A stretch of DNA of 64,000 nt. Origin: Gemmatimonadota bacterium. GTDB taxonomy: Bacteria; Gemmatimonadota; Gemmatimonadetes; Longimicrobiales; Gaopeijiaceae. Every line of letters starts with the position of its first letter. The first letter of the stretch is position 1. The position numbers and the translations under genes are program-made. The notes beneath the pieces are model-generated. The model worked only from the letters and a program-made list of their open reading frames with translations. It was not told the DNA's origin and did no database searches. Positions 1 through 64,000 of the stretch are shown piece after piece. The stretch spans positions 124,001-188,000 of the forward strand of contig JAJDXG010000019.1 in NCBI GenBank assembly GCA_022823365.1, in the 5' to 3' direction.

Positions 1-1
1 G

Positions 2-436
2 GCCGCCATGTCGAGCATCTCGTCGGAGCTGAACTCCCTGTCGACCACCAGCATCATCGACTTCTACCGGCGCTGGTTCCGCCCCGAGGCGAGCGACGCC
101 CACTACCTGGCGGTCTCGAAGGCCGCGACCGCGTTCTGGGGGGTGTTCGCCTGCTTCGTCGCCCTCTACGCGGTCAGCCTGGGCTCGCTGATCGAGGTGG
201 TGAACCGGTTCGGGTCATTCTTCTACGGCTCGATCCTGGGCGTCTTCCTCCTGGCGATGGTGCCACGGGCCAGGGCGGCCGGCGCGTTCGTCGGGCTGCT
301 CGTGGGGATGGGGGCGGTCGCCACCGTGACCTTCGGCGCACCCGACGTTTCGTTCCTGTGGCACAACGTGATCGGCGCGCTCACGGTGGTGGGGGTGGGG
401 GTGGTGTTGTCGCTGCGCGGGCCCGGTCGGGCTTAG
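2..436 (+). CDS. Sodium:solute symporter (SSS family), C-terminal part
   Basis: The gene enters from the left edge of the window; only the last 144 codons are visible and the true start lies outside. The first visible residues, [20 protein letters not shown], match the conserved helix of sodium/solute symporters that precedes the cytoplasmic loop (family pattern MSSxDSxLNxxSTxxxxDxY). Four hydrophobic segments follow, ending close to the C-terminus. The family couples Na+ entry to uptake of sugars, amino acids, carboxylates or similar solutes across the inner membrane. The substrate cannot be told from this fragment. It converges on the PIN toxin gene, with a 16-bp palindrome between them. 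Confidence 0.85.
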
Positions 437-442
437 GCTCCA

Positions 443-458
443 TGCCGCCATGGCGGCA
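443..458. repeat. 16-bp perfect palindrome between convergent genes
   Basis: TGCCGCCATGGCGGCA is self-complementary over its full length. It lies between the converging ends of the symporter and the PIN toxin. It could be the stem of a bidirectional terminator, but it has no loop and no T-run, so the role is open. Confidence 0.4.
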
Positions 459-467
459 CCATCCGCG

Positions 468-929
468 TCACGGCATCCGCGGACTGCGCGTCCCGCCCCG
501 GCCGGGCGGATATCGGCCGGGAAGCGGATCGAACCCCGCCTGCGAGAAGTGGCGGTCCGTGGTCAGGACCGTCTGGATGCGCAACTCCTGCATTACGACA
601 AAACTGGTAAAGTCCGTGAGTGAGAAATCCCTGTCATTCCAGTCGAAGAACCAGCGCCTGGCGTTCTCGGCGCGCGCCGGAGTGATCCACTCCCACCGAA
701 GCCGGGAGCTGGCATCGATCTGTTCCCACCAGCGGGCGGCGGCGCGCAGCCCCAGCCGCATCCGAATCAGGGTCAGGGTCTCGTCGATCACATAGTCGGT
801 CGAGAGGAGGTTCCCCCCGCTCCGCAACCAGGCGTCACGCGATCCCCGGCTGGCATCGTGCATGGGATCCGCCGCGTCAGCCATGGCCATCCAGCCGGCC
901 GTGTCGACGAACAGCGTGCGGTCAGGCAC
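468..929 (-). CDS. PIN-domain ribonuclease toxin (VapC-like)
   Basis: A 153-aa PIN-domain protein, the expected length for a VapC-type toxin, which cleaves RNA using Mg2+ held by acidic residues. The acidic set is visible: D9 (FVDTAGW), D49/E50 (VIDE), D106 (SLTDF) and D125 (LTTDRHF). Its start overlaps the end of the upstream antitoxin gene by 8 bp, so the two are translationally coupled as a toxin-antitoxin operon in antitoxin-first order. Sequence and pairing together make the assignment firm; the RNA target is unknown. Confidence 0.88.
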   Translation of the reverse strand: MPDRTLFVDTAGWMAMADAADPMHDASRGSRDAWLRSGGNLLSTDYVIDETLTLIRMRLGLRAAARWWEQIDASSRLRWEWITPARAENARRWFFDWNDRDFSLTDFTSFVVMQELRIQTVLTTDRHFSQAGFDPLPGRYPPGRGGTRSPRMP

Positions 930-1176
930 GCGGTTGCCCGTAGAGCGAGCGATCGTGTTGCTCCGCCGTCAACCCGTCGTCCGATCTTCCAACCGCCTCG
1001 GCCCCGTAGAGCGAATCGTCCTCGGCGACGCCGTGGGTGAAGACGCCGCTCAGAGGCACGATCCGGAACGCGGGGCGGCTGCGATAGAGCACGGTGAAAT
1101 CCTCGCCCTTGCGGACGCGGTCGATGATCCGCCCCATCTCGTTCCGGAGCGTCTTGACGTTGATCGTGCTCGACAT
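922..1176 (-). CDS. Phd/YefM-family antitoxin
   Basis: An 84-aa protein with an N-terminal Phd/YefM-like segment (about residues 3-45). It begins INVKTLRNEMGRIIDRVRKG and continues with FTVLYRSRPAFRIVPL, the usual beta hairpin. In this family the N-terminus binds DNA and the disordered C-terminus wraps the toxin. The start is supported by GGAGGT at 1186-1191, nine bases upstream. It is the first gene of the pair with the PIN toxin and overlaps it by 8 bp. A promoter and an inverted repeat lie just upstream, consistent with autorepression. Confidence 0.85.
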   Translation of the reverse strand: MSSTINVKTLRNEMGRIIDRVRKGEDFTVLYRSRPAFRIVPLSGVFTHGVAEDDSLYGAEAVGRSDDGLTAEQHDRSLYGQPRA

Positions 1177-1213
1177 CGCTCGGATACCTCCGAAAGGGTC
1201 ACAGCAGCAGATA

Positions 1214-1247
1214 AGATCATGTTAAGATGATCTGTATATGATGACAA
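1214..1247 (-). promoter_or_regulatory. Promoter and inverted-repeat operator of the Phd/PIN operon
   Basis: On the minus strand, TTGTCA (complement of 1242-1247) is followed after 17 bp by TAACAT (complement of 1219-1224), a reasonable sigma-70 pair. The perfect inverted repeat AGATCAT-6-ATGATCT (1214-1233) covers the -10 element. This is where a Phd-type autorepressor would be expected to bind. The assignment rests on sequence only. Confidence 0.6.
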
Positions 1248-1264
1248 CCTCACTGGCGCAGGGC

Positions 1265-1290
1265 TGAGACGTTTCAGCTGAAACGCTTCG
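1265..1290. promoter_or_regulatory. Overlapping LacI/GalR-type operator-like palindromes
   Basis: CGTTTCAGCTGAAACG (1270-1285) is a perfect 16-bp palindrome. It also holds two near-copies of the 12-bp motif TGAAACGTTTCA, which is typical of LacI/GalR-family sites: TGAGACGTTTCA at 1265-1276 and TGAAACGCTTCG at 1279-1290. The site is just upstream of the TA promoter and just downstream of the POT gene. No LacI-type regulator gene is visible in the window. Confidence 0.4.
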
Positions 1291-1346
1291 CGGGAAGGAT
1301 CCCTGTGAGCACGCCGAATGGTTGGGACGCGGCCTGCGGACCCTCC

Positions 1347-2897
<1,551 letters not shown>

Positions 2898-2919
2898 GGT
2901 CCCGGACTCCTCGGTCGGC

Positions 2920-4164
2920 TCAGCGCTTGAAGGTGAAGGCCCCGGCTTCCTTCATTTCGGCGATCTCGTCCCCGCCGTACCCGAGCACGTCCCCGAGAAT
3001 CTCGTCGGTGTGCTCGCCCAGCAGCGGCGAGCGCGTGATCACCGCTGGAGAGTCGGAGAGCTTGATGGGGCAGCCGAGGTTCCAGTAGGGCCCTCGCTCG
3101 GGATGATCGAGTTCCACATACATCTCGCGCCCGCGCACGTGGTCGTCGTCCGCCAGGTCCGCCGTGCTCATCACGGGACCGCAGGGCACGTTCAGCTCGT
3201 TCAGGATGGCCATCAGCTCGCGCTTCGTGTACCGGCTCGCGAAGTCGTTCAGGATGTCCCACATCGCGCCCTGGTTCCTGCGCCGCACGGTGATGTCGGC
3301 GAAGCGCGGATCGTTGACCAGCTCCTCGCCCCCCACGCGGGTCGCCAGCGCCTCCCAGACGTGTTCCTGCACCACGATGTAGAGGTAGTCGTTGATGCCG
3401 CCCGGCTTGCAGTGGATGCAGTTGCCGAGCTGCCCGCCGCCCGAGTCGTTGCCGGCGCGCGGGGTGAAGTCGTCGAACTCCTGAATCGAGTACTCGGCCA
3501 GCGGCCCGCGGGTGATGCGCTGGTGGTCGCGCCACTTCACCCGCACGAGGTTCATCACGCAGTCCATCATGGCGCACTCGACGTACTGCCCTTTCCCGGT
3601 CTGCTCGCGATGGAGCAGTGCCGCGAGGATCCCCAGCGCCAGGTGAACCCCGGTGCCCGAGTCGCCGATCTGAGCGCCGGTCACGACGGGGGATCCGTCG
3701 AACATGCCGGTCGTGCTCATCGACCCGCCCATCGCCTGGGCGATGTTCTCGTAGGCCTTGAAGGCCGCGTAGGGGCCCTCGGTGCCGAAGCCCTTGATGG
3801 ACGCCATCACCATGCGCGGGTTGATCTCGTGCACGCGCTCCCATCCGAAGCCGAGCCTGTCGAGAACCCCCGGCCCGAAGTTCTCCATGAGCACGTCGCA
3901 TTCCTGCACCAGCCGGGTGAAGACCTCCTTTCCGCGCTCGTTCTTCAGGTTCACCGTGATCGAGCGCTTGTTGCAGTTGAGCATGGTGAAGTAGAGGCTG
4001 TCGGCCCCGGGGACATCGCGCAGCTGCTTGCGGGTGGCGTCCCCGAAGGGCGACTCCAGCTTGATGACGTCCGCGCCCATGAAGCCCAGGAGCTGGCTGG
4101 AGGTGGGACCGGCCTGGACGTGGGTCATGTCCAGGATGCGGATGCCGTTGAGTGCTTTGCTCAT
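2920..4164 (-). CDS. frc: CoA-transferase family III, formyl-CoA:oxalate CoA-transferase-like
   Basis: A 414-aa class III CoA-transferase. These enzymes move CoA between carboxylic acids through an aspartyl-CoA anhydride. The catalytic aspartate is D168 in GAQIGDSGTG, matching D169 of Oxalobacter Frc. The glycine loop that guards the Frc active site is present as SGGGQ at about 241-245. The length is close to Frc. The upstream partner is a ThDP-dependent oxalyl-CoA decarboxylase/2-hydroxyacyl-CoA lyase homologue 90 bp away, as in oxalate operons. The formyl-CoA/oxalate pair is the best guess; related acyl-CoA transferases use other acids, so specificity is inferred. Confidence 0.8.
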   Translation of the reverse strand: MSKALNGIRILDMTHVQAGPTSSQLLGFMGADVIKLESPFGDATRKQLRDVPGADSLYFTMLNCNKRSITVNLKNERGKEVFTRLVQECDVLMENFGPGVLDRLGFGWERVHEINPRMVMASIKGFGTEGPYAAFKAYENIAQAMGGSMSTTGMFDGSPVVTGAQIGDSGTGVHLALGILAALLHREQTGKGQYVECAMMDCVMNLVRVKWRDHQRITRGPLAEYSIQEFDDFTPRAGNDSGGGQLGNCIHCKPGGINDYLYIVVQEHVWEALATRVGGEELVNDPRFADITVRRRNQGAMWDILNDFASRYTKRELMAILNELNVPCGPVMSTADLADDDHVRGREMYVELDHPERGPYWNLGCPIKLSDSPAVITRSPLLGEHTDEILGDVLGYGGDEIAEMKEAGAFTFKR

Positions 4165-4254
4165 TTAGGGATGGCTCCGATTGCTCGTTCAGGGTTGAGG
4201 GATGGCGTGCGGGTGCCGGTCACGCGTTGCCGGCCCGCTGACTGCCGGCTCCGA

Positions 4255-6000
4255 CTACTTGTACATCGTCTGGCGCTTGGTGCCCGGCGCCCATTCGCCC
4301 GGATCCACCCAGATGTTGATGACGGCAGACTTGCCGCTGCTGCGCACCGACTCGCGCGCCCGCTGCAGCGCCGGCTGGATCTGGCCGGGATCGCGCACCT
4401 CCTCGCCGTATCCGCCCAGCATCTCGGCGAACTTCGAGAAGGGCACGTCGCCCAGCAGGTTGCCCACGTTGCCGCGTTCCTGCCCGTACTTGGCCAGCTG
4501 TCCGTAGCGGATCTGGTTCATCGCCGAGTTGTTGCCGATGACGGCGATGTAAGGCGCGCCGAAGCGGTTGCAGGTCTCCATGTCGAAGGCGGTCATGCCG
4601 AAGGAGCCGTCGCCGTAGTAGCAGAGGATTTCCTTGTTCGGATGCGCCAGCTTGGCCGCCATGGCGAAGCCGGTGCCCACGCCGAGCCCGCCCAGGGCGC
4701 CCGGATCCATCCAGTTGCCCGGCGCGCGCGGCTTGACCGCCTGCGCGCTGATGGTCACGACGTCGCCGCCGTCGCCGATGTAGACGGTGTCCTCGGTGAG
4801 GAACTCGTTCAGCTCCCACGCCACCCGGTAGGGGTGGATGGGGTTGGCGTCGGAGAGGAAGAGCGGCATCAGCTTCTCGGTCTTCTGCTCCTCGATCTCG
4901 CGCAGGTGCCTCATCCAGCCGAGGCGGCGGGCCGGGCCGTCCCCGAGGTTGGAGCTGGCCTCGGCGAGCACCGCCTCCATGATGGCGCCGGGATGGCCGA
5001 CCAATCCGAGGTCGATGTCGCGGTTCTTGCCCACCGTGCGGTAGTCGAGGTCGATCTGCACCACCGTGGCGCCCGCGGGCAGGCGCTTGCCGTAGCCCAT
5101 GCGGAAGTCGAAGGGGGTGCCCACGATCACGATCACGTCGGCGTTGCCGAAGCCGGCGCCGCGGGTGCGGTGGAAGTAGTGGGGATCGTCGGGGCCGAGA
5201 AGCCCGCGCGAGGCACCGTTGGTGAAGGTCGGGATGTTCAGGGTGCGCACCAGGTCCCAGGCCTCCTGGTGTGCGCGGCAGCCCCACACCTGCTGTCCGA
5301 AGAGGATGGCAGGGCGCTCGGACTTGACCAGCAGGTCGGCGAGGCGTTCGATGTCGCGCGGGTCGCCCACGGACCGGGTCGAAGCGCGGTAGCGGCCCGG
5401 CTCGGGGATGGTCGCGCTGCCCAGCGGAATCTCACGGTCGAGGATGTCGCGCGGGATCTCCAGGTAGCTCGGCCCCGGCGTCCCGGCGAAGCACTCGCGC
5501 GCGGCCATCGACACCATGTCCGCGATGCGCTCGGTGGAGCGAACCCCGCCCGCGAACTTGGTGATCGGGCGCGCGATGTTGACATGAGGCAGATCCTGCA
5601 GCGACCCCATCTTGTGCTGGGTGAGCGCGCCCTGCCCGCCGATGTGCAGCACCGGGCTCTCCGACCGGAACGCGGTCGCGATGCCGGTTAGCGCATTGGT
5701 GAACCCCGGGCCGGCCGTGGTGATCACGCACCCGAGCCCGCCGGTCTGCCGTGCGTACCCGTCCGCGGCGTGGGCGGCAACCTGCTCGTGACGCACGTCG
5801 ATGATGCGGATGTTCTCGTCGATGCACCCGTCGTAGGTGTCGATGATGTGGCCGCCGCACAGCGTGAAGACGGTGTCGACACCCTCGTTGGCCAGCGCCC
5901 GGGCGGCCAGGTGCCCGCCCGAGATCACGTCTTCGGCGCGGCTCTTGCGCGCCAGGGTGTCTTCGGCGGTCCTGGATTTCAGTGCGGTCGCGGTCGTCAT
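4255..6000 (-). CDS. ThDP-dependent oxalyl-CoA decarboxylase / 2-hydroxyacyl-CoA lyase family enzyme
   Basis: A 581-aa enzyme of the acetolactate synthase/oxalyl-CoA decarboxylase superfamily, with N-terminal Pyr, central and C-terminal PP domains. E72 in DVRHEQ is the glutamate that activates the thiamine ring. GDGSFGM (463-469) through IGNNS is the Mg-ThDP motif. The start at 6000 is chosen over an earlier in-frame one because AGGAGG lies just upstream and the family N-terminus follows. Its CoA-transferase neighbour argues for an acyl-CoA substrate: oxalyl-CoA decarboxylation or cleavage of a 2-hydroxyacyl-CoA, both giving formyl-CoA. An acetolactate-synthase-like role cannot be excluded, but there is no small subunit nearby. 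Confidence 0.75.
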   Translation of the reverse strand: MTTATALKSRTAEDTLARKSRAEDVISGGHLAARALANEGVDTVFTLCGGHIIDTYDGCIDENIRIIDVRHEQVAAHAADGYARQTGGLGCVITTAGPGFTNALTGIATAFRSESPVLHIGGQGALTQHKMGSLQDLPHVNIARPITKFAGGVRSTERIADMVSMAARECFAGTPGPSYLEIPRDILDREIPLGSATIPEPGRYRASTRSVGDPRDIERLADLLVKSERPAILFGQQVWGCRAHQEAWDLVRTLNIPTFTNGASRGLLGPDDPHYFHRTRGAGFGNADVIVIVGTPFDFRMGYGKRLPAGATVVQIDLDYRTVGKNRDIDLGLVGHPGAIMEAVLAEASSNLGDGPARRLGWMRHLREIEEQKTEKLMPLFLSDANPIHPYRVAWELNEFLTEDTVYIGDGGDVVTISAQAVKPRAPGNWMDPGALGGLGVGTGFAMAAKLAHPNKEILCYYGDGSFGMTAFDMETCNRFGAPYIAVIGNNSAMNQIRYGQLAKYGQERGNVGNLLGDVPFSKFAEMLGGYGEEVRDPGQIQPALQRARESVRSSGKSAVINIWVDPGEWAPGTKRQTMYK

Positions 6001-6062
6001 GAACAGATCCTCCTTCGTGGCTTGCGAATCGAGCCGCGCGGGCCTCCCCGCGAGTCCGAGCA

Positions 6063-6091
6063 AAGCTAGGGAGCGGCCCGCGGCCTGCCAA
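6063..6091 (-). promoter_or_regulatory. Candidate promoter of the ThDP enzyme-frc-POT operon
   Basis: On the minus strand TTGGCA (complement of 6086-6091) and TAGCTT (complement of 6063-6068) are separated by 17 bp. They lie about 60 bp upstream of the operon's first start codon. The -35 is strong and the -10 weak. Confidence 0.4.
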
Positions 6092-6207
6092 GAATCGCCG
6101 CGCTCGAACAAGCCGGGGTCAGGGAACAGCGTCCTCTGGCGTTATTGTAGTGCAGCGTATGGCCACCGGCGCCTGGGTGGCGCGGCACTTGCGGAGGGGT
6201 ATCTGCG

Positions 6208-7332
6208 ATGACTCGGGTTCAACAGAGCGGCGAGGGACGACGCCCGTCTGCCGTGCTCGCCGCGTGCGTCCTTGTCGTTGCCTCCTGCGGCGGTGCGGAG
6301 ACAGGGACCGACCTTTCCCTGATTCCGTTCGCCGAGTCGGTCGTCCCCTTGAGCGACGACATCGGCATTCTCCTCCTCGACGAGGACACGGTCTGCACGA
6401 CGGAGTCGTACGAGTATCGCGTGTACTGCACGGACGTGAACGGTTCCGAAGTCGGGTACTTCGGGCGGCAGGGCGAGGGACCGGGCGAGTTCAATGACCA
6501 CCTTCCCGATCTTCTACGCGGACCCGGCGGCACGATTGGCGTGATTGACTCCGACTTGAATCGGATGTCCGCGTTCGAGGTGGCCACAGGTGCGCTCGTA
6601 TCCCAGGTACGCCTGCCGGGCGCCTATTTCCAACGCGCTGCTTCTTCATTTTCCTCGACGCTGATCGGCAGTTCGTGGTCGATGCAGCGCGATTCCTCCG
6701 GAGCGATACGTACGAACACGCATTTCGCCGAAGTGGATGCGGCATCCGGGGAGGTCGTGTGGGAGAGGGTCTACGACAGCCGGTTTCGAACCGACGCCGG
6801 GTGCGAGGATTCCGGAGTACTGCCGGGCCTCCATTCGGGCACGTTTTCCTCGCGAGGGAACGTTGTGTTCGTCCTGTGCCGCGGGCAGTTGCTGCTCTTC
6901 GCGGGACGGGACGATGCTTCGGGCACGCTCATCCGGGCGCCGAGATATGTGCTGGAGTATCCCAGCGAAAGAGAAGTGGAGGAGTATCTGGAGTCCGCAG
7001 GCGGCTTTGCGATGGAAGATTGGTACCGGCGCACGCCGAAGCCGTACCAGCGTTTGCCCCTGGTGTTTGACGACCGCAGCCGGCTGTGGGTTGTAACAAG
7101 CCGCGGTCGCAACGAGGGCGTCTCGTACCTGGACGTGTACTCGGGCCCGGAATACTGGGGTGCCGTCCGCGTGCGACACGACGCGCTCGCGGTCGATGTG
7201 CTGGGCTCGACACTTGTGGTGCTCGTCGACCGCCCCGTCGGCCCCGGCGACGACGACGGCTACCCGGACCGCGGAGTCGACTGGTACGACATCAGCGAAC
7301 TGGAAGCGCCGGGGTACGATCCGGGGTCCTGA
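6208..7332 (+). CDS. Lipoprotein with 6-bladed beta-propeller
   Basis: A 374-aa predicted lipoprotein: basic N-terminus, hydrophobic core and lipobox VVASC near residue 27, so probably anchored in a membrane facing the periplasm. The body has repeated propeller-blade strands. One example is the GxGxGEF-type blade end (YFGRQGEGPGEF), seen in the 6-bladed NHL-like propellers common in this kind of genome. No catalytic residues are evident; such proteins usually bind ligands or partners. GGAGG about 10 bp upstream sets the start. It is divergent from the ThDP operon and has no clear functional partner. Confidence 0.65.
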   Translation: MTRVQQSGEGRRPSAVLAACVLVVASCGGAETGTDLSLIPFAESVVPLSDDIGILLLDEDTVCTTESYEYRVYCTDVNGSEVGYFGRQGEGPGEFNDHLPDLLRGPGGTIGVIDSDLNRMSAFEVATGALVSQVRLPGAYFQRAASSFSSTLIGSSWSMQRDSSGAIRTNTHFAEVDAASGEVVWERVYDSRFRTDAGCEDSGVLPGLHSGTFSSRGNVVFVLCRGQLLLFAGRDDASGTLIRAPRYVLEYPSEREVEEYLESAGGFAMEDWYRRTPKPYQRLPLVFDDRSRLWVVTSRGRNEGVSYLDVYSGPEYWGAVRVRHDALAVDVLGSTLVVLVDRPVGPGDDDGYPDRGVDWYDISELEAPGYDPGS

Positions 7333-7466
7333 GGTTACGCGACCTGCGAACCCGCACCCTCTAGAGCGCGCCAGCCCAGGGTCCGCCGGCGCAGGTTTCG
7401 CCTTGCGATGCCGCGGGCGGGCGGATCTGAAAGCTCGCCGGCGCGGGCGAATCACGTTAGAGTGTC

Positions 7467-7498
7467 ACCAAATGGCATTTGTGTGAATACCAATTGGT
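7467..7498 (+). promoter_or_regulatory. Paired operator half-sites upstream of the Xre/RES module
   Basis: ACCAAATGG (7467-7475) and ACCAATTGG (7489-7497) are near-identical and lie 22 bp apart, about two helical turns. The second extends to the perfect palindrome ACCAATTGGT (7489-7498), which abuts the weak ribosome site of the antitoxin. The first overlaps a CAAAT-3-ATTTG repeat (7469-7481). The arrangement suggests cooperative autorepression. Confidence 0.5.
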
Positions 7499-7506
7499 GA
7501 GTATCG

Positions 7507-7917
7507 ATGAGATACGAGAAGCCGGAGGCTCTCAAGCCTCTTCTCGTTCGCGAGGGGGCGGTGGCTATGGTTCGGAGCGGCCTGCCGTTTTCGATGCTGG
7601 ACGAGGTCGCGGCCGCCGCCGGGGTCGGGCGCCTCGCGCTCGCCCGAGTGATCGGACTGTCCTCCACGACCCTCGCCCGGAGGCGAAAGGCGGAGCGGCT
7701 GACGGAGGAGGAGTCGGATCGACTGGTGCGCGTAGCCCGTCTGGTGGCGTTGGTCCACGACATGATGCTGGGCGATGGCAAAGCCGCCCGCCGGTGGCTC
7801 GGGGATCCGCACGAGCTGCTTGAGGGCGAGTCACCGCTCGAACGGGCATCCACTGAGGTGGGGAGCCGCGAAGTGGAACAGGTCATCGGACGGATTCGCC
7901 ACGGGATCTTCAGCTAA
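7507..7917 (+). CDS. Xre-type antitoxin of a RES toxin system (MbcA/ParS-like)
   Basis: A 136-aa protein with a helix-turn-helix segment (about residues 33-60, AAAAGVGRLALARVIGLSST). A helical toxin-binding domain follows, with the family pattern of a DRLxRVARLxxLxHDMLGD-like helix and AxRWLxxP (here ARRWLGDP). This layout is the Xre/MbcA/ParS-like antitoxin that neutralises RES toxins. The stop is 4 bp before the likely GTG start of the RES gene, so the pair is coupled. The inverted repeats upstream fit autoregulation by the HTH domain. Confidence 0.82.
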   Translation: MRYEKPEALKPLLVREGAVAMVRSGLPFSMLDEVAAAAGVGRLALARVIGLSSTTLARRRKAERLTEEESDRLVRVARLVALVHDMMLGDGKAARRWLGDPHELLEGESPLERASTEVGSREVEQVIGRIRHGIFS

Positions 7918-7921
7918 GGGT

Positions 7922-8416
7922 GTGGCGAGCCTGATCCATGGATGGCGACTGGCCGCGCCGGAGTATTCTCGCACCGTCGAAGACATGCTCTCCGGGGACG
8001 GCACTCTTCGGAATGGCGGGCGCTGGAGCAGCCCGGGGCGGAGGGTGGTCTACCTGGCAGGCAGTCTGGCGCTGGCGAGCCTGGAGCTGCTCGTTCGTCT
8101 CCGAGATAGCGATGTGCTGAAAGCGTACCGCAAGCTCCGCGTGGGCATCCCGCCGGATCTCGTCAAGGCGGTGGATCGTCAGCAGTTGCCCGCCGATTGG
8201 GCGCGTACGAGCCTGCACCCCGCCACCCAGGGCATCGGCGACCGATGGCTCGCCTCGCTGGAGTCCGCCGTCCTCACGGTCCCGAGCGCCGTAGTCATCG
8301 GCGAGGTCAACTACGTCGTCAATCCCGCCCATCCGGATTTCTGCAGGCTCGAGCCGGGTGAGATCAGGGAGTACCGCTACGATCCCAGGCTCGTGAAGAC
8401 CTCCGGCCGGCGGTAG
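7922..8416 (+). CDS. RES-domain toxin (NAD+-degrading family)
   Basis: RES-domain toxins deplete NAD+ by hydrolysis or phosphorolysis. The domain signature is visible: GWRLAAPEYS near the N-terminus, the conserved GGRW motif (LRNGGRWSSPGRRVVYLAGS), the VxLASLELLVRL-type helix, and a late GEVNYVVNPAHPDF segment. I chose the GTG at 7922 (164 aa) because the family starts just before the WRL motif. The longer ATG reading at 7775 would overlap the antitoxin by over 140 bp. The ribosome site for the GTG is poor, so translation probably depends on coupling to the antitoxin. Confidence 0.82.
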   Translation: MASLIHGWRLAAPEYSRTVEDMLSGDGTLRNGGRWSSPGRRVVYLAGSLALASLELLVRLRDSDVLKAYRKLRVGIPPDLVKAVDRQQLPADWARTSLHPATQGIGDRWLASLESAVLTVPSAVVIGEVNYVVNPAHPDFCRLEPGEIREYRYDPRLVKTSGRR

Positions 8417-8422
8417 CGCCAG

Positions 8423-9412
8423 CTAATCCTCCCTGACCCTGAGCACCAGCTTGCCGAAATGCGCGCTCGCCTCCATCTGGCGGTGTGCTTCGGCCGCCTC
8501 GCGCAGCGGATAGACTGCGTCAATCAACGGCACGATGCGACGGGCGGCGAAGTGGGGCATCACCACCCGCTCGAACTCGGCCATGATGTCTGCCTTCTCG
8601 GGCACCGGCCGCGAGCGCAGAACCGAGCCGATGACGGTGTGCCGCTTCACCATCAGCAGCGCCAGGTTGAGCTCGGCCTTGAGCCCGCCCATCAGGCCGA
8701 TCACGACCAGGCGGCCGCCGGGCGCCATGGCTTTCAGGTTGCCCTTCAGGTAGGCGGCGCCGATGTGGTCGAGCACCACATCCACGCCCCGCCCCCCTGT
8801 GAAGCCGCGCACCGCCGGGGCGAACTCCTCGGCCGTGTAGTCCACCACGTGGTGCACCCCCATCGCCCGCACACGCTCCACCTTGCCCGGCGAGGCGGTC
8901 ACGACCATGCGGGTAGCCGGGACCAGCGTGCGGCAGAGGTGGATGGCAGCCGTGTTGACCCCGCCTCCACCGCCGTGCAGCAGCACAGCGTCCCTGTCCC
9001 CGAGGCCGCCCAGCATGAACAGGTTGAGGTACGCGGTGACGTAGGTCTCGCACACGCACGCCGCCTCCTCCCAGGAGAGCGCCTCGGGGACCCGCACCAG
9101 GTGGCCTTCGTAGGCGCACGCCAACTCGGCATACCCGCCGCCGGCCACCAGCGTCATGACCCGGTCGCCGGGACGGAAGCGCTCGACACCGGGTCCCGTT
9201 TCGCGCACCACGCCCGCCACCTCGAGTCCCAGGATCTCCGACTCGCCCGGGGGCGGAGGGTACTTCCCCTCCCGCTGGCTCACGTCCGCGCGATTGACCG
9301 AGGTCGCCACCACCTCGATGAGCACCTGACCCGACCCGGGCTCCGGCACGGGGGCATCGCCCCAGCGCAACACCCCGGCATCCCCGAAACCGTCCATCAA
9401 TACGGCCTTCAT
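8423..9412 (-). CDS. Zinc-type alcohol dehydrogenase-like NAD(P)H:quinone oxidoreductase
   Basis: A 329-aa medium-chain dehydrogenase of the quinone oxidoreductase (PIG3/QOR) branch, which reduces quinones or enones with NADPH. The N-terminal GroES-like fold starts MKAVLMDGFGDAGVLRW and the Rossmann fold follows. The nucleotide site is a glycine-rich stretch (LLHGGGGGVNTAAI, about residues 141-155), a variant of the usual AxGxVG. Zinc-binding cysteines of true alcohol dehydrogenases are absent. The start at 9412 has GGAG upstream; a longer reading lacks support. It stands alone, converging on the RES toxin. Confidence 0.85.
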   Translation of the reverse strand: MKAVLMDGFGDAGVLRWGDAPVPEPGSGQVLIEVVATSVNRADVSQREGKYPPPPGESEILGLEVAGVVRETGPGVERFRPGDRVMTLVAGGGYAELACAYEGHLVRVPEALSWEEAACVCETYVTAYLNLFMLGGLGDRDAVLLHGGGGGVNTAAIHLCRTLVPATRMVVTASPGKVERVRAMGVHHVVDYTAEEFAPAVRGFTGGRGVDVVLDHIGAAYLKGNLKAMAPGGRLVVIGLMGGLKAELNLALLMVKRHTVIGSVLRSRPVPEKADIMAEFERVVMPHFAARRIVPLIDAVYPLREAAEAHRQMEASAHFGKLVLRVRED

Positions 9413-9484
9413 GGCGTCTCCGTGGGCAAGTTCAGTCGCCGCGGGGGCTCCTCGCAACAGCCGTCCCGCGACCCACCGTCCGAC

Positions 9485-9513
9485 TTGACCGGACTTCCGG
9501 CGCGCATCATCCT
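9485..9513 (+). promoter_or_regulatory. Candidate promoter of the DUF2911 lipoprotein gene
   Basis: TTGACC (9485-9490) and CATCCT (9508-9513) are 17 bp apart, about 110 bp before the start codon. The -35 is good, the -10 weak. Confidence 0.35.
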
Positions 9514-9621
9514 ATCCGAAGCCGCCCTGCCGTGCGAGCCCGATGTTTCCGCGTCGCGTGTCGGAACATGCCCCCGCCCGACGCACTCGCTGTACAGCAT
9601 TCCCTCTGGTGGAGGAACCGC

Positions 9622-10251
9622 ATGAAGCTCTTCACGCCCCTGACAGCCACGTTCGCCCTCGCCCTCCTTCTTCCTGCGTGCGCGCAGGAGGCTGCGCAAG
9701 AGGCCGCCGACATGGAGATGGCCGAGTCCGAAGAAATGGCCATGGAACCCGATTGCTTCGTAAGCGGAGACCTCGAAGGACGCCTCAGTTCGCTCGAGTC
9801 GGCCTCGACGTCCTTCGGCGACGTAATGGTCAAGGTCTGCTACGGCGCGCCCCTGCGCCGAGACCCCAACAATCCCGAAGTGACCCGGGAGATCATGGGC
9901 GCCCTGGTCCCCTACGACGCGCCCTGGCGCATGGGAGCCAACGAAGCGACCGCGATCTACCTCAGCGCGGGCGCCAGCGTGGGCGGCGTCGCACTTGATG
10001 CGGGCGCATACTCCCTCTACGCCACGCCCACCATGGGCGACTGGACCGTCCACATCAACTCGGTCGCCGAGCGCTGGGGCATCGCCATCAACGACGAGGT
10101 TATGGCCAACGACGTAGGGAGCTTCACGGTAACGCCCGGGATGCTGGACGAGGCGGTCGATCAGCTTCGCTACACCTTCTCGGAGGCCGAGGGCGGAGCC
10201 GATCTGGTCATGGAGTGGGAGCAGACCAGCATCAGCATCCCGATCCGATAG
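9622..10251 (+). CDS. DUF2911 lipoprotein
   Basis: A 209-aa secreted lipoprotein: signal peptide with lipobox LLPAC (C about residue 19), then an acidic Met/Glu-rich linker (about 22-40), then a DUF2911 domain. Hallmarks are VKVCYGAPLRR, the PWRMGANEAT motif and YSLYATPTMGDWTVHIN. GGAGG seven bases upstream fixes the start. The function of DUF2911 is not established. A second, non-lipoprotein copy lies at 25.5 kb. It is followed by a strong hairpin shared with the converging gene. Confidence 0.82.
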   Translation: MKLFTPLTATFALALLLPACAQEAAQEAADMEMAESEEMAMEPDCFVSGDLEGRLSSLESASTSFGDVMVKVCYGAPLRRDPNNPEVTREIMGALVPYDAPWRMGANEATAIYLSAGASVGGVALDAGAYSLYATPTMGDWTVHINSVAERWGIAINDEVMANDVGSFTVTPGMLDEAVDQLRYTFSEAEGGADLVMEWEQTSISIPIR

Positions 10252-10279
10252 GGCTGACCGGAGCCAGCCGAACATATCC

Positions 10280-10305
10280 GGGAGGCCGCGGCCCCGCGGC
10301 CTCCC
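10280..10305. terminator. Bidirectional terminator hairpin
   Basis: Perfect 10-bp stem GGGAGGCCGC / GCGGCCTCCC with a 6-base loop, between the convergent DUF2911 and membrane-protein genes. There is no T-run, as is usual in GC-rich genomes. Confidence 0.6.
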
Positions 10306-10306
10306 C

Positions 10307-10834
10307 TCAGGCCACCCGGTCCTGCCGCCCGGGGAGCCACTCCGCAAACCGCCGGTACGCCGGTTCCTCCCGGCCGTACCGCCGGGAGCACTGCTCCACC
10401 AGCCACTGCATCCACTCGTTGAATTTCTCGTCGCCGCTCCGATCGCGGATCTCGTGCGTCCAGTCCTCGAGCCGCTCCCAGGCGCCGAGCAGCGCCCCAC
10501 CCATGAACTCCCATACCAGTTCCAGCGAGACCATGTGGCGATGGGCCATGAGGCCGACCGATTCGAAGGTCAGACAAACCAGCATGGCCGCATCCTCATA
10601 CTCGCTTCCGCGCTCGCGAATCTCGGACCCGTCGAGACCCGGCGGGAGGGTGAAGACCAGGCGAAGGGCGCGCGCCATGGGGGGATTCTGCAGAGAGCGC
10701 GCGAGTTCGATGGCGGCCGTGGCGCGCCGCTGGATGCCGTACTGCTGGATCTGCAGGTAGCCGAAGAGGAAACCCGCGATCACGACGAGAACGCCGACGA
10801 TCTCCGCGAGATTCCCGAGGGATTCGAGGCTCAT
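10307..10834 (-). CDS. Small membrane-anchored protein, DUF4760-like
   Basis: A 175-aa protein with one N-terminal transmembrane helix (about residues 9-27). A helical cytoplasmic region follows, rich in aromatic and charged residues. The pattern of a single anchor, YLQIQQYGIQRRATAAIELARSL-like coiled start and LVCLTFESVGLM resembles DUF4760-type proteins of unknown function. No catalytic motif is visible. It converges on the DUF2911 gene and diverges from the Cache receptor. Confidence is moderate that it is real and low on any role. Confidence 0.6.
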   Translation of the reverse strand: MSLESLGNLAEIVGVLVVIAGFLFGYLQIQQYGIQRRATAAIELARSLQNPPMARALRLVFTLPPGLDGSEIRERGSEYEDAAMLVCLTFESVGLMAHRHMVSLELVWEFMGGALLGAWERLEDWTHEIRDRSGDEKFNEWMQWLVEQCSRRYGREEPAYRRFAEWLPGRQDRVA

Positions 10835-10989
10835 GGCTCAGTCGCCACCACCGAAAAGGAAGCGTTGTCCGCGCGCAAAACTAGTGATCCGGCGAGTCCC
10901 GGGACACCTCGCCGCAGGACGGAGCGCAATTCCTGACGACGTGCTAGATTGCGGAAACCCACAACGCACCCAACGAGGAGAGCCGATCG

Positions 10990-11937
10990 ATGTCAACGTC
11001 GAACCGGGGGTTCACCGGCCGTGTCCTGCTGCTCGTGCTGATCGCCTTCCTTCCGGCGGTCGGCATCTACATGTATGCGAACGGCGAGATCCGAGCACTC
11101 CAGCTGGCCAATCAGGAGCAGGAGCTCCTGCGCGCGACGCGGGAGACGTCGGTGGAGTACAACCGGCTGCTCGAAGAGAGCCGCGTACTGCTGGCGACGC
11201 TCGCGGAGTTCCCGCAGGTGAACGGGATGCAGCAGCCGGATTGCACCGACATCCTGGGGCGCGTTTTCAACCAGGCCAACCACCTCAACGGGATCTGGGT
11301 CATCGGTCTGGACGGGTACGTCGGGTGCGGCTCCGTGCAGCCGGACGGGCTGCTCTACCTGGGCGACCGCACCTACTACATCCGCGCCATGAACGAGAAC
11401 CGCCACGTCATCGGCGCCTACCAGATCGGACGCGTCACCGGGCGCCCGGGAGTCGCGTCGGCCATCCCGGTTCCCGATGACAGCGGGATGCCCGGAGGTG
11501 TTCTGATCGCGAGCATCGACCTGCGCGCCCTGAGCGATATCGCGCAGGACATGGAGTTGCCCGAGTCGTCCACCTTCACGGTGCTCGACCGGGAGGGCCG
11601 CGTCCTGGTGCGCTACCCTGCAGGGGAGAGCGAGGGAGACACCATCGGCGCGATGCGGACGGAGGGATTCCCCGAGGCGGCCGACGAGCCCGGCATCGTG
11701 CACGGCGCCGACCTGGACGGGAGCATGTCGGTCTTCGCGGTCGCGCCGCTGACGGGTGAAGGAGCGAGCCCCGAGGGCTACATCGCCATCGGACGTCCGG
11801 AAGGCCAGATCAGCTCGGAAGCGTCCGACGTCGTGAACAGGACGCTCGGACTGGTGGCGCTCGCCGGACTTGCCCTGCTGACGGCCGCGTGGATCTTCGG
11901 CCGCTACCTTATCGCGAGACCAGCCTCGGCAGGCTGA
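10990..11937 (+). CDS. Cache-domain sensor, truncated after second transmembrane helix
   Basis: A 315-aa protein: transmembrane helix 1 (about 9-28), a periplasmic double-Cache ligand-sensing domain (about 35-280, with WVIGLDGYVGCG, YYIRAMNENRHVIGAYQIG and FTVLDREGRVLVRYP), and helix 2 (about 285-305). The frame ends just after helix 2 (RYLIARPASAG), exactly where a HAMP domain should begin. HAMP-like sequence continues in another frame (see 11922-12050), so this is probably a decayed histidine kinase, cyclase or chemoreceptor. GAGGAG upstream supports the start. As it stands it has no output domain. Confidence 0.75.
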   Translation: MSTSNRGFTGRVLLLVLIAFLPAVGIYMYANGEIRALQLANQEQELLRATRETSVEYNRLLEESRVLLATLAEFPQVNGMQQPDCTDILGRVFNQANHLNGIWVIGLDGYVGCGSVQPDGLLYLGDRTYYIRAMNENRHVIGAYQIGRVTGRPGVASAIPVPDDSGMPGGVLIASIDLRALSDIAQDMELPESSTFTVLDREGRVLVRYPAGESEGDTIGAMRTEGFPEAADEPGIVHGADLDGSMSVFAVAPLTGEGASPEGYIAIGRPEGQISSEASDVVNRTLGLVALAGLALLTAAWIFGRYLIARPASAG

Positions 11938-12050
11938 TCGGGGATGCGCGTCTTGTTGGACTGGCTCTGACGGCCCGGGTGGAAGGCAGGGAGTTGGGTT
12001 TCGCGGCCGAGGCCATGTCGGACCTGGGTTCCCGCTTCCAATTCGAGTAG
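11922..12050 (+). pseudogene. Out-of-frame HAMP-domain remnant of the Cache receptor
   Basis: In a different frame from the Cache gene, the codons from 11922 read SLGRLIGDARLVGLALTARV and then EGRELGFAAEAMSDLGSRFQ before TAG at 12048. This follows the HAMP pattern of two amphipathic helices: P-x-x-x-L start, a linker, an ELG turn, then an AxxMxxLxxRxQ helix. Joined to RYLIARP it would continue the receptor. One inserted base or a 2-base loss near 11920 explains the break. No kinase, GGDEF or MCP domain follows, so the C-terminal part is gone as well. Confidence 0.65.
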
Positions 12051-12120
12051 CACGCTCCCGCCGGCGGGAGTCGATGGAGAAGGAATCGTCATGCAATCTC
12101 TTTCAACCGGAGGATAGCCG

Positions 12121-14928
12121 ATGTTGTCCAGAAGTCGTCTGAATGCAGTTCTCGCTGTGCTGGTCGCCGTGTGCGCCGGCGATCTGGCCGCGCAGCAGGC
12201 CGCCACCATAACGGGCCGGGTCACAGGGGACGGCGGCGCCGGCATCGCCAGCGCGCAGGTGGTGGTGACGCACGAAGTGACCGGGGTCCAGACGGGGGCG
12301 CTGTCGGGGAACGACGGCGCGTTCGTGGTGGAGGGAGTTCGTCCCGGCGGGCCCTACACCGTGGAAGTGATCATGATCGGCTACGGGGGCCAGTCCGCGA
12401 CCGGCGTCTCGCTGGAGGCGGGCCAGTCGCTGTCGCTCGACTTCAGCCTGAGTCAGGAGGCGATCGCCTTCGATGCCCTGGAGGTCTTCGCCACCCGGGC
12501 GCAGGACCGGCAGACACCGGTGGCGTTCACCGACGTGAGCAAGACGCAGATTCAGAACCAGCTGGGTTCCCGCGATCTGCCAATGGTGCTCAACGTGACC
12601 CCGAGCGTCTACGCGACCCAGCAGGGCGGCGGCGCCGGCGACGCCCGCATCAACGTGCGCGGCTTCAACCAGCGCAACACCGCCGTGATGATCAACGGCG
12701 TGCCCGTCAACGACATGGAGAATGGGTGGGTCTACTGGTCCAACTGGGACGGCGTGGGCGACGCCGCCACCAGCATCCAGCTCCAGCGCGGCCTGTCGGC
12801 CGTCAACCTCGCCACACCGTCCATCGGTGGCACCCTCAACGTCATCACCGACCCCGCAGACCGGGGCGGCGGCTTCATGTACAAGCAGGAGTTCGGCCAG
12901 GGCAGCCTGGACGACGGCGGTGGATGGGGACTCGGCAACAACATGATGAAGACGACCCTGGTGGCGAATACGGGCCCCATGGGGGCGTTTGCGGCCACGG
13001 CTTCCGTGGTGCGCAAGACCGGTGGCGGAATGTACCAGGGATTCACCGGGGGAGACGCGCTATGGATGGACGCGTGGGCCTACTACCTGGCCACATCGCT
13101 CCAGCTGAACCCGAGCAATCGGATCGAGGCCTACGCGGTGGGCGCGCCGCAGCGGCACGGCCAGAACCTCTACAAGCTGAACCTGGCGAGCCTCGACGCC
13201 GACTTCGCGCGGTCGCTGGATGGATTCGACGCCGCGGCCTTCGATGACTACCCGGAAGTTGGCCGAGGCAGGAGCCCCAATGTGGCGCCCGTCAGCGCCA
13301 GCTACGACGGAATCCAGTACAACAGCACAGGCCCGGACGCCGGACAGAGAAGCCGCTTCAACAACGGATACCTCAACGAACGCGAGAACTACTTCCACAA
13401 GCCGCAGGTCAACCTGAACTGGTACTCGTTCTTCGGCGACGGGCTGAGTCTCTCGACGGTGGGGTACTATTCCGGCGGCCGGGGCGGCGGTACCGGCACG
13501 TACGGGTCGCTCAGGTGGAACACCGACTACGGCCAGCGCGTCGCCGACTGGGATGCCACCATCGAGCGCAACCGGTCCAACTCCACCGGGTCGCGCGGGA
13601 TCCTGCGCAACTCGGTCAACAACCAGAACACGCTGGGCGTCATCTCGAAGCTCAGGAAGAGCTTCGAAGGGGGCCTCACCGCCGAGGTTGGCGTCGACTG
13701 GCGAACAGCGAACATCGAGCACTACCGGGAGGTGCGCGATCTGCTGGGCGGCGCGTATTACAACGACTGCTTCCGCAGTTGCAGCTCCGACTTCTGGACG
13801 GAAGCCCAGCAGAACCGCGGCCTGGGCGACAAGATCAACTACCACAACGAGAACACGGTAAACTGGCTGGGCGCGTTCGTTCAGGCGGAAAGGAGCACCA
13901 CCGCAGGCTCGCTCTACGGAATGGCCGGGTGGGCCCAGAACTCCTACACCTTCGTGGACTTCTTCAGGCGCGGCTCGGGCGCGAACGGCTATCGGGAACT
14001 CGAAAGTGGCAACATCCCGGGTTATCAGATCAAGGGCGGCGCGGTTCGCAACCTGAACGACCAGTGGTCCCTCTTCGGGAACGCGGGCGTCATCTCCAAG
14101 GTGCCGATCTTCGACGGCGTGATCGATGACAACAACGGTACTCTCAACCAGGATCCCGAGAACGAGAAGTTCCTCTCATACGAGGCCGGCGCCCAGTTCC
14201 GTTCGAACAACCGGCAAGTATCCCTGAACGTGAATCTCTACCACACGACCTGGAGGAACCGCACCCTGACCCGATTCGTCCAGAACATCGGCGGCGTCGA
14301 GGGGGTGGACGGTCTGGTCAACCTGCTCGGGGTCGACGCCCGCCACATGGGCATCGAGGCCGATGGGGCGTACCAGCCGAGCAACCTGCTGCGCTTCGAC
14401 TGGGCGCTCTCGCTCGGAAATTGGAAGTATCTGGAAGATGTTTCCGGCACCTATCGCCCCGATGACCAGTCCAGCGAAACCGAGAACTACAACTTCTACA
14501 TCTCCGGCCTCAAGGTCGCCGACGCGCCTCAGCACCAGATGGCGCTCAGCGCTTCGGTTTACCCGTCGGACGCCGCCTACCTTTCGCTGGTGGGCATGTT
14601 CTACGGCGATCACTTCGCGCAGTTCGAGCCTTTCAGCCGCACCAGGGCGGACGACAGAGCCCAGTCCTGGCAACCCCCGGGCTACTCACTGTTCCACCTG
14701 CACACCTCTTATTCGCTCGGCGACGTCCTGCCGATTGCGAACGGCGGCAGCCTGCGCGTGTTCGCGAACGTCTACAACCTGTTCGACACCGTCTACATCC
14801 AGGACGCTACGGATGCCTCACGATGGAACGGCTACCACGACGATGGCGACTTCCACGACGCGGACTCTGCGGAGGTCTTCCTGGGCTTCCCGCGCAACCT
14901 GAACTTGGGGTTCCAGATCGTCTTCTAG
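12121..14928 (+). CDS. TonB-dependent receptor with N-terminal carboxypeptidase-regulatory-like domain
   Basis: A 935-aa outer-membrane receptor. Order: signal peptide (1-22, ending AAQQAA), a CarboxypepD_reg-like beta sandwich (about 25-115, ITGRVTGDGGAGIASAQVVV), the plug (about 135-255, with INVRGFNQRNTAVMINGVPV), then a 22-strand barrel ending in aromatic GFQIVF. The family takes up siderophores, cobalamin, glycans or peptides using TonB energy. The N-terminal sandwich is typical of SusC-like and related receptors, but no SusD partner is nearby, so the substrate is unknown. The start has GGAGG at about -9. Confidence 0.92.
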   Translation: MLSRSRLNAVLAVLVAVCAGDLAAQQAATITGRVTGDGGAGIASAQVVVTHEVTGVQTGALSGNDGAFVVEGVRPGGPYTVEVIMIGYGGQSATGVSLEAGQSLSLDFSLSQEAIAFDALEVFATRAQDRQTPVAFTDVSKTQIQNQLGSRDLPMVLNVTPSVYATQQGGGAGDARINVRGFNQRNTAVMINGVPVNDMENGWVYWSNWDGVGDAATSIQLQRGLSAVNLATPSIGGTLNVITDPADRGGGFMYKQEFGQGSLDDGGGWGLGNNMMKTTLVANTGPMGAFAATASVVRKTGGGMYQGFTGGDALWMDAWAYYLATSLQLNPSNRIEAYAVGAPQRHGQNLYKLNLASLDADFARSLDGFDAAAFDDYPEVGRGRSPNVAPVSASYDGIQYNSTGPDAGQRSRFNNGYLNERENYFHKPQVNLNWYSFFGDGLSLSTVGYYSGGRGGGTGTYGSLRWNTDYGQRVADWDATIERNRSNSTGSRGILRNSVNNQNTLGVISKLRKSFEGGLTAEVGVDWRTANIEHYREVRDLLGGAYYNDCFRSCSSDFWTEAQQNRGLGDKINYHNENTVNWLGAFVQAERSTTAGSLYGMAGWAQNSYTFVDFFRRGSGANGYRELESGNIPGYQIKGGAVRNLNDQWSLFGNAGVISKVPIFDGVIDDNNGTLNQDPENEKFLSYEAGAQFRSNNRQVSLNVNLYHTTWRNRTLTRFVQNIGGVEGVDGLVNLLGVDARHMGIEADGAYQPSNLLRFDWALSLGNWKYLEDVSGTYRPDDQSSETENYNFYISGLKVADAPQHQMALSASVYPSDAAYLSLVGMFYGDHFAQFEPFSRTRADDRAQSWQPPGYSLFHLHTSYSLGDVLPIANGGSLRVFANVYNLFDTVYIQDATDASRWNGYHDDGDFHDADSAEVFLGFPRNLNLGFQIVF

Positions 14929-14985
14929 CCTCCGCGGCTGGCCTCGGGACGGGGATGTCGGAACCGTGCCGGGAGCAACAAGGAC

Positions 14986-15014
14986 GGCCCCGCCAGTCGA
15001 GCGCTGGCGGGGCC
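14986..15014. terminator. Strong terminator hairpin between TonB receptor and tRNA
   Basis: Perfect 11-bp stem GGCCCCGCCAG / CTGGCGGGGCC with a 7-base loop. It sits between the receptor (plus) and the tRNA (minus) and can serve both directions. No T-run follows. Confidence 0.65.
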
Positions 15015-15043
15015 GCGTTGCTGCGGGGAAGGCGGACGGGCGA

Positions 15044-15117
15044 TGGGCCCAGCAGGACTCGAACCTGCGACCGTCGGATTATGAGTCCGCTGCTCTGACC
15101 AACTGAGCTATGGGCCC
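15044..15117 (-). tRNA. tRNA with anticodon CAU (elongator Met or Ile2)
   Basis: The minus strand folds into a full cloverleaf. The acceptor stem is GGGCCCA/TGGGCCC with discriminator A. The D arm is TAGCTCAGTTGGTCAGAGCA, the anticodon loop CTCATAA gives CAU, and the T loop reads GGTTCGAACC. The encoded 3' end is not CCA, so CCA must be added after transcription. A CAU anticodon is shared by elongator tRNA-Met and lysidine-modified tRNA-Ile2; the GCGGA/TCCGA-type anticodon stem does not decide between them by eye. Initiator Met is unlikely because the acceptor's first pair is a normal G-C. Confidence 0.9.
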
Positions 15118-15157
15118 GTCCTGAACCTGCTCGCCCGCCCGCGCTTCCCGCGCCACC

Positions 15158-15187
15158 AAGGTACGCAATCGAAACCGCGGCGTACAA
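15158..15187 (-). promoter_or_regulatory. Weak candidate promoter of the tRNA gene
   Basis: On the minus strand TTGTAC (complement of 15182-15187) and TACCTT (complement of 15158-15163) are 18 bp apart. They would start transcription about 33 bp before the tRNA. Both boxes match consensus poorly. Confidence 0.3.
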
Positions 15188-15307
15188 GCGAAGGGAGCGA
15201 GATGTCCGCGGAGTGCATATGTTTACGGCCCCTGGAGGCGAGGGATTTCCCTTTGGGCGGTCTCTTGCCCACTTTGTTCTCCCCCGGGCCCGAATCGAAA
15301 ACCGCCC

Positions 15308-15410
15308 ATGAGCGAACGGAGCGCTGCATTACCGGACGTGACCACTAGATGACCGGACGAGAGTGTCGCATGACCGAGCCGAACCGCACCATGACCGAAC
15401 CGAGCGCCGC
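15308..15410 (+). repeat. Five degenerate 20-21-bp tandem repeats ending at the fds start codon
   Basis: Units begin at 15308, 15328, 15349, 15370 and 15391. Each starts with ATGACCG or a close variant, and the next ATGACCG, at 15411, is the start codon of the formate dehydrogenase gene. The first and fifth units are almost the same (ATGAGCGAACGGAGCGCTGC and ATGACCGAACCGAGCGCCGC). Unit lengths are 20, 21, 21, 21 and 20. No good Shine-Dalgarno site precedes the start. Confidence 0.6.
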
Positions 15411-17102
15411 ATGACCGACCAGGAGATCCTGGCCCGCTGGAAAGAGGAGCCCGCCCCGCTCCTCCCGGTTCTGCATGCCTTCCACGCGCGCGACGGCTAC
15501 CTCTCCGAGGACGCCATCCGCACGGTGTCGAAGGGGCTGCGCATCCCGCTCGCCGATCTGTACGGCACCATCACGTTCTACCACCACTTTGCGCGCGTTC
15601 CCGGCGGACTGGACTGCCCGCGCGTCTGCACGGGACCCGTGTGCCTTCAGGAGGGCGCGCTCGACATCCTCGCCGATCTCGCGCCGGAGGGGGCAACCGG
15701 CATGCCGTGCTCGGGTCGCTGCGACGATCCGGTCCCGGTCATCCGCGGCCATCTCACCCTGGCGGGACGCTCGGCCGCCGACCTCACCGCCCGCCCCGCA
15801 CCCCTCCCCCCACCCGCCCGCGACGGCGACCGCGAGTGCGTCTTCCGCACCATCCGCGAGCCAGGCCACGCCACCCTGGCCGGGTACCGCCGCGGCGGCG
15901 GCTACGAGGGCCTCGCGCGCGTGGTGCAGGAATTGACCCCCGCTCAGGTGGTTGAGTCCATCGACCGGAGCGGGCTGGCCGGCCGCGGCGGCGCCGGCTT
16001 CCCCACCGGCCGCAAGTGGCGGGCGGTCGCCGAAGCGAACGGGACGCCGAAGTCCATCGTCTGCAACGCCGACGAGGGCGAGCCGGGCTGCTTCAAGGAC
16101 CGCGCCCTCATGGACTACGATCCCCACGCGGTCATCGAGGGCATGATCGCCTCTGGCTACGCTACCGGGGCGCACCGCGGCTTCATCTACCTGCGCTACG
16201 AGTACCCGGAGACGGAGCATATTCTCGCAGAGGCCATCCGCGAAGCGGAGGAAGCCGGCATCCTGGGACCGTCCGTGATGGACAGCGGCTTCGCCTTCGA
16301 CCTCCACATCCGCCGCGGCGCCGGCGCCTATATCTGCGGAGAAGAGACATCGCTGCTGAACTCCATGGAGGGGAAGCATCCCTTCCCGCGCAACCGCCCC
16401 CCCTTCCCCGTCACCCACGGCTTCGAGAACCTGCCCACGGTCGTCAACAACGTCGAGACGCTGGCCTCCGTCCCGCATATTCTCGCGCTTGGCGCCGAGT
16501 GGTATGCGGGGCTCGGGATGAACGGCCACGCCGGCACCAAGGTGATCTCGCTTTCCGGGGACATCCTTCGGCCCGGGAACTACGAGGTCCCCATGGGCTT
16601 CCCGCTCGAAAGGCTGCTCTACGACTGGGCCGGCGGCCCCTTCGACGGTCGCACCATCCAGGCGGTCACGATGGCCGGGCTCTCCGGGGGCTTCCTGGCG
16701 GGCGACGACCTCTTCGTCACGCTGGACGAGCCCGCCATCCGCGCGCGCAAGTCGTTCCTGGGCGCCGGGGGCATCATGGTGTTCGACGACTCGCGCGACA
16801 TGGTCGAGGTGGCGCACGCGGCGATGGAGTTCTTCGCGCACGAATCCTGCGGGAAGTGCTTCCCCTGCCGCATCGGCACCCAGCGCCTGACCGAACGCCT
16901 CGCCGGTGAAGCCGGACCCGATTCGCTGGTGGCGTGGGTGGACGAAGTTGCGGATATTGGGTATACCATGAAGGAGACAAGCGCCTGCGGCCTGGGAACC
17001 GCAGCCCCGCTGATCACCGAGAGCCTCATGCGCTATTTCCCCGAGGCGGTTTCGCGCCACGTCACCGCCCATGGCCCCCTCCCAATGGCGGGCCGGGGTT
17101 AG
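15411..17102 (+). CDS. NAD+-reducing formate dehydrogenase electron-transfer subunit (fused NuoE- and NuoF-like)
   Basis: A 563-aa fusion that passes electrons from formate oxidation to NAD+. Residues 1-140 are NuoE/FdsG-like, with a [2Fe-2S] set C73-x4-C78 and C100-x3-C104. Residues 150-563 are NuoF/FdsB-like: FMN loop GRGGAGFPTGRKW (about 190-202), NADH motif GAGAYICGEETS (about 304-315), and the N3-type [4Fe-4S] cysteines C480, C483, C486 and C526. The selenoprotein large subunit begins 64 bp downstream, so they form an operon. I placed the start at 15411; an upstream in-frame ATG at 15363 lies inside the tandem repeats. Confidence 0.88.
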   Translation: MTDQEILARWKEEPAPLLPVLHAFHARDGYLSEDAIRTVSKGLRIPLADLYGTITFYHHFARVPGGLDCPRVCTGPVCLQEGALDILADLAPEGATGMPCSGRCDDPVPVIRGHLTLAGRSAADLTARPAPLPPPARDGDRECVFRTIREPGHATLAGYRRGGGYEGLARVVQELTPAQVVESIDRSGLAGRGGAGFPTGRKWRAVAEANGTPKSIVCNADEGEPGCFKDRALMDYDPHAVIEGMIASGYATGAHRGFIYLRYEYPETEHILAEAIREAEEAGILGPSVMDSGFAFDLHIRRGAGAYICGEETSLLNSMEGKHPFPRNRPPFPVTHGFENLPTVVNNVETLASVPHILALGAEWYAGLGMNGHAGTKVISLSGDILRPGNYEVPMGFPLERLLYDWAGGPFDGRTIQAVTMAGLSGGFLAGDDLFVTLDEPAIRARKSFLGAGGIMVFDDSRDMVEVAHAAMEFFAHESCGKCFPCRIGTQRLTERLAGEAGPDSLVAWVDEVADIGYTMKETSACGLGTAAPLITESLMRYFPEAVSRHVTAHGPLPMAGRG

Positions 17103-17166
17103 GGCGGGCCACATGGGACTGGGCCCTGGAGGGTCCAGGCAGCAAACTCGAATCAGGACCAAAGCG

Positions 17167-19875
17167 ATGAGCACGAACGGGACAGGACCCACCATCGTCC
17201 TCGACGGCGAAAAGGTCGCATACAACCCGGGGGAGACCGTCTACGAGGCCGCGACGCGGCACGGCAAGGACATCCCGACGCTCTGCTACGACCCCAGGCT
17301 GGAACCCTTCGGCGGATGCCGCCTGTGCGTGGTAGAGGTGGAGGGCGCGCGAGCGCCGGTCGCCTCGTGCACCGCCCAATGCCGGGCGGGAATGGAGGTG
17401 CGCACCCGCAGCGCGCGCGTTGAGGTGCATCGCCGCACGCTCATGGAGATGCTGGTCTCGGAGAACCGCGAAGTGGACGTGGACGAGCTCACCAGCCTGG
17501 CCTCGCAGGAGATGACCGAGCTGGTCGACCGCTACGAGGCGCGCACCGGGCGCTTTCGGGGCCGGCAGTCGGGCGCGAGCCGCCCCGACGATCCCAACCC
17601 CTTCATCATGCGCGACTACGACAACTGCATCTCCTGCTACCGGTGCGTGCGCGTGTGCGCGGAGCAGGAGGGCGACTACGCCATCTCGGTGAAGGGTCGC
17701 GGCTTCGACACCCAGATCACAGTCGAGTTCGACGGCCACCTCAAGGAGTCCGCCTGCACCTTCTGCGGGCAGTGCGTTCAGACCTGCCCGACCGGGGCGC
17801 TGGGGGACCTGAAGGCGCTGGCGTACCGCGACGTTGCCGGCGAGACGAAGAAGACCCGGACGGTCTGCCCCTATTGCGGGGTGGGCTGCGCGGTGGACCT
17901 GCTCACCCGCGGCAACACGCTCATCGGCGTGCAGCCCGCCATGGACGGCCCCGCCAACAAGGGCGCCCTGTGCGTGAAGGGCCAGTTCGCCTTCGACTTC
18001 GTGCAGCACCCCGACCGGCTGGCCCACCCGCTGGTGCGCGGCGAGGACGGCGAGCTGCACCAGGCCGGCTGGGACGAGGCGCTGGACCGGGCAGCAGAGG
18101 GGTTCCTGCGCGTGCGCGAGCGCTACGGGCGCCATGCCGTCTACGGGGTTGCCTCCGGGCGGGCGCCGCACGAAGCCGCCTACACCATGCAGAAGTTCAT
18201 CCGGGGGGGGTTCGGGACGAACCACATCGACAACTGCAGCCGTGCCTGACACGCTCCCACAGTCGCCGGTCTGGCGGCAACGATCGGTCGGGGCGCAATG
18301 TCGAACCCGCTCGAGGACATGGAAAAACCCGATGTGATCTTCTGCATCGGGACCAACATGACAGAGTGCCACCCGGTGGCCGCGACCCGGCTCAAGCGCG
18401 CCATCGCCAACGGGGCGAAGCTCATCACCGCCGACCCGCGGCGCATCGCCCTCGCCGAGCTGGCCGACGTGTACCTGCCGCTCCGGGTCGGGTCCGACGT
18501 ATCGCTCCTGCTGGCCATGGCGCACGTCATCCATCGCGAGGGCCTGACCAACCAGGGCTTCGTCGAGGGACGCACCACCGAGGCGGAGGCCTTCCTCGAG
18601 CACATCGAGAAGTTCACCCCCGAGTGGGCCGAGACCATCACCGAGGTGCCCGCAGCCGACATCGAACGCGCCGCCATCCTGTACGGGAAGGCGGAACGTG
18701 GCGCCATCTACTACACGCTGGGCATCACCGAGCACATCTGCGGGGTCGACAACGTCCAGAGCCTGTGCAACCTGGCGCTCATGACGGGCAACATCGGGCG
18801 CGAAGGCACCGGGGTTAACCCGATGCGCGGGCAGAACAACATCCAGGGCGCGGGAGACGCGGGCGCCCTGCCCAACAACTACCCGGGCTTCCAGTCCGTG
18901 CTGGATCCGGCGTACCAGAAGAAGTTCGAGGCGGTCTACGGGCGCAAGGTGGACCTCGAGCTCGGGCCCACCAAGGTGAGGGCGCTGGAGGCGTGCGGCG
19001 ATGGCATCCACGCGATGATGATCAACGGGGAGAACACCGTCGTCACCGACCCCGAGCGCCATCACTGCGAGGAGGCGCTCAAGAGCCTCGACCTCCTGGT
19101 GGTGATCGACCTTTTTCTCACCGAGACCGCCCAGCTCGCGGACGTGGTACTCCCGGCCACGGCATGGGGCGAGACCGACGGCGTGCAGACCAACACCGAG
19201 CGGCGCGTACAGCGCCTGCGCAAAGCGGTCGAGCCCCCGGGCGAGGCCATGCCCGACTGGTGGATCGTGTCGCAGATCGCCCGCCGCATGGGCACGCCCG
19301 GCTTCGGCTTCGAGAGCGCGAAGGACGTCTTCAACGAGCTTTGCGAGCTATCACCCCTTTATGCGGGACTGGACTGGGACCGCATCGACCGCGGCGAGTA
19401 CCACTGGCCGGTGCCCCACAAGGATCACCCCGGGACGCCGATCCTGCACCAGGGGACCTTCGAGAACGGGCGCGGCATCTTCAAGCTGATCCGCTACCGG
19501 GATCCCGCCGAGGTAATCAGCGACGAGTTCCCGGTGTGGCTCACCACGGGCCGGCGCCTCCCCAACTACCACACGCGCACCCAGACCGGCCGCGCCGCCG
19601 GCATCGACTATCTGGCGCCCGGCGAGCGGCTGGAGATCCATCCGGAGGACGTGGTGGACTGGGGGCTCGAGGATGGCGGCTGGGCCAAGATGACCAGCTC
19701 GCGGGGATGCATGATGGTCCGGGTGGAGGCCAACGCCCGCTCGCCGCGCGGGACCGTCTTCACTTCCTTCAGCTTCAACGACGCTCCGGTCAACGTGCTC
19801 ACGGGAGGCGGGTACGACCCGGTCACGGACACGGCGGAACTGAAGGTGTGCCCGGTGAGGGTGGAACGGCCGTAG
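17167..19875 (+). CDS. fdhA: Selenocysteine-containing NAD-linked formate dehydrogenase, molybdopterin subunit
   Basis: A 902-aa catalytic subunit read through an in-frame TGA at 18247-18249 (residue 361). Both sides are in the same frame, and the join NCSRA-U-HAPTVAGL matches the Sec140 site of E. coli FdhF (ARV-U-HGPSVAGL). Domains: N-terminal [2Fe-2S] (C40, C51, C54, C68), two [4Fe-4S] ferredoxin motifs (C154/157/160/164 and C197/200/203/207), then the Mo/W-bis-MGD domain with its own [4Fe-4S] (C234, C237, C241, C269). The His-Cys cluster often present after the [2Fe-2S] is missing. It oxidises formate to CO2; electrons go to the fused NuoEF partner upstream. Confidence 0.93.
18247..18290 (+). 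promoter_or_regulatory. Bacterial SECIS-like element after the UGA
   Basis: Directly after TGA the RNA can fold with stem CGCC (18264-18267) / GGCG (18273-18276) and apical loop GGUCU (18268-18272). A U-G pair or bulged U at 18263 and a G-C pair at 18262/18278 extend it. The loop is the same GGUCU that SelB recognises in the E. coli fdhF element, at nearly the same distance from the UGA. A sel gene set is not in this window. Confidence 0.8.
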
Positions 19876-19936
19876 CCGTCACAGGGGGTCTTCCCCGGAC
19901 CGACTTCAGACGGAGCCAGCCTCGCGGCATCGACCC

Positions 19937-19950
19937 GGGAGCGGTCTCCC
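19937..19950 (+). terminator. Weak hairpin after the formate dehydrogenase genes
   Basis: GGGAG-4-CTCCC followed by TT lies just outside the end of the convergent upp gene. The stem is short; it may terminate either gene. Confidence 0.3.
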
Positions 19951-19951
19951 T

Positions 19952-20587
19952 TCAGTCCGACCCGAAGATGCGGTCTCCGGCGTCGCCCAGTCCCGGCAGG
20001 ATGTAGCCGTTCTCGTTGAGCTGGCGGTCCAGGGCGGCCGTGAAGACCGGCACGTCCGGATGCGCGCGCTCAAGGGCCTCGACCCCCTCCGGGCAGGCCA
20101 CCAGGACGGCCAGGCGGATGTCGCGCGCGCCGTGCTCCTTCAGCAGCGTGATGGTGGCCGACGACGATCCGCCCGTGCCGAGCATCGGATCGACGACGAC
20201 GAAGTGGCGGCCCGCGGGCTGCGGGACGTTGAAGTAGTACTGGACCGGCTGGAGCGTTTCGTGGTCCCGGTAGAGCCCCACGTGCCCGACGCGCGCGCCC
20301 GGCAGGACGGCGGTGAAGCCCTCAAGCATCCCGAGCCCGGCGCGCAGGATCGGCACCAGTACGATGTCCTCCTCGCGCACGCGGAGGCCGGTGGTGGTCT
20401 CCAGCGGAGTCTCGACCTCCACTTCTTCAGCAGGCAGGTCGCGCAGGACTGCATAGGCCATGAGGGCGCCGATCTCGCGGATCAGATCCCGGAATTCCCG
20501 GTGTCCGGTGCGGTGGTCGCGCAGTCGGGTGACCTTGTCCCCGACCAGCGGATGGTCGAGTACCGTGAGATGGGGCCGGTCGGGCAC
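19952..20587 (-). CDS. upp: Uracil phosphoribosyltransferase
   Basis: A 211-aa enzyme that salvages uracil to UMP with PRPP. It begins near LDHPLVGDKVTRLRDHRT, the usual N-terminus. It carries VPILRAGLGM and the PRPP loop VVVDPMLGTGGS, and ends NENGYILPGLGDAGDRIFG, the conserved uracil-site tail. I chose the GTG at 20587, preceded by GGAGG, because it gives the family length; an upstream ATG would add 28 unrelated residues. It follows the TM2 protein gene by 16 bp. De novo pyrimidine genes lie at the right edge. Confidence 0.93.
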   Translation of the reverse strand: MPDRPHLTVLDHPLVGDKVTRLRDHRTGHREFRDLIREIGALMAYAVLRDLPAEEVEVETPLETTTGLRVREEDIVLVPILRAGLGMLEGFTAVLPGARVGHVGLYRDHETLQPVQYYFNVPQPAGRHFVVVDPMLGTGGSSSATITLLKEHGARDIRLAVLVACPEGVEALERAHPDVPVFTAALDRQLNENGYILPGLGDAGDRIFGSD

Positions 20588-20603
20588 GGCGCCTCCGCAG
20601 TCT

Positions 20604-21170
20604 CTAGCCCGACAGCTCCGGGAAGCGATACACGATGACGCCGCTGCCTGGAGCGTTGTCGACGTCGACATAGCCCTGGTCGACCATGCCGCGCAGGCAC
20701 TTCTCGACCTCTTCGAAGGACTTCCCGGAGGCCATCACCCCCTGGGTGACCGTGAGTTCGCCGCCCTTCTTCTCCGCGGCCTGGAGCAGTACGAGCCTCA
20801 GATCCGTGCCCTTGGGCAGGGCTGCGGGCGGCGCGGAGCCGGGGGTGGCGCGGGCAGCCAGCATGGGGTGGGGAATGTAGCCCTTGCGCACGTTGGAATC
20901 GCGGATCAGCGCCTTCATGCGGAACAGGTCCACCAATTGGCCGACGCCCGCGAGGCCGAAGGTCAGCAGCCAGAGGATTCCCGTCCCCCACTTCCCCATG
21001 TAGATGCGATGGGCACCGCAGACCCCCGCGAGACAGAGGCACCAGAGCCCGTACCCCAGGACGTCCTTGTATACGGACTCGTAGGCCGCCGGCGCTTCCG
21101 GGAGGCTGAGGTTGACGTTCACCGAGATATCTCTCGGGTCTCGGGCGCCATGCGTGGAGTCGTGTTCCAT
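20604..21170 (-). CDS. TM2-domain membrane protein with C-terminal winged-helix-like segment
   Basis: A 188-aa protein. Residues about 45-95 form a TM2 domain: two helices with the signature GVCGAHRIYMGKWGTGILW and a polar DLF end. The C-terminal 60 residues (RLVLLQAAEKKGGELTVTQG to GSGVIVYRFPEL) look like a winged-helix fold. The helix-strand-strand order and the phrase EVEKCLRGMVDQGYV suggest this. TM2 proteins have no agreed function. It is cotranscribed with upp. The start at 21170 has only a weak ribosome site. Confidence 0.7.
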   Translation of the reverse strand: MEHDSTHGARDPRDISVNVNLSLPEAPAAYESVYKDVLGYGLWCLCLAGVCGAHRIYMGKWGTGILWLLTFGLAGVGQLVDLFRMKALIRDSNVRKGYIPHPMLAARATPGSAPPAALPKGTDLRLVLLQAAEKKGGELTVTQGVMASGKSFEEVEKCLRGMVDQGYVDVDNAPGSGVIVYRFPELSG

Positions 21171-21390
21171 CGGCAGTGCTGGGCTTTGCGGGTGTGCAGG
21201 AAGGGATCGCGGCTCTGGCACATGCCACCTCCCAGAGTGCGAAGCCCCGCGGCCATTCAATGTCTCGCGATCATCGGCTCCGGTCCAGCCCCGGAGACCG
21301 GCAAGCAGCGCCTGCGTCACCGGGGCAGGTCCGGCTGTCCCTGCTGCCTACGCAGGTCGCGCCGGCAGGTGTCGGGATCTATCGTTACCC

Positions 21391-21777
21391 ATGACCGAAC
21401 CGGCCCTCTATCGGCTGCTCGACGTGCTGCTCGTCGCCTTCCACACGGCGCTGGTGGGCTTCAACATGCTCGGATGGGCGTGGAGAAGAACCCGGCCGCT
21501 CCACCTGCTGACCATCGGCGTGACGCTGCTGTTCTGGTTCGGAGCCGGGATGGCGTACGGGTGGGGATACTGCCCGCTGACGGACTGGCACTGGGACGTG
21601 AAGCGGACGCTCGGGGAGACCGGCCTGCCGGCGTCGTGGATCAAATACCACCTGGATGCGGTCACGGGCATCGACTGGAACACGACGCTCGTCGATGCTG
21701 TGGTGGTGGGCAGCGCGCTGGTGGCGCTGGGACTCTCGGTGATGCTGAACCTTCGTGACCGGCGCCGGCCCGGGTAG
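21391..21777 (+). CDS. DUF2784 family membrane protein
   Basis: A 128-aa inner-membrane protein with three or four hydrophobic helices. The WGYCPLTDWHWDVKR segment, with its conserved C-P-L-T-D-W, identifies the DUF2784 family, whose role is unknown. The N-terminal helix runs through LDVLLVAFHTALVGFNMLGW. No operon partner: upp/TM2 diverges from it and the M20 gene follows at 126 bp. Confidence 0.8.
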   Translation: MTEPALYRLLDVLLVAFHTALVGFNMLGWAWRRTRPLHLLTIGVTLLFWFGAGMAYGWGYCPLTDWHWDVKRTLGETGLPASWIKYHLDAVTGIDWNTTLVDAVVVGSALVALGLSVMLNLRDRRRPG

Positions 21778-21903
21778 CGCGAAGCTGCGGGAGTGCCGGA
21801 GTCCCCTCGCCCTGCTACCATAGTCCATGCGGAGTGAAGAGCGTGAACCCCTCCGCCACTGCCATCCCGATCGTCATACAGGCCCGGATAAAGGAAGCAG
21901 AAC

Positions 21904-23373
21904 ATGAACGCTCGTCCCCTCATCATTATCGCCGCGGCAATGGCTCTCGGCTTTGCCCACGCACCGCTTCAGGCGCAGGACGGCAAGGACATGGTCGCCG
22001 CCTTCATCGACGAGAACGCGGGCTCCTATTCGAGCATCGCCCAGGAGATCTGGGACCTGGCAGAGCTGGGTTATCTGGAGACGGAGAGCTCGGCCCTGCT
22101 GGCAGGCACGCTGGAGTCCGCCGGCTTCGAGGTGGTAATGGGGGTCGCGGGCATTCCCACCGCCTTCGTCGCCAGCTACCGCAACGGGGACGGCCCGGTG
22201 GTGGGCATCCTGGCCGAGTACGACGCGCTCCCCGGCATCACGCAGGACCGGAGCCCCGAACTCACCCCTATCTTCGGGAAGCCGCAGGGACATGCCTGCG
22301 GTCACCACCTGTTCGGCGCGGGCTCGGCAGCGGCAGGCATCGCCGTGCGCCAGTGGATGGAGGCGACCGGCCAGGCCGGTGAGGTGCGCGTCTACGGGAC
22401 GCCCGCCGAGGAAGGCGGCGCGGGCAAGGTCTACATGGTGCGCGAGGGCCTCTTCGACGACGTGGACATCATGCTCCACTGGCATCCCGCGGATCGGAAT
22501 TCGGCGGGCGCGTCGAGCAGCCTGGCCAACAAGTCCGCCAAGTTCCGCTTCTCCGGCGTGTCCGCGCACGCGGCCGGGGCGCCGGAGCGCGGCCGGTCGG
22601 CGCTGGACGGCGTCGAGGCCATGAACCACATGGTCAACCTGCTGCGCGAGCACGTCCCCATGGAGACCCGCATCCACTACGTGATCACCTACGGCGGTGC
22701 GGCCCCCAACGTCGTCCCCGATTTCGCCGAGGTCTACTACTACGTGCGCAACCCCGACCCCGCCAACGTGCATGCCATCTTCGAGCGGGTGGTGCAGGCC
22801 GCCGAGGGCGCCGCGCAGGGAACGGGAACCGGGATGGAGTACGAGGTCATCCACGGCCTTTACAACATGCTCATCAACGTGGAACTGCAGGAGGCGATGC
22901 ACGCCAACCTGGAGCGGGTCGGGGGCGTGCACTACAGCGAGCAGGATCGCCGCTTCGCCGAAGCGCTCGCCAAACACCTGCCCGACGACGCGCTTCCCAT
23001 CGAGTCGGCGGCGGAGATCCAGCCCTTCTTCGTCACCGAGGCGGGCACCGGGGGCTCGACCGACGTGGCCGACGTGAGCTGGGCGGTGCCCACCGGCGGG
23101 GTGCGAACCGCCACCTGGGTGCCCGGCACCTCCGCGCATTCGTGGCACGCCATCGCGGCGGGCGGCACGCCCATCGGCGACAAGGGCATGGTAGTGGCGG
23201 CCAAGACGCTGGCCATGACCGCGATCGACGTGTTCACCCGGCCCGAGCTGGTGGAGGCGGCGAAGACGGAGCACTCGGACCGCATTCCCGAGGGCTGGGT
23301 CTACGAGCCGCTGCTGGGCGACCGGGACCCGCCGCTCGACTACCGCCTGGCTGCGGGCGGAACCAACCGTTAG
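21904..23373 (+). CDS. Secreted M20-family amidohydrolase (AbgB-like)
   Basis: A 489-aa zinc/manganese amidohydrolase with a signal peptide (cut near APLQAQDG, about residue 25). Motifs: GILAEYDALPGI (about 99-110), the metal site GHACGHHLFGAG, EEGGAGK with the catalytic glutamates, and a late GSTDVADVSW. The pattern is the aminobenzoyl-glutamate/aminoacylase branch of M20, which cleaves acylated amino acids or dipeptides. Export suggests periplasmic peptide or amide scavenging. An AAGGAAG site lies upstream of the start. Confidence 0.85.
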   Translation: MNARPLIIIAAAMALGFAHAPLQAQDGKDMVAAFIDENAGSYSSIAQEIWDLAELGYLETESSALLAGTLESAGFEVVMGVAGIPTAFVASYRNGDGPVVGILAEYDALPGITQDRSPELTPIFGKPQGHACGHHLFGAGSAAAGIAVRQWMEATGQAGEVRVYGTPAEEGGAGKVYMVREGLFDDVDIMLHWHPADRNSAGASSSLANKSAKFRFSGVSAHAAGAPERGRSALDGVEAMNHMVNLLREHVPMETRIHYVITYGGAAPNVVPDFAEVYYYVRNPDPANVHAIFERVVQAAEGAAQGTGTGMEYEVIHGLYNMLINVELQEAMHANLERVGGVHYSEQDRRFAEALAKHLPDDALPIESAAEIQPFFVTEAGTGGSTDVADVSWAVPTGGVRTATWVPGTSAHSWHAIAAGGTPIGDKGMVVAAKTLAMTAIDVFTRPELVEAAKTEHSDRIPEGWVYEPLLGDRDPPLDYRLAAGGTNR

Positions 23374-23390
23374 CCGTTAGCGGCGGGACA

Positions 23391-23663
23391 TCACACCTTC
23401 GTCTCGTCCAACTGATCCCGCGGTTCCGGTGGCTGGCCTCCGCGCCGCCGCAGGAGCCGCCGCGCGGCGTCGATGTCCGCCTGGGAACCACGCTCGGCGA
23501 AGAAGTCGGCGGTCCGCATGGCGGACAGCTTCTCGGCGACAGCGGTGGTGACGAACTGGTTGATGCTCGTCCCGTCCCGGCGGCTCACTTCCCTGACGGC
23601 CTGTTTCAGGGACGACGGCATTCGGAGGGGATAGACGGTGGGCTGTTTTCTTCGTTCGGTCAT
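23391..23663 (-). CDS. Ribbon-helix-helix antitoxin
   Basis: A 90-aa protein. The first 50 residues (PTVYPLRMPSSLKQAVREVS then INQFVTTAVAEKL) form a ribbon-helix-helix DNA-binding motif; the C-terminal tail is charged and likely binds the toxin. It overlaps the upstream PIN toxin gene by ATGA (23660-23663), so it is translated after it. Toxin-first order is the reverse of most PIN pairs. A longer upstream reading is just the toxin gene in another frame. Confidence 0.8.
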   Translation of the reverse strand: MTERRKQPTVYPLRMPSSLKQAVREVSRRDGTSINQFVTTAVAEKLSAMRTADFFAERGSQADIDAARRLLRRRGGQPPEPRDQLDETKV

Positions 23664-24103
23664 TTCGATTTCCCTTTCCGTCCCCCGGCGATCCTGCTCA
23701 GTGCGTGGCGAGGCGACAGCACCTCGATCCCGAAAGCGCCGGGGGCATCGCCGAAGTCGCGCCTGTTGAAGGTTACAAGGGCATCCGCGGTTCCGTTGAC
23801 CGCCGTTTCGAGTACCATTTCGTCCGCGGGATCGCGCAGTTGCGGTCGCCACAGGAACCACGCCTGCACCGGTTCGGCCACCGCGCACAGCGCTGACACG
23901 ATCGTTTCGACTTCCGACTCGGAGAGGCCGGAGGCGATTCGCTGAGCCGGATCACGGCAGACTCCCTCGTATTCAAGCGCGAGCGGTACCGACAGCAGCA
24001 GGGTGAATCGGCGGTTCAACGCCCGTTCGAGCAATGCCGCCGCCGCTCCGGACGGGCTTCGCAGAGCAGCGACGACCACGTTGGTGTCGAGGACGACGCG
24101 CAT
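23660..24103 (-). CDS. PIN-domain toxin (COG1569-like)
   Basis: A 147-aa PIN-domain nuclease. Acidic residues D6 (VLDTNV), E44 (ALEYEG), D94 (DPADEM) and D116 (NRRDF) form the metal site. The DTNVVVAALRSPSGA start is typical of the COG1569 group. It is the first gene of a pair with the RHH antitoxin, sharing ATGA. Its start codon lies inside an inverted repeat (24101-24131), and the ribosome site is weak. RNA target unknown. Confidence 0.85.
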   Translation of the reverse strand: MRVVLDTNVVVAALRSPSGAAAALLERALNRRFTLLLSVPLALEYEGVCRDPAQRIASGLSESEVETIVSALCAVAEPVQAWFLWRPQLRDPADEMVLETAVNGTADALVTFNRRDFGDAPGAFGIEVLSPRHALSRIAGGRKGKSK

Positions 24104-24131
24104 CTCATATGATATCAGCGCCTATGAGATG
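24101..24131 (-). promoter_or_regulatory. Inverted repeat over the start codon of the PIN/RHH module
   Basis: Perfect arms CATCTCATA (24101-24109) and TATGAGATG (24123-24131) flank a 13-bp spacer that begins with the palindrome TGATATCA (24110-24117). The left arm contains the toxin's start codon. An RHH antitoxin would be expected to bind here. Confidence 0.5.
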
Positions 24132-24150
24132 TAGCAACTGCCGCTTTCGA

Positions 24151-25302
24151 CTAACCCCCCACGGCGAACTTCTGCACGCGCCGCCCGGTCGAGGCCTCGC
24201 CCACGTAGATGTTTCCGCGGGAGTCCACCGACATCCCGTGCGGCCGGAGGAACTGGCCGACCTGCCGGCCGCCGCGGCCGAACTCGCCCACGACCTCCAG
24301 GTCCGAGCGGCGCAGGATCCAGACCTTGTGGTTGGTGCCGTCGGCCAGATAGAGCCACTGCTGGGCAGCGTCCGGCGATAGCGCGATAACGAACGCCGAG
24401 CCGGAGGCGCGCGTCAGCGGGGCGATGGTCTTCTCGGTCACGTAGGTGCCGTCGCGCCGGAACACCTGGATGCGGTTGCCCCGCCGGTCCGCGACGTAGA
24501 TGAGGCCGTCCGCCGAACCGAACAGGTCGTGCACGGTGGAGAACTGGGGCGGGAGCAGGCTGTCCTCGGTGCGGGCGCCGTAGTCGTAGGTGGCCTCGTC
24601 GTCGGGGGACTCTCCGTAGGCGCCCCAGTGCCGCAGGTACGCGCCCGTGTCTCCATCGAATACGATCACCCGCCGGTTGCGGTATCCGTCCGCGACGAAC
24701 ACCTCGTTGGTTTCGGGGTCGACCCAGATGCCGGCCGGACCGCCGAGGAGCGCGGTATCGGAGCTTCCGCCGTTCACGTCGTACTCGCCCAGCGTCATGA
24801 GGTGCTGTCCGTCGCGGGTGAACTTCATGACGCGATGGTGGCGGTAGGTGCCGATCCAGACGTTGTCGTCGTGGTCGATGAAGAGCCCGTGCGAGTTGCG
24901 CGGGTATTCGGACACGTCCTGGGTGGCGGGATCGCCCCACCCCTGAACGACGTTGCCCTCCGGGTCGATCTCGAGCACGACGGGTGCGGGCACGCAGCAC
25001 TCCCCGATGGGCGGATCCTGCACCGCGGAGATCTCTTCCGGCGTCAGCGTCTCGGGGAGATGCGTGATCCAGACGTGATCGCGGTCATCGACGAAGACCG
25101 ACGTGATCGCGCCCAGGATCCAGTCGTTGGGGAACTCGCGCGGCCAGGTGGGATCGACTTCGAAGGATGGCGGACCATTCCCGGAAGCGGCCGGGTTCTC
25201 GGCGGAGGCTGGAGAGCCCGCCCCCGGCGCGCCCGATTCGGCACAGGCCAGGGACAGAGCCACGAGCACGATGACGGGCAGGCGCAGGGGAGATCGAGCC
25301 AT
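24151..25302 (-). CDS. NHL-repeat beta-propeller, secreted
   Basis: A 383-aa exported protein; the N-terminus is a signal peptide with an almost-lipobox LACAES (about 14-19). The body has about six NHL blades: GLFIDHDDNVWIGTYRHHRV, GIWVDPETNEVFVADGYRN and GMSVDSRGNIYVGEASTGR are clear examples. The pattern resembles peptidyl-glycine alpha-amidating-lyase-like propellers, but this may be only a binding scaffold. GGAGG upstream sets the start at 25302. A related propeller lies at 44 kb. Confidence 0.78.
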   Translation of the reverse strand: MARSPLRLPVIVLVALSLACAESGAPGAGSPASAENPAASGNGPPSFEVDPTWPREFPNDWILGAITSVFVDDRDHVWITHLPETLTPEEISAVQDPPIGECCVPAPVVLEIDPEGNVVQGWGDPATQDVSEYPRNSHGLFIDHDDNVWIGTYRHHRVMKFTRDGQHLMTLGEYDVNGGSSDTALLGGPAGIWVDPETNEVFVADGYRNRRVIVFDGDTGAYLRHWGAYGESPDDEATYDYGARTEDSLLPPQFSTVHDLFGSADGLIYVADRRGNRIQVFRRDGTYVTEKTIAPLTRASGSAFVIALSPDAAQQWLYLADGTNHKVWILRRSDLEVVGEFGRGGRQVGQFLRPHGMSVDSRGNIYVGEASTGRRVQKFAVGG

Positions 25303-25516
25303 GGTTCCTCCAGTGAGCTGCGAGTCTTGCGTGGATACCGGGCGTGGCCGGCCTCGCGAGGCGACGCCGGACTCGGGACAACGTACAGGATGAAGGAGCT
25401 CCCCGCCCGCCGTCACGTCCCCGGATCGGCTCCCCCTTCCTCCGCATGACCGGCTCATATAGGATTGAGCGCGCTTTGCCCTGACCTCGCAATTCACCTC
25501 ACCCCGGAGGAAACCG

Positions 25517-26134
25517 ATGAAGATGCTTCGGCCGCTGTGCTGTCTCGCCCTGGCGCTCGCCTTCGCCACCACCGCTCAGGCTCAGGACAGGCCGCTGAGC
25601 CCCCGCGGCGAGGCCGCCGCCCATGTGGGAGGCGCGTACAACTCGGAGGGCAGCTACGAGAACGGCTCGTGGGTCGTCGTTACCTACGGCCGCCCCATCC
25701 TCAGGGGCCGCGACCTGTTCGGCTCGGGCGACGAGTACGGGCAGGCCTTCCTGCGCGGGGCGCCGGTGTGGCGCGTCGGGGCCGACCAGTCCACCCGCTT
25801 CATGACCGAGACCGACCTGACCTTCCGCGGCCAGCGCCTCCCCGCCGGGGAATACAGCGTCTTCGCGGAACTCACGGAGGACGAGTGGACGCTCATCTTC
25901 GCCAACTGGGGCGTGAAGAACGACTTCCGCGAGGAGAACCCGGACGCCCTGTGGGGCGCCTACGGATACACGCCCGACCGCGACGTGCTGCGCACCACCA
26001 TGGACGTGTCGACCATCGCGATGTCCGCCGACCAGCTCGTCATCACCTTCATGGACATGACCCCCCAGGGCGGTCTGTTCACGATCTGGTGGGACGACCA
26101 GGTGGCGACCGTGCCGTTCGAGGTAGCGCGGTAG
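25517..26134 (+). CDS. DUF2911 family secreted protein
   Basis: A 205-aa protein with a cleavable signal peptide (about 1-22, ending AQAQD) and no lipobox cysteine. It carries the DUF2911 pattern: VVVTYGRPILRGR, VWRVGADQST, AGEYSVFAELTEDEWTLIF and a final FTIWWDDQVATVPF. It is a paralogue of the gene at 9.6 kb, similar in domain but not in anchoring. GGAGG is present upstream. Function unknown; divergent from the NHL gene. Confidence 0.82.
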   Translation: MKMLRPLCCLALALAFATTAQAQDRPLSPRGEAAAHVGGAYNSEGSYENGSWVVVTYGRPILRGRDLFGSGDEYGQAFLRGAPVWRVGADQSTRFMTETDLTFRGQRLPAGEYSVFAELTEDEWTLIFANWGVKNDFREENPDALWGAYGYTPDRDVLRTTMDVSTIAMSADQLVITFMDMTPQGGLFTIWWDDQVATVPFEVAR

Positions 26135-26296
26135 GGGGCGCCGGGCGGCTCGCCCGCCCGTGATCGAAAAGGAGGCCGAGCCAGGGGCGACCTGACGCCC
26201 GCGCTCGTCTGGCAGCTTGCGCCAACTGCCGTCCCCGGACCAGCTTTTCGGCATCACGTCGGACAGCTTCCGTGCACACAGGCAGGTGACGCGGTC

Positions 26297-27835
26297 ATGA
26301 ACGTTCAGCAGACGCCTGCGCCCCTTGCGGCGCTGTCATCGCTGCTCCTCCTCGCAGCGTGCTCTCTCGCGCCGGCGCCATCGGTGCCGGAACCGGTCGC
26401 CGAGCTTCCCGACAGCTTCGAGGGGAGCGGGGAGTCGGGCGCGTACGAGGCCAGGGAGTGGTGGACCACCTTCCAGGACCCGGCGCTCAACACCGTCATC
26501 GACTCGGTGCTGGCCGCCAACTTCGACCTGGCGGAAGCGGTGGCCCGGGTGCAGCAGGCCAGGGCTCAGGCGGGGATCGCGCGCGCATCGCTCCTTCCCG
26601 GCATCCAGGCCAGCGCGAACGTAAGCGACACGGACAACCCCTCCAACGCCGGCTTCGGCCAGCAGTTCCGCGAAATCGCGGGCGACCGCCTGCCCGGCTT
26701 CGAATTCCCCGAGCGCCTCGGCATCGAGACCTGGTCGCTGGGCGTCGACTTCGCCTACGAGCTGGACTTCTGGGGACGCGCCCGCAACGATTCGCGGGCC
26801 GCCGGGCAGGAGTACCTGGCGTCGGAGTCGGACTACCACGCGGCGCGCATCGGCGTGCTGTCCGAGACCATCACGACCTACTTCGAGATCGCCGATCTGC
26901 GCAGGCGCGAAGCCCTCGCGCGCGAGACGATCGACGTGCTTCTGGAACGGGAAGAACTCGCAGAGACCCGCTACGACCGCGGTCTGGTCACTTCCTTCGA
27001 ACTCTACCAGGTTCGCCAGGAGCTTCGAAACACGCAGGCCGCCCTTCCTCAGTTGGAGAGCCAGCTGGTCAACGCCGAAGGGCGTCTGGCCGTTCTGGTG
27101 GGCGGCTTCCGCGAGAAGCTCAACACGATCCTCCCCGATTCGCTGGCGCCGCTGCCGTCGAGCGATCCCGTCTCCGCCGGGGTGCCGGCCGACCTCCTGG
27201 TTCAGCGGCCGGATGTGCGCTCCGCGGGCCTGCGGCTCGAGGCCGCCCGCTTCACCATCGGCGCGCGCCGGGCCGAAATGCTCCCTTCCCTGTCGTTCTC
27301 GGGCACGATCGGGGTGCAGTCCGCGGACGCCGACGGGCTCTTCAACGTCGACCAGTGGTTTCGCAACCTGCTCGGCAACCTGACCGCGCCGATCTTCCAG
27401 GGGGGGCGCATCCGCAACAACATCGCCGTCGCGCACGCCCGCTTCGGCCAGGCGGCGGCCGCGTACGGCCGCACCGTGGTGACGGCGGTTCACGAGGTGG
27501 AGGCGGCGCTGGCGGCACTGGGCAACGAGGGGCGGCGCCACGACTTCCTCGCATCGCAGAGGGAGGAGGCCCTTGCCTCGGTCGAACTGCAGTCGCGCCG
27601 CTACGCCGCCGGAGTGGGAGGCTACGTCGACTATCTCGACGCCGTGCGGGCGCTCCTCAACGTCGAGTCGACGCTGGCCGGTGCGCGCCGCGATCTGGCC
27701 CTGGCGCGCCTGGCGGTACACCGCTCCCTGGGCGGTGACTGGACCGTTCCGCCCGAGGAGCTCGAAGGCCCGCGCATGGTTCCCGCAGCTGAATCCGAAG
27801 AAGAGGCCGACACGCCAACCGGGGGGACGGATTAG
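26297..27835 (+). CDS. Outer-membrane efflux lipoprotein (TolC/OprM, NodT-type)
   Basis: A 512-aa outer-membrane channel of an RND efflux pump. Lipobox LLAAC (C about 22) is followed by the NodT-type start WWTTFQDPALNTVIDSVLAANFDL. The two OEP repeats of long coiled helices run about 80-270 and 290-480. The RPDVRSAGLRLEAA motif at the start of the second repeat is typical. Its stop codon TAG is directly followed by the ATG of the next gene, so the three pump genes form one operon. Confidence 0.92.
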   Translation: MNVQQTPAPLAALSSLLLLAACSLAPAPSVPEPVAELPDSFEGSGESGAYEAREWWTTFQDPALNTVIDSVLAANFDLAEAVARVQQARAQAGIARASLLPGIQASANVSDTDNPSNAGFGQQFREIAGDRLPGFEFPERLGIETWSLGVDFAYELDFWGRARNDSRAAGQEYLASESDYHAARIGVLSETITTYFEIADLRRREALARETIDVLLEREELAETRYDRGLVTSFELYQVRQELRNTQAALPQLESQLVNAEGRLAVLVGGFREKLNTILPDSLAPLPSSDPVSAGVPADLLVQRPDVRSAGLRLEAARFTIGARRAEMLPSLSFSGTIGVQSADADGLFNVDQWFRNLLGNLTAPIFQGGRIRNNIAVAHARFGQAAAAYGRTVVTAVHEVEAALAALGNEGRRHDFLASQREEALASVELQSRRYAAGVGGYVDYLDAVRALLNVESTLAGARRDLALARLAVHRSLGGDWTVPPEELEGPRMVPAAESEEEADTPTGGTD

Positions 27836-29071
27836 ATGAGTCGCCGCCGCAGTTTTCTTATCGCCTCGGGCATCCTCGGCGGAGCCGTCGTCCTGGCGGC
27901 CGTCATGATCGCCCTGCGCCCCGAACCCCCGCTGCGCGAGCCGGGGTCGCAGGCGCCGTTCGTAACGACCGCTCCGGCCACCGGCCGGGACGGCGCCATC
28001 CCCGTCTACAGCGCGGGCACGGTGCGTCCGCGCGCCGAGATCGATGTCGCCGCCCAGATCAACGGCAAGGTCGCGTCGGTCGCGCCCGCGTTCCTGAGCG
28101 GCGGGCGCGTGAGTGCGGGAGAGGTCCTGTTCCGCATCGACGACGCCGACTATCTGAACCGCGTGCAGCAGGCGCGCGCCAACGTCGCCGCGCAGTTGGT
28201 CGGGCTCCTGCAAGCCGAGGAGGAGGCCCGCATTGCCCGCGCCGAGTACGAGGGGTTCCTGCGCCGGCGGGCAGACGATGCCCCCCCTCCGGGCGAAGCG
28301 AGCCCGCTCACGCTCAGGGAGCCGCAACTCGCCGCCGCCCGGGCTGCGCTGGCGCGGGACAGCGCCGCTCTCGCCGACGCGGAGCTGGCGCTTTCGCGAA
28401 CCGAGGTGCGCGCGCCCTTCAGCGGCATCGTGCGGACCGAGATGGTGGATGTCGGGCAGTTCGTGGCTGCCGGGCAGGGCGTGGGCCGGCTTTACGCCGA
28501 CGACGCGGTAGAGGTGGTGGTTCCCCTGTCCGACGCCGATGCGGCCCTCATCCCCGACCTCTGGACGCTGGATGCCGGTGATGACGACGCAAGCGTGGAG
28601 GCCACGGTGATGGCGGAGTACGGAGATGCCTCGTACGCGTGGTCGGGATACGTGGACCGCGCCGAAGCCGCCCTGGACGAACAGACCCGCACGATCGACG
28701 TGGTGGTGCGCGTCCCCGACCCGTTCGCGGGCGGTCGGGCGATCACCTCCGAGGGCGGCGGGGCGGAAGGGGAGGACGGCCCGGGCGGCCCACCCCTCCT
28801 GGTCGGTCAGTTCGTGGAGGTACGCATCGCCGGAGCCGCCCCGGAGCGCTACTTCACCGTGCCGCGTTCCGCGCTGCGGACGGGGAACGAAGTCTGGGCG
28901 CTGCGCCAGGACTCTCTGGTCACCATCGTGCCGGTGGGCGTCCTGCAGCGCGCCGACGAACTCGTGTACGTCACCGGCGCCCTTGCGGAAGGACAGGCGG
29001 TGGTGCTGAGCGGCCTGCAGTTCGCCACCGAGGGCATGGTGGTGCGGACGAGCGCCGACGGGCCCGGATGA
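27836..29071 (+). CDS. RND periplasmic adaptor subunit (membrane-fusion protein)
   Basis: A 411-aa adaptor linking pump and channel in the periplasm. An N-terminal transmembrane anchor (about 5-25) is followed by half of a lipoyl domain (GTVRPRAEIDVAAQINGKV), an alpha-hairpin coiled coil (about 110-185), the second lipoyl half (LSRTEVRAPFSGIVRTEMVD), a beta-barrel, and the membrane-proximal domain. Its TGA overlaps the ATG of the permease (ATGA at 29068). Confidence 0.92.
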   Translation: MSRRRSFLIASGILGGAVVLAAVMIALRPEPPLREPGSQAPFVTTAPATGRDGAIPVYSAGTVRPRAEIDVAAQINGKVASVAPAFLSGGRVSAGEVLFRIDDADYLNRVQQARANVAAQLVGLLQAEEEARIARAEYEGFLRRRADDAPPPGEASPLTLREPQLAAARAALARDSAALADAELALSRTEVRAPFSGIVRTEMVDVGQFVAAGQGVGRLYADDAVEVVVPLSDADAALIPDLWTLDAGDDDASVEATVMAEYGDASYAWSGYVDRAEAALDEQTRTIDVVVRVPDPFAGGRAITSEGGGAEGEDGPGGPPLLVGQFVEVRIAGAAPERYFTVPRSALRTGNEVWALRQDSLVTIVPVGVLQRADELVYVTGALAEGQAVVLSGLQFATEGMVVRTSADGPG

Positions 29072-32000
29072 GCCGGCCGGACGAGCCCTCGCCGGACGAG
29101 CCCTCGTCGAACGACCCTCTGCGGGAGGCGCGCGGCCCCATCGCCTACATGGCCCGCAACGGGGTCGCCGCAAACCTCCTCATGTTCTTCATTCTTGCGG
29201 CGGGCTTCTTCTCCCTGCGCGGCCTCGTGCAGGAAGTCCTCCCGGAGATTTCCCTCGACCAGGTCATCGTCTCGGTTCCCTATCCCGGGGCCACGCCCGA
29301 CGAGGTCGAGGAGTCGATCCTGCGCAAGATCGAGGAACAGATCGAGGCGGTGGACGACGTCAAGCAGATCCGTTCGACGGCGGCCGAGGGGCGGGGGTCG
29401 GTAACGGTGGAACTCCAGTTGGGCGCGGATGTCGCGCGGGCACTCGACGACATCAAGGCCCAGGTCGACCGGATCCAGACCTTCCCCGCCGGCGCGGAGC
29501 GCCCCGAGGTCACCGAACTGACCAATCGCCAGAGCGTCATCCGCCTGGTGCTGTTCGGCGACGTGGGCGAGCGCACGCTCAAGGAGCTGGCGTACCGCAC
29601 CGAAGACGGGCTCTCGGAGCTTCCGGTCGTCTCCTACGTCGAGACGACCGGCATTCGCGATTACGAGATCTCCGTCGAGGTTCCGCTGCATCAGCTGCGG
29701 GCGTTGGGGCTTACCCTCGGGGACATCGCCAACGCGGTGCGGGGCGCGTCTCTCGACCTGTCGGCGGGCAGCATCGACACCCGGGACGAGGAGGTGCGCA
29801 TCCGCACCACCGGGCAGAACTACACCCAGCACGACTTCGAGGACATCATCGTCCTCAGCCGGGCCGATGGCACCGTGGTGCGCCTGGGGGACATCGCCGA
29901 GGTCCGCGACGGCTTCCGCGATGTGGACCTGATCGCCCGCTTCCAGGGCCAGCCCGCGGTCTATGTGGAGGTCTTTCGGACCTCGGACGAGAAGGTGCTC
30001 GATATCGTTGCGGCAGTCGAGGAGCACCTGGAAGAGGAGGTCATCCCGTCGCTGCCCACCGGGGTGGGACTCGAGGTGTGGAACAACTCCGGACAGCTCT
30101 TCGAGAGCCGCCTGGGGCTGCTGGTGAAGAACGGCCTCATCGGCCTGGCGCTCGTCCTGCTCTCCCTCACCGTCTTCCTCGATCTCAGGCTCGCGTTCTG
30201 GGTGGCGGTCGGAATCGCGGTGTCCTTCGTCGGCACCTTCGCGGTGATGAACTGGCTGGCCGTTTCGATCAACATGATGACGCTCTTCGCGTTCATTCTC
30301 GCGGTCGGCATCGTCGTCGACGACGCCGTGGTGGTGGGCGAGAACATCCATGCGGAGCGTGAAAAGGGCTGGCGCGGGGTGGAAGCGTCCATCCGCGGAA
30401 CCCGTCGCATCACGGGCCCGGTCATCTTCGCCGTCCTTACCACCGTTGCAGCGTTCTGCCCGCTGTTCTTCGTCCCGAGCGTAATGGGGAGGCTGATGAC
30501 CATGCTCCCCGTCGTCGTGATTTCCGTCCTCATGTTCTCGCTTGTCGAGTCGCTCCTGGTTCTGCCGAACCACCTCTCTCACATGCCGGACCCGGGCAGA
30601 CGCCGGGGCCGGACCCGGGATCACGCGGTCGCCCGCATCCAGCGGGGGGTCGATCGGGGGCTGAAGCGCTTCATCGCGGGGCCTCTCGACCGGGCCCTCG
30701 GGGTCGCCACCGCTCAGCCGGGGCTGGTCATCACGAGCGGGATCGCGCTCATCATCCTCTCCGTCGCCATGGTTCCCGCGGGCATCATCCGGGTGAACTT
30801 CATGCCCACCGTGGAGGCGGACCTGGTCACGGCTACGCTGGAGATGCCCGAAGGAACGCCCGCGGCGCGAACGTCCGGCATGGCCGATTTCGTGGAAGCG
30901 TCGGGACACCGCGCCATCGCGCGGCTCTCAACGGAAAACTCCGGATCGCTCCTGGAAGGTGTCAACGTGACGGTGGGCCAGCAGGCCCGGCAGATGGGGC
31001 TCGCAGGAGCAGGGCCTGAAACCGATCCGCGCGCGAACCTCGCGGCGGTGGAGTTCAAGCTGGTGACGGCGGAGTTCCGCGATGTCTCCGCCGCCGACTT
31101 CCAGCAGGCATGGCGGGATGAGCTGGGTCCCCTTCCCGAGGCGCGGGCGCTCACCATCACGGCCGAGCTGCTCAACTTCGGCTTTCCGGTTCACGTCGAG
31201 CTTGCCCATCCGGATCCCGGGCGGCTGACATCAGTCGCCGACAGCCTGATGGAGCGGCTACGGGCGTTCGAGGGCGTGTTCGATGTCCGGGCGGACCAGG
31301 ATCAGGGACTCAGGGAGATCCAGCTCGATCTGCGCCCGGAGGCCCGGACGATGGGGGTGACCCTGGACGCCCTGGCCCGCCAGGTGCGCTCCGCGTTCTT
31401 CGGCAACGAGGCGGTGCGCGTACAGCGCGGCCGCGAGGAGGTGCGCGTCTACGTGCGCCTGCCCGAAGAGGAACGCAACGCCATCGCGGACGTGGAGGAA
31501 TACCTGGTGCGCACGCCCATGGGCGGCGAGGTGCCGCTGGGCCGGGTCGCCTCGGTGCGCCTGGGAAGCTCGCCCACCACGATCCGGCGAACCGACGGCG
31601 AACGGGTCATCGCCGTCACCGCGGACGTCGACCGGGAAGTCGTCACCGGAGGTGAGGTGACGGAGCAGCTTGCCGCGACCGTTCTTCCGGAGCTGGCTGC
31701 CCGCGACCCGGACCTCTCCTACAGCTTCGGAGGTCAACAGCAGGAGCAGGTGGAGTCCTTCGGCGCCCTGGCGAGCGGCTTCGCCCTGGCCCTGCTCGCC
31801 ATCTACGCTCTGCTCGCGGTCCCCTTCGGCTCCTACACCAAGCCCCTCATCGTCATGGCCGCCATCCCCTTCGGGATCATCGGCGCGATCGCGGGCCATC
31901 TGCTTCTGGGGCTGCCCATGAGCATGATGTCGATGTTCGGCGTGATCGGCCTGAGCGGCGTCGTGGTGAACGATTCCCTGGTCATGATCGATTTCATCAA

Positions 32001-32280
32001 CAATCGCCTCCGGCGGGGCATGCCCGGCAGGGAGGCGATCATCGACGGAGCCAAGGCGCGCTTCCGCCCGATCCTGCTTACGTCCGTGACCACCTTCCTG
32101 GGGGTGGCGCCGCTCGTCTTCGAGCAGAGTCTGCAGGCGCAGTTCCTGGTGCCGATGGCAGCTTCGCTGGGCTTCGGAATCCTGTTTGCGACGGCGGTGC
32201 TGATGCTGATCGTGCCCGCCCTGACCATGGTGCACCACCGTCTCACCGAGAGACGATCGGTCGCTTCTCCTGCCGCCTAG
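29068..32280 (+). CDS. RND-family multidrug efflux permease (AcrB-like)
   Basis: A 1070-aa inner-membrane proton antiporter. It has the N-terminal helix (NGVAANLLMFFILAAGFFSL), two large periplasmic loops, and twelve helices. The proton-relay pair D418-D419 sits in GIVVDDAVVVGEN. PYPGATPDEVEESI and the late GIVGLSGVVVNDSLVMIDFIN-type segment are also usual. The start at 29068 overlaps the adaptor's stop; the long region ahead in the same frame is a shadow of the adaptor gene. Substrate not predictable. The stop codon shares CTAG with the converging M1 gene. Confidence 0.93.
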   Translation: MSRPDEPSPDEPSSNDPLREARGPIAYMARNGVAANLLMFFILAAGFFSLRGLVQEVLPEISLDQVIVSVPYPGATPDEVEESILRKIEEQIEAVDDVKQIRSTAAEGRGSVTVELQLGADVARALDDIKAQVDRIQTFPAGAERPEVTELTNRQSVIRLVLFGDVGERTLKELAYRTEDGLSELPVVSYVETTGIRDYEISVEVPLHQLRALGLTLGDIANAVRGASLDLSAGSIDTRDEEVRIRTTGQNYTQHDFEDIIVLSRADGTVVRLGDIAEVRDGFRDVDLIARFQGQPAVYVEVFRTSDEKVLDIVAAVEEHLEEEVIPSLPTGVGLEVWNNSGQLFESRLGLLVKNGLIGLALVLLSLTVFLDLRLAFWVAVGIAVSFVGTFAVMNWLAVSINMMTLFAFILAVGIVVDDAVVVGENIHAEREKGWRGVEASIRGTRRITGPVIFAVLTTVAAFCPLFFVPSVMGRLMTMLPVVVISVLMFSLVESLLVLPNHLSHMPDPGRRRGRTRDHAVARIQRGVDRGLKRFIAGPLDRALGVATAQPGLVITSGIALIILSVAMVPAGIIRVNFMPTVEADLVTATLEMPEGTPAARTSGMADFVEASGHRAIARLSTENSGSLLEGVNVTVGQQARQMGLAGAGPETDPRANLAAVEFKLVTAEFRDVSAADFQQAWRDELGPLPEARALTITAELLNFGFPVHVELAHPDPGRLTSVADSLMERLRAFEGVFDVRADQDQGLREIQLDLRPEARTMGVTLDALARQVRSAFFGNEAVRVQRGREEVRVYVRLPEEERNAIADVEEYLVRTPMGGEVPLGRVASVRLGSSPTTIRRTDGERVIAVTADVDREVVTGGEVTEQLAATVLPELAARDPDLSYSFGGQQQEQVESFGALASGFALALLAIYALLAVPFGSYTKPLIVMAAIPFGIIGAIAGHLLLGLPMSMMSMFGVIGLSGVVVNDSLVMIDFINNRLRRGMPGREAIIDGAKARFRPILLTSVTTFLGVAPLVFEQSLQAQFLVPMAASLGFGILFATAVLMLIVPALTMVHHRLTERRSVASPAA

Positions 32281-33959
32281 GGCATCCCCGGGGCTCTCTC
32301 GAACTCCGCCGCGAACAGCGCCCGGGTATCCGGGTCGAGGCGGACCTCGGAGGGCTCGGCGTCCACCGGGATCGAGAAGCTGTGGGAGGCCGCGTCCAAC
32401 TCGACGGTGACCACCTGGGCCGGAAGCCGATCACGTCCCATGTAGATCCCGATGTCGAGGGGCATCCGGAACAGCCCCGTCTCCTGCACCTGGCGCAGAT
32501 CGACGCGCACCGCTCCGGCATCGGAATCGTACGCCCATGATCCCTCGAAGACCGGATTGCCCCCGTGCCGGAGCCACTGGTCGAAGAAGGCCTGCAGGTC
32601 GTCGCCGGAAGCCTCCTCCATGGCCTGCATGAGGTCGTCGGTCGAGGCCGTGCCGTTCAGATGACGGGCATAGTAGGTGCGGATGCCCCTCTGGAAGGCC
32701 TCGTCGCCGACGCGTTGCCTGAGCATGTGCAGCACCCAGGCGCCCTTCTGGTAGGTGGCCACGCTGGTAACCCGCGACATGTCCTCGAGGTCGTCGTGGA
32801 CGATGCGATAGTCGGGATTCTGCTCGTACCAGAACCGCACGCGCTCCGCGGCCTCGCGGAGGCCGGCGACGAAGTCGTCCCTTCCGTACGCGTGCTCGCG
32901 GAAGAGCAGCGTGAAGTAGGTCGCGAACCCCTCGCTCAGCCACACGTCGTCCCACTCGGATTCGGTGACCGCGTTGCCGAACCACTGGTGTGCGATCTCG
33001 TGGATGACGACGTTGCGCCAGCGCACCGGCCTGTCGCCGGTAACCGCGTTCTCGCTGTACATGAGGGCGGTCGCGGCCTCCATGCCCCCGCCGGTGGCCG
33101 GGGAGGTGATGTTGGCCAGCTTCTCGTAGGCGAAGGGCCCCACGAAGTCGTCGAAGAAGGCGAGGACCTGGAGGGTGGGGACGGCGAAGTCGTGGAAGCC
33201 CGCGTCACGGTCGCGTGCGTACACCCAGGTCTGTACGGGCTTCCCGTCGAACTCGCCCAGGTTCTGCACCGCGAAGCGCGCCACACCCACCACGAAAAGC
33301 CACGGAGAGATGGGCGCCGACTGCCGCCAGTGGGTGCGGCGCATGCCTCCGTCAAGGTCCGTCTCCTCCACCAGGGTGCCGTTGGACACCACCTGGTAAT
33401 GCGCGGGGGCGGTGACGACGAACTCGCACGCGGCCTTCTCCGCCACATGGTCCACCGTCGGCAGCCAGTTGCGCGCGCGGTTGGGCCAGTTGTCGCTGAA
33501 GAAGGTGCGCTCGCCGTACTTGTTGGGCCCTATGCGGAGGCCGGACGCGGGGGCGCCCCGGTAGCTCACCGTCACCGAGTCGCGCTCGCCGGGGCGGCCG
33601 GCCCGGGGCAGCCGCACCGTGAGGAGGTCGTTCTCGTGGCGGTACTCGAGGGGACGCCCAGCGGCCATGACGCCTGTAACCTCCATTCCCTGACCATCGG
33701 GCCTCACGCCGATCAGGTCGAGCGGAAGCTCCACGACTCCCTCGGCTGTGAAACGAAACCGCACCGTCGCCCGTCCGGTGATCCGGTCGATGTCATCGCG
33801 GAGCGTCAGCTCGAAGCGGTACGCCTCGACGTCGATGCCGGGGCGAAGTTGCTCGACGACGATCCCTGCGTGGGGCTGCTCGATAAGACGGGGAGCGGGC
33901 GTCGTTCCGAGCAGAAGGAGTGCGGGTACCCACGGTAACGCGATCAGGCGGCGGCGCAT
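32277..33959 (-). CDS. M1-family zinc metallopeptidase (aminopeptidase N-like)
   Basis: A 560-aa exported aminopeptidase with a signal peptide (about 1-20). Zinc ligands are H320-E-x-x-H324 (HEIAHQW) and E343 in WLSEGFATYF. The substrate motif, usually GAMEN, reads GGGMEAA, as in several bacterial M1 members. Residues 25-210 form the N-terminal saddle domain. The length is short, without the large C-terminal helical domain. Probable role: peptide trimming in the periplasm. The start at 33959 drops a 36-residue upstream extension lacking a signal. Confidence 0.88.
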   Translation of the reverse strand: MRRRLIALPWVPALLLLGTTPAPRLIEQPHAGIVVEQLRPGIDVEAYRFELTLRDDIDRITGRATVRFRFTAEGVVELPLDLIGVRPDGQGMEVTGVMAAGRPLEYRHENDLLTVRLPRAGRPGERDSVTVSYRGAPASGLRIGPNKYGERTFFSDNWPNRARNWLPTVDHVAEKAACEFVVTAPAHYQVVSNGTLVEETDLDGGMRRTHWRQSAPISPWLFVVGVARFAVQNLGEFDGKPVQTWVYARDRDAGFHDFAVPTLQVLAFFDDFVGPFAYEKLANITSPATGGGMEAATALMYSENAVTGDRPVRWRNVVIHEIAHQWFGNAVTESEWDDVWLSEGFATYFTLLFREHAYGRDDFVAGLREAAERVRFWYEQNPDYRIVHDDLEDMSRVTSVATYQKGAWVLHMLRQRVGDEAFQRGIRTYYARHLNGTASTDDLMQAMEEASGDDLQAFFDQWLRHGGNPVFEGSWAYDSDAGAVRVDLRQVQETGLFRMPLDIGIYMGRDRLPAQVVTVELDAASHSFSIPVDAEPSEVRLDPDTRALFAAEFERAPGMP

Positions 33960-34076
33960 TGGACATCCTTGCCAGGGATTGCATTGACGGAAACACCATG
34001 AGGTTTGACGCGGGGTTGTCCGTGTTGCATATATTGGTCTATCCAGCTTGGGAGACAATACAGCCACTCAGGTCGA

Positions 34077-34093
34077 GCCGCTTGAGATGCGGC
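34077..34093. repeat. Short hairpin in the 212-bp gap upstream of the M1 gene
   Basis: GCCGC-7-GCGGC. The gap (33960-34171) also contains the AT-rich spot TTGCATATATTGG, which may hold the M1 promoter on the minus strand. Nothing else recognised here. Confidence 0.25.
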
Positions 34094-34171
34094 AGGTGTG
34101 TGTTGTGTGCAGCACCCGCACGCCGGAAAGTGCGGTAGCTGTGTGTGGAATCTACGGCCGGATAATGCAGC

Positions 34172-34396
34172 ATGACCCATCGTCGCAGGCAACGGGGGGA
34201 CGCACCGTCCACGTCCGAGAATCTGTGTGTGTATTGCGGCGCACCGGTGCCGGCTCGGCGCGACGGAACAACCTGCCGCGCCAAATGCGCCCGAGCCTAC
34301 CGGGACCGCGAAGCGCGCCGGGAGCGCGCCCGCGCCTCGGCGCGAGCCTGGCTGTACGCCCGACAGCGCAGGACCGATTCGGTCGTCCCCGACTGA
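34172..34396 (+). CDS. Small zinc-ribbon-like basic protein
   Basis: A 74-aa very basic protein with two cysteine pairs, CVYC (19-22) and CRAKC (35-39), spaced like a small zinc ribbon. An Arg/Ala-rich helix follows (REARRERARASARAW). The shape resembles short nucleic-acid-binding zinc-ribbon proteins. The ribosome site is weak and there is no operon partner, so it may be spurious; the cysteine spacing is the main support. Confidence 0.45.
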   Translation: MTHRRRQRGDAPSTSENLCVYCGAPVPARRDGTTCRAKCARAYRDREARRERARASARAWLYARQRRTDSVVPD

Positions 34397-34468
34397 CGCC
34401 GCCACCAGGGACACCCCTTCCCGCGTCGTCTCCTCTCGCCCGCAGGTCACGCGGCAACGCCGGGCCGG

Positions 34469-35578
34469 TCACCCCATCTCCCTTCCAAACATCCTTCTGA
34501 GCGCGTTTCCGTCGGCGGAACAGATGCCTCGCTCGGTCACCAGCCCCGTCACCAGCCTGCGAGGAGTCACGTCGAAGGCATAGTTGGCCGTGCGCGTACC
34601 CTCGGGGGCGATCCGCACGGTGCGCTCCACCCCGGCTTCATCAACGCCGCGTACCAGCGTCACCTCGTCCGCGGCCCGCTCCTCTATCGGAATGTCGGTC
34701 CCGTCTGCGGTAGTCCAGTCGATACTTGGGGAGGGCACCGCCACGTAGAAGGGGACGCCGTTGTCACGCGCGGCGAGGGCGAGGGGGTAGGTGCCCACCT
34801 TGTTGGCGACGTCACCGGAGGCGGCCGTGCGATCGGTGCCCACGATGACGACATCGACCTTCCCCCGACTCAGCAGATGGCCCGAGACACTGTCGGAGAC
34901 GAGCGTGTGCGGCACCCCGTGCTGGCCGAGTTCCCAGGCGGTGAGACCGGCTCCCTGAAGGCGCGGGCGCGTCTCGCGAACCCAGACGTGTATGTCCAGC
35001 CCTTCGTCGTGAGCCCGGTACATGGGTGCGGTGGCGGTGCCCCAGTCAACGGTCGCCAGCCAGCCGGCATTGCAGTGCGTGAGGACGTTCAGAGGCCGGC
35101 CGGGCCGGCGCGCCCCACCTTCCGAGGACCGGTGGATCTCGCGGAAGAGATCCAGTCCGACGTCGCCGATGCTCCGGTTGATGCGCACATCGTCTTCGCA
35201 GAGGGCGTGGGCGAACCCGTAGGCGGCTCGCATCCGGCGCGGGGGAGGCAATGGGCGGAGCGCGGCTTCGGCGTGCTCGAGCGCCCAGCGCAGGTTGACC
35301 GCCGTCGGTCGCGTCGCCATCAGCCCGCCGACGGTCGCCCGGAGCGACTCGTCGGAGGGATCGGCGCGCATCGCGAGCGCCACCCCGTACGCCGCCGTCG
35401 CGCCGATGAGGGGGGCCCCGCGCACCACCATGGCGGAGATGGCGTGCGCGGCGTCGGCGGTGCTCGCAAGCCGGCGGATGCGGAACCGGTGCGGCAGCAA
35501 GGTCTGGTCGATGACCTGAACGTCCGCGCCCTCGCCCTCCGTGAAGATGGCGCGATAGGGAAGGCCGCCGACCTTCAC
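34469..35578 (-). CDS. mtnA: S-methyl-5-thioribose-1-phosphate isomerase
   Basis: A 369-aa isomerase of methylthioadenosine salvage: methylthioribose-1-phosphate to methylthioribulose-1-phosphate. Motifs: VVRGAPLIGA (51-60), TRPTAVNL (89-96), catalytic C169 in LTHCNAG, ETRPRLQGAGLTAWEL, and D249 in VGTDRTAASGDVANKVGTY. The usual GADR is GTDR here, with the aspartate kept. It overlaps the cupin gene upstream by 4 bp; that gene is 4 bp from the RuBisCO-like gene. Cotranscription with those two points to the isoprenoid shunt rather than the MtnBCD route. Confidence 0.93.
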   Translation of the reverse strand: MKVGGLPYRAIFTEGEGADVQVIDQTLLPHRFRIRRLASTADAAHAISAMVVRGAPLIGATAAYGVALAMRADPSDESLRATVGGLMATRPTAVNLRWALEHAEAALRPLPPPRRMRAAYGFAHALCEDDVRINRSIGDVGLDLFREIHRSSEGGARRPGRPLNVLTHCNAGWLATVDWGTATAPMYRAHDEGLDIHVWVRETRPRLQGAGLTAWELGQHGVPHTLVSDSVSGHLLSRGKVDVVIVGTDRTAASGDVANKVGTYPLALAARDNGVPFYVAVPSPSIDWTTADGTDIPIEERAADEVTLVRGVDEAGVERTVRIAPEGTRTANYAFDVTPRRLVTGLVTERGICSADGNALRRMFGREMG

Positions 35579-36042
35579 CGGCCCCTCCGCTCCCCTGACC
35601 CGGATGCGCCCGGAGAGGCTGGGCCGGCCTCGTCCACCACGACCGGGCGGTCCCGCGCGCGGTCAACGACGCAGAGAAAGCCCAGCGCCTCCCCGGCGTC
35701 GGCGGAGAAGCGGTGGACATCGTTCGGAGCCACGTACACGACATCGAGCGCCGAGACCGGCTCCGTTGCCTCTCCCAGGCGAACCGTGCCCTTCCCCTTC
35801 ACGATCACGACCGCATGCCCGTGAGCGTGGCGCTCGAGAGAGGAATAGCCCCCCGGCGCAACCTCAAAATAGCGCAGCTCGAAGCCCAGGCCGGCTTCGC
35901 CGCTCTCCGGGCCGCCTCCAAGAAGCGTGTGGCGGGTCACATCGCAGAATCGGGCAAGTCCTTCTTCCTCGTGCTTGTAGCGCCTCGGCTCGATGTTCGC
36001 CCAGTCGCCGGCACCTCCGCGAATGACCCGGGACCTGCTCAC
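35575..36042 (-). CDS. Cupin, probable methylthioxylulose-5-phosphate methylsulfurylase
   Basis: A 155-aa single-domain cupin. The metal ligands are visible as H72, H74 and H76 (RHAHGHAVV) and H110 (PNDVHRF). The acidic ligand usual in cupin motif 1 is replaced. In Rhodospirillum rubrum a cupin next to a RuBisCO-like protein releases methanethiol from methylthioxylulose-5-phosphate to give 1-deoxyxylulose-5-phosphate. The gene here sits between a RuBisCO-like gene and mtnA, overlapping mtnA by 4 bp. The role is inferred from context and fold; other cupin functions remain possible. Confidence 0.75.
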   Translation of the reverse strand: MSRSRVIRGGAGDWANIEPRRYKHEEEGLARFCDVTRHTLLGGGPESGEAGLGFELRYFEVAPGGYSSLERHAHGHAVVIVKGKGTVRLGEATEPVSALDVVYVAPNDVHRFSADAGEALGFLCVVDRARDRPVVVDEAGPASPGASGSGERRGR

Positions 36043-36046
36043 CTGT

Positions 36047-37162
36047 TCATCTCTCCTGTCGCCTTGCCACCTCGACCAGTCGCCGCGCCGCCCCCTCCAG
36101 ATCCCGCTGCACCAGGAGGCTTCCCCCGATCAACAGCATCGTGTCCGGGCCGTAGCGGCCGAACCAGTGGCCGGCCTCGGCGGCGTTCACGCCTCCGGCG
36201 GGCGCGGGAAGGGCGCGGCGATGCCGCTCGAGCGGCTCCCGCAGGCGCCTGTTGACCGCGTGGCAGCTCTCCTCCGGCCACGAGAAGCGCCCGCCCGCGT
36301 TTACGTACACCACGATATCGGCGCCCGCAACCCGGTAAAGGGTGCCGAGCAGCACGTCCGGGGCGATTCCCTCCGCCCGGCCGGGCGCGGTCTGCCCGTG
36401 GGAGGGATGGGCCATGACCGCCAGCGCGCGGGGGCCGGCGGCGACCTGGCGGAGCGCGTCCAGCCCCATCAGGCTCGGGCACAGCACAACGCCGGCGAGC
36501 CCCAGCGCCTTGACCCGCTCAAGCCGCTCCTCGAGGGTATCCAGCGGGCCGGTGAGGTTGGGAAAATAGGCGGTGTGCCCACCCGTCCGTGCGTTCGCGC
36601 CGGCGACGGCCTCCGCGATCACCCGCGTGCGCTCCCGGAACGGGGCCGAGCCCTGGACCGTCAACCCGTGGTCGTCCTTCACCACGTCCACTCCCGCGCG
36701 GGCAAAGGCGGCAGCCTGTCGGGCAAGCCCGCTCGAAGTCAGCCCGATGGGCTTGATGGCGGCGCTCACCAGGGGGCGCGCCGGGGCCCTTGCCAGCGAG
36801 CGGATACCCTTGATCCCCACGCGCGGCCCGGGCAACGAACGAAGGACGGCCGGCGCCAGCTCGAGTCCCACCAGCCGCACCCCGTCCATGAGCGACACGT
36901 TGCCGTATGCGACGTTCAGAATCTGGGTGAGTTCGGTCGTGGTTGCCTCCAGCGGGTAGGCGATCCGCGCCAGCCACCTCCCGCCCCCCTCCGGCTCGAG
37001 CCGCTCGATGCGCCCGAGCATGCGCGCCTGCAGCCGGTCGCCCCCAACCCCGGGAGGAGCCTCCACGGTCTGCTCGCGCGCGATGGCGCCCGCCAGGGAG
37101 AGGGCTTCGCGCAGGTGCCGGCAACTCAGCCGGTAGCTGGCCCTGACGCCGACCGCACGCAC
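36047..37162 (-). CDS. RuBisCO-like protein (form IV), probable methylthioribulose-1-phosphate isomerase
   Basis: A 371-aa RuBisCO large-chain homologue. Recognisable parts: YGNVSLMDGVRLVGLELA (about 88-105), AAIKPIGLTSSG with the first active lysine, GVDVVKDDHGL, AHPSHG, and PAGGVNAAEAGHWFGRYGPD with TMLLIGGS. The carbamylated lysine is kept in KDDH, but the Glu after DD is His. The loop-6 lysine is missing, so it is not a carboxylase. The R. rubrum relative converts methylthioribulose-1-P to methylthioxylulose-5-P. Followed by cupin and mtnA. Start is GTG at 37162, with no clear ribosome site; coupling to the upstream hydrolase is likely. Confidence 0.88.
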   Translation of the reverse strand: MRAVGVRASYRLSCRHLREALSLAGAIAREQTVEAPPGVGGDRLQARMLGRIERLEPEGGGRWLARIAYPLEATTTELTQILNVAYGNVSLMDGVRLVGLELAPAVLRSLPGPRVGIKGIRSLARAPARPLVSAAIKPIGLTSSGLARQAAAFARAGVDVVKDDHGLTVQGSAPFRERTRVIAEAVAGANARTGGHTAYFPNLTGPLDTLEERLERVKALGLAGVVLCPSLMGLDALRQVAAGPRALAVMAHPSHGQTAPGRAEGIAPDVLLGTLYRVAGADIVVYVNAGGRFSWPEESCHAVNRRLREPLERHRRALPAPAGGVNAAEAGHWFGRYGPDTMLLIGGSLLVQRDLEGAARRLVEVARRQER

Positions 37163-37169
37163 CGGTGCG

Positions 37170-38387
37170 TCAGTTGCGGATGGCGGGCAGGATGCGGTCC
37201 TGAAGCGCGGTCCAGCTTGAGAACTCCGCGCCCCCGTGCAGCGTCCATCCGTTGAAAAGCACGATCAGATCGTGCTCCGGCACGATGTGAAGGAACTGGC
37301 CGCCGTAGCCGTTTCCGGAAAAGACCCGGGTCTCTCCGTCCTCCTGGAACGGCACCCACCATTGGTATCCGTAGCCGCCGTCGTCGCGGTCGTTGCCGGG
37401 GTTGAGGTCGGGGATGACCGGAGAAGTGGACGCCCGCACCCATTCGCGCGACACGATCCGCCGCCCGTCCCATTCGCCTCCGCGCAACATCAGGTATGCG
37501 ACCCGGACCAGGTCATGCGGCGCGAGGTAGAGCCCGCCCTCCGTGTCCGCCTCTCCGTCCGGGGTGATCTTCCAGTAGTAGTCGCGGATGCCGATGGGAC
37601 GAAACAGATGTTCCTCCGCCCAGGCGTCGGCGCGCTGTCCGGTGGCCTCGCGCAGGATCTTCCCCAGGAGGACGCTCACCCCGTCGTTGTAGTCGAAGCG
37701 GGTTCCGGGCTCGGTGCCGACGGGCCGCCGCACGACGTAATCGATCCATGCCTCGCTCGCCTCGAGTTCGCTGGTCGGATGCGTGTCGTCGGCGTAGGTC
37801 TGGCCCGGAATAGCCCAGTCGATGCCGCTGCGCATGGTGAGGAAGTCCTCGAGCGTCGCGCCTGCGCGCATCGGGTCGTTCAGATCCGGACCGTAGGCGG
37901 CGAGGAACGGCCACGCCAGCGCCTCGACGCCGTCGATGTAGCTGGCGTCGACCGCGATGCCGAAGGCGACCGAGGTCACGCTCTTGGTGACGGACTGGAG
38001 CGTGTGGAGCCCGGTGTCGCGGTAGTACGGGTGCCAGTCCGGATGATCGTAGTTGTAGGGGTGGCTGACGGTGTCCTCCTGCTCGGCCAGGATGCGGGCG
38101 TACTCCTCGCCGTGGTCCCAGTGGCGATCCGCGATCACGTGGCCGCGGCGGATGAGCAGGAAGTGGTCGATGAGCCCGAACCGGCCGGCGTCGACATCGG
38201 CGATGAGCGAATCGATGGCCGCGGGATCGAGCCCCTCCGCCTCGGGGGTGGAGACCGGCCACTCGTCGCCCGGCCAGACCGGATCGCCGGCTCCCGCAGC
38301 GGTGGACTGCGCATCCGGCATGCATCCGGCGCACAGGAGCAGGACGGCAGCCAGCCGCGAGCAGGCCGGCCTCCCGAGAAGTCTCAT
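37170..38387 (-). CDS. Serine hydrolase, beta-lactamase/class C-like, exported
   Basis: A 405-aa lipoprotein-like hydrolase: signal with LLCAGC (about residue 22), then a serine beta-lactamase fold. The nucleophile motif SVTK starts at S132 (HTLQSVTKSV). The second motif is FDYND near 230, and the last motif is GNGYGG. This family includes esterases, D-amino peptidases and 6-aminohexanoate-dimer hydrolases as well as beta-lactamases. Its ATG overlaps the stop of the S9 peptidase (ATGA), and it ends 7 bp before the RuBisCO-like gene. GGAGG supports the start. Confidence 0.82.
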   Translation of the reverse strand: MRLLGRPACSRLAAVLLLCAGCMPDAQSTAAGAGDPVWPGDEWPVSTPEAEGLDPAAIDSLIADVDAGRFGLIDHFLLIRRGHVIADRHWDHGEEYARILAEQEDTVSHPYNYDHPDWHPYYRDTGLHTLQSVTKSVTSVAFGIAVDASYIDGVEALAWPFLAAYGPDLNDPMRAGATLEDFLTMRSGIDWAIPGQTYADDTHPTSELEASEAWIDYVVRRPVGTEPGTRFDYNDGVSVLLGKILREATGQRADAWAEEHLFRPIGIRDYYWKITPDGEADTEGGLYLAPHDLVRVAYLMLRGGEWDGRRIVSREWVRASTSPVIPDLNPGNDRDDGGYGYQWWVPFQEDGETRVFSGNGYGGQFLHIVPEHDLIVLFNGWTLHGGAEFSSWTALQDRILPAIRN

Positions 38388-40345
38388 GACGCATCCTCCG
38401 TCAGCCACCGCGCGAACCATGCCTCGAGTCTGCGATACATGTCCACCCGGTTCATGGGATCCCGGAAGCCGTGCGGCTCTCCGGGATAGGAGTGGCTCTC
38501 GTAGACCTTCCCTTCCCTCTCGAGGATCTCCACGGCGAGCTCGTACTGGCGAAACGGGGCACGCACGTCTTCCTCCCCGTGCATGATGAGGGTGGGCGTG
38601 ACCACGTTGGGCACGCGCGCCAGGGTATTGCTGATGGCGTAGACTTCGGGCCGCTCCCCGGGTGCGCCCCCGTGTCCGGTCCTGATGAATATCTTCCCCA
38701 GCCGGTCCGCGTTGGTGTAGGCGTCGGCGAAGTCGTAGATCCCCGCCATGGGTACAGCGGCGTCAAAGGCGTCGGGTGCGCGCGCGATCGCGGCCATGCT
38801 CTGGATGCCCCCGTAGCTGTAGCCGTAGACGCCGACCTTCCCGTTGGACCATGGCTGCGCCCGGAGGAAATCGGCGGCCGCGGCGGCGTCGAGCGCCTGT
38901 CCGTTCGCCCAGTCCCCCACGCCCAGATCCTGGAACTCGCGCCCGAAGCCGGAACCGCCCCGGTAGTTGACGGCCAGGACCACGTATCCCCGCTGTGCCA
39001 GGTGCTGCTCGGTGAGGCTCAGCCCCTTGAGGTAGGAGTTGGTGCCGCCCCCATGCACCATGACCAGCGCGGGATAGGTCGTGGCGCCGCCCGAGGCTGT
39101 CGCATCCCCGCCCTCGGGGAATCCCGGGGGACGGAAGAGGAAGCCCTGGATGTAGAGGCCGTCCCAGCTGCGGTAGCTCACCTCCTCCGCCTCCACCAGC
39201 CCCCGCCACCGGGTCGAGAAGTGCGTGAGCCGGCGCGCCGCCCCACCCGCGGCGGAGACATGGTCGACCTCGGTCCCGCGCGTCGAAGTCGAACGCAGGA
39301 AGACGAAGGCGGAGCCGTCCGCGGCCGCGTGGTAGGCGCGGAAGGACCCGCCCATGTTCGTCACCCGGGTGGCGACGCCCCCGTCCGCCGGCACCCGCCA
39401 CAACTCCACCTCGGCGCGCTCGTGATAGGGGAAGAAGAGCTCGGAGCCGTCGCCCGACCAGGTGACGGTGTGGTTGTGCAGCCAGTCCGTGGCGTGGATC
39501 TGCATGGGAACCACCTCCTCCGTCCCCGCCTGCGGGTCGAGGAGGTAGATGTAGGCGAGATCCTCGTACCAGTACTCGTCCTTGGAGGTGCCGAGCAGGG
39601 CGATGCGCGATCCGTCCGGCGACCAGACCGGGGTGGAAGACGCCATCAGGCCGCTGGAGATCTGCCGCTCCGCGCCCGTCGCGACCTCCACCACCCAGAT
39701 GTCGTCCTCCCAGTAGTCGCTCCGGTTGGAGTAGTAGGCGATGTGCGTCCCGTCCGGCGACCACGCGGGGGCGAAGCGGAAGTCGTCGGCCGCCATGGAG
39801 GCGTGCGTGAGCTGCTTCGGCGGAGCGGAACCGTCGGCCGGCACGGTCCAGATGTCCTGGTGACCCGAACGCCCGCTGTAGAAGGCGATGGTGCCGCCGT
39901 CCGGCGACGGCCGCGCGGCCCGTTCGTCGGCCGGGTCGTCGGTGATGCGGGTCGGCTCGCTCATTCCCACCGCCGCCCGCCACAGGTCCCCGCCGCGCGA
40001 GAAGACGATGCCCGACCCGTCGCCGAACCAGACCGGCGACGAGCCCTCCACCCACGGCTCGGGCCCGGGGTCACCATCCACCGCGACCAGAAAAATCCCC
40101 GCGAATTCCGCCGTGCTCGCGCTGACCGCGACCCATGCGCCGTCCGGCGAGAGCGCGGCCTGACGGGCGCCCCGGTTGCGGGTGAAGATGTTCTCCCAGG
40201 TGAGGGTCAGGGCGTCGCCTTCGACGTCCGCGACGGGTGGCGTGCATGCGAACGAGAGCGAGAGGCAGAGCAGGCAAGCCACGAGAGCCGCGGCCCGGGC
40301 CCTCACCGACGGCTGGATGCGCATCCACGATCTGTTGTCCATCAT
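38384..40345 (-). CDS. S9-family (prolyl oligopeptidase/acylaminoacyl) peptidase
   Basis: A 653-aa exported peptidase. Signal peptide about 15-34; a WD40/TolB-like propeller (about 50-360) with repeated FxPAWSPDGTxIAYxS blades; and an alpha/beta-hydrolase domain (about 390-650). The serine is S510 (GYSYGG), the aspartate is in GEEDVRAP, and the histidine in YPGEPHGF. Such enzymes cut peptides after Pro or remove acylated residues. First gene of the run leading to the serine hydrolase and the shunt genes. GGAG upstream of 40345 supports the start; 40342 and 40324 are alternatives. Confidence 0.88.
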   Translation of the reverse strand: MMDNRSWMRIQPSVRARAAALVACLLCLSLSFACTPPVADVEGDALTLTWENIFTRNRGARQAALSPDGAWVAVSASTAEFAGIFLVAVDGDPGPEPWVEGSSPVWFGDGSGIVFSRGGDLWRAAVGMSEPTRITDDPADERAARPSPDGGTIAFYSGRSGHQDIWTVPADGSAPPKQLTHASMAADDFRFAPAWSPDGTHIAYYSNRSDYWEDDIWVVEVATGAERQISSGLMASSTPVWSPDGSRIALLGTSKDEYWYEDLAYIYLLDPQAGTEEVVPMQIHATDWLHNHTVTWSGDGSELFFPYHERAEVELWRVPADGGVATRVTNMGGSFRAYHAAADGSAFVFLRSTSTRGTEVDHVSAAGGAARRLTHFSTRWRGLVEAEEVSYRSWDGLYIQGFLFRPPGFPEGGDATASGGATTYPALVMVHGGGTNSYLKGLSLTEQHLAQRGYVVLAVNYRGGSGFGREFQDLGVGDWANGQALDAAAAADFLRAQPWSNGKVGVYGYSYGGIQSMAAIARAPDAFDAAVPMAGIYDFADAYTNADRLGKIFIRTGHGGAPGERPEVYAISNTLARVPNVVTPTLIMHGEEDVRAPFRQYELAVEILEREGKVYESHSYPGEPHGFRDPMNRVDMYRRLEAWFARWLTEDAS

Positions 40346-40447
40346 CGGTCTCCGGGTTGGTTGCGCCGGATGGGCAACCTACAATACGGGCCGGCGAGCG
40401 GACCGGCATCCGTCCGCCCCTTGGCCACCACCATCCGAGAGCAGTCG

Positions 40448-41269
40448 ATGAGCGAACGCAGCGCGGACGCGAGCAGTGGAAACGATGCGGCATCCCCCGA
40501 TGTCACGCTTTCCATCCACATCGAGGCCAGCCCCGAGACCGTCTGGGGCATCCTCACCACGCCCGAGCATTTCTCGGCCTGGATGGGCGGTCAGGCCACC
40601 TTCGAGACCCGGGTCGGGAGCCCGTACCGAGCCCTGTTCCCCCAGTACCAGATGGTGCTGGCCGGTGAAGTGCTCGCCTTCGACGAGGTGAAGCGCAGGT
40701 TCGCGCTCTCCTGGGGCATCGAGTCGGGTCCGCAGGCGGACACCATGCCGGCCGCGTCATCGCGCGTGGAGTTCCGGGTGACCGAGGGCCAGGGCGGCGC
40801 GCACGCGGACGTGCGTCACAGCGGCTTTCTCAGCGCCCGCACCGCGCGCGAGCACGAGGACGGCTGGCGCTTCCATCTGGGCCGCCTGGCCCTTTCGGCC
40901 AACCGGACGGACCTGGCGGCGGGACTGGCCCGCGCGCTGCCCGCCTGGTGGGCCGCCTGGAACGAACCGGACGAGGCTGCCCGGCTCAAGTCGCTGCGCG
41001 CGTGCTGCGCTCCCGATCTGGAATTCCGGGACGACTGGGCGGTGCTGCGCGGCATCGAACGCCTCAGCCTGCACATCGCCAACTGCCACCGGTTCATGCC
41101 CGGCTGGCGCATCGAGCCCACCGGCGATGTGCGCGTGTGCCGGGGCGAGGCGCTGGTGGGATGGCGCTCCTCGGCCCGGGGACAGGGTACGCAGCAGGGG
41201 TTCAACCACGTGCGCGCCGACTACGACGGTACTCTTCGGCGGGTCGCCGGATTCCAGGCAGCGGGCTGA
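40448..41269 (+). CDS. Fusion of AHSA1/SRPBCC and NTF2-like domains
   Basis: A 273-aa cytosolic protein. Residues 20-155 form an AHSA1-type START fold: DVTLSIHIEASPETVWGILT, then HSGF and the typical end EDGWRFHLGRLAL. Residues 165-270 form an NTF2/SnoaL-like cone: WNEPDEAARLKSLRACCAPD, LEFRD and a final VAGFQAAG. Both are hydrophobic-pocket folds used for binding small ligands or as isomerases. The pairing in one chain is uncommon. No neighbour explains its substrate. Confidence 0.78.
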   Translation: MSERSADASSGNDAASPDVTLSIHIEASPETVWGILTTPEHFSAWMGGQATFETRVGSPYRALFPQYQMVLAGEVLAFDEVKRRFALSWGIESGPQADTMPAASSRVEFRVTEGQGGAHADVRHSGFLSARTAREHEDGWRFHLGRLALSANRTDLAAGLARALPAWWAAWNEPDEAARLKSLRACCAPDLEFRDDWAVLRGIERLSLHIANCHRFMPGWRIEPTGDVRVCRGEALVGWRSSARGQGTQQGFNHVRADYDGTLRRVAGFQAAG

Positions 41270-41390
41270 CCGCGATCCCGCGTGTGCGCGTCTCCGGCGC
41301 TCGTCCTAGAATGAGGATCGGAACGCGGCGCCACGACAGCCGATCGTCAGGTGCTCCGGCGCGGTAGTCAGCACTTTCCCGGAGGCGGCC

Positions 41391-42212
41391 ATGCGACAGG
41401 GAGCAAACGGTAACGCCCGCTTCGGTCTCGCGGTCCTCGGCGCCGCGGTGGCCCTGGCGGCATCCCCTCTGGCGGCCCAGGAGGCGCTCGCCTTCTCCGA
41501 TGACGAACTCGAGCGCGGGCAACGGCTCTACCAGGCCCACTGCGGGCGCTGCCACGGCGTCCTCGGGATGGGCGGCGAGGGGCCGGGGCTGGCCGTCAGC
41601 CGCCTGCCGCGCGCGCCGGACCACGCCGCGGTCGTCGACGTCATCCGCAACGGCATCGCCGGCACCGGCATGCCGGGCCTGCGCTCCACCATCCTCCCTG
41701 ACGAGGAAGCCGCCCTGGTTGCCGCCCACGTCATCTCGCTCCGTCAGGCGCAGCTCGTGGAGATTCCCGGCGATCCCGAGCGCGGCCGCGAGGTCTTCGA
41801 GACCACGGGCGTGTGCTTCTCGTGTCACATCGTCGAGGGACGCGGGGTCGGGATCGGCCCCGAACTGACCGGCATCGGCATGCGCCGGGGCCCGGAGTAT
41901 CTGCGCGCCTCGCTGGTCGATCCCTCGGCGGAACTTCCGGTCTTCCGTTCGGGGGCGCGCAGCGGGTTCGCCCAGTACCTGCCCCTGCGAGCCGTCACCC
42001 GCGACGGCACCGTCTACGAGGGCATGCGCGCCAACGAGGACGCGTTCACCGTGCAGCTCATCACCGCAACGGGTTCCATCGTGTCGCTGCGCAAGGCCGA
42101 CCTGGCCGAGCTCGAGAAGCGCTTCGGGCATTCCCTCATGCCCGCCACGGCAAGCCTCTCGGGCGAGGACATCGACAACCTCATCGCATACCTGGCCAGC
42201 CTCGGAGGATGA
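41391..42212 (+). CDS. Dihaem c-type cytochrome
   Basis: A 273-aa exported cytochrome with a signal peptide (ending PLAAQ, about 30). Two haem sites: C51-GRC-H55 and C142-FSC-H146. MPGL near 94 may supply a methionine ligand for the first. Residues 150-250 have a haem-free domain of the type found in PQQ-linked cytochromes (PSAELPVFRSGARS). It overlaps or abuts the PQQ dehydrogenase that follows, so it is its likely electron acceptor in the periplasm. GGAGG upstream. Confidence 0.88.
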   Translation: MRQGANGNARFGLAVLGAAVALAASPLAAQEALAFSDDELERGQRLYQAHCGRCHGVLGMGGEGPGLAVSRLPRAPDHAAVVDVIRNGIAGTGMPGLRSTILPDEEAALVAAHVISLRQAQLVEIPGDPERGREVFETTGVCFSCHIVEGRGVGIGPELTGIGMRRGPEYLRASLVDPSAELPVFRSGARSGFAQYLPLRAVTRDGTVYEGMRANEDAFTVQLITATGSIVSLRKADLAELEKRFGHSLMPATASLSGEDIDNLIAYLASLGG

Positions 42213-42214
42213 GC

Positions 42215-43906
42215 ATGATCCGGTTCGCTGCTATTCGGCCCTCAAGGCGCCCTGCCCGCCCGGAGCCCCGCCGCTTGAGCGGAATCATCCACGGACTGCT
42301 GGCATGCGCGATCATCGTTCCGGGATGCCAGGCGGCCCCGGAAGGCGGCGCCCCTGAAGGCACTCCCGACCAGACCAATGTTCCCTTCGAGCGCCTCGTC
42401 AACGCAGACGCCGAGCCCCACAACTGGCTCACATATTCTGGCAACTACGCGTCGCACCGCTACTCCCGGCTCGATCAGATCGACCGCTCCAACGTCGGCG
42501 ACCTCAGGGTGCTGTGGGCCTATCAGATGGACGACGGCATCATCGAGACCACGCCCGTCGCGGTGGACGGCATCCTGTACGTGACCGAGCCGCCCAGCAC
42601 CGTGAGCGCCCTGGACGCGCGCTCCGGCCGCCGGATCTGGACCTGGTCCCCGGAGATGGGGCCGGACGTGCTCAACATCGGCTTCCCGCGCGTGAACCGG
42701 GGGGTCGCGGTCCTCGACTCCACGGTGTTCGTGGGAACGCTGGATGCGCACCTGGTCGCTCTCGACGCACGCTCGGGCGCGGTGCGCTGGGACGTCGAAG
42801 TGGGCGACAACGCGATCGGCTTCTCGCTCACCCTGGCCCCGCTGGCCGTCAAGGACAAGGTGATCGTGGGCGTTTCCGGGGCGGAAGCCGGGGTGCGGGG
42901 CTACATCGACGCCTACGACGCCGAGACCGGCGAGCTGGCGTGGCGCACCTACACCATCCCGGCGCCAGGCGAACCCGGGAGCGAGACCTGGGGCGGCAAC
43001 AGCTGGGAGACCGGGGGCGGGTCGACCTGGCTCACCGGCTCCTACGATCCCGAACTCGACCTGCTCTACTGGCCCATCGGCAACCCGGCGCCCGACTGGA
43101 ACGGCGACGTCCGCCCCGGCGACAACCTGTACACGGACTGCCTGCTCGCCCTCGATCCCGACACCGGGGAAATGATCTGGTACTTCCAGTTCACGCCCCA
43201 CGACACCCACGACTGGGACGCCAATCAGATCCAGGTGCTGCTGGACGCCGAATGGGAGGGCGAGCCGCGCAAGCTGGTGGTGACCGCGAACCGAAACGCC
43301 TTCTACTACGTCCTCGACCGCGAGACCGGGGAATATCTCCACGGGCAGGAATACTCGAAGCAGACCTGGGCCGAGGGGCTGGACGAGAACGGGCGCCCCA
43401 TCGTGATTCCGGGCACCGACCCCACCGAGGAGGGCGTGCTCGTCTGGCCCAGCCTTCAGGGCGCGGCCAACTGGTTCAGCCCCAGCTACAGCCCCCGGAC
43501 CGGCCTCTTCTACCAGCCCACCCGCATCATGGGCGCCGTCTATTTCAAGGCGGACGTGGAGTACGTGCCCGGACAGCCCTACACGGGCGGGGGCGAGCAG
43601 GCGCTCCGGGGCGAGGAAGCCAGCGGAGCCATCAAGGCGCTCGACGCCCTGACCGGCGACCTCGTGTGGGAGTTCCCTCTGCTCTCCCCACCCTGGTCGG
43701 GGGCGATGGCAACCGCGGGCGACCTCGTGTTCGGCGGCGACAACGAAGGCAACATCTTCGCCCTGGACGCGGAAACCGGCGAGCCCCTGTGGAACTTCCA
43801 GTCGGGCGGCGCCGTGCGCAGCGGCCCCATGTCCTACGAGGTCGACGGGCGCCAGCGCATCGTGAGCTCGGCCGGCGGCACGCTGTTCGTGTTCGGTCTC
43901 AACTAG
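42215..43906 (+). CDS. PQQ-dependent alcohol dehydrogenase (quinoprotein), lipoprotein-like
   Basis: A 563-aa periplasmic quinoprotein with eight W-type blades, for example SALDARSGRRIWTW, YDAETGELAWRT and ALDAETGEPLWNF. The active-site region GNPAPDWNGDVRPGDN and FQFTPHDTHDWD is like ethanol/methanol dehydrogenases. Residues 1-40 are a signal with IVPGC, a possible lipid anchor. I prefer the ATG at 42215, six bases after GGAGG, to one at 42209 that overlaps the cytochrome stop. Substrate is some alcohol or aldehyde, electrons to the dihaem cytochrome upstream. No fused cytochrome domain. Confidence 0.9.
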   Translation: MIRFAAIRPSRRPARPEPRRLSGIIHGLLACAIIVPGCQAAPEGGAPEGTPDQTNVPFERLVNADAEPHNWLTYSGNYASHRYSRLDQIDRSNVGDLRVLWAYQMDDGIIETTPVAVDGILYVTEPPSTVSALDARSGRRIWTWSPEMGPDVLNIGFPRVNRGVAVLDSTVFVGTLDAHLVALDARSGAVRWDVEVGDNAIGFSLTLAPLAVKDKVIVGVSGAEAGVRGYIDAYDAETGELAWRTYTIPAPGEPGSETWGGNSWETGGGSTWLTGSYDPELDLLYWPIGNPAPDWNGDVRPGDNLYTDCLLALDPDTGEMIWYFQFTPHDTHDWDANQIQVLLDAEWEGEPRKLVVTANRNAFYYVLDRETGEYLHGQEYSKQTWAEGLDENGRPIVIPGTDPTEEGVLVWPSLQGAANWFSPSYSPRTGLFYQPTRIMGAVYFKADVEYVPGQPYTGGGEQALRGEEASGAIKALDALTGDLVWEFPLLSPPWSGAMATAGDLVFGGDNEGNIFALDAETGEPLWNFQSGGAVRSGPMSYEVDGRQRIVSSAGGTLFVFGLN

Positions 43907-43914
43907 CTATTATA

Positions 43915-43951
43915 TCAGTATATGTCAGTGTCGTTGTCAGTAGACATCAGT
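43915..43951. repeat. Four TCAGT repeats in an AT-rich intergenic spot
   Basis: TCAGT occurs at 43915, 43925, 43937 and 43947, spacings 10, 12 and 10, in a 56-bp gap between convergent genes. The spot is much richer in A+T than its surroundings. Confidence 0.4.
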
Positions 43952-43962
43952 TATGGTGCGGG

Positions 43963-45063
43963 TCAGCAGCCTCCGGGGCGCAGGGGCCGCGACGGGACGT
44001 AGCGCACCAGGCGCATGCGGTTGACCTCGCCCGCGTAGATGTTGCCGTCGAAATCCACCCCCAGGAACTCGATGCCCGGCCCCACGTTCACATCGTGCTG
44101 GGGCACGAAGCAGGTCACCCATGCCTGCTCGGTCTTCAGGTCGCCGATGCGGATGCCCTTCTCCCAGCCGAAGTTGCTGCGCCAGGGGTCGGGCGGTCCG
44201 GTGCGCAGGTCGCCCGACAGCCCGTCGCCCGCATAGAGAATGTCTTCGCGGTCGATGAAGAGCCCGCTGGGCTTGCCGAAGTGGGTCCAGATGTAGAGCA
44301 GGTTCCCGCCGCCGTCGAAGACCTGGATGCGGCTGTTGCCGCGGTCGGCGACCAGGACCCTTCCACGGGCGTCGATCTTGATGTCGTGCGGGTCGCTGAA
44401 GCGCCCGGGCTCCCGGCTCTCCGATCCCACTCCGCCTCCCACCGCCAGCGCGAAACTGCCGTCGGACGCGAGCTTCACGATGCGGTTGTTCCCGCCCCTG
44501 TGGCCGTCGGCAACCCAGATGTCCCCTTCCGGTGAGATGGCGACGCCGGATGGCCCGTTGAAGTGCGTCTCGTCGTCCCCGTGCACCCCCGCCTCGCCGA
44601 TGCGCATCACCACTTCCCCCTCGCGGGTGAGCTTGAAGACCTGGTGGCCCATCCCCATGCTCTCGCCCAGCGCCCCGCGCGGGTCCCCGTGCGCACCGCC
44701 CTCCGTCACCCAGAGGTATCCTTCGTGGTCCAGAGCGAAGCCGTGTGGAAAGGCGAACAACCCGGCCCCGAAACTCTCCACCAGGTTGCCGTCCAGATCG
44801 AACTTCAGAATCGGGTCGATGTCCGTGCCGGCGCACTGGTTGGCGCCGCACCGGTCCAGAATCCACAGATGCTCCCCATCCGGATCCGGGATCACGCCGC
44901 TCACGATTCCCAGGGTCCGGCCATCCGGGAGCTGCTCCCAGCCCAGCGTGGCCCGATACGGATTGTGGGCGCTGGTCTGGGCGCGCAGCGTCCCGCTGAA
45001 CCAGCCGACTGACGCGAAAAGAAGGGATGAAAGAACCCAGCCCGTTCGCTGTGCGTTGCTCAT
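43963..45063 (-). CDS. NHL-repeat beta-propeller, secreted
   Basis: A 366-aa exported protein: signal peptide (about 1-28, ending LRAQT) and six NHL-type blades. Examples are GFALDHEGYLWVTEGG, GVAISPEGDIWVADGH and DIKIDARGRVLVADRGNSR. It resembles the propeller of peptidylglycine alpha-hydroxyglycine lyase. A pair of cysteines, RCGANQC, near 70 may form a disulphide. GGAGG supports the start at 45063. It is a distant paralogue of the 24-kb propeller and converges on the PQQ dehydrogenase. Confidence 0.78.
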   Translation of the reverse strand: MSNAQRTGWVLSSLLFASVGWFSGTLRAQTSAHNPYRATLGWEQLPDGRTLGIVSGVIPDPDGEHLWILDRCGANQCAGTDIDPILKFDLDGNLVESFGAGLFAFPHGFALDHEGYLWVTEGGAHGDPRGALGESMGMGHQVFKLTREGEVVMRIGEAGVHGDDETHFNGPSGVAISPEGDIWVADGHRGGNNRIVKLASDGSFALAVGGGVGSESREPGRFSDPHDIKIDARGRVLVADRGNSRIQVFDGGGNLLYIWTHFGKPSGLFIDREDILYAGDGLSGDLRTGPPDPWRSNFGWEKGIRIGDLKTEQAWVTCFVPQHDVNVGPGIEFLGVDFDGNIYAGEVNRMRLVRYVPSRPLRPGGC

Positions 45064-45238
45064 GTCGGCGTTCCTCCGGTTTGCGGGGCCTGGGGCGCGA
45101 TCGTCGGCCGCGTATTCCACGGCGGCCGTCCCGCGCAATCTACGCAGCCGGCCGTGAATGCGCCGGAACAGGGAAACCATTACGCGCGCGAGGTCGTATC
45201 AAACAGGTTCCCGCACCCGACCCCCTTTCAGGACAGCG

Positions 45239-46597
45239 ATGCTCTCGCAACCGCAAGGCCGGACGCTTCTCCGCCGGATCCTCGTTCTCTCGACAATCGC
45301 TGCAGTGCCCGCGTCCGCCCAGAATGCGGACCGCATCTGGGGCCGCGTGCACACAACCGAAGGCGGGGTTCACAGCGGCTTCATTCGCTGGGACGAGACC
45401 GCAGCCAACTGGGCCGACATCCTCGAGGCGCGCAAGGAGCTTCCCGAGGAGAACTATTTCGCGTGGCTGGAGGCCCACGACCGGGAGCGGGCGACGCGCA
45501 CCATCGAGCTCCGCGGCTATCGCATCACCTGGGACGAGGTCGATCCCGACTTTCCGATGGAGGTTCTCTCCGGGGTCCGTTTCGGCCACCTGGATTCGCT
45601 GGTCGTGCTCGACAGTGACCATGCCGAGCTGACGCTTCGCTCGGGACGGCGCCTCCGGCTCGAGCCCCGTGGAGGCAGCCGCGGGAACTCTTCCCCGGAT
45701 GTGCACGTCGAGGCGCCGGGCAAGACAGAGGTGGAAGTCGAGTGGGACGAGTTGGAACGGGTGGTGTTCTCCGCCCCGCCGGCGACGGCACTCCCCGCCG
45801 CACCGCGGCTGTACGGCACCACCGTGGATCGGGATGGCCGCCGGTTCACCGGCTACCTGGCCTGGGACCAGGACGAGATTCTCGAGTCCGACGTGCTCGA
45901 CGGCCGGGAGACGCGTCGTCCCAGCGAGCGGCAGGTCCGTTTCGAGCGCATCCGTTCGCTCACGCCAGTGAACCGCGGCACTCGAGTGGAGCTGCGTGAC
46001 GGCGGCGCGCTGGAGCTCGAGGGCTCCAACGACGTCGACCGGCGCAACCGGGGAGTCCGAATCGCCGATCCCGGGCTCGGGGTGGTCGTGGTGCCGTGGG
46101 AGCGTCTGCTGGAGGTGCGTTTCCACGAGGCCCCGGAGACTGCAGGCGAGGGCGACCGGCCGGGTGGGCAGCCGGCAGAGACTCCAGGCGACCGCGGCCG
46201 GTTCGACGGGGGCCGCCTGCTCGCCGGCACAGTGGTCACGCGCGAGGGAGAGGAAGTCCAGGGCGAGCTGCGCTGGGACGCGGACGAGGCGGGCAGCTGG
46301 GAAATCCTGAACGGGGAAGCGGCGGGGATCGAATACGACATCGAATTCGGATTCATCCGCCGAATTGTGCCCGGCGAGGAGGACGGTGCCGCGGTGACCC
46401 TCGCCGACGGGCGCAGGCTGGCACTCGATGGAGCCCGAGATGTGAGTTCGGACAACAAGGGCGTCATGGTCGGGTCCCCGGAGGATTCCGGGATGCGCGA
46501 CGGGCGGCAGGGGTGGCGTCTGATCCCGTGGGACGACATCCGCGAGGTGCGGTTTCGGGCAGGTCCGCCGGATGCGGGACCGGAGAACGGACGATGA
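45239..46597 (+). CDS. Exported protein of unknown family with three internal repeats
   Basis: A 452-aa protein with a signal peptide (ending PASAQN). I do not recognise the family. It contains three copies of a unit starting about residues 32, 190 and 327: IWGRVHTTEGGVHSGFIRWD, LYGTTVDRDGRRFTGYLAWD and LAGTVVTREGEEVQGELRWD. Each is followed by an acidic turn and an I/VLxGxE-like strand, then a strand pair with RI or I-P-W-D-D-I-R-E-V-R-F. These look like small beta barrels. Its stop overlaps the start of the barrel protein that follows (ATGA), which hints at joint function in the envelope. Confidence 0.7.
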   Translation: MLSQPQGRTLLRRILVLSTIAAVPASAQNADRIWGRVHTTEGGVHSGFIRWDETAANWADILEARKELPEENYFAWLEAHDRERATRTIELRGYRITWDEVDPDFPMEVLSGVRFGHLDSLVVLDSDHAELTLRSGRRLRLEPRGGSRGNSSPDVHVEAPGKTEVEVEWDELERVVFSAPPATALPAAPRLYGTTVDRDGRRFTGYLAWDQDEILESDVLDGRETRRPSERQVRFERIRSLTPVNRGTRVELRDGGALELEGSNDVDRRNRGVRIADPGLGVVVVPWERLLEVRFHEAPETAGEGDRPGGQPAETPGDRGRFDGGRLLAGTVVTREGEEVQGELRWDADEAGSWEILNGEAAGIEYDIEFGFIRRIVPGEEDGAAVTLADGRRLALDGARDVSSDNKGVMVGSPEDSGMRDGRQGWRLIPWDDIREVRFRAGPPDAGPENGR

Positions 46598-49017
46598 ACG
46601 GGCGAGACGCCGTTCGGGGCCTTGCGCGCGCGAGTATGGCCCTGCCGTTGCTTGGCGCCCTCGCTGTCCCGGCATCGGGGCAGGAGACCGATGCCGAGCC
46701 CGCGCAATTCGCCGATGACGCGTTCGCGGACCCGGCCGCGCGCGCGATCTTCGAGGCCGCCCACGCGAACTGGAAGTCTGTCGAGCAGTCGGTTCTGCGC
46801 TACCAGGCGGTGATCCGACAGAGGATGGCGGCCAGGATCCGGGCCCCGCTCAAGGACCGCGTCCTCTACCGGGACGAGACCGCGGTGCGTGCCTTCTGGG
46901 ACCACGAATACGACGCGGTGGTGCAGGTGCTGGGTGCGAAATCCCAGTATCCGGGGCACGCGACGGCACGCAGCGAAGGCGACCTGGAGTGGCTCGACGA
47001 CCTGGCCTTCGACGAACCCTTCGACCCCGGTGACGACCGCCTTATGCTGGGATGGTCCGATCCGGAGGAGGAACCGGACGACGACTTCAGGATCCAGCAT
47101 CCGCTGGCGGAGGGCGCCGACAGCCTGTACCGGTACGCGAGCGGGGACACCCTGACCCTTTCGCTCCCCGACGGACGCCGTCTTCGCACCGTGCAGCTAG
47201 ACGTGCTCCCGCGCGAAGCCGACGCCCAGCGCATCGTGGGCACGCTCTGGATCGAGCCGGAGTCCGGTGCGCTGGTCCGGGCGGTCTACCGGTTGAGCCG
47301 CGAGTTCGACGCCATCCGCGACCTGGAGGATCTCCAGGAGGAAGAGGAGGAGGGTTCGTTCAGATACGTACCCGGCCTGCTGAAGCCCTGGACCTTCGAT
47401 CTCTCCATGATCGCCATCGACTACAGCCTCTGGAATTTCGAGGTCTGGCTGCCCCTGTACATGCGGATGGAGGGACTCGCCCGCGCCGGCATCCTCAAGT
47501 TCCCGGTCACGTTCGATATTTCGTACGAGATGGAGTCGGTGACGACGCGCCAGGACATCGAGCGGCTCGAGGCGGCCCGGCGCGAAGCCGCGCGGACGGA
47601 GGTTGCTCCGCCCCGGCCGGACGAAACCCCGCAACTCGTCGAACGGCACTTCGAGACGCGCGACGAGGCCATGGCGTTCGTCGCCGAACTGCTGTCGCGG
47701 GAGGGGGGCGTCGAGTACGAGAGCGCCGAAGACGACGATTTCGCGGCGGAGCGGGACGCGTTCATCATCGCGCCGCGGGAACGGAGCCTGGTCGCGACCA
47801 GCCCGGAGCTTCCACCGCCGATCTGGGAGGAAGCCGTGGGATTCCCGTCGGACGAACGGATTGGCGACTACGTGGAGAGCCTGGCCGAGCTTCCCGCCGC
47901 CGACGTGCCCGGGATGCCCTGGTCGCTCGACTGGGGATGGGGTCGTCCGGGACTGGTACGCTACAACCGGGTCGAGGGGCTGGCAGGGGGCGTGAACTTC
48001 GTGACCGCCGTCTCCGGGCCCTACACCCTGGACGGGACGGCCTTCCTGGGACTCTCCGATCTCGATCCCAGGGCGCGCCTGGACATCGAACGCGAGACCA
48101 GCCGGCGCCGGATGACGCTCGGGGTGTACCGCGAACTGGCGTCCGCCAGTGGGCGTGCCGGCAACCTGGGGTTCGGCAATTCCCTGAACGCCCTGTTCCT
48201 GGGACGCGACGAAGGCGAGTACTACGAGGCGCTGGGCGCGGACCTGAGTTGGCGTCCGCCGACCGACGCGCGCCAGTCCTTCGAGGTCCGGGCCTACGCC
48301 GAACGCCAGTCCGCGCTTGAGCGCAAGGCGGGGTTCGCCCTCTTCCACGCGCTCGCCGACGACTGGGAGTTCCGACCCAACCTGGCGGCGGACGAAGTCG
48401 ACGAGCTGGGAGCGGAGGTGCGGCTGTCGCCCTGGCGCGGCAGCGACCCCTTCCTGACGCAGATCGGGTTGGAACTCTACGGACACGCGGCGCGGCTCTG
48501 GCCGGCGGGGGCGGGCGACCCGGCAACCTACGGGCGCGCCAGCGCCACGCTGCGGGCGGCCGTGCCGCTGGTAGCGCGCAGGTGGCGCCTGGGCGTGGAA
48601 CTGGCGGGCGGAACCACGTTCGGCGAGGCGACGGCGCAGCGGGCGTGGTTCCTCGGAGGTACGCGTACCCTGCGCGGTCACGCGCCCTCGGTGCTATGGG
48701 GCCCGTCGTTCGCACGCGGCCGCGTCGAAGTCGCCCGCACCAGCGACTTCGGTGCATGGAGCATCTTCACGGACGCGGGATGGGCCAGCCACGTTGGCGG
48801 CTACTATTCCGCGGATGCGGGCGGGGACGCGACGGACCCGGATGGCCCAGGGGAGAGACCGGGAACGACCCGGGCGCCGGCGGACGGCGGGTTGCTCTGG
48901 GGGGCCGGGGTCGGCGGCAGTCTTCTCGACGGACTCATCCGCGCCGACGTGTCCTACGGGCTCAACGGGCCCGCGCGGCGGTTCTGGATCGCGTTCTACC
49001 TCGACTCGCTGCTCTAG
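46594..49017 (+). CDS. Outer-membrane protein with C-terminal BamA/ShlB-like barrel
   Basis: An 807-aa exported protein (signal ending VPASGQ, about 27). The N-terminal half (about 30-400) is a soluble region with LTLSLPDGRRLRTVQLDVLP and a hydrophobic stretch near 265-300. The C-terminal half (about 430-807) is strand-rich and contains FLGGTRTLRGHAP, the L6-type motif of BamA/FhaC barrels, and ends IAFYLDSLL. Reminiscent of DUF5686-like proteins. It is coupled to the triplicated-repeat protein by ATGA. Function unknown; export, assembly or surface binding are possible. Confidence 0.75.
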   Translation: MNGRDAVRGLARASMALPLLGALAVPASGQETDAEPAQFADDAFADPAARAIFEAAHANWKSVEQSVLRYQAVIRQRMAARIRAPLKDRVLYRDETAVRAFWDHEYDAVVQVLGAKSQYPGHATARSEGDLEWLDDLAFDEPFDPGDDRLMLGWSDPEEEPDDDFRIQHPLAEGADSLYRYASGDTLTLSLPDGRRLRTVQLDVLPREADAQRIVGTLWIEPESGALVRAVYRLSREFDAIRDLEDLQEEEEEGSFRYVPGLLKPWTFDLSMIAIDYSLWNFEVWLPLYMRMEGLARAGILKFPVTFDISYEMESVTTRQDIERLEAARREAARTEVAPPRPDETPQLVERHFETRDEAMAFVAELLSREGGVEYESAEDDDFAAERDAFIIAPRERSLVATSPELPPPIWEEAVGFPSDERIGDYVESLAELPAADVPGMPWSLDWGWGRPGLVRYNRVEGLAGGVNFVTAVSGPYTLDGTAFLGLSDLDPRARLDIERETSRRRMTLGVYRELASASGRAGNLGFGNSLNALFLGRDEGEYYEALGADLSWRPPTDARQSFEVRAYAERQSALERKAGFALFHALADDWEFRPNLAADEVDELGAEVRLSPWRGSDPFLTQIGLELYGHAARLWPAGAGDPATYGRASATLRAAVPLVARRWRLGVELAGGTTFGEATAQRAWFLGGTRTLRGHAPSVLWGPSFARGRVEVARTSDFGAWSIFTDAGWASHVGGYYSADAGGDATDPDGPGERPGTTRAPADGGLLWGAGVGGSLLDGLIRADVSYGLNGPARRFWIAFYLDSLL

Positions 49018-49036
49018 CGGTCCGTGGGTGAATCTC

Positions 49037-49053
49037 CCGGGCGTTCAACCCGG
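49037..49053 (+). terminator. Short hairpin after the outer-membrane protein gene
   Basis: CCGGG-7-CCCGG, 20 bp after the stop codon. Short stem, no T-run. Confidence 0.3.
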
Positions 49054-49060
49054 AAGCAGC

Positions 49061-49091
49061 TTGACTAATCGGACTAAGTCCAGTTAGTCAA
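49061..49091. repeat. 31-bp nested inverted repeat between convergent genes
   Basis: TTGACTAA (49061-49068) and TTAGTCAA (49084-49091) enclose GGACT-A-AGTCC (49071-49081). All is centred on 49076, with only the TC/AG step unpaired. The right arm covers the SDR stop codon. It is AT-richer than nearby sequence. Confidence 0.55.
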
Positions 49092-50092
49092 CCGCCGACG
49101 TAGCGGCAGCGGCCCATGTCGCAGCGAATCCCGGTCAGCTCCTGGCTCAGCCTCTTGAGGCGGGCGCGCGCCCGCGGATCGTAGGCCTGGTCGTTGCCGC
49201 GGGCGGGTCTGAGCCCGCTGAAGTACTGCCCGCTCTCGTAGTCGTCGGAATCCACGAGCTGCATCACGGCGTCGGCGCCCTCGTCGATGGTCGAGCGCGG
49301 CTCCACGCCCGCCCGGCGCACCATTCCGGTGGGCATGTAGGTGGCCGGATGCAGCGAGCCGACCACGATGCCGGTGCCTTCCAGCTCTTCGGCCAGGTCG
49401 AGCGTGAACATCACCTGGGCCAGCTTGCTCTGGGCGTAGGCGCGCCGGCCGCTGAAGTCCCTCTCGATCATGACGTCGGTGAAGTCGATCGGCGTCTGGG
49501 CCCCCGAGGACACGTTGACGATGCGCGCCGGCGCGCTGTCCAGGAGCCGCGGCATGAGCATGTGCGTGAGCAGAAAGGTGGAGAGGTAGTTGACCTGGAA
49601 CCGATACTCGTGGCCGTCCTCCGTCAGCAGCCTCTCGTCCGGCGCCGACCCGAAGCCGGCGTTGTTGATGAGGAGGTCCAGGCGGTCGTAGTCGGCGAGC
49701 AGGGTCTCCGCGAACCGCCGCACATCCGCGAGCGAGGCCAGATCGGCCCGGTAGAAGCGGGCACTGCCCGGCCCTGCCGCGTTGATGGCCTCCACCACCT
49801 CCGCCCCCCGCTCCTCGTTGCGCCCGTGCACGATGACGTGATGGCCCCGGCCGCCGAGCCGCAGGGCCAGTTCCCATCCCAGCCCCGACGTCGATCCCGT
49901 TACCAGCGCCACCTGCTGATCGGAAGCGGGCACGGCGGGAGCCTGCGCGAGGACATCGCGGGGCAGGACCGCCCAGACGGCCGCCAACAGGACGGCGGCG
50001 AGCAAAACGTGCCCGCACCGGGAGGATCCCCTCACAGGCCCGCGCTGCCCGGCAGACCTCCCCTTGGCAGACTGCTGGCTGATTCTCGTCAT
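49088..50092 (-). CDS. Short-chain dehydrogenase/reductase with exported N-terminus
   Basis: A 334-aa SDR. N-terminal hydrophobic segment about 28-50 (signal or anchor, ending LAQAPAV), then a Rossmann fold: TGSTSGLG (about 65-72), LINNAG, catalytic S in VNVSSG, and YAQSK. The family oxidises or reduces alcohols with NAD(P)H; the group resembles retinol dehydrogenase/WW-domain oxidoreductase types. An exported SDR is unusual because the cofactor is cytosolic, so the segment may be a membrane anchor. GGAG upstream of 50092. The long region ahead of it in frame is a shadow of the DUF5916 gene. Confidence 0.82.
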   Translation of the reverse strand: MTRISQQSAKGRSAGQRGPVRGSSRCGHVLLAAVLLAAVWAVLPRDVLAQAPAVPASDQQVALVTGSTSGLGWELALRLGGRGHHVIVHGRNEERGAEVVEAINAAGPGSARFYRADLASLADVRRFAETLLADYDRLDLLINNAGFGSAPDERLLTEDGHEYRFQVNYLSTFLLTHMLMPRLLDSAPARIVNVSSGAQTPIDFTDVMIERDFSGRRAYAQSKLAQVMFTLDLAEELEGTGIVVGSLHPATYMPTGMVRRAGVEPRSTIDEGADAVMQLVDSDDYESGQYFSGLRPARGNDQAYDPRARARLKRLSQELTGIRCDMGRCRYVGG

Positions 50093-50278
50093 GACGTGCT
50101 CTCCTTCCCGGGCCGCTTCGTGGACTCGGCAGCAAGTTAGGCTCGGCCTTCCCGGGGCGACAGAGCCCGCTCGGAAGCCATTCGCTGCCCGGCGCGCGAA
50201 ACCGACGGGGACCCGGCGTCGTACGAGCCGCCGATTCTTCGATCGACGAACGGGCGGGCGTGACCAGGGAGGGGACGG

Positions 50279-52957
50279 ATGAACAGCAGATACATGAGAT
50301 GCATACTCGGGCTGGTGCTGGCGCTGTCGGGTCCCGGCGTCGGGATACAGGCCCAGGAACAGGGATCGGCACCATCGTCGGGCGGCGCGCTGGTCGTACC
50401 CGGATGCTGCAGCGCGGAGGATGTGCCGATTCTCCCGGCGACGCGCGTCGCCGATGCGGACATTTCGATCGACGGCCTGATGGAGGAGGCTGCCTGGGGC
50501 GCGGCCGCCGTCGCCACCGGATTCACCCAGTTCGAGCCTGACGAAGGCCAGCCCGCGAGCCAGCGCACCGAGGCTCGCGTCATGTACGGCGCCGCGGCTC
50601 TGTTCGTGTTCATGCGGGCGCACGACACCAGCCCGGGCGAGATCGCGAGCCAGCTGACGAGGCGCGACCAGCAGTCGTATTCGGATCTGCTGGGCGTGGT
50701 CATCGATTCCTATTTCGACCGGCGCACGGCCTTCCAGTTCACCGTCAACCCGGCCGGCGTGAAGCAGGACGTCTACCGCTTCGAGGACACCAGCGAGGAC
50801 ACGGGGTGGGACGCGGTCTGGGACGTCGCGACCGCGCGCGATGAAGCGGGATGGAGCGCGGAGTTCCGCATCCCCTACTCCCAGCTGCGCTTCCGGGATC
50901 GCGAGGAGCAGACCTGGGGCATCAACTTCGTGCGCCATCTCGCGCGCCGGGAGGAACTCGCGGCGTGGGCGCCCACGACCCGTGCCGACGGCGGCATCGT
51001 TTCGCGCTTCGGCGAACTGCGCGGGTTGCGCGACTTGGATCCGCCGAGGCGGCTGGAGGTCCTGCCGTACTCGCTGGCCAGCCTGCGGCGCGCGCCCGGA
51101 GACGAGGCCAACCCCTTCTATCGGCCGAACGACGCGCTGGGATCGATCGGCGCGGACCTCAAGTACGGGGTTACTTCCGACATCACCCTGGACGTCACCA
51201 TCAACCCGGACTTCGGGCAGGTTGAAGCGGATCCCGCGCAGGTGAACCTGACCGCGTTCGAGACGTTCTTCCCGGAACGCCGGCCGTTCTTCGTCGAGGG
51301 CGCGGGCATCTTCAATTTCGGCATCGCCCTGGGCGACGGGGACGGCGCCAACGAATCGCTGTTCTACTCCCGCAGGATCGGGCGTGCGCCCCAGGGATGG
51401 GCAGATCCGCAGGGCGGGTTCGCGGATGCCGACGATCAGACCACGATTCTGGGCGCCTGGAAGCTCTCCGGCAAAACGGCGGGCGGATGGTCGATCGGGG
51501 CGCTGCACGCCATGACTTCCGAAGAGCGCGCCGATATCGCGCCGGGGACGGGCAGTTCGTTCCAGCAGCCCATAGAGCCGTTCTCCAACCATGGGGTCCT
51601 GAGGCTGCAGAAGGATTTCGCGGAGGGCCGTTCGGCGGTGGGGTTCATCGGCACCACCGTGAATCGCAACGCGGGCGTCGCCGAGGAGCTGGGGCTGAGG
51701 TCCGCGGCCTACACCGGCGGCGTCGATTTCAGGCACCGCTTCGGGGGCGATGCCTGGCAGCTCGATGGGTACGTCCTCGGCTCGCACGTGCGGGGTTCGC
51801 CGGACGCCATCGCCCGAACGCAGCGTTCGCCGGCCCGGTATTTCCAGCGTCCCGATGCGGGGCATGTGAACTATGACGCCGAGCGCACCAGCCTGGGAGG
51901 AGGCGCGGCCAACTTCGGGATCATGAAGTTCGCCGGAAGCCCCTGGCGCGTCGGCACCGGATTTCAGACGCGCACGCCCGGCTTCGAGGTCAACGACATG
52001 GGCTACCAGCGCGACGCGGACTATCTCGTGCACTGGGTGTGGGGCGGATACCACAATTCCACGCCCCAGGGCCCCTTCCGCAACTGGTTCGTCAACCTCA
52101 ACGCCTGGAACGTCTGGAACTACGATCGGGATCGCGCCGGGACCGGAGGCAACGTCAACGTCAATTTCCAGCTTCGGAACTTCTGGCACGGTTACGCGGG
52201 CGTAAACCAGGAGTTGGGGGCCTGGTCCGACGGTATGCTGCGGGGCGGGCCGCTCGTGAAAACCGAAGGGCAGACGAACTTCTGGGGGGGATTCGGCAGC
52301 GACGCCCGCAAGCCGGTCCGGATCAACGTCAACTCCTGGGGCAACGTTCGCCCCGAGAGCGATTCGTGGTCCTTCGGCGTTGCGCCCACGCTGCGCGTGC
52401 GGCCATCGGGCAGAGCCACCTTCAACCTGGGCGTCATGCTGAGCCGCAATCTCGACGACCGCCAGTGGGTCCGGCGCATCGACATCGACGCTCCCAATTA
52501 CCTCTTCGGACGCATCAACCAGACCACCGTGGGGCTGACCGCACGCATGGACTACGCCTTCACGCCCAACCTCTCTCTGCAGGTGTACGCCCAGCCCTTC
52601 GTGGGGTCCGGAAGCTACAGCGAGTTCAAGCGGGTGGCCGACCCGCGCGCGGAGCGATATGCCGACAGGTTCGAAGCCGTGGAGGTGCTCCCCGAGGACA
52701 GCCGTTATCTGGCCGAACTGGGCGGGAGCCCGGTGTCGTTCGGGAATCCGGACTTCAGCTTCAAACAGTTCCGGTCCAATACGGTGCTCAGGTGGGAGTA
52801 CTCGCCGGGATCCGTGCTCTACCTGGTCTGGTCGCAGGGCCGCAATCACAGCGCCGGCACGGGACAATTCGACTTCGACTCGGACCTCGGCGATCTCTTC
52901 GGTGTCATGCCGGACAACATCTTCATGGTTAAGCTCAGTTACTGGCTGTCTCGGTAG
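50279..52957 (+). CDS. DUF5916 outer-membrane protein with N-terminal CBM9-like domain
   Basis: An 892-aa exported protein. Signal peptide about 1-25; a CBM9-like beta sandwich about 50-235 (ISIDGLMEEAAWGAA, IDSYFDRRTAFQFTVNPAG, WSAEFRIPYSQLRF); then DUF5916, a barrel-like region beginning ALGSIGADLKYGVTSDITLD and DFGQVEADPAQVNLTAFETF, with FFPERRPFFVEGAGIF. The barrel end is GVMPDNIFMVKLSYWLSR. The family is predicted as an outer-membrane porin-like binding protein, possibly for glycans. GGAGGGG upstream. Divergent from the SDR. Confidence 0.88.
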   Translation: MNSRYMRCILGLVLALSGPGVGIQAQEQGSAPSSGGALVVPGCCSAEDVPILPATRVADADISIDGLMEEAAWGAAAVATGFTQFEPDEGQPASQRTEARVMYGAAALFVFMRAHDTSPGEIASQLTRRDQQSYSDLLGVVIDSYFDRRTAFQFTVNPAGVKQDVYRFEDTSEDTGWDAVWDVATARDEAGWSAEFRIPYSQLRFRDREEQTWGINFVRHLARREELAAWAPTTRADGGIVSRFGELRGLRDLDPPRRLEVLPYSLASLRRAPGDEANPFYRPNDALGSIGADLKYGVTSDITLDVTINPDFGQVEADPAQVNLTAFETFFPERRPFFVEGAGIFNFGIALGDGDGANESLFYSRRIGRAPQGWADPQGGFADADDQTTILGAWKLSGKTAGGWSIGALHAMTSEERADIAPGTGSSFQQPIEPFSNHGVLRLQKDFAEGRSAVGFIGTTVNRNAGVAEELGLRSAAYTGGVDFRHRFGGDAWQLDGYVLGSHVRGSPDAIARTQRSPARYFQRPDAGHVNYDAERTSLGGGAANFGIMKFAGSPWRVGTGFQTRTPGFEVNDMGYQRDADYLVHWVWGGYHNSTPQGPFRNWFVNLNAWNVWNYDRDRAGTGGNVNVNFQLRNFWHGYAGVNQELGAWSDGMLRGGPLVKTEGQTNFWGGFGSDARKPVRINVNSWGNVRPESDSWSFGVAPTLRVRPSGRATFNLGVMLSRNLDDRQWVRRIDIDAPNYLFGRINQTTVGLTARMDYAFTPNLSLQVYAQPFVGSGSYSEFKRVADPRAERYADRFEAVEVLPEDSRYLAELGGSPVSFGNPDFSFKQFRSNTVLRWEYSPGSVLYLVWSQGRNHSAGTGQFDFDSDLGDLFGVMPDNIFMVKLSYWLSR

Positions 52958-53023
52958 CGGGGGCGGCCGCGAAGCAGGCGGACTCGCGGCCGCGGTACCG
53001 GGCAGCCCGGCGGGGAGGTCGGC

Positions 53024-53725
53024 GTGGGCCTCCATCGGGAACCCGAGCAGGATCCGGCGGGCATGTTCTCACGGAAGACCAGGCCGGAACGGTTCGCCGA
53101 TCGGCGGGCCAGGATGGTTGCGAGGCAGTTGCGGCGCCGGAACATCCGGGACGAGGACGTGCTCGCGGCCATGGGCGAGGTTCCCCGCGAGCACTTCCTG
53201 CCCCGGGAGCACCGCGCGGCGGCCTACCAGGACCGCGCCCTACCGTTGACGGGTGGGCAGACCATGTCGCAGCCCTATATGGTGGCCGCGATGACCGAGG
53301 CTCTGGAGCTCTCGCCCGGGCAGCGCGCGCTCGAAATCGGCACCGGCAGCGGGTATCAGACTGCGGTTCTCGCGCGTCTCGCCGAGGAGGTCTTCACCAT
53401 CGAGCGCCTGCCCGGGATGGCCGCGGCAGCGCGCGGCCTACTGCGGGACGCAGGATGCGACAACGTGCGCGTGCGCGTCGGTGACGGCACGCTGGGCTGG
53501 CCGGAGGAGGCGCCCTTCGACGCGATCCTGGTGACGGCCGCCGCGCCGGCCGCCCCGCCCTCGCTGGAAGAACAACTCCGCCCCGACGGCGGATGCATGG
53601 TCATTCCGGTCGGGTCGCGTCGGATTCAACAGCTGGTGCGCATCCGGCGCACGCCCGCCGGAACGACCACGGAACGGCTGATGGAGTGCGCGTTCGTGCC
53701 GCTCATGGGAGCGGAGGGCTGGTAG
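53024..53725 (+). CDS. pcm: Protein-L-isoaspartate O-methyltransferase
   Basis: A 233-aa SAM-dependent methyltransferase that repairs isoaspartyl residues. Motifs: PREHFLPREHRAAAYQDRALPL, GQTMSQPYMVAAMTEAL, the SAM loop LEIGTGSGYQTAVLA (about 107-121), and LRPDGGCMVIPVG. I chose the GTG at 53024, which has a good GGGAGG site; an ATG at 53063 is an alternative. Its 3' end overlaps the end of the converging TonB receptor by 23 bp. Confidence 0.9.
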   Translation: MGLHREPEQDPAGMFSRKTRPERFADRRARMVARQLRRRNIRDEDVLAAMGEVPREHFLPREHRAAAYQDRALPLTGGQTMSQPYMVAAMTEALELSPGQRALEIGTGSGYQTAVLARLAEEVFTIERLPGMAAAARGLLRDAGCDNVRVRVGDGTLGWPEEAPFDAILVTAAAPAAPPSLEEQLRPDGGCMVIPVGSRRIQQLVRIRRTPAGTTTERLMECAFVPLMGAEGW

Positions 53726-56348
53726 CGACAGTGACCCGCAGCCACATGAACCGCCCGTTGAACCCGGCGGGTGCGTACTGGCTGTACTTGTTGCCAAGTC
53801 CCGTGAAGCGGTTCGGATTCAGTTCCGGATAGGCGTCGAGGACGTTGTCCGCGCCAAGGGTTGCCTGGACGTCGCCGCCAAACCGGTAGCTCAGCGACAG
53901 GTCGGCCATCCCGTAGCCACCGAAATCCTCGTCCTCCTCGGAATCGTACCAGCCGCCAAAGTAGTTGAAGCGGGCCACCGCGCTCAGCGGGCCCGCGTTG
54001 TGACGAACCGAGATAATGGCGCGGTCGCGAGGCAAGCCGAATTCGTAGTCCCTGATCTCCTTCTCATCGGCCAGGGGCCCGCCGGGCGTGAACTCTTCCA
54101 CGATCGTCAGGGTCCGGCTGAGAGCGGCGTCCAGGACGGTGACACCGCCCCCGACCTCGAAGACGTAGCTGCCCACCGCCTCGCAACCTCGTGTCGAAGT
54201 GGTGAAGTCGTTGTTGAAGTAGTTGATGTAGTTCCAGCTGCGGGCCGAGGCCAGGCCATCAGACTCGAGCGTCGCGATCAGATCGTCGCGGACCCGGTCC
54301 TGACCGAGATCGGGCCGGTTGAGCTCGATGTCCCTGGAGAGGGCCAGGCGATCCGCGACGCGGATGTCGAAGCAGTCGAGAGTGGCCGCTGCCGGCGCCC
54401 GGTCCCAGACGAGACCGAGCGACACATTGCGCGACCGCTCCGGCTTGAGGGACCGGCCCCCGAGCGCCATCCCGACGGGGCTGGAGGGCGCGATCGTCGC
54501 AACGATCGACACCTGCCGCTCGTCGCCGGAACCGGCGTTCTTCGAGGTCGCGTTGATCGCGTTGGCCTGTCCGGGGGTTGGGGCGCGGAAGCCTGTGCTC
54601 AAGGTGCCGCGGAGGGCCAGATTCGCGTCGAGTCGCGCGCGGCTGGAGAGTTTTCCGTTCGTGGTGGCTCCGAAGTCGCCGTAGTACTCGAAGCGCGCGG
54701 CTGCCCCGACGGTCCAACCCTCCCGGAGTTCCGTCTCCGTCTCCAGATAGGCTCCAGCGCTGCTTCGCGCCCACCGCCCCCCGGTGTCGTCGCTGAATCC
54801 GGGAAACCCGTTCGAACCTGCCGTGAAACCCTGGCTCTGCAGGTCCACCGTCCTGCCGTTCCACTCGAACGTGCGGGCCCACGAGTCAGGCTCCCCGCTG
54901 CGAATCCGGAACACCTCCCGGCGCCACTCGGCGCCGAAGGCGAAGGTGAGATCGGACCCGCCGGGGCCGTACCCTTGCACGGGGTAGGAGAAGTCCGCGT
55001 TGAGGTTCGCCTCGTCCTGGCGGTAGGCGCCGGGATCGAATTCGAAGTCGCCGGGGTTGGCCGGCCCCAGCGCCGCGTTGACTGTGTTGCGGATGAAGAA
55101 ATCCACATCGCTCGTGCCCGTCGAGCCGCTGAGATCCCACGCGAGCCCGGAATCGGACTCGGCACGCACCCCCGCCACCGCGGAATAGTCCCGGGTGTTG
55201 CCGCCGAAGCGCGGCGTGAAGCCGCCGGGGAAGAACTGGTTCATCACGAAGCAGTTCGGATGGTCCCGGTTGAAGTTGGTCGCCAGGAAGGTCCCGTTCC
55301 GATAGTAGTCGCCCCGGGGGTCGAGCATCGTGGGACACCCGCCGCTGCCGTCACCGGTCAAGTCCCCCACCAGACGATGTGCGCCCCGCGTGTACACGCC
55401 CTCGCGGCTGTCGGGGTTGCGGTAGTAGAAGCCGCCGTCGGTCTCCTTGCGGGCGTAGTTCCCGAAGGCGTAGAGACGGGTGTCGTTCCCGACCGGAACG
55501 CCGAGGTTCAGGAAGGTCTTGAGGTCGCCGCCCACGTTCGGGCTTCCCCAGATCTGCGCCGGGTTGGGGACGTGGACGTTGCCCGCGGCCTCCAGCGCCG
55601 CCGCGTCGTCCCGCTGCACGCTGCGGACCGTCTCGTCCGCCTGACCGAGTTCGGCACTCAGGTTGAGGAATCCGTCGTCGAAGAGCGGCAGCCCTGCGTT
55701 GACCGCGACATGGGTCCGTCTGCCGTCGCCTTCCGCGGTCAGTCCGTACCCGGCCTCGGCCTGAAGCCCGTCGCGATCATCCTTCAGAACGAAGTTCATG
55801 ACGCCGGCGATGGCATCGGAGCCGTATTGAGCCGCCGCGCCATCCCGCAGCACCTCGACCCGCTGCAGCGCGATCGAGGGAATCACCGACAGGTCCGGTC
55901 CCTGCGCACCTTCGGAGGCCTTGGGCACCAGCCAGGCGATGACCGACCCGCGGTGACGGCGCTTGCCGTTCACGAGCACGAGCGTGTGATCCGCGGCCAG
56001 ATTGCGGACGTTGGGAGGCCGCACGATGGTCGCTCCGTCCGCGATGGGCTGGGTGTTGACGCTCAAGGTCGGGACGACGGTGCGCAGCAGGTCCAGCAGA
56101 TCGACCGCTCCCTGTGTCCGCACGGTGGCTCCGCTGACAACGTGCACCGGCGAGTAGGACTCGATGGCGGTTCTGCCGCCGCGCCGCGTACCGACGACAA
56201 CGATCTCGGCCAACTCCATCACCGCCGGCACGGTATCGGGGGCGGGGAGCGTGTCGGGGGGCTCCTGTGCCCGCAGCGCCGGGGTCATGGCCGCAGGAGC
56301 CATCCCGAGCAGCAGGGTGGCGGCGGGCCCAGCCCGGAGCGCGCTCAC
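53703..56348 (-). CDS. TonB-dependent receptor
   Basis: An 881-aa outer-membrane receptor. Signal peptide about 1-27, TonB box-like AEIVVVGTRR (about 47-56), plug about 60-180 (VLVNGKRRHRG, VEVLRDGAAAQYGSDAIAGV), barrel to about 870 (RFMWLRVTV near the end). Start is GTG at 56348, overlapping the stop of rluB (GTGA). It is an unusual end for a housekeeping string and may be translated through coupling. No iron or cobalamin motif is recognisable; substrate unknown. Confidence 0.88.
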   Translation of the reverse strand: MSALRAGPAATLLLGMAPAAMTPALRAQEPPDTLPAPDTVPAVMELAEIVVVGTRRGGRTAIESYSPVHVVSGATVRTQGAVDLLDLLRTVVPTLSVNTQPIADGATIVRPPNVRNLAADHTLVLVNGKRRHRGSVIAWLVPKASEGAQGPDLSVIPSIALQRVEVLRDGAAAQYGSDAIAGVMNFVLKDDRDGLQAEAGYGLTAEGDGRRTHVAVNAGLPLFDDGFLNLSAELGQADETVRSVQRDDAAALEAAGNVHVPNPAQIWGSPNVGGDLKTFLNLGVPVGNDTRLYAFGNYARKETDGGFYYRNPDSREGVYTRGAHRLVGDLTGDGSGGCPTMLDPRGDYYRNGTFLATNFNRDHPNCFVMNQFFPGGFTPRFGGNTRDYSAVAGVRAESDSGLAWDLSGSTGTSDVDFFIRNTVNAALGPANPGDFEFDPGAYRQDEANLNADFSYPVQGYGPGGSDLTFAFGAEWRREVFRIRSGEPDSWARTFEWNGRTVDLQSQGFTAGSNGFPGFSDDTGGRWARSSAGAYLETETELREGWTVGAAARFEYYGDFGATTNGKLSSRARLDANLALRGTLSTGFRAPTPGQANAINATSKNAGSGDERQVSIVATIAPSSPVGMALGGRSLKPERSRNVSLGLVWDRAPAAATLDCFDIRVADRLALSRDIELNRPDLGQDRVRDDLIATLESDGLASARSWNYINYFNNDFTTSTRGCEAVGSYVFEVGGGVTVLDAALSRTLTIVEEFTPGGPLADEKEIRDYEFGLPRDRAIISVRHNAGPLSAVARFNYFGGWYDSEEDEDFGGYGMADLSLSYRFGGDVQATLGADNVLDAYPELNPNRFTGLGNKYSQYAPAGFNGRFMWLRVTVATSPPLP

Positions 56349-57211
56349 GCAGGCCGCCCTCGGTCGCCCCTAACGACAATCCGGGAATCGGTGCCGGGGG
56401 AAGTGCTTCCACGCGCTGCCCGGGAGCCGAACGCGCGCAACTTCTCCAGAGCCGCCACCTCGGCCTCCGTCGGATCCCGCCACTCCCCGCGGCCGAGGCC
56501 GGCGAGTTCGACCGGGCCGAAGCGCACGCGCTTGAGCCGCTGGACCGGGTGTCCGACCGCCCGGCACATCCGCCGCACCTCGCGCTTGCGTCCCTCCGTA
56601 AGGACCAGTTGGAGGACGGAGCGGGGTGAACCACGCTCCAGGACGCGAGCGCGTCTCGCCCGGGCGAGGCCGTCTTCCAGCCTGACCCCGGACACAAGGC
56701 GCCTCAGGACATCGCGCGAAGGCAATCCGGCGACCCACGCCCGGTATTCCCGCTCCACCCGGTAGCGCGGGTGCGCGAGCAGATGCGCCAGGTCCCCGTC
56801 GTTGGTAAGGAGCAGCAACCCCTCCGTGGCCCGGTCCAGCCGGCCCACGTGAACGAGCCCGCGCAACGATTCGGGCAGGAGGTCGTAGACGGTGTCGCGG
56901 CCCCGGTCGTCACGCCGAGTCGTGAGAAAGCCCGGCGGCTTGTTCAGCATCACCCAGCGGACCGGTCCCGGCCGCACGCGCACACCGTCCACGACCACCT
57001 CGTCGACTTCGGGGCGCACGCGCGTGCCGAGCACCGTGGCCGGCCGGCCGTTCACCCGTACCCGACCCGACACGATCAGCATTTCCGCCCGCCGGCGGGA
57101 CGCGACGCCCGCGCGCGCGATGACCTTCTGCAGCCGCTCCCCTCGGTCCGGCCCGGTGAAGGCCTTCGGTGCCCCGGTCACGCCGCGGCCGACCACCGGC
57201 CGGCGGTCCAT
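56345..57211 (-). CDS. rluB: RsuA/RluB-family ribosomal pseudouridine synthase
   Basis: A 288-aa enzyme with an N-terminal S4 RNA-binding domain (about 24-80, RLQKVIARAGVASRRRAEML). The catalytic domain has HVGRLDRATEGLLLLTNDG, whose aspartate is the catalytic one, and EGRKREVRRMCRAVGHPV. It modifies 23S rRNA, as RluB does; RsuA/RluE members look alike. It follows scpB, as in many bacteria. A Ser/Gly/Arg-rich tail of about 25 residues is at the end. The start's ribosome site is weak. Confidence 0.9.
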   Translation of the reverse strand: MDRRPVVGRGVTGAPKAFTGPDRGERLQKVIARAGVASRRRAEMLIVSGRVRVNGRPATVLGTRVRPEVDEVVVDGVRVRPGPVRWVMLNKPPGFLTTRRDDRGRDTVYDLLPESLRGLVHVGRLDRATEGLLLLTNDGDLAHLLAHPRYRVEREYRAWVAGLPSRDVLRRLVSGVRLEDGLARARRARVLERGSPRSVLQLVLTEGRKREVRRMCRAVGHPVQRLKRVRFGPVELAGLGRGEWRDPTEAEVAALEKLRAFGSRAARGSTSPGTDSRIVVRGDRGRPA

Positions 57212-57236
57212 CCCTGGCCGAGCCGTCCCGGGGCGT

Positions 57237-57821
57237 TCACTCCGCGGCTGCCTGCGCGCCCGCCTCCCCCGCCGTCGGCTCGACCTCGAGCGGCCCCGGC
57301 TCCCGGAGCACGACCGGGAGTTCCGCCGGCCGCGGCAGCTCGTCGAGCGACTGCAGGCCGAAGTGTTCGAGAAAGTGACCGGTGGTCCCGTAGAGCAGCG
57401 GTCTGCCGATCCCTTCTCCGCGTCCGGTGACTTCGATCAGATCGCGGTCGACGAGGGTGCGAATCACACCGGCGCAGTTCACCCCGCGGATGTACTCCAT
57501 CTCGATGCGGCCCACGGGCTGACGGTAGGCGACGATGGCAAGCGTCTCCAGCGCCGGCCTGGAGAGGCGTGCCGGCCTCGGCACCGTGTCGAATCGCTCC
57601 AGGTAGGGCGCGAACTCCGGACGTGTCAGCAGCTGATGCCCGCCGGCGATCTCCACCAGCTGGAAGGCCCGTTCGCCATCGTCGTACTCGCGCCCGAGCG
57701 CCGCGATGGCCTCGGCGACCACATCTTCGTCCAGGCTCTCGTCCGCGCGCGCGATCTCCTCCGCGGTCAGCGGGGCATCGCTCGAGAACAGGATCGCCTC
57801 GACCACCTGCGCCGGGTTCAC
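57237..57821 (-). CDS. scpB: Segregation and condensation protein B
   Basis: A 194-aa SMC accessory protein with two winged helices (about 5-75 and 85-160). LETLAIVAYRQPVGRIEMEYIRGV is the typical signature. It dimerises and binds ScpA in the Smc-ScpAB condensin. The GTG at 57821 overlaps scpA's stop (GTGA); the longer reading is out of context. An Ala/Glu-rich tail closes it. Confidence 0.92.
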   Translation of the reverse strand: MNPAQVVEAILFSSDAPLTAEEIARADESLDEDVVAEAIAALGREYDDGERAFQLVEIAGGHQLLTRPEFAPYLERFDTVPRPARLSRPALETLAIVAYRQPVGRIEMEYIRGVNCAGVIRTLVDRDLIEVTGRGEGIGRPLLYGTTGHFLEHFGLQSLDELPRPAELPVVLREPGPLEVEPTAGEAGAQAAAE

Positions 57822-58600
57822 GCGGCTTCCCCGCCGGCGTTCTCGGATTCCACCGCCGAGGCAGCCCGCCGATAGAGCCAGAGCTCGGCAAAGGGCCGGG
57901 TCTGGCGCAGGCGCACCTGTCGGCGGCGGGCGAGTTCGAGCCCGGCCAGCAGCGTCATGACCCCGTGCATGCGCGCGCGCCAGGAACCGATCAGGCGGGA
58001 GAACTCGATGCGCCCGACGGTGCGCAGCCGATCGCGGATCAGGGCGATCTTCTCCTCCATCGACACCAGGCGGGTCTCTACGCGGGGGGGGACATGGGGC
58101 CGCGGAAGCTCGACTGCGAGCGCGGCTTCCCATACCTCGTCCCAGGTCGTGTCCAGCGGGGTGTCACGGGGCGCGGGGCGCGGACGCGGCGGCACGTAGC
58201 CCTTCGCCCAGCGGCGCATCCTGCGCGCCTCCATGATCTCCAGCCGGGACGAGATCTCGCGCACCTGCTCGTACTCCAGCAGGCGCCGGACCAGCTCGGC
58301 GCGGGGATCCTCGTCCTCCTCCTCCCTGCGGTGCGGAAGCAGCATGCGCGCCTTGATACCGATCAGGATTGCGGCCATCTCGACGAACTCCCCGGCACCC
58401 TCGAGTTCCTCCGCCCCGATCCCGCCCACGACCTTGAGGAACTGGTCGGTGATGGTGGCGACGGGGATGTCGAAGATGTCGATGTCCTGCTGCCGGATGA
58501 GGTGCAGCAGCAGGTCCAGCGGCCCCTGGAAGCGCTCCAGCGCGACCACGAACAACTCCCGGCGCTCCCCCGCGGCGAAGTCGAAGGGCGTCAGAGCCAC
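57818..58600 (-). CDS. scpA: Segregation and condensation protein A
   Basis: A 260-aa kleisin that bridges Smc heads. The N-terminus has the conserved FQGPLDLLLHLIRQQDIDIFDIP (about 24-46) and VEMAAILIGIKARMLLP; the C-terminus has a winged helix (about 185-255). Pairs with scpB by a 4-bp overlap. It also overlaps the M50 protease by 10 bp, so the genes are cotranscribed. Confidence 0.92.
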   Translation of the reverse strand: MALTPFDFAAGERRELFVVALERFQGPLDLLLHLIRQQDIDIFDIPVATITDQFLKVVGGIGAEELEGAGEFVEMAAILIGIKARMLLPHRREEEDEDPRAELVRRLLEYEQVREISSRLEIMEARRMRRWAKGYVPPRPRPAPRDTPLDTTWDEVWEAALAVELPRPHVPPRVETRLVSMEEKIALIRDRLRTVGRIEFSRLIGSWRARMHGVMTLLAGLELARRRQVRLRQTRPFAELWLYRRAASAVESENAGGEAA

Positions 58601-59250
58601 AGATCGATGAAGTCCTGGGCCGCCCCCATGAAGAAACGAACCGGTGCGAGGACGATGGAGAAGAACGGACCCGGCAACAGGAAGAACACGGCGAGGAGGA
58701 TGAGCATGCCGTAGCGTCCCAGACGACGGTAGGCAACGCCGAGGTGCGTGGGCAGCAGGTGGTAGAGGACGTGAGATCCGTCGAGGGGCGGGATGGGGAC
58801 CAGGTTGAAGAACGCGAGCACGAGATTGATCAGGATGCCGAGCTCCGCGATGCGCACCGCCACATTCATCGGGCCGGCCAGCGCCCCGCCGCTCACCTGA
58901 GCGGTCTTCACCAGCAGCGCGGCGAGCAGGGTGAATCCCGCCGCCAGGATCAGGTTGGCCGCGATGCCCGCCAGCGACACGCGGATGTCGCCGCCCCGGT
59001 AGTTGTGATACTTGCGGGGGTTGACGGGCACCGGCTTCGCCCAGCCGAAGAGGAACCCGGCGTTCATGAAGTAGAGGCCGAGCGGCACCAGAATCGACCC
59101 GATGAGATCGATGTGCGGGAGCGGGTTGAGAGTTATGCGCCCGAGCGTGTAGGCGGTGTCGTCGCCCTCACGCAGCGCGACCCAGGCGTGCGCGACTTCG
59201 TGGACGATGATCGAAAGGAGGAGGACGGGAATCAGCAGGAGAATATCCAT
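58591..59250 (-). CDS. Site-2 protease-like M50 metallopeptidase
   Basis: A 219-aa intramembrane zinc protease of the minimal type. The zinc motif HEVAH (17-21) lies in the first helix, and the second is NLVPIPPLDGSHV, where the aspartate binds zinc. Four or more helices. Such short M50 proteins often precede scpA, as here. The substrate is unknown. It overlaps scpA by 10 bp and starts the string M50-scpA-scpB-rluB. Confidence 0.9.
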   Translation of the reverse strand: MDILLLIPVLLLSIIVHEVAHAWVALREGDDTAYTLGRITLNPLPHIDLIGSILVPLGLYFMNAGFLFGWAKPVPVNPRKYHNYRGGDIRVSLAGIAANLILAAGFTLLAALLVKTAQVSGGALAGPMNVAVRIAELGILINLVLAFFNLVPIPPLDGSHVLYHLLPTHLGVAYRRLGRYGMLILLAVFFLLPGPFFSIVLAPVRFFMGAAQDFIDLWL

Positions 59251-59293
59251 TGCACCCGGAAGCTACCGGCGGGTGCACCCGACCGCTACCCGG

Positions 59294-59322
59294 TTGATTC
59301 CCAAGGCGCAATTGGGTATCCT
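59294..59322 (+). promoter_or_regulatory. Promoter of rpsT
   Basis: TTGATT (59294-59299) and TATCCT (59317-59322) are 17 bp apart, about 40 bp before the start codon. Both match sigma-70 boxes at 4 of 6. Confidence 0.5.
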
Positions 59323-59364
59323 CCGCAGCTTGCAGAAGAAGGACCGCACGATCCGGGGAACAGG

Positions 59365-59619
59365 ATGCCGAACGTCAAGAGCGCGATAAAGCGGATGAAC
59401 AAGAGCCGGGAGCAGAATGCCCGCAACCGCGCGAAGCGTTCCCGTCTGCGCACGGCGCTCAAGAAGGTGCGCGAAGCCACCGACGCCGAGAGCGCCCAGG
59501 CCCGGTTTCGCGAGGCCCAGGTCCTGCTGGATCGGGCCGCAACTTCCCGCCTGCTGCACCCGAACGCCGTCGCCCGCATGAAGAGCGCGCTGGCGCGTCG
59601 GGTGAACTCCCTGGGTTGA
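59365..59619 (+). CDS. rpsT: 30S ribosomal protein S20
   Basis: An 84-aa, very basic three-helix protein that binds 16S rRNA. MPNVKSAIKRMNKSREQNAR is the typical start and LHPNAVARMKSALARRVNSL the typical end. A longer in-frame reading upstream is not supported. A candidate promoter precedes it; a hairpin follows. Confidence 0.96.
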   Translation: MPNVKSAIKRMNKSREQNARNRAKRSRLRTALKKVREATDAESAQARFREAQVLLDRAATSRLLHPNAVARMKSALARRVNSLG

Positions 59620-59630
59620 GGTAAGCGCCC

Positions 59631-59652
59631 GGGGCTTTCTTGCCCCAAAGCC
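59631..59652 (+). terminator. Weak terminator hairpin after rpsT
   Basis: Two alternative stems overlap: GGGGC/GCCCC (59631-59646) and GGCTTT/AAAGCC (59633-59652). Both are short. Confidence 0.35.
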
Positions 59653-59749
59653 GCTGCGCCCCAAGCTTTCCCGTGCAGTTGTTGTCGGCGCATGGGGCCG
59701 CACCACGCCTCCGGCCACCTATGTCGCCGATCCGGCCCGGAGCGCACCC

Positions 59750-61474
59750 ATGACGACCTCGCCTCCCCCGCAGGACCGCGCCGCACGCATTCCTCCCGCC
59801 CTCGCCTTCTGTTGCTTCCTGGCCATCGCGGTCGTCTTCGGCGTTCTGTTCGCGACCTCGGCGGCCACGCCGCAGGAGTGGCGGCACCACGGAGGCGACC
59901 CCGGCGAGACCTACTTCAGCCGGCTCGACCAGATCGACGCCGCCAACGTTGCCGGGCTGGAGGTTGCCTGGAGCTGGGAGATTCCCAAGACCGGCGCGCG
60001 GATCGAAGCTACGCCTCTGATCGCCGACGGCGTCCTCTACGCGACGGGCCCATTCAGCATGGTCTTCGCCCTCGATGCCGCCACGGGCGCGGAGATATGG
60101 CGCTGGGACCCCGGCATTCCGACCGAGGACCGCGGCGGCCCGCGCACCTGCTGCGGCGACGTCAACCGGGGGGCCGCGCTCCACAGCGACAAGGTGATCG
60201 CGGGGCTCCTGGACGGGCGGCTGGTTGCGCTCAACCGGGCGGACGGGTCGCTGGCGTGGTCGACGCAGACCACCCCTCCCGGGTCCGACTATTCCGTAAC
60301 GGGCGCGCCCCGGGTCATGGGCGACATCGTGGTCATCGGCAACGCCGGCGCGGAGTATGGGGTGCGCGGCTACGTCACCGCCTACGATGCCGACACGGGG
60401 GAGCAGTTGTGGCGGACCTACACCGTTCCAGGCAACCCGGCGCTCGGGTTCGAGAGCGACGCCATGCGCGCCGCGGCGGAGACCTGGACGGGGGAGTGGT
60501 AGATCGTCGGAGGCGGCGGCACCGTGTGGGACGGAATGGCCGCCGACCCCGAGGCCGGCCTCCTGTACATCGGCACCGGCAACGGATCGCCCTGGAGCCG
60601 CGACAACCGCAGCCCCGGCGGCGGCGACAACCTCTACCTCTCCTCGATTCTCGCCCTCGATCCCGCGGACGGCGCTCTGCGCTGGCACTACCAGACGACC
60701 CCCGGCGACGACTGGGACTACACCGCCACCCAGCCGCTGATGCTGCTGGACCTCACCATCGACGGGCGCGAGCGCGAGGTCATCGTCCAGGCACCCAAGA
60801 ACGGCTTCTTCTACGTCATCGACCGGCATACCGGCGAGCTCATCTCCGCCGAGGCCTTCGCCGACGACCTCACCTGGGCCACTCACGTCGACCTGGAGAC
60901 GGGCCGTCCGGTCGAGACGCCGGAGGCGCGCTACGGGAAGACCGGCGCGGTGTGGCTGTCGCCCAGCCCCAGCGGCGCGCACAACTGGCCTCCCATGTCG
61001 TGGAATCCGGCGACCGGCCTCGTCTATCTCCCTGCCAGGAACAACGTCTCCTTCTTCGAGAAGGAAGAGGGTTTCGAGTACACCGCCGGCGTCTGGAACA
61101 CCGGCACCGTGCGCGGCGCCGACGCCGGCCCGCGTCCCGAGCGGCCCCCACTCAAGGGCCCTTCGAACCTGCTCCTGGCCTGGGATCCCGCCGAGAATCG
61201 GGAAGCCTGGCGCGTGCCCGCGGACGGAGGCCACGGCGGAACGCTGTCCACCGGCGGCGGCCTGGTGTTCTGGGGCACAGGATCGCGGCTGGTCGCGCTC
61301 GACGCCCGAACCGGGCGGGAACTCTGGGAGGCGGAGCTGGACGGGCGGCCCGGCTCTCCGGTGACCTACTCCGCCGGGGGGCGGCAATACGTCGTGATCG
61401 GCTCCGGGCAGTCGAGCGGGAGGGTTCTCCCGCGGATGTGGGCGTTCGCGTTGCCGGAAGAGCCTGCCCGTTAG
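59750..61474 (+). pseudogene. PQQ-dependent dehydrogenase interrupted by an in-frame TAG
   Basis: A 575-codon quinoprotein gene, N-terminal transmembrane segment about 22-42. Blades include VFALDAATGAEIWRWD, YDADTGEQLWRTY and ALDARTGRELWEAE. The frame is broken only at TAG 60500-60502, inside a motif that in relatives reads GEWWxxGGGGTVWD. Here it reads GEW-stop-IVGGGG, with the same frame continuing. A TGG-to-TAG change explains it. The rest shows no decay, so the loss is recent, an assembly error, or the codon is read through. It has no cytochrome partner next to it, unlike the 42-kb copy. The last bases overlap pyrC's end. Confidence 0.75.
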
Positions 61475-62763
61475 CCTCCGTCCCTCCAGACGATCGCCCC
61501 GCCGACGACCGTCATCACAGCCTTCCCGGTGAGTTCCAGCCCGGAGAAGGGCGTGTTGCGGCTCTTGGACAGGAATCGCGTCGGGTCGACGGCCCAGGTG
61601 CGGGCGGGGTCGATGAGGGTCACGTCGGCCACGCTGCCCGGGGCCAGGGTTCCGCCCGGCAGGTTGAAAGCGCGCGCGGGGGAAGGGCTCATGCGCTCGA
61701 TGGCGGTGGGCAGGTCGATGAGGCCCTCGCCGACGACGTGGGTGAGCACAAGCCCGACCGCGGTCTCCAGCCCCACGATGCCGAAGGGCGCGTCGTCGAA
61801 CGCGGACTCCTTCTCGTCGTAGTGGTGGGGGGCGTGGTCGGTCGCGATCACGTCCAGGGTGCCGTCGGCAAGGCCCGCGCGCACGGCGGCCACGTCGGCG
61901 TCGGTGCGGAGCGGCGGGTTCATCTTGGCATCGGTGCGGTACCCCTCGACCGCCGCCTCGGTGAGGATGAGGTGGTGGGGGGACGCCTCCGCGGTCGCGC
62001 GCACCCCGCGCGCCTTCGCCTGCCGGATCGCCTCCACCCCCCACGCGGTGGAGACATGCTGGAGGTGGATGCGACCGCCGGTGAGTTCGGCCAGCAGCAG
62101 GTCGCGCACGATGTGGATGTCCTCCGAGGCGTTGGGCTTGCCCACCAGGCCGAGGCGCGCGGACACGAGACCCTCGTTCATGCTGCCCTCACGTGACAGC
62201 CCCAGGTCCTCGGGGTGGTCGGCGACCGGAATGCCGAACGGCAGGGCGTACTCGAGCGCCAGCCGCATCAGCCCGGAGTCCATGACCGGATGGCCGTCGT
62301 CGGTGATGCCGACCGCGCCCGCCGCCACCATCTCGCCGATCTCCGCCAGCTTCTTCCCCTCCTGGCGGACGGAGATGGCCCCCAGCGGGTAGACGCGCGC
62401 GCCTCCCGCCCGCCGCCCTTCCGCCACCACGAAGCCCACCGATGCGGGATCGTCGATGGGCGGGCTGGTGTTGGGCATGGCGCACACGGCGGTGAAGCCC
62501 CCCGCGGCCGCGGCGCGCGCGCCGGTGGCGATGGTTTCCTTGTGCTCCCCGCCCGGCTCGCGCAGGTGCACGTGCACGTCGATCAGGCCGGGCGCGACCA
62601 CCAGCCCGCGCGCCTCCGCGACCTCCGCGTCGGCAGGACCCTCCACCCGGCTACCGCACTCGGCCACCCGCCCGTCGAGCAGCAGCAGATCGCCGGTGGC
62701 GTCCATGCCCGCGGCCGGGTCGATGATCCTCCCTCCCCGAATCCAGAGCGGGCGCGGTGTCAT
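61471..62763 (-). CDS. pyrC: Dihydroorotase
   Basis: A 430-aa class I dihydroorotase (third step of UMP synthesis). HVHLREPG (about 64-71) holds two zinc ligands. VGITDDGHPV has an aspartate where type I members carry a carboxylated lysine. LQHVST, ADHPED and DVIATDHAPHH complete the site. The N-terminal strand region (IIDPAAGMDATGDLLLLDGR) is usual. It starts 70 bp after pyrB. Converges on the broken PQQ gene with a 4-bp overlap. Confidence 0.93.
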   Translation of the reverse strand: MTPRPLWIRGGRIIDPAAGMDATGDLLLLDGRVAECGSRVEGPADAEVAEARGLVVAPGLIDVHVHLREPGGEHKETIATGARAAAAGGFTAVCAMPNTSPPIDDPASVGFVVAEGRRAGGARVYPLGAISVRQEGKKLAEIGEMVAAGAVGITDDGHPVMDSGLMRLALEYALPFGIPVADHPEDLGLSREGSMNEGLVSARLGLVGKPNASEDIHIVRDLLLAELTGGRIHLQHVSTAWGVEAIRQAKARGVRATAEASPHHLILTEAAVEGYRTDAKMNPPLRTDADVAAVRAGLADGTLDVIATDHAPHHYDEKESAFDDAPFGIVGLETAVGLVLTHVVGEGLIDLPTAIERMSPSPARAFNLPGGTLAPGSVADVTLIDPARTWAVDPTRFLSKSRNTPFSGLELTGKAVMTVVGGAIVWRDGG

Positions 62764-62833
62764 GGCGCCCTCCCGCCCCCGGCCACCCCGGGAGAGGCGC
62801 GACGCGTTCGCCGTAACGCGAATGGGCGCGGGC

Positions 62834-63814
62834 TCACGCGACCTCCTCGGCCTTTGCCGCCTCGGCCTTCTCGGGCCGGCCGCCGGCCAGCAGGTAGAGC
62901 ACGGCCATGCGCACCGCCACCCCGTTGGTGACCTGCTCGAGGATCACCGAGTGGGGCCCGTCCGCCACGTCGCTGTCGATCTCCACCCCCCGGTTCATGG
63001 GGCCCGGGTGCAGGATGAGAAGCGGCTCGGACGCCGCCGCCAGCCGTGCGCGCGAGACCCCCCAGATGCGGTTGTACTCGCGCAGGCTGGGCACGAAGCC
63101 GGCTTCCATGCGCTCGAGCTGCAGACGCAGCACGTTGAGGGCGTGGGCCCACTCGATGGCCTCCTCCAGTCGATGGAAGATGCGCACCCCGAGTTCGCGC
63201 ATGTGCGGGGGAATGAGCGTCGGGGGACCGCACACGCCGACTTCGGCGCCCAGCGTCAGGAGCCCGAAGATGTTGGAGCGGGCCACCCGCGAGTGGCGCA
63301 CGTCCCCCACGATGCACACCCGCCGGCCGGCGATGGCGCCCAGGTGGTCGCGCAGCGTAAGCATGTCCAGCAGCGCCTGGGTGGGGTGCTCGTGCGCGCC
63401 GTCCCCCGCGTTGATCACGCTGGACGGGATGCGCTCCGCGAGGAAGCGCGCCGCCCCCGACGCCCAGTGCCGCATCACCACCATGTCGATCTTCATGGCC
63501 TCCAGGTTGCGGGCGGTGTCCACCAGAGTTTCCCCTTTCGCCACCGAAGACCGGCTCGCGCCGATGTTGACGGTATCCGCCGCGAGGCGCTTTTCCGCGA
63601 ACTCGAAGGAAATGCGCGTGCGCGTGGAGGCCTCGAAGAACAGGTTGACGATGGTGATGCCGCGCAGCGTGGGAACCTTCTTGATGCGCCGCTCGGAGAT
63701 CTCCTTGAACGGCTCCGCGGTGTCGAGGATGCTCGTGATCTGCCGGGCGCCGAGATGTTCGATGCCGACGAGGTCCTTGCCCAGCGCCGGAGCGGCGGCG
63801 GCGGAACGGCTCAC
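62834..63814 (-). CDS. pyrB: Aspartate carbamoyltransferase, catalytic chain
   Basis: A 326-aa enzyme joining carbamoyl phosphate and aspartate. [19 protein letters not shown] and [15 protein letters not shown] bind carbamoyl phosphate; LHPGPMNRG is the aspartate-side loop. I placed the start at the GTG at 63814, which overlaps pyrR's stop (GTGA); an earlier in-frame ATG would add a pyrR shadow. No regulatory chain is visible. A Glu/Ala tail ends the protein. Confidence 0.94.
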
Positions 63815-64000
63815 GCCGCCTCCGGCGATGTCGTCACGACATCCACGCCGAGCACCCCGTCGATGTCCGGCACCAGGACGTCGACCCGCTGATGCGGCAG
63901 CACCGTCACCGCCCGGCCCACGATGTCGGGCTGGATGGGCAGTTCGCGGCCCGCGCGGTCCACGAGGGCGCAATAGTAGATGCGGGACGCGCGCCCCCAG
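63811..64000 (-). CDS. pyrR: Bifunctional pyr operon regulator/uracil phosphoribosyltransferase, C-terminal part
   Basis: The gene runs off the right edge; its last 62 codons are visible in the frame starting at 63999. The reading begins [20 protein letters not shown], then [22 protein letters not shown] and a short tail. This matches the PyrR ending (LVDRGxRELPIxxDxVG). PyrR binds nascent pyr mRNA to control transcription in response to UMP. Its stop overlaps the pyrB start. It is not visible as a normal ORF because the start lies outside. Confidence 0.85.

Follow-up and report, generated by a model that had tools for sequence, protein, structure and literature searches.

An adjacent gene pair of Gemmatimonadota encoding a triplicated protein and a predicted Omp85-superfamily barrel

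Well-studied bacterial Omp85 machines receive their substrates via POTRA domains and partner proteins. In a 64,000-nucleotide stretch of DNA from a Gemmatimonadota bacterium, the whole of which is called the window here, two overlapping genes encode a repeat protein (P1) and a barrel protein (P2) that is predicted to belong to the Omp85 superfamily and is not recognised as carrying POTRA, and the locus raises the question of whether these proteins act together in the envelope or are only encoded side by side.

Gene layout and predicted proteins

Both the extent of the pair, given in a first-pass annotation of the DNA letters as 45239-49017, and its shared ATGA are correct (Table 1). An upstream ATG at 45158 also lies in the open P1 frame, and P1 relatives from the same genus align with the 45239 version from its first residue onward. 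Most P1 relatives have, by eye, a hydrophobic N-terminal stretch similar to the one that begins P1.

Table 1. Positions of the two genes and their features in the window
Feature	Position	Strand	Basis or remark
P1 gene, 452 aa	45239..46597	+	ATG at 45239 to TGA at 46597
P1 Sec signal peptide (predicted) plus one mature residue (residues 1-28)	45239..45322	+	by eye
P1 repeat 1 (residues 29-184)	45323..45790	+	profile-profile comparison, predicted structure
P1 repeat 2 (residues 186-300)	45794..46138	+	domain matching ImpE fold (suggestive)
P1 linker (residues 301-321)	46139..46201	+	model; partly pLDDT <50 (mature residues 277-279 and 284-286)
P1 repeat 3, to end of last strand (residues 322-439)	46202..46555	+	profile comparison, model
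Allele-class switch, P1 codons 437-439	46549..46555	.	left group-B-like, right group-A-like; sites, trees
P1 C-terminal tail (residues 440-452) and stop	46556..46597	+	model, allele-class sites
P2 start and P1 stop overlapping in ATGA	46594..46597	+	frames; in-frame ATGA or GTGA in 26/33 paired loci
P2 gene, 807 aa	46594..49017	+	ATG at 46594 to TAG at 49017
P2 predicted signal peptide (residues 1-29)	46594..46680	+	by eye
P2 N-terminal domain, presumably periplasmic (residues 30-340)	46681..47613	+	model: long strands after a helix; POTRA families without a match
P2 middle part (residues 341-440)	47614..47913	+	model; mostly helices and loops
P2 predicted Omp85-superfamily beta-barrel (residues 441-807) and stop	47914..49017	+	model, fold searches

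The three motif copies (GxVxxxxGxxxxGxIxWD) from which a triplication had been proposed are present in P1, as GRVHTTEGGVHSGFIRWD (residues 35-52), GTTVDRDGRRFTGYLAWD (residues 193-210, with two fixed positions diverged) and GTVVTREGEEVQGELRWD (residues 330-347), and this motif is only the start of a true repeat of ~112 residues. When residues 29-184, 186-300 and 318-446 were compared profile to profile over 112-113 columns, the probabilities were 99.6% for repeats 1 and 2, 99.5% for 1 and 3, and 99.9% for 2 and 3, at scores of 142, 128 and 204, far above the top scores of 19.1, 18.6 and 20.9 from 40 column-shuffled controls per pair. At the level of profiles, the three repeats are shown to be homologous. 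A finer division into six half-units, with [FW]xxI seen six times by eye, was rejected after first and second halves reached at most 44% over 12 columns.

Structure prediction of both proteins, one of the checks proposed in the first-pass annotation, gave three beta-domains for P1 (pLDDT 88.9, pTM 0.87, 53-row alignment) and an Omp85-type barrel for P2 (pLDDT 76.8, pTM 0.72, 30-row alignment), the latter model being only fair. The confident P1 model consists almost wholly of beta structure in which a similar arrangement of strands appears three times, and it depicts P1 as three similar all-beta domains that are followed by a tail in which residues 443-452 have pLDDT <50. Repeat 1 carries an insertion (a helix plus strands) that is absent from membrane-anchored relatives.

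The earlier statement that no family was recognised for P1 stands for the window's own protein and needs qualifying for its distant relatives. No Pfam or NCBIfam family exceeded its threshold for the window's P1 (best, DUF2442, E 0.031; bPH_6 at 12.5 bits vs a cut-off of 22), sequence searches found no relative among PDB sequences, and Foldseek comparison of the model with the PDB gave no match at E <= 0.001. When 53 relatives were scanned singly, 11 matched bPH_6 and 10 matched YcxB (E <= 0.1), and one of the ten inspected, the distant relative L158, passed the bPH_6 cut-off (36.7 bits) with no single significant stretch; the other matches to these families (L134, L144 and L152, among the ten) cover 22-29 residues near residues 267-299. 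No TPS-domain family was found among 25 of the 26 families matched by the 53 relatives. In addition, 18 pattern matches in viral contigs yielded no confirmed viral relative, and a search of viral folds found nothing at E <= 0.001.

The nearest solved fold in a second structure search was the ImpE barrel of HsiE1 (HsiE1/TagJ, ImpE family), which superposes on repeat 2 over 92 residues at 2.4-2.6 Å and 21-22% identity, with Z 7.2-7.6, below the caution level of Z 8 under which a match is perhaps merely a common arrangement. The three top rows are three entries of this one protein, and the next, at Z 4.8, is a LytTR domain placed on repeat 3. This likeness of repeat 2 to an ImpE barrel is suggestive only. 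Excerpts of PMC4239648 describe the ImpE fold as a 12-stranded barrel beside a peptide-holding groove; P1 differs from HsiE1/TagJ in having a predicted signal peptide and three copies, and no TPR domain in its model. Kinship with ImpE by sequence was rejected (profile probability at most 1.5% for eight ImpE proteins taken from related genomes), and PF07024 (ImpE) had no match in the window's own genome.

For P2, the earlier description as a BamA/ShlB-like barrel fits BamA according to the model, and kinship with ShlB is weak. Its C-terminal half is shown by the model to be a predicted Omp85-superfamily barrel, sharing the C-terminal barrel fold of the Omp85/TpsB superfamily (BamA, TamA, Sam50, FhaC): the fold match spans mature residues 412-778, with Deinococcus BamA first (VIA Z 21.6, 293 residues, 4.2 Å), then Sam50 and TamA, and with Fusobacterium BamA found by Foldseek at E 3.8e-10. 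Barrels occupied the whole list of fold matches for the P2 model. By sequence the relationship is fainter. No Pfam family, DUF5686 included, matched the window's P2 at E <= 1, nor was a PDB match found for it; the P2 profile reached 9ccg in the PDB at E 0.021. Among 30 P2 relatives (E <= 0.1), 15 matched DUF5686 (PF18939), 13 Omp85 and 4 ShlB (PF03865), and curated Pfam cut-offs were unreached in the matches inspected, the closest Omp85-type match scoring 23.7 vs 24 bits. All inspected DUF5686 matches fell below the cut-off of 39.2 bits, with three relatives at 11.8-15 bits and their matches inside the barrel; the same genome encodes a distant P2 relative that hits DUF5686 at E 1.0e-4 as well as the P2 profile at E 2.4e-8. 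No mention of DUF5686 was found in the literature searched.

The N-terminal half of P2 sets it apart from the BamA and TamA subfamilies, in which POTRA precedes the barrel. In the fair model it consists of a helix and then long strands, it is not recognised as POTRA, and no POTRA family is among the five families matched by the 30 P2-family members (E <= 0.1). Nor is this domain among the non-POTRA Omp85 types (WD40, patatin, metalloprotease and noNterm) described in excerpts of PMC4104836. Kinship with LolA, an idea that came from the strand layout, gained no support from profiles, with probabilities of 1.3% for LolA and 0.1% for LolA_like, vs 94% for the control comparison of LolA with LolA_like (family rows chosen by phmmer).

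Distribution and conservation of the pair

Single-protein searches found P1 in 47/147 related genomes (E <= 0.01; the matches in three are weak, at E 0.002-0.007) and P2-family proteins in 135/147 (E <= 0.001). By profile, P1 occurs in 62/395 genomes of the phylum, 57 of these 62 belonging to the window's family, f1. A scan of an 84,980-species collection, perhaps excluding the window's own genome, also returned 62 P1 loci; it searched with two short peptide patterns, and its list of P1 relatives is therefore incomplete. Three of these loci end within 600 bases of P1, leaving 59 that are informative.

P2 lies directly downstream of P1 on the same strand in 33/39 informative Gemmatimonadota loci and beside P1 in 0/20 loci of other phyla (15 Zixibacteria/GN15, 2 Calditrichota, 2 unassigned and 1 Acidobacteria), the profiles behind both counts having been built partly from the same genomes. 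The window's genus supplies 8 of the 33 paired loci; L121-L124, counted under Gemmatimonadota, are its genomes G002, G010, G008 and G009. In a hand count of the paired loci, the P1 stop is overlapped by an in-frame ATG in 11 and by a GTG in 15. The six Gemmatimonadota loci without P2 include one in which P1 is interrupted (L129), and overall P1 occurs without P2 in 26/59 informative loci. Adjacency of P1 and P2 is kept across many Gemmatimonadota genera, and the pair is not obligatory, so the conservation that the first-pass annotation had named as a check holds within the phylum (26/33 overlapping) and gives way in 6/39 loci there and 20/20 elsewhere. Around the pair, every other neighbour family found is limited to 12 or fewer of 23 loci (own gene calls, loci chosen for holding both genes). 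P1 and P2 distances correlate at r = 0.77 over 27 loci, with shared ancestry uncorrected.

Relatives of P1 also occur in other settings. Seven Gemmatimonadota loci (L116-L120, L173 and L178) encode a P1 relative that, judged by eye, has an N-terminal membrane segment, and they lack P2 within the DNA fetched; such proteins suggest that P1 works outside the cytoplasm and is not a mere passenger of P2. In other phyla, 14/22 P1 relatives follow a same-strand gene of >750 aa (own gene calls). A type IX secretion tail is present in each of the three large proteins scanned (L152, L163 and L176); the two reverse-strand neighbours scanned, at L152 and L163, are TPR proteins. The repeat protein is thus found in more than one setting, where it probably works outside the cytoplasm.

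Deep allele classes and a recombinant locus

Comparison within the genus added an observation beyond the view of the first-pass annotation, namely that the window's P1 and P2 are of different allele classes. Eleven genomes of the genus were available, and the ten with P1 were compared; G002, G004, G008, G009 and G010 are called group B, and G003, G005 and G006 group A. The window's P1 is 92-93% identical in protein to the five of group B and 70-71% to the three of group A, while P2 shows the reverse, with 92-93% identity to group A and 72% to the four group-B genomes measured; G001 stands at 77% for P1 and 73% for P2. Synonymous divergence follows the same division: dS for P1 is 0.14-0.17 to group B vs 0.71-0.79 to group A, and for P2 0.78-0.81 to group B vs 0.17-0.20 to group A. 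The flanking genes examined, five in number, gave 35 values, of which 31 fall within 0.1-0.4 and the rest are 0.08, 0.43, 0.48 and 0.55. In trees, the window's P1 groups with group B (support 99/99, or 100/99 including G001), and P2 falls within group A (100/100). Both genes occur in the genus as deep allele classes, with dS ~0.8 between them and dN/dS of ~0.2-0.3.

The position of the switch was read from sites that separate the groups, in counts that omit sites matching neither. The window agrees with B at 165/165 such sites in 45650-46549; from 46555 to ~50900 it sides with A at 443 sites and with B at 29, and in 51400-53400 with B at 68 sites and with A at 7, placing the two ends of the group-A-like stretch at 46549-46555 and at about 50900-51400. 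The locus is a recombinant: the P1 body belongs to one class, and the P1 tail, P2 and the genes that follow belong to the other. The tail follows P2 in class, unlike the P1 body: over residues 438-452, identity is 87% to G006 and 67% to G003, and 36% to both G004 and G008. Since the switch falls at the end of the last P1 strand, the disordered tail goes with P2, and a break between the genes means that the folded P1 body is not locked to one P2 class. An assembly chimera is an unlikely source of the mixed locus because the group-A-like stretch has two ends and, within P2, DNA identity to group A is 91-96% and does not approach 100%.

Possible roles of P1 and P2

Of the two-part envelope system proposed in the first-pass annotation, what stands is a kept, tightly spaced pair in Gemmatimonadota; the physical system, like the location, contact and function of both proteins, is what we infer. 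Our tentative preference, at slightly less than an even chance, is that the two genes form an envelope unit in which P1 is a periplasmic accessory of P2. Sec would export P1, which would remain periplasmic as three beta-domains in a row, and P2 would reside in the outer membrane with its non-POTRA domain facing the periplasm. By docking on the periplasmic side of P2, P1 could fill the role that POTRA domains or BamB-type partners have in BAM, helping P2 to pass or insert a dedicated substrate. The unstructured C-terminal tail of P1 would be the best single candidate for contact with P2, a suggestion drawn from one recombinant whose break position may be chance. A fuller proposal, of a POTRA-free two-part Omp85 machine whose old allele classes recombine at the end of the P1 body so that a P2-contacting tail follows P2, is improbable as a whole. 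Points that weigh against the envelope-unit reading are P1 without P2 in 26/59 loci, recombination between the genes, a P2 model that is only fair, and signal peptides and membrane segments identified by eye.

It is possible, if somewhat unlikely, that balancing or diversifying selection acts on the pair through exposure to phage, host or kin, an explanation compatible with the others. The divergence between classes, dS ~0.8 in both genes beside 31/35 flanking values of 0.1-0.4, is consistent with such selection, as are the strongly supported opposite tree places of the window's P1 and P2 and a barrel more diverged between classes (68% identity) than the P2 N-terminal domain (75%). However, old introgression from a sister lineage would give the same picture without selection, dN/dS of ~0.2-0.3 does not demonstrate positive selection, and the sample is ten genomes only.

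Co-made envelope genes whose products act independently, P1 for example by binding a ligand or peptide in the periplasm and P2 as an outer-membrane gate, would account for P1 relatives that have no P2, for the wider spread of the P2 family (135/147 genomes vs 47/147) and for the exchange of P2 without the P1 body. Retention of both adjacency and overlap over many genera with differing surroundings argues otherwise, and we regard this explanation as unlikely.

It is less likely still that P1 is a substrate that P2 exports across the outer membrane, as a non-canonical passenger in a manner resembling two-partner secretion. The arrangement of an exported protein adjoining an Omp85-superfamily barrel, with the P1 gene first, would suit such a pathway, and so would the P2 relatives with weak ShlB (4/30) or Omp85 (13/30) matches and the many Zixibacteria and Calditrichota P1 relatives that follow a large-protein gene, the three large proteins scanned each carrying a type IX tail. 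Yet TpsB/TpsA systems pair a POTRA-barrel with a TPS passenger, and neither POTRA in P2 nor, among 25 of the 26 families matched by the 53 P1 relatives, a TPS domain was found; moreover, P1 relatives without an adjoining P2 exist, some with a membrane segment.

For a barrel served by a periplasmic accessory there is a partial parallel in the Borrelia BBJ23-29 cluster, where a POTRA-free Omp85 barrel is encoded with periplasmic carriers; it comprises seven genes, including an ABC transporter and a LolA-like protein, and a P1-like protein was not found in the excerpts describing it (PMC13078400). If P1 is indeed an accessory of P2, this kept pair, with its dedicated repeat protein and POTRA undetected, would represent another solution to Omp85 substrate delivery, and the natural recombinant, with P1 of one class and P2 of the other, makes partner specificity testable.

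Probable allelic exchange around the P1/P2 pair

Judged by the sites that differ between the two P1/P2 allele classes of the genus (groups A and B), one stretch of the window, with a sharp left border and a gradual right one, belongs to the other allele class; it comprises the tail of P1 (the three-repeat protein, predicted to be exported), P2 (with a modelled Omp85-superfamily barrel), an SDR gene and the initial portion of the CBM9/DUF5916 gene (see table). In genome G001 (locus L257), the P1 sequence looks mosaic: identity to the window's P1 is 92% in repeat 1 and only 71% in repeat 2, and the accompanying P2 groups with B. The cytochrome c gene and the PQQ-type dehydrogenase gene both recur in eight further genomes of this genus.

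Features in the window and distant P2 relatives in the same genome
Feature	Position	Remark
Cytochrome c gene, then PQQ-type dehydrogenase gene	window 41391-43906	overlapping in our own gene calls
Segment of other allele class	window 46549-51400	
Protein with DUF5916 domain	window 50279-52957	weak CBM9-like start
Distant P2 relative	G000:C54:51110-53233	other site
Distant P2 relative	G000:C63:154279-154608	other site; weak DUF5686 match too

Relatives and irregular genes in other genomes

At L067 and L129 (genome G058), an in-frame TAG breaks the P1 gene and P2 is absent nearby; at L064 and L124 (genome G009), matches near the C-terminal end of P2 are split over two frames. In other phyla (L152, L163 and L176), the P1 relative is preceded by a gene whose product, ~950 aa long, carries BACON-like domains as well as a type IX secretion tail.
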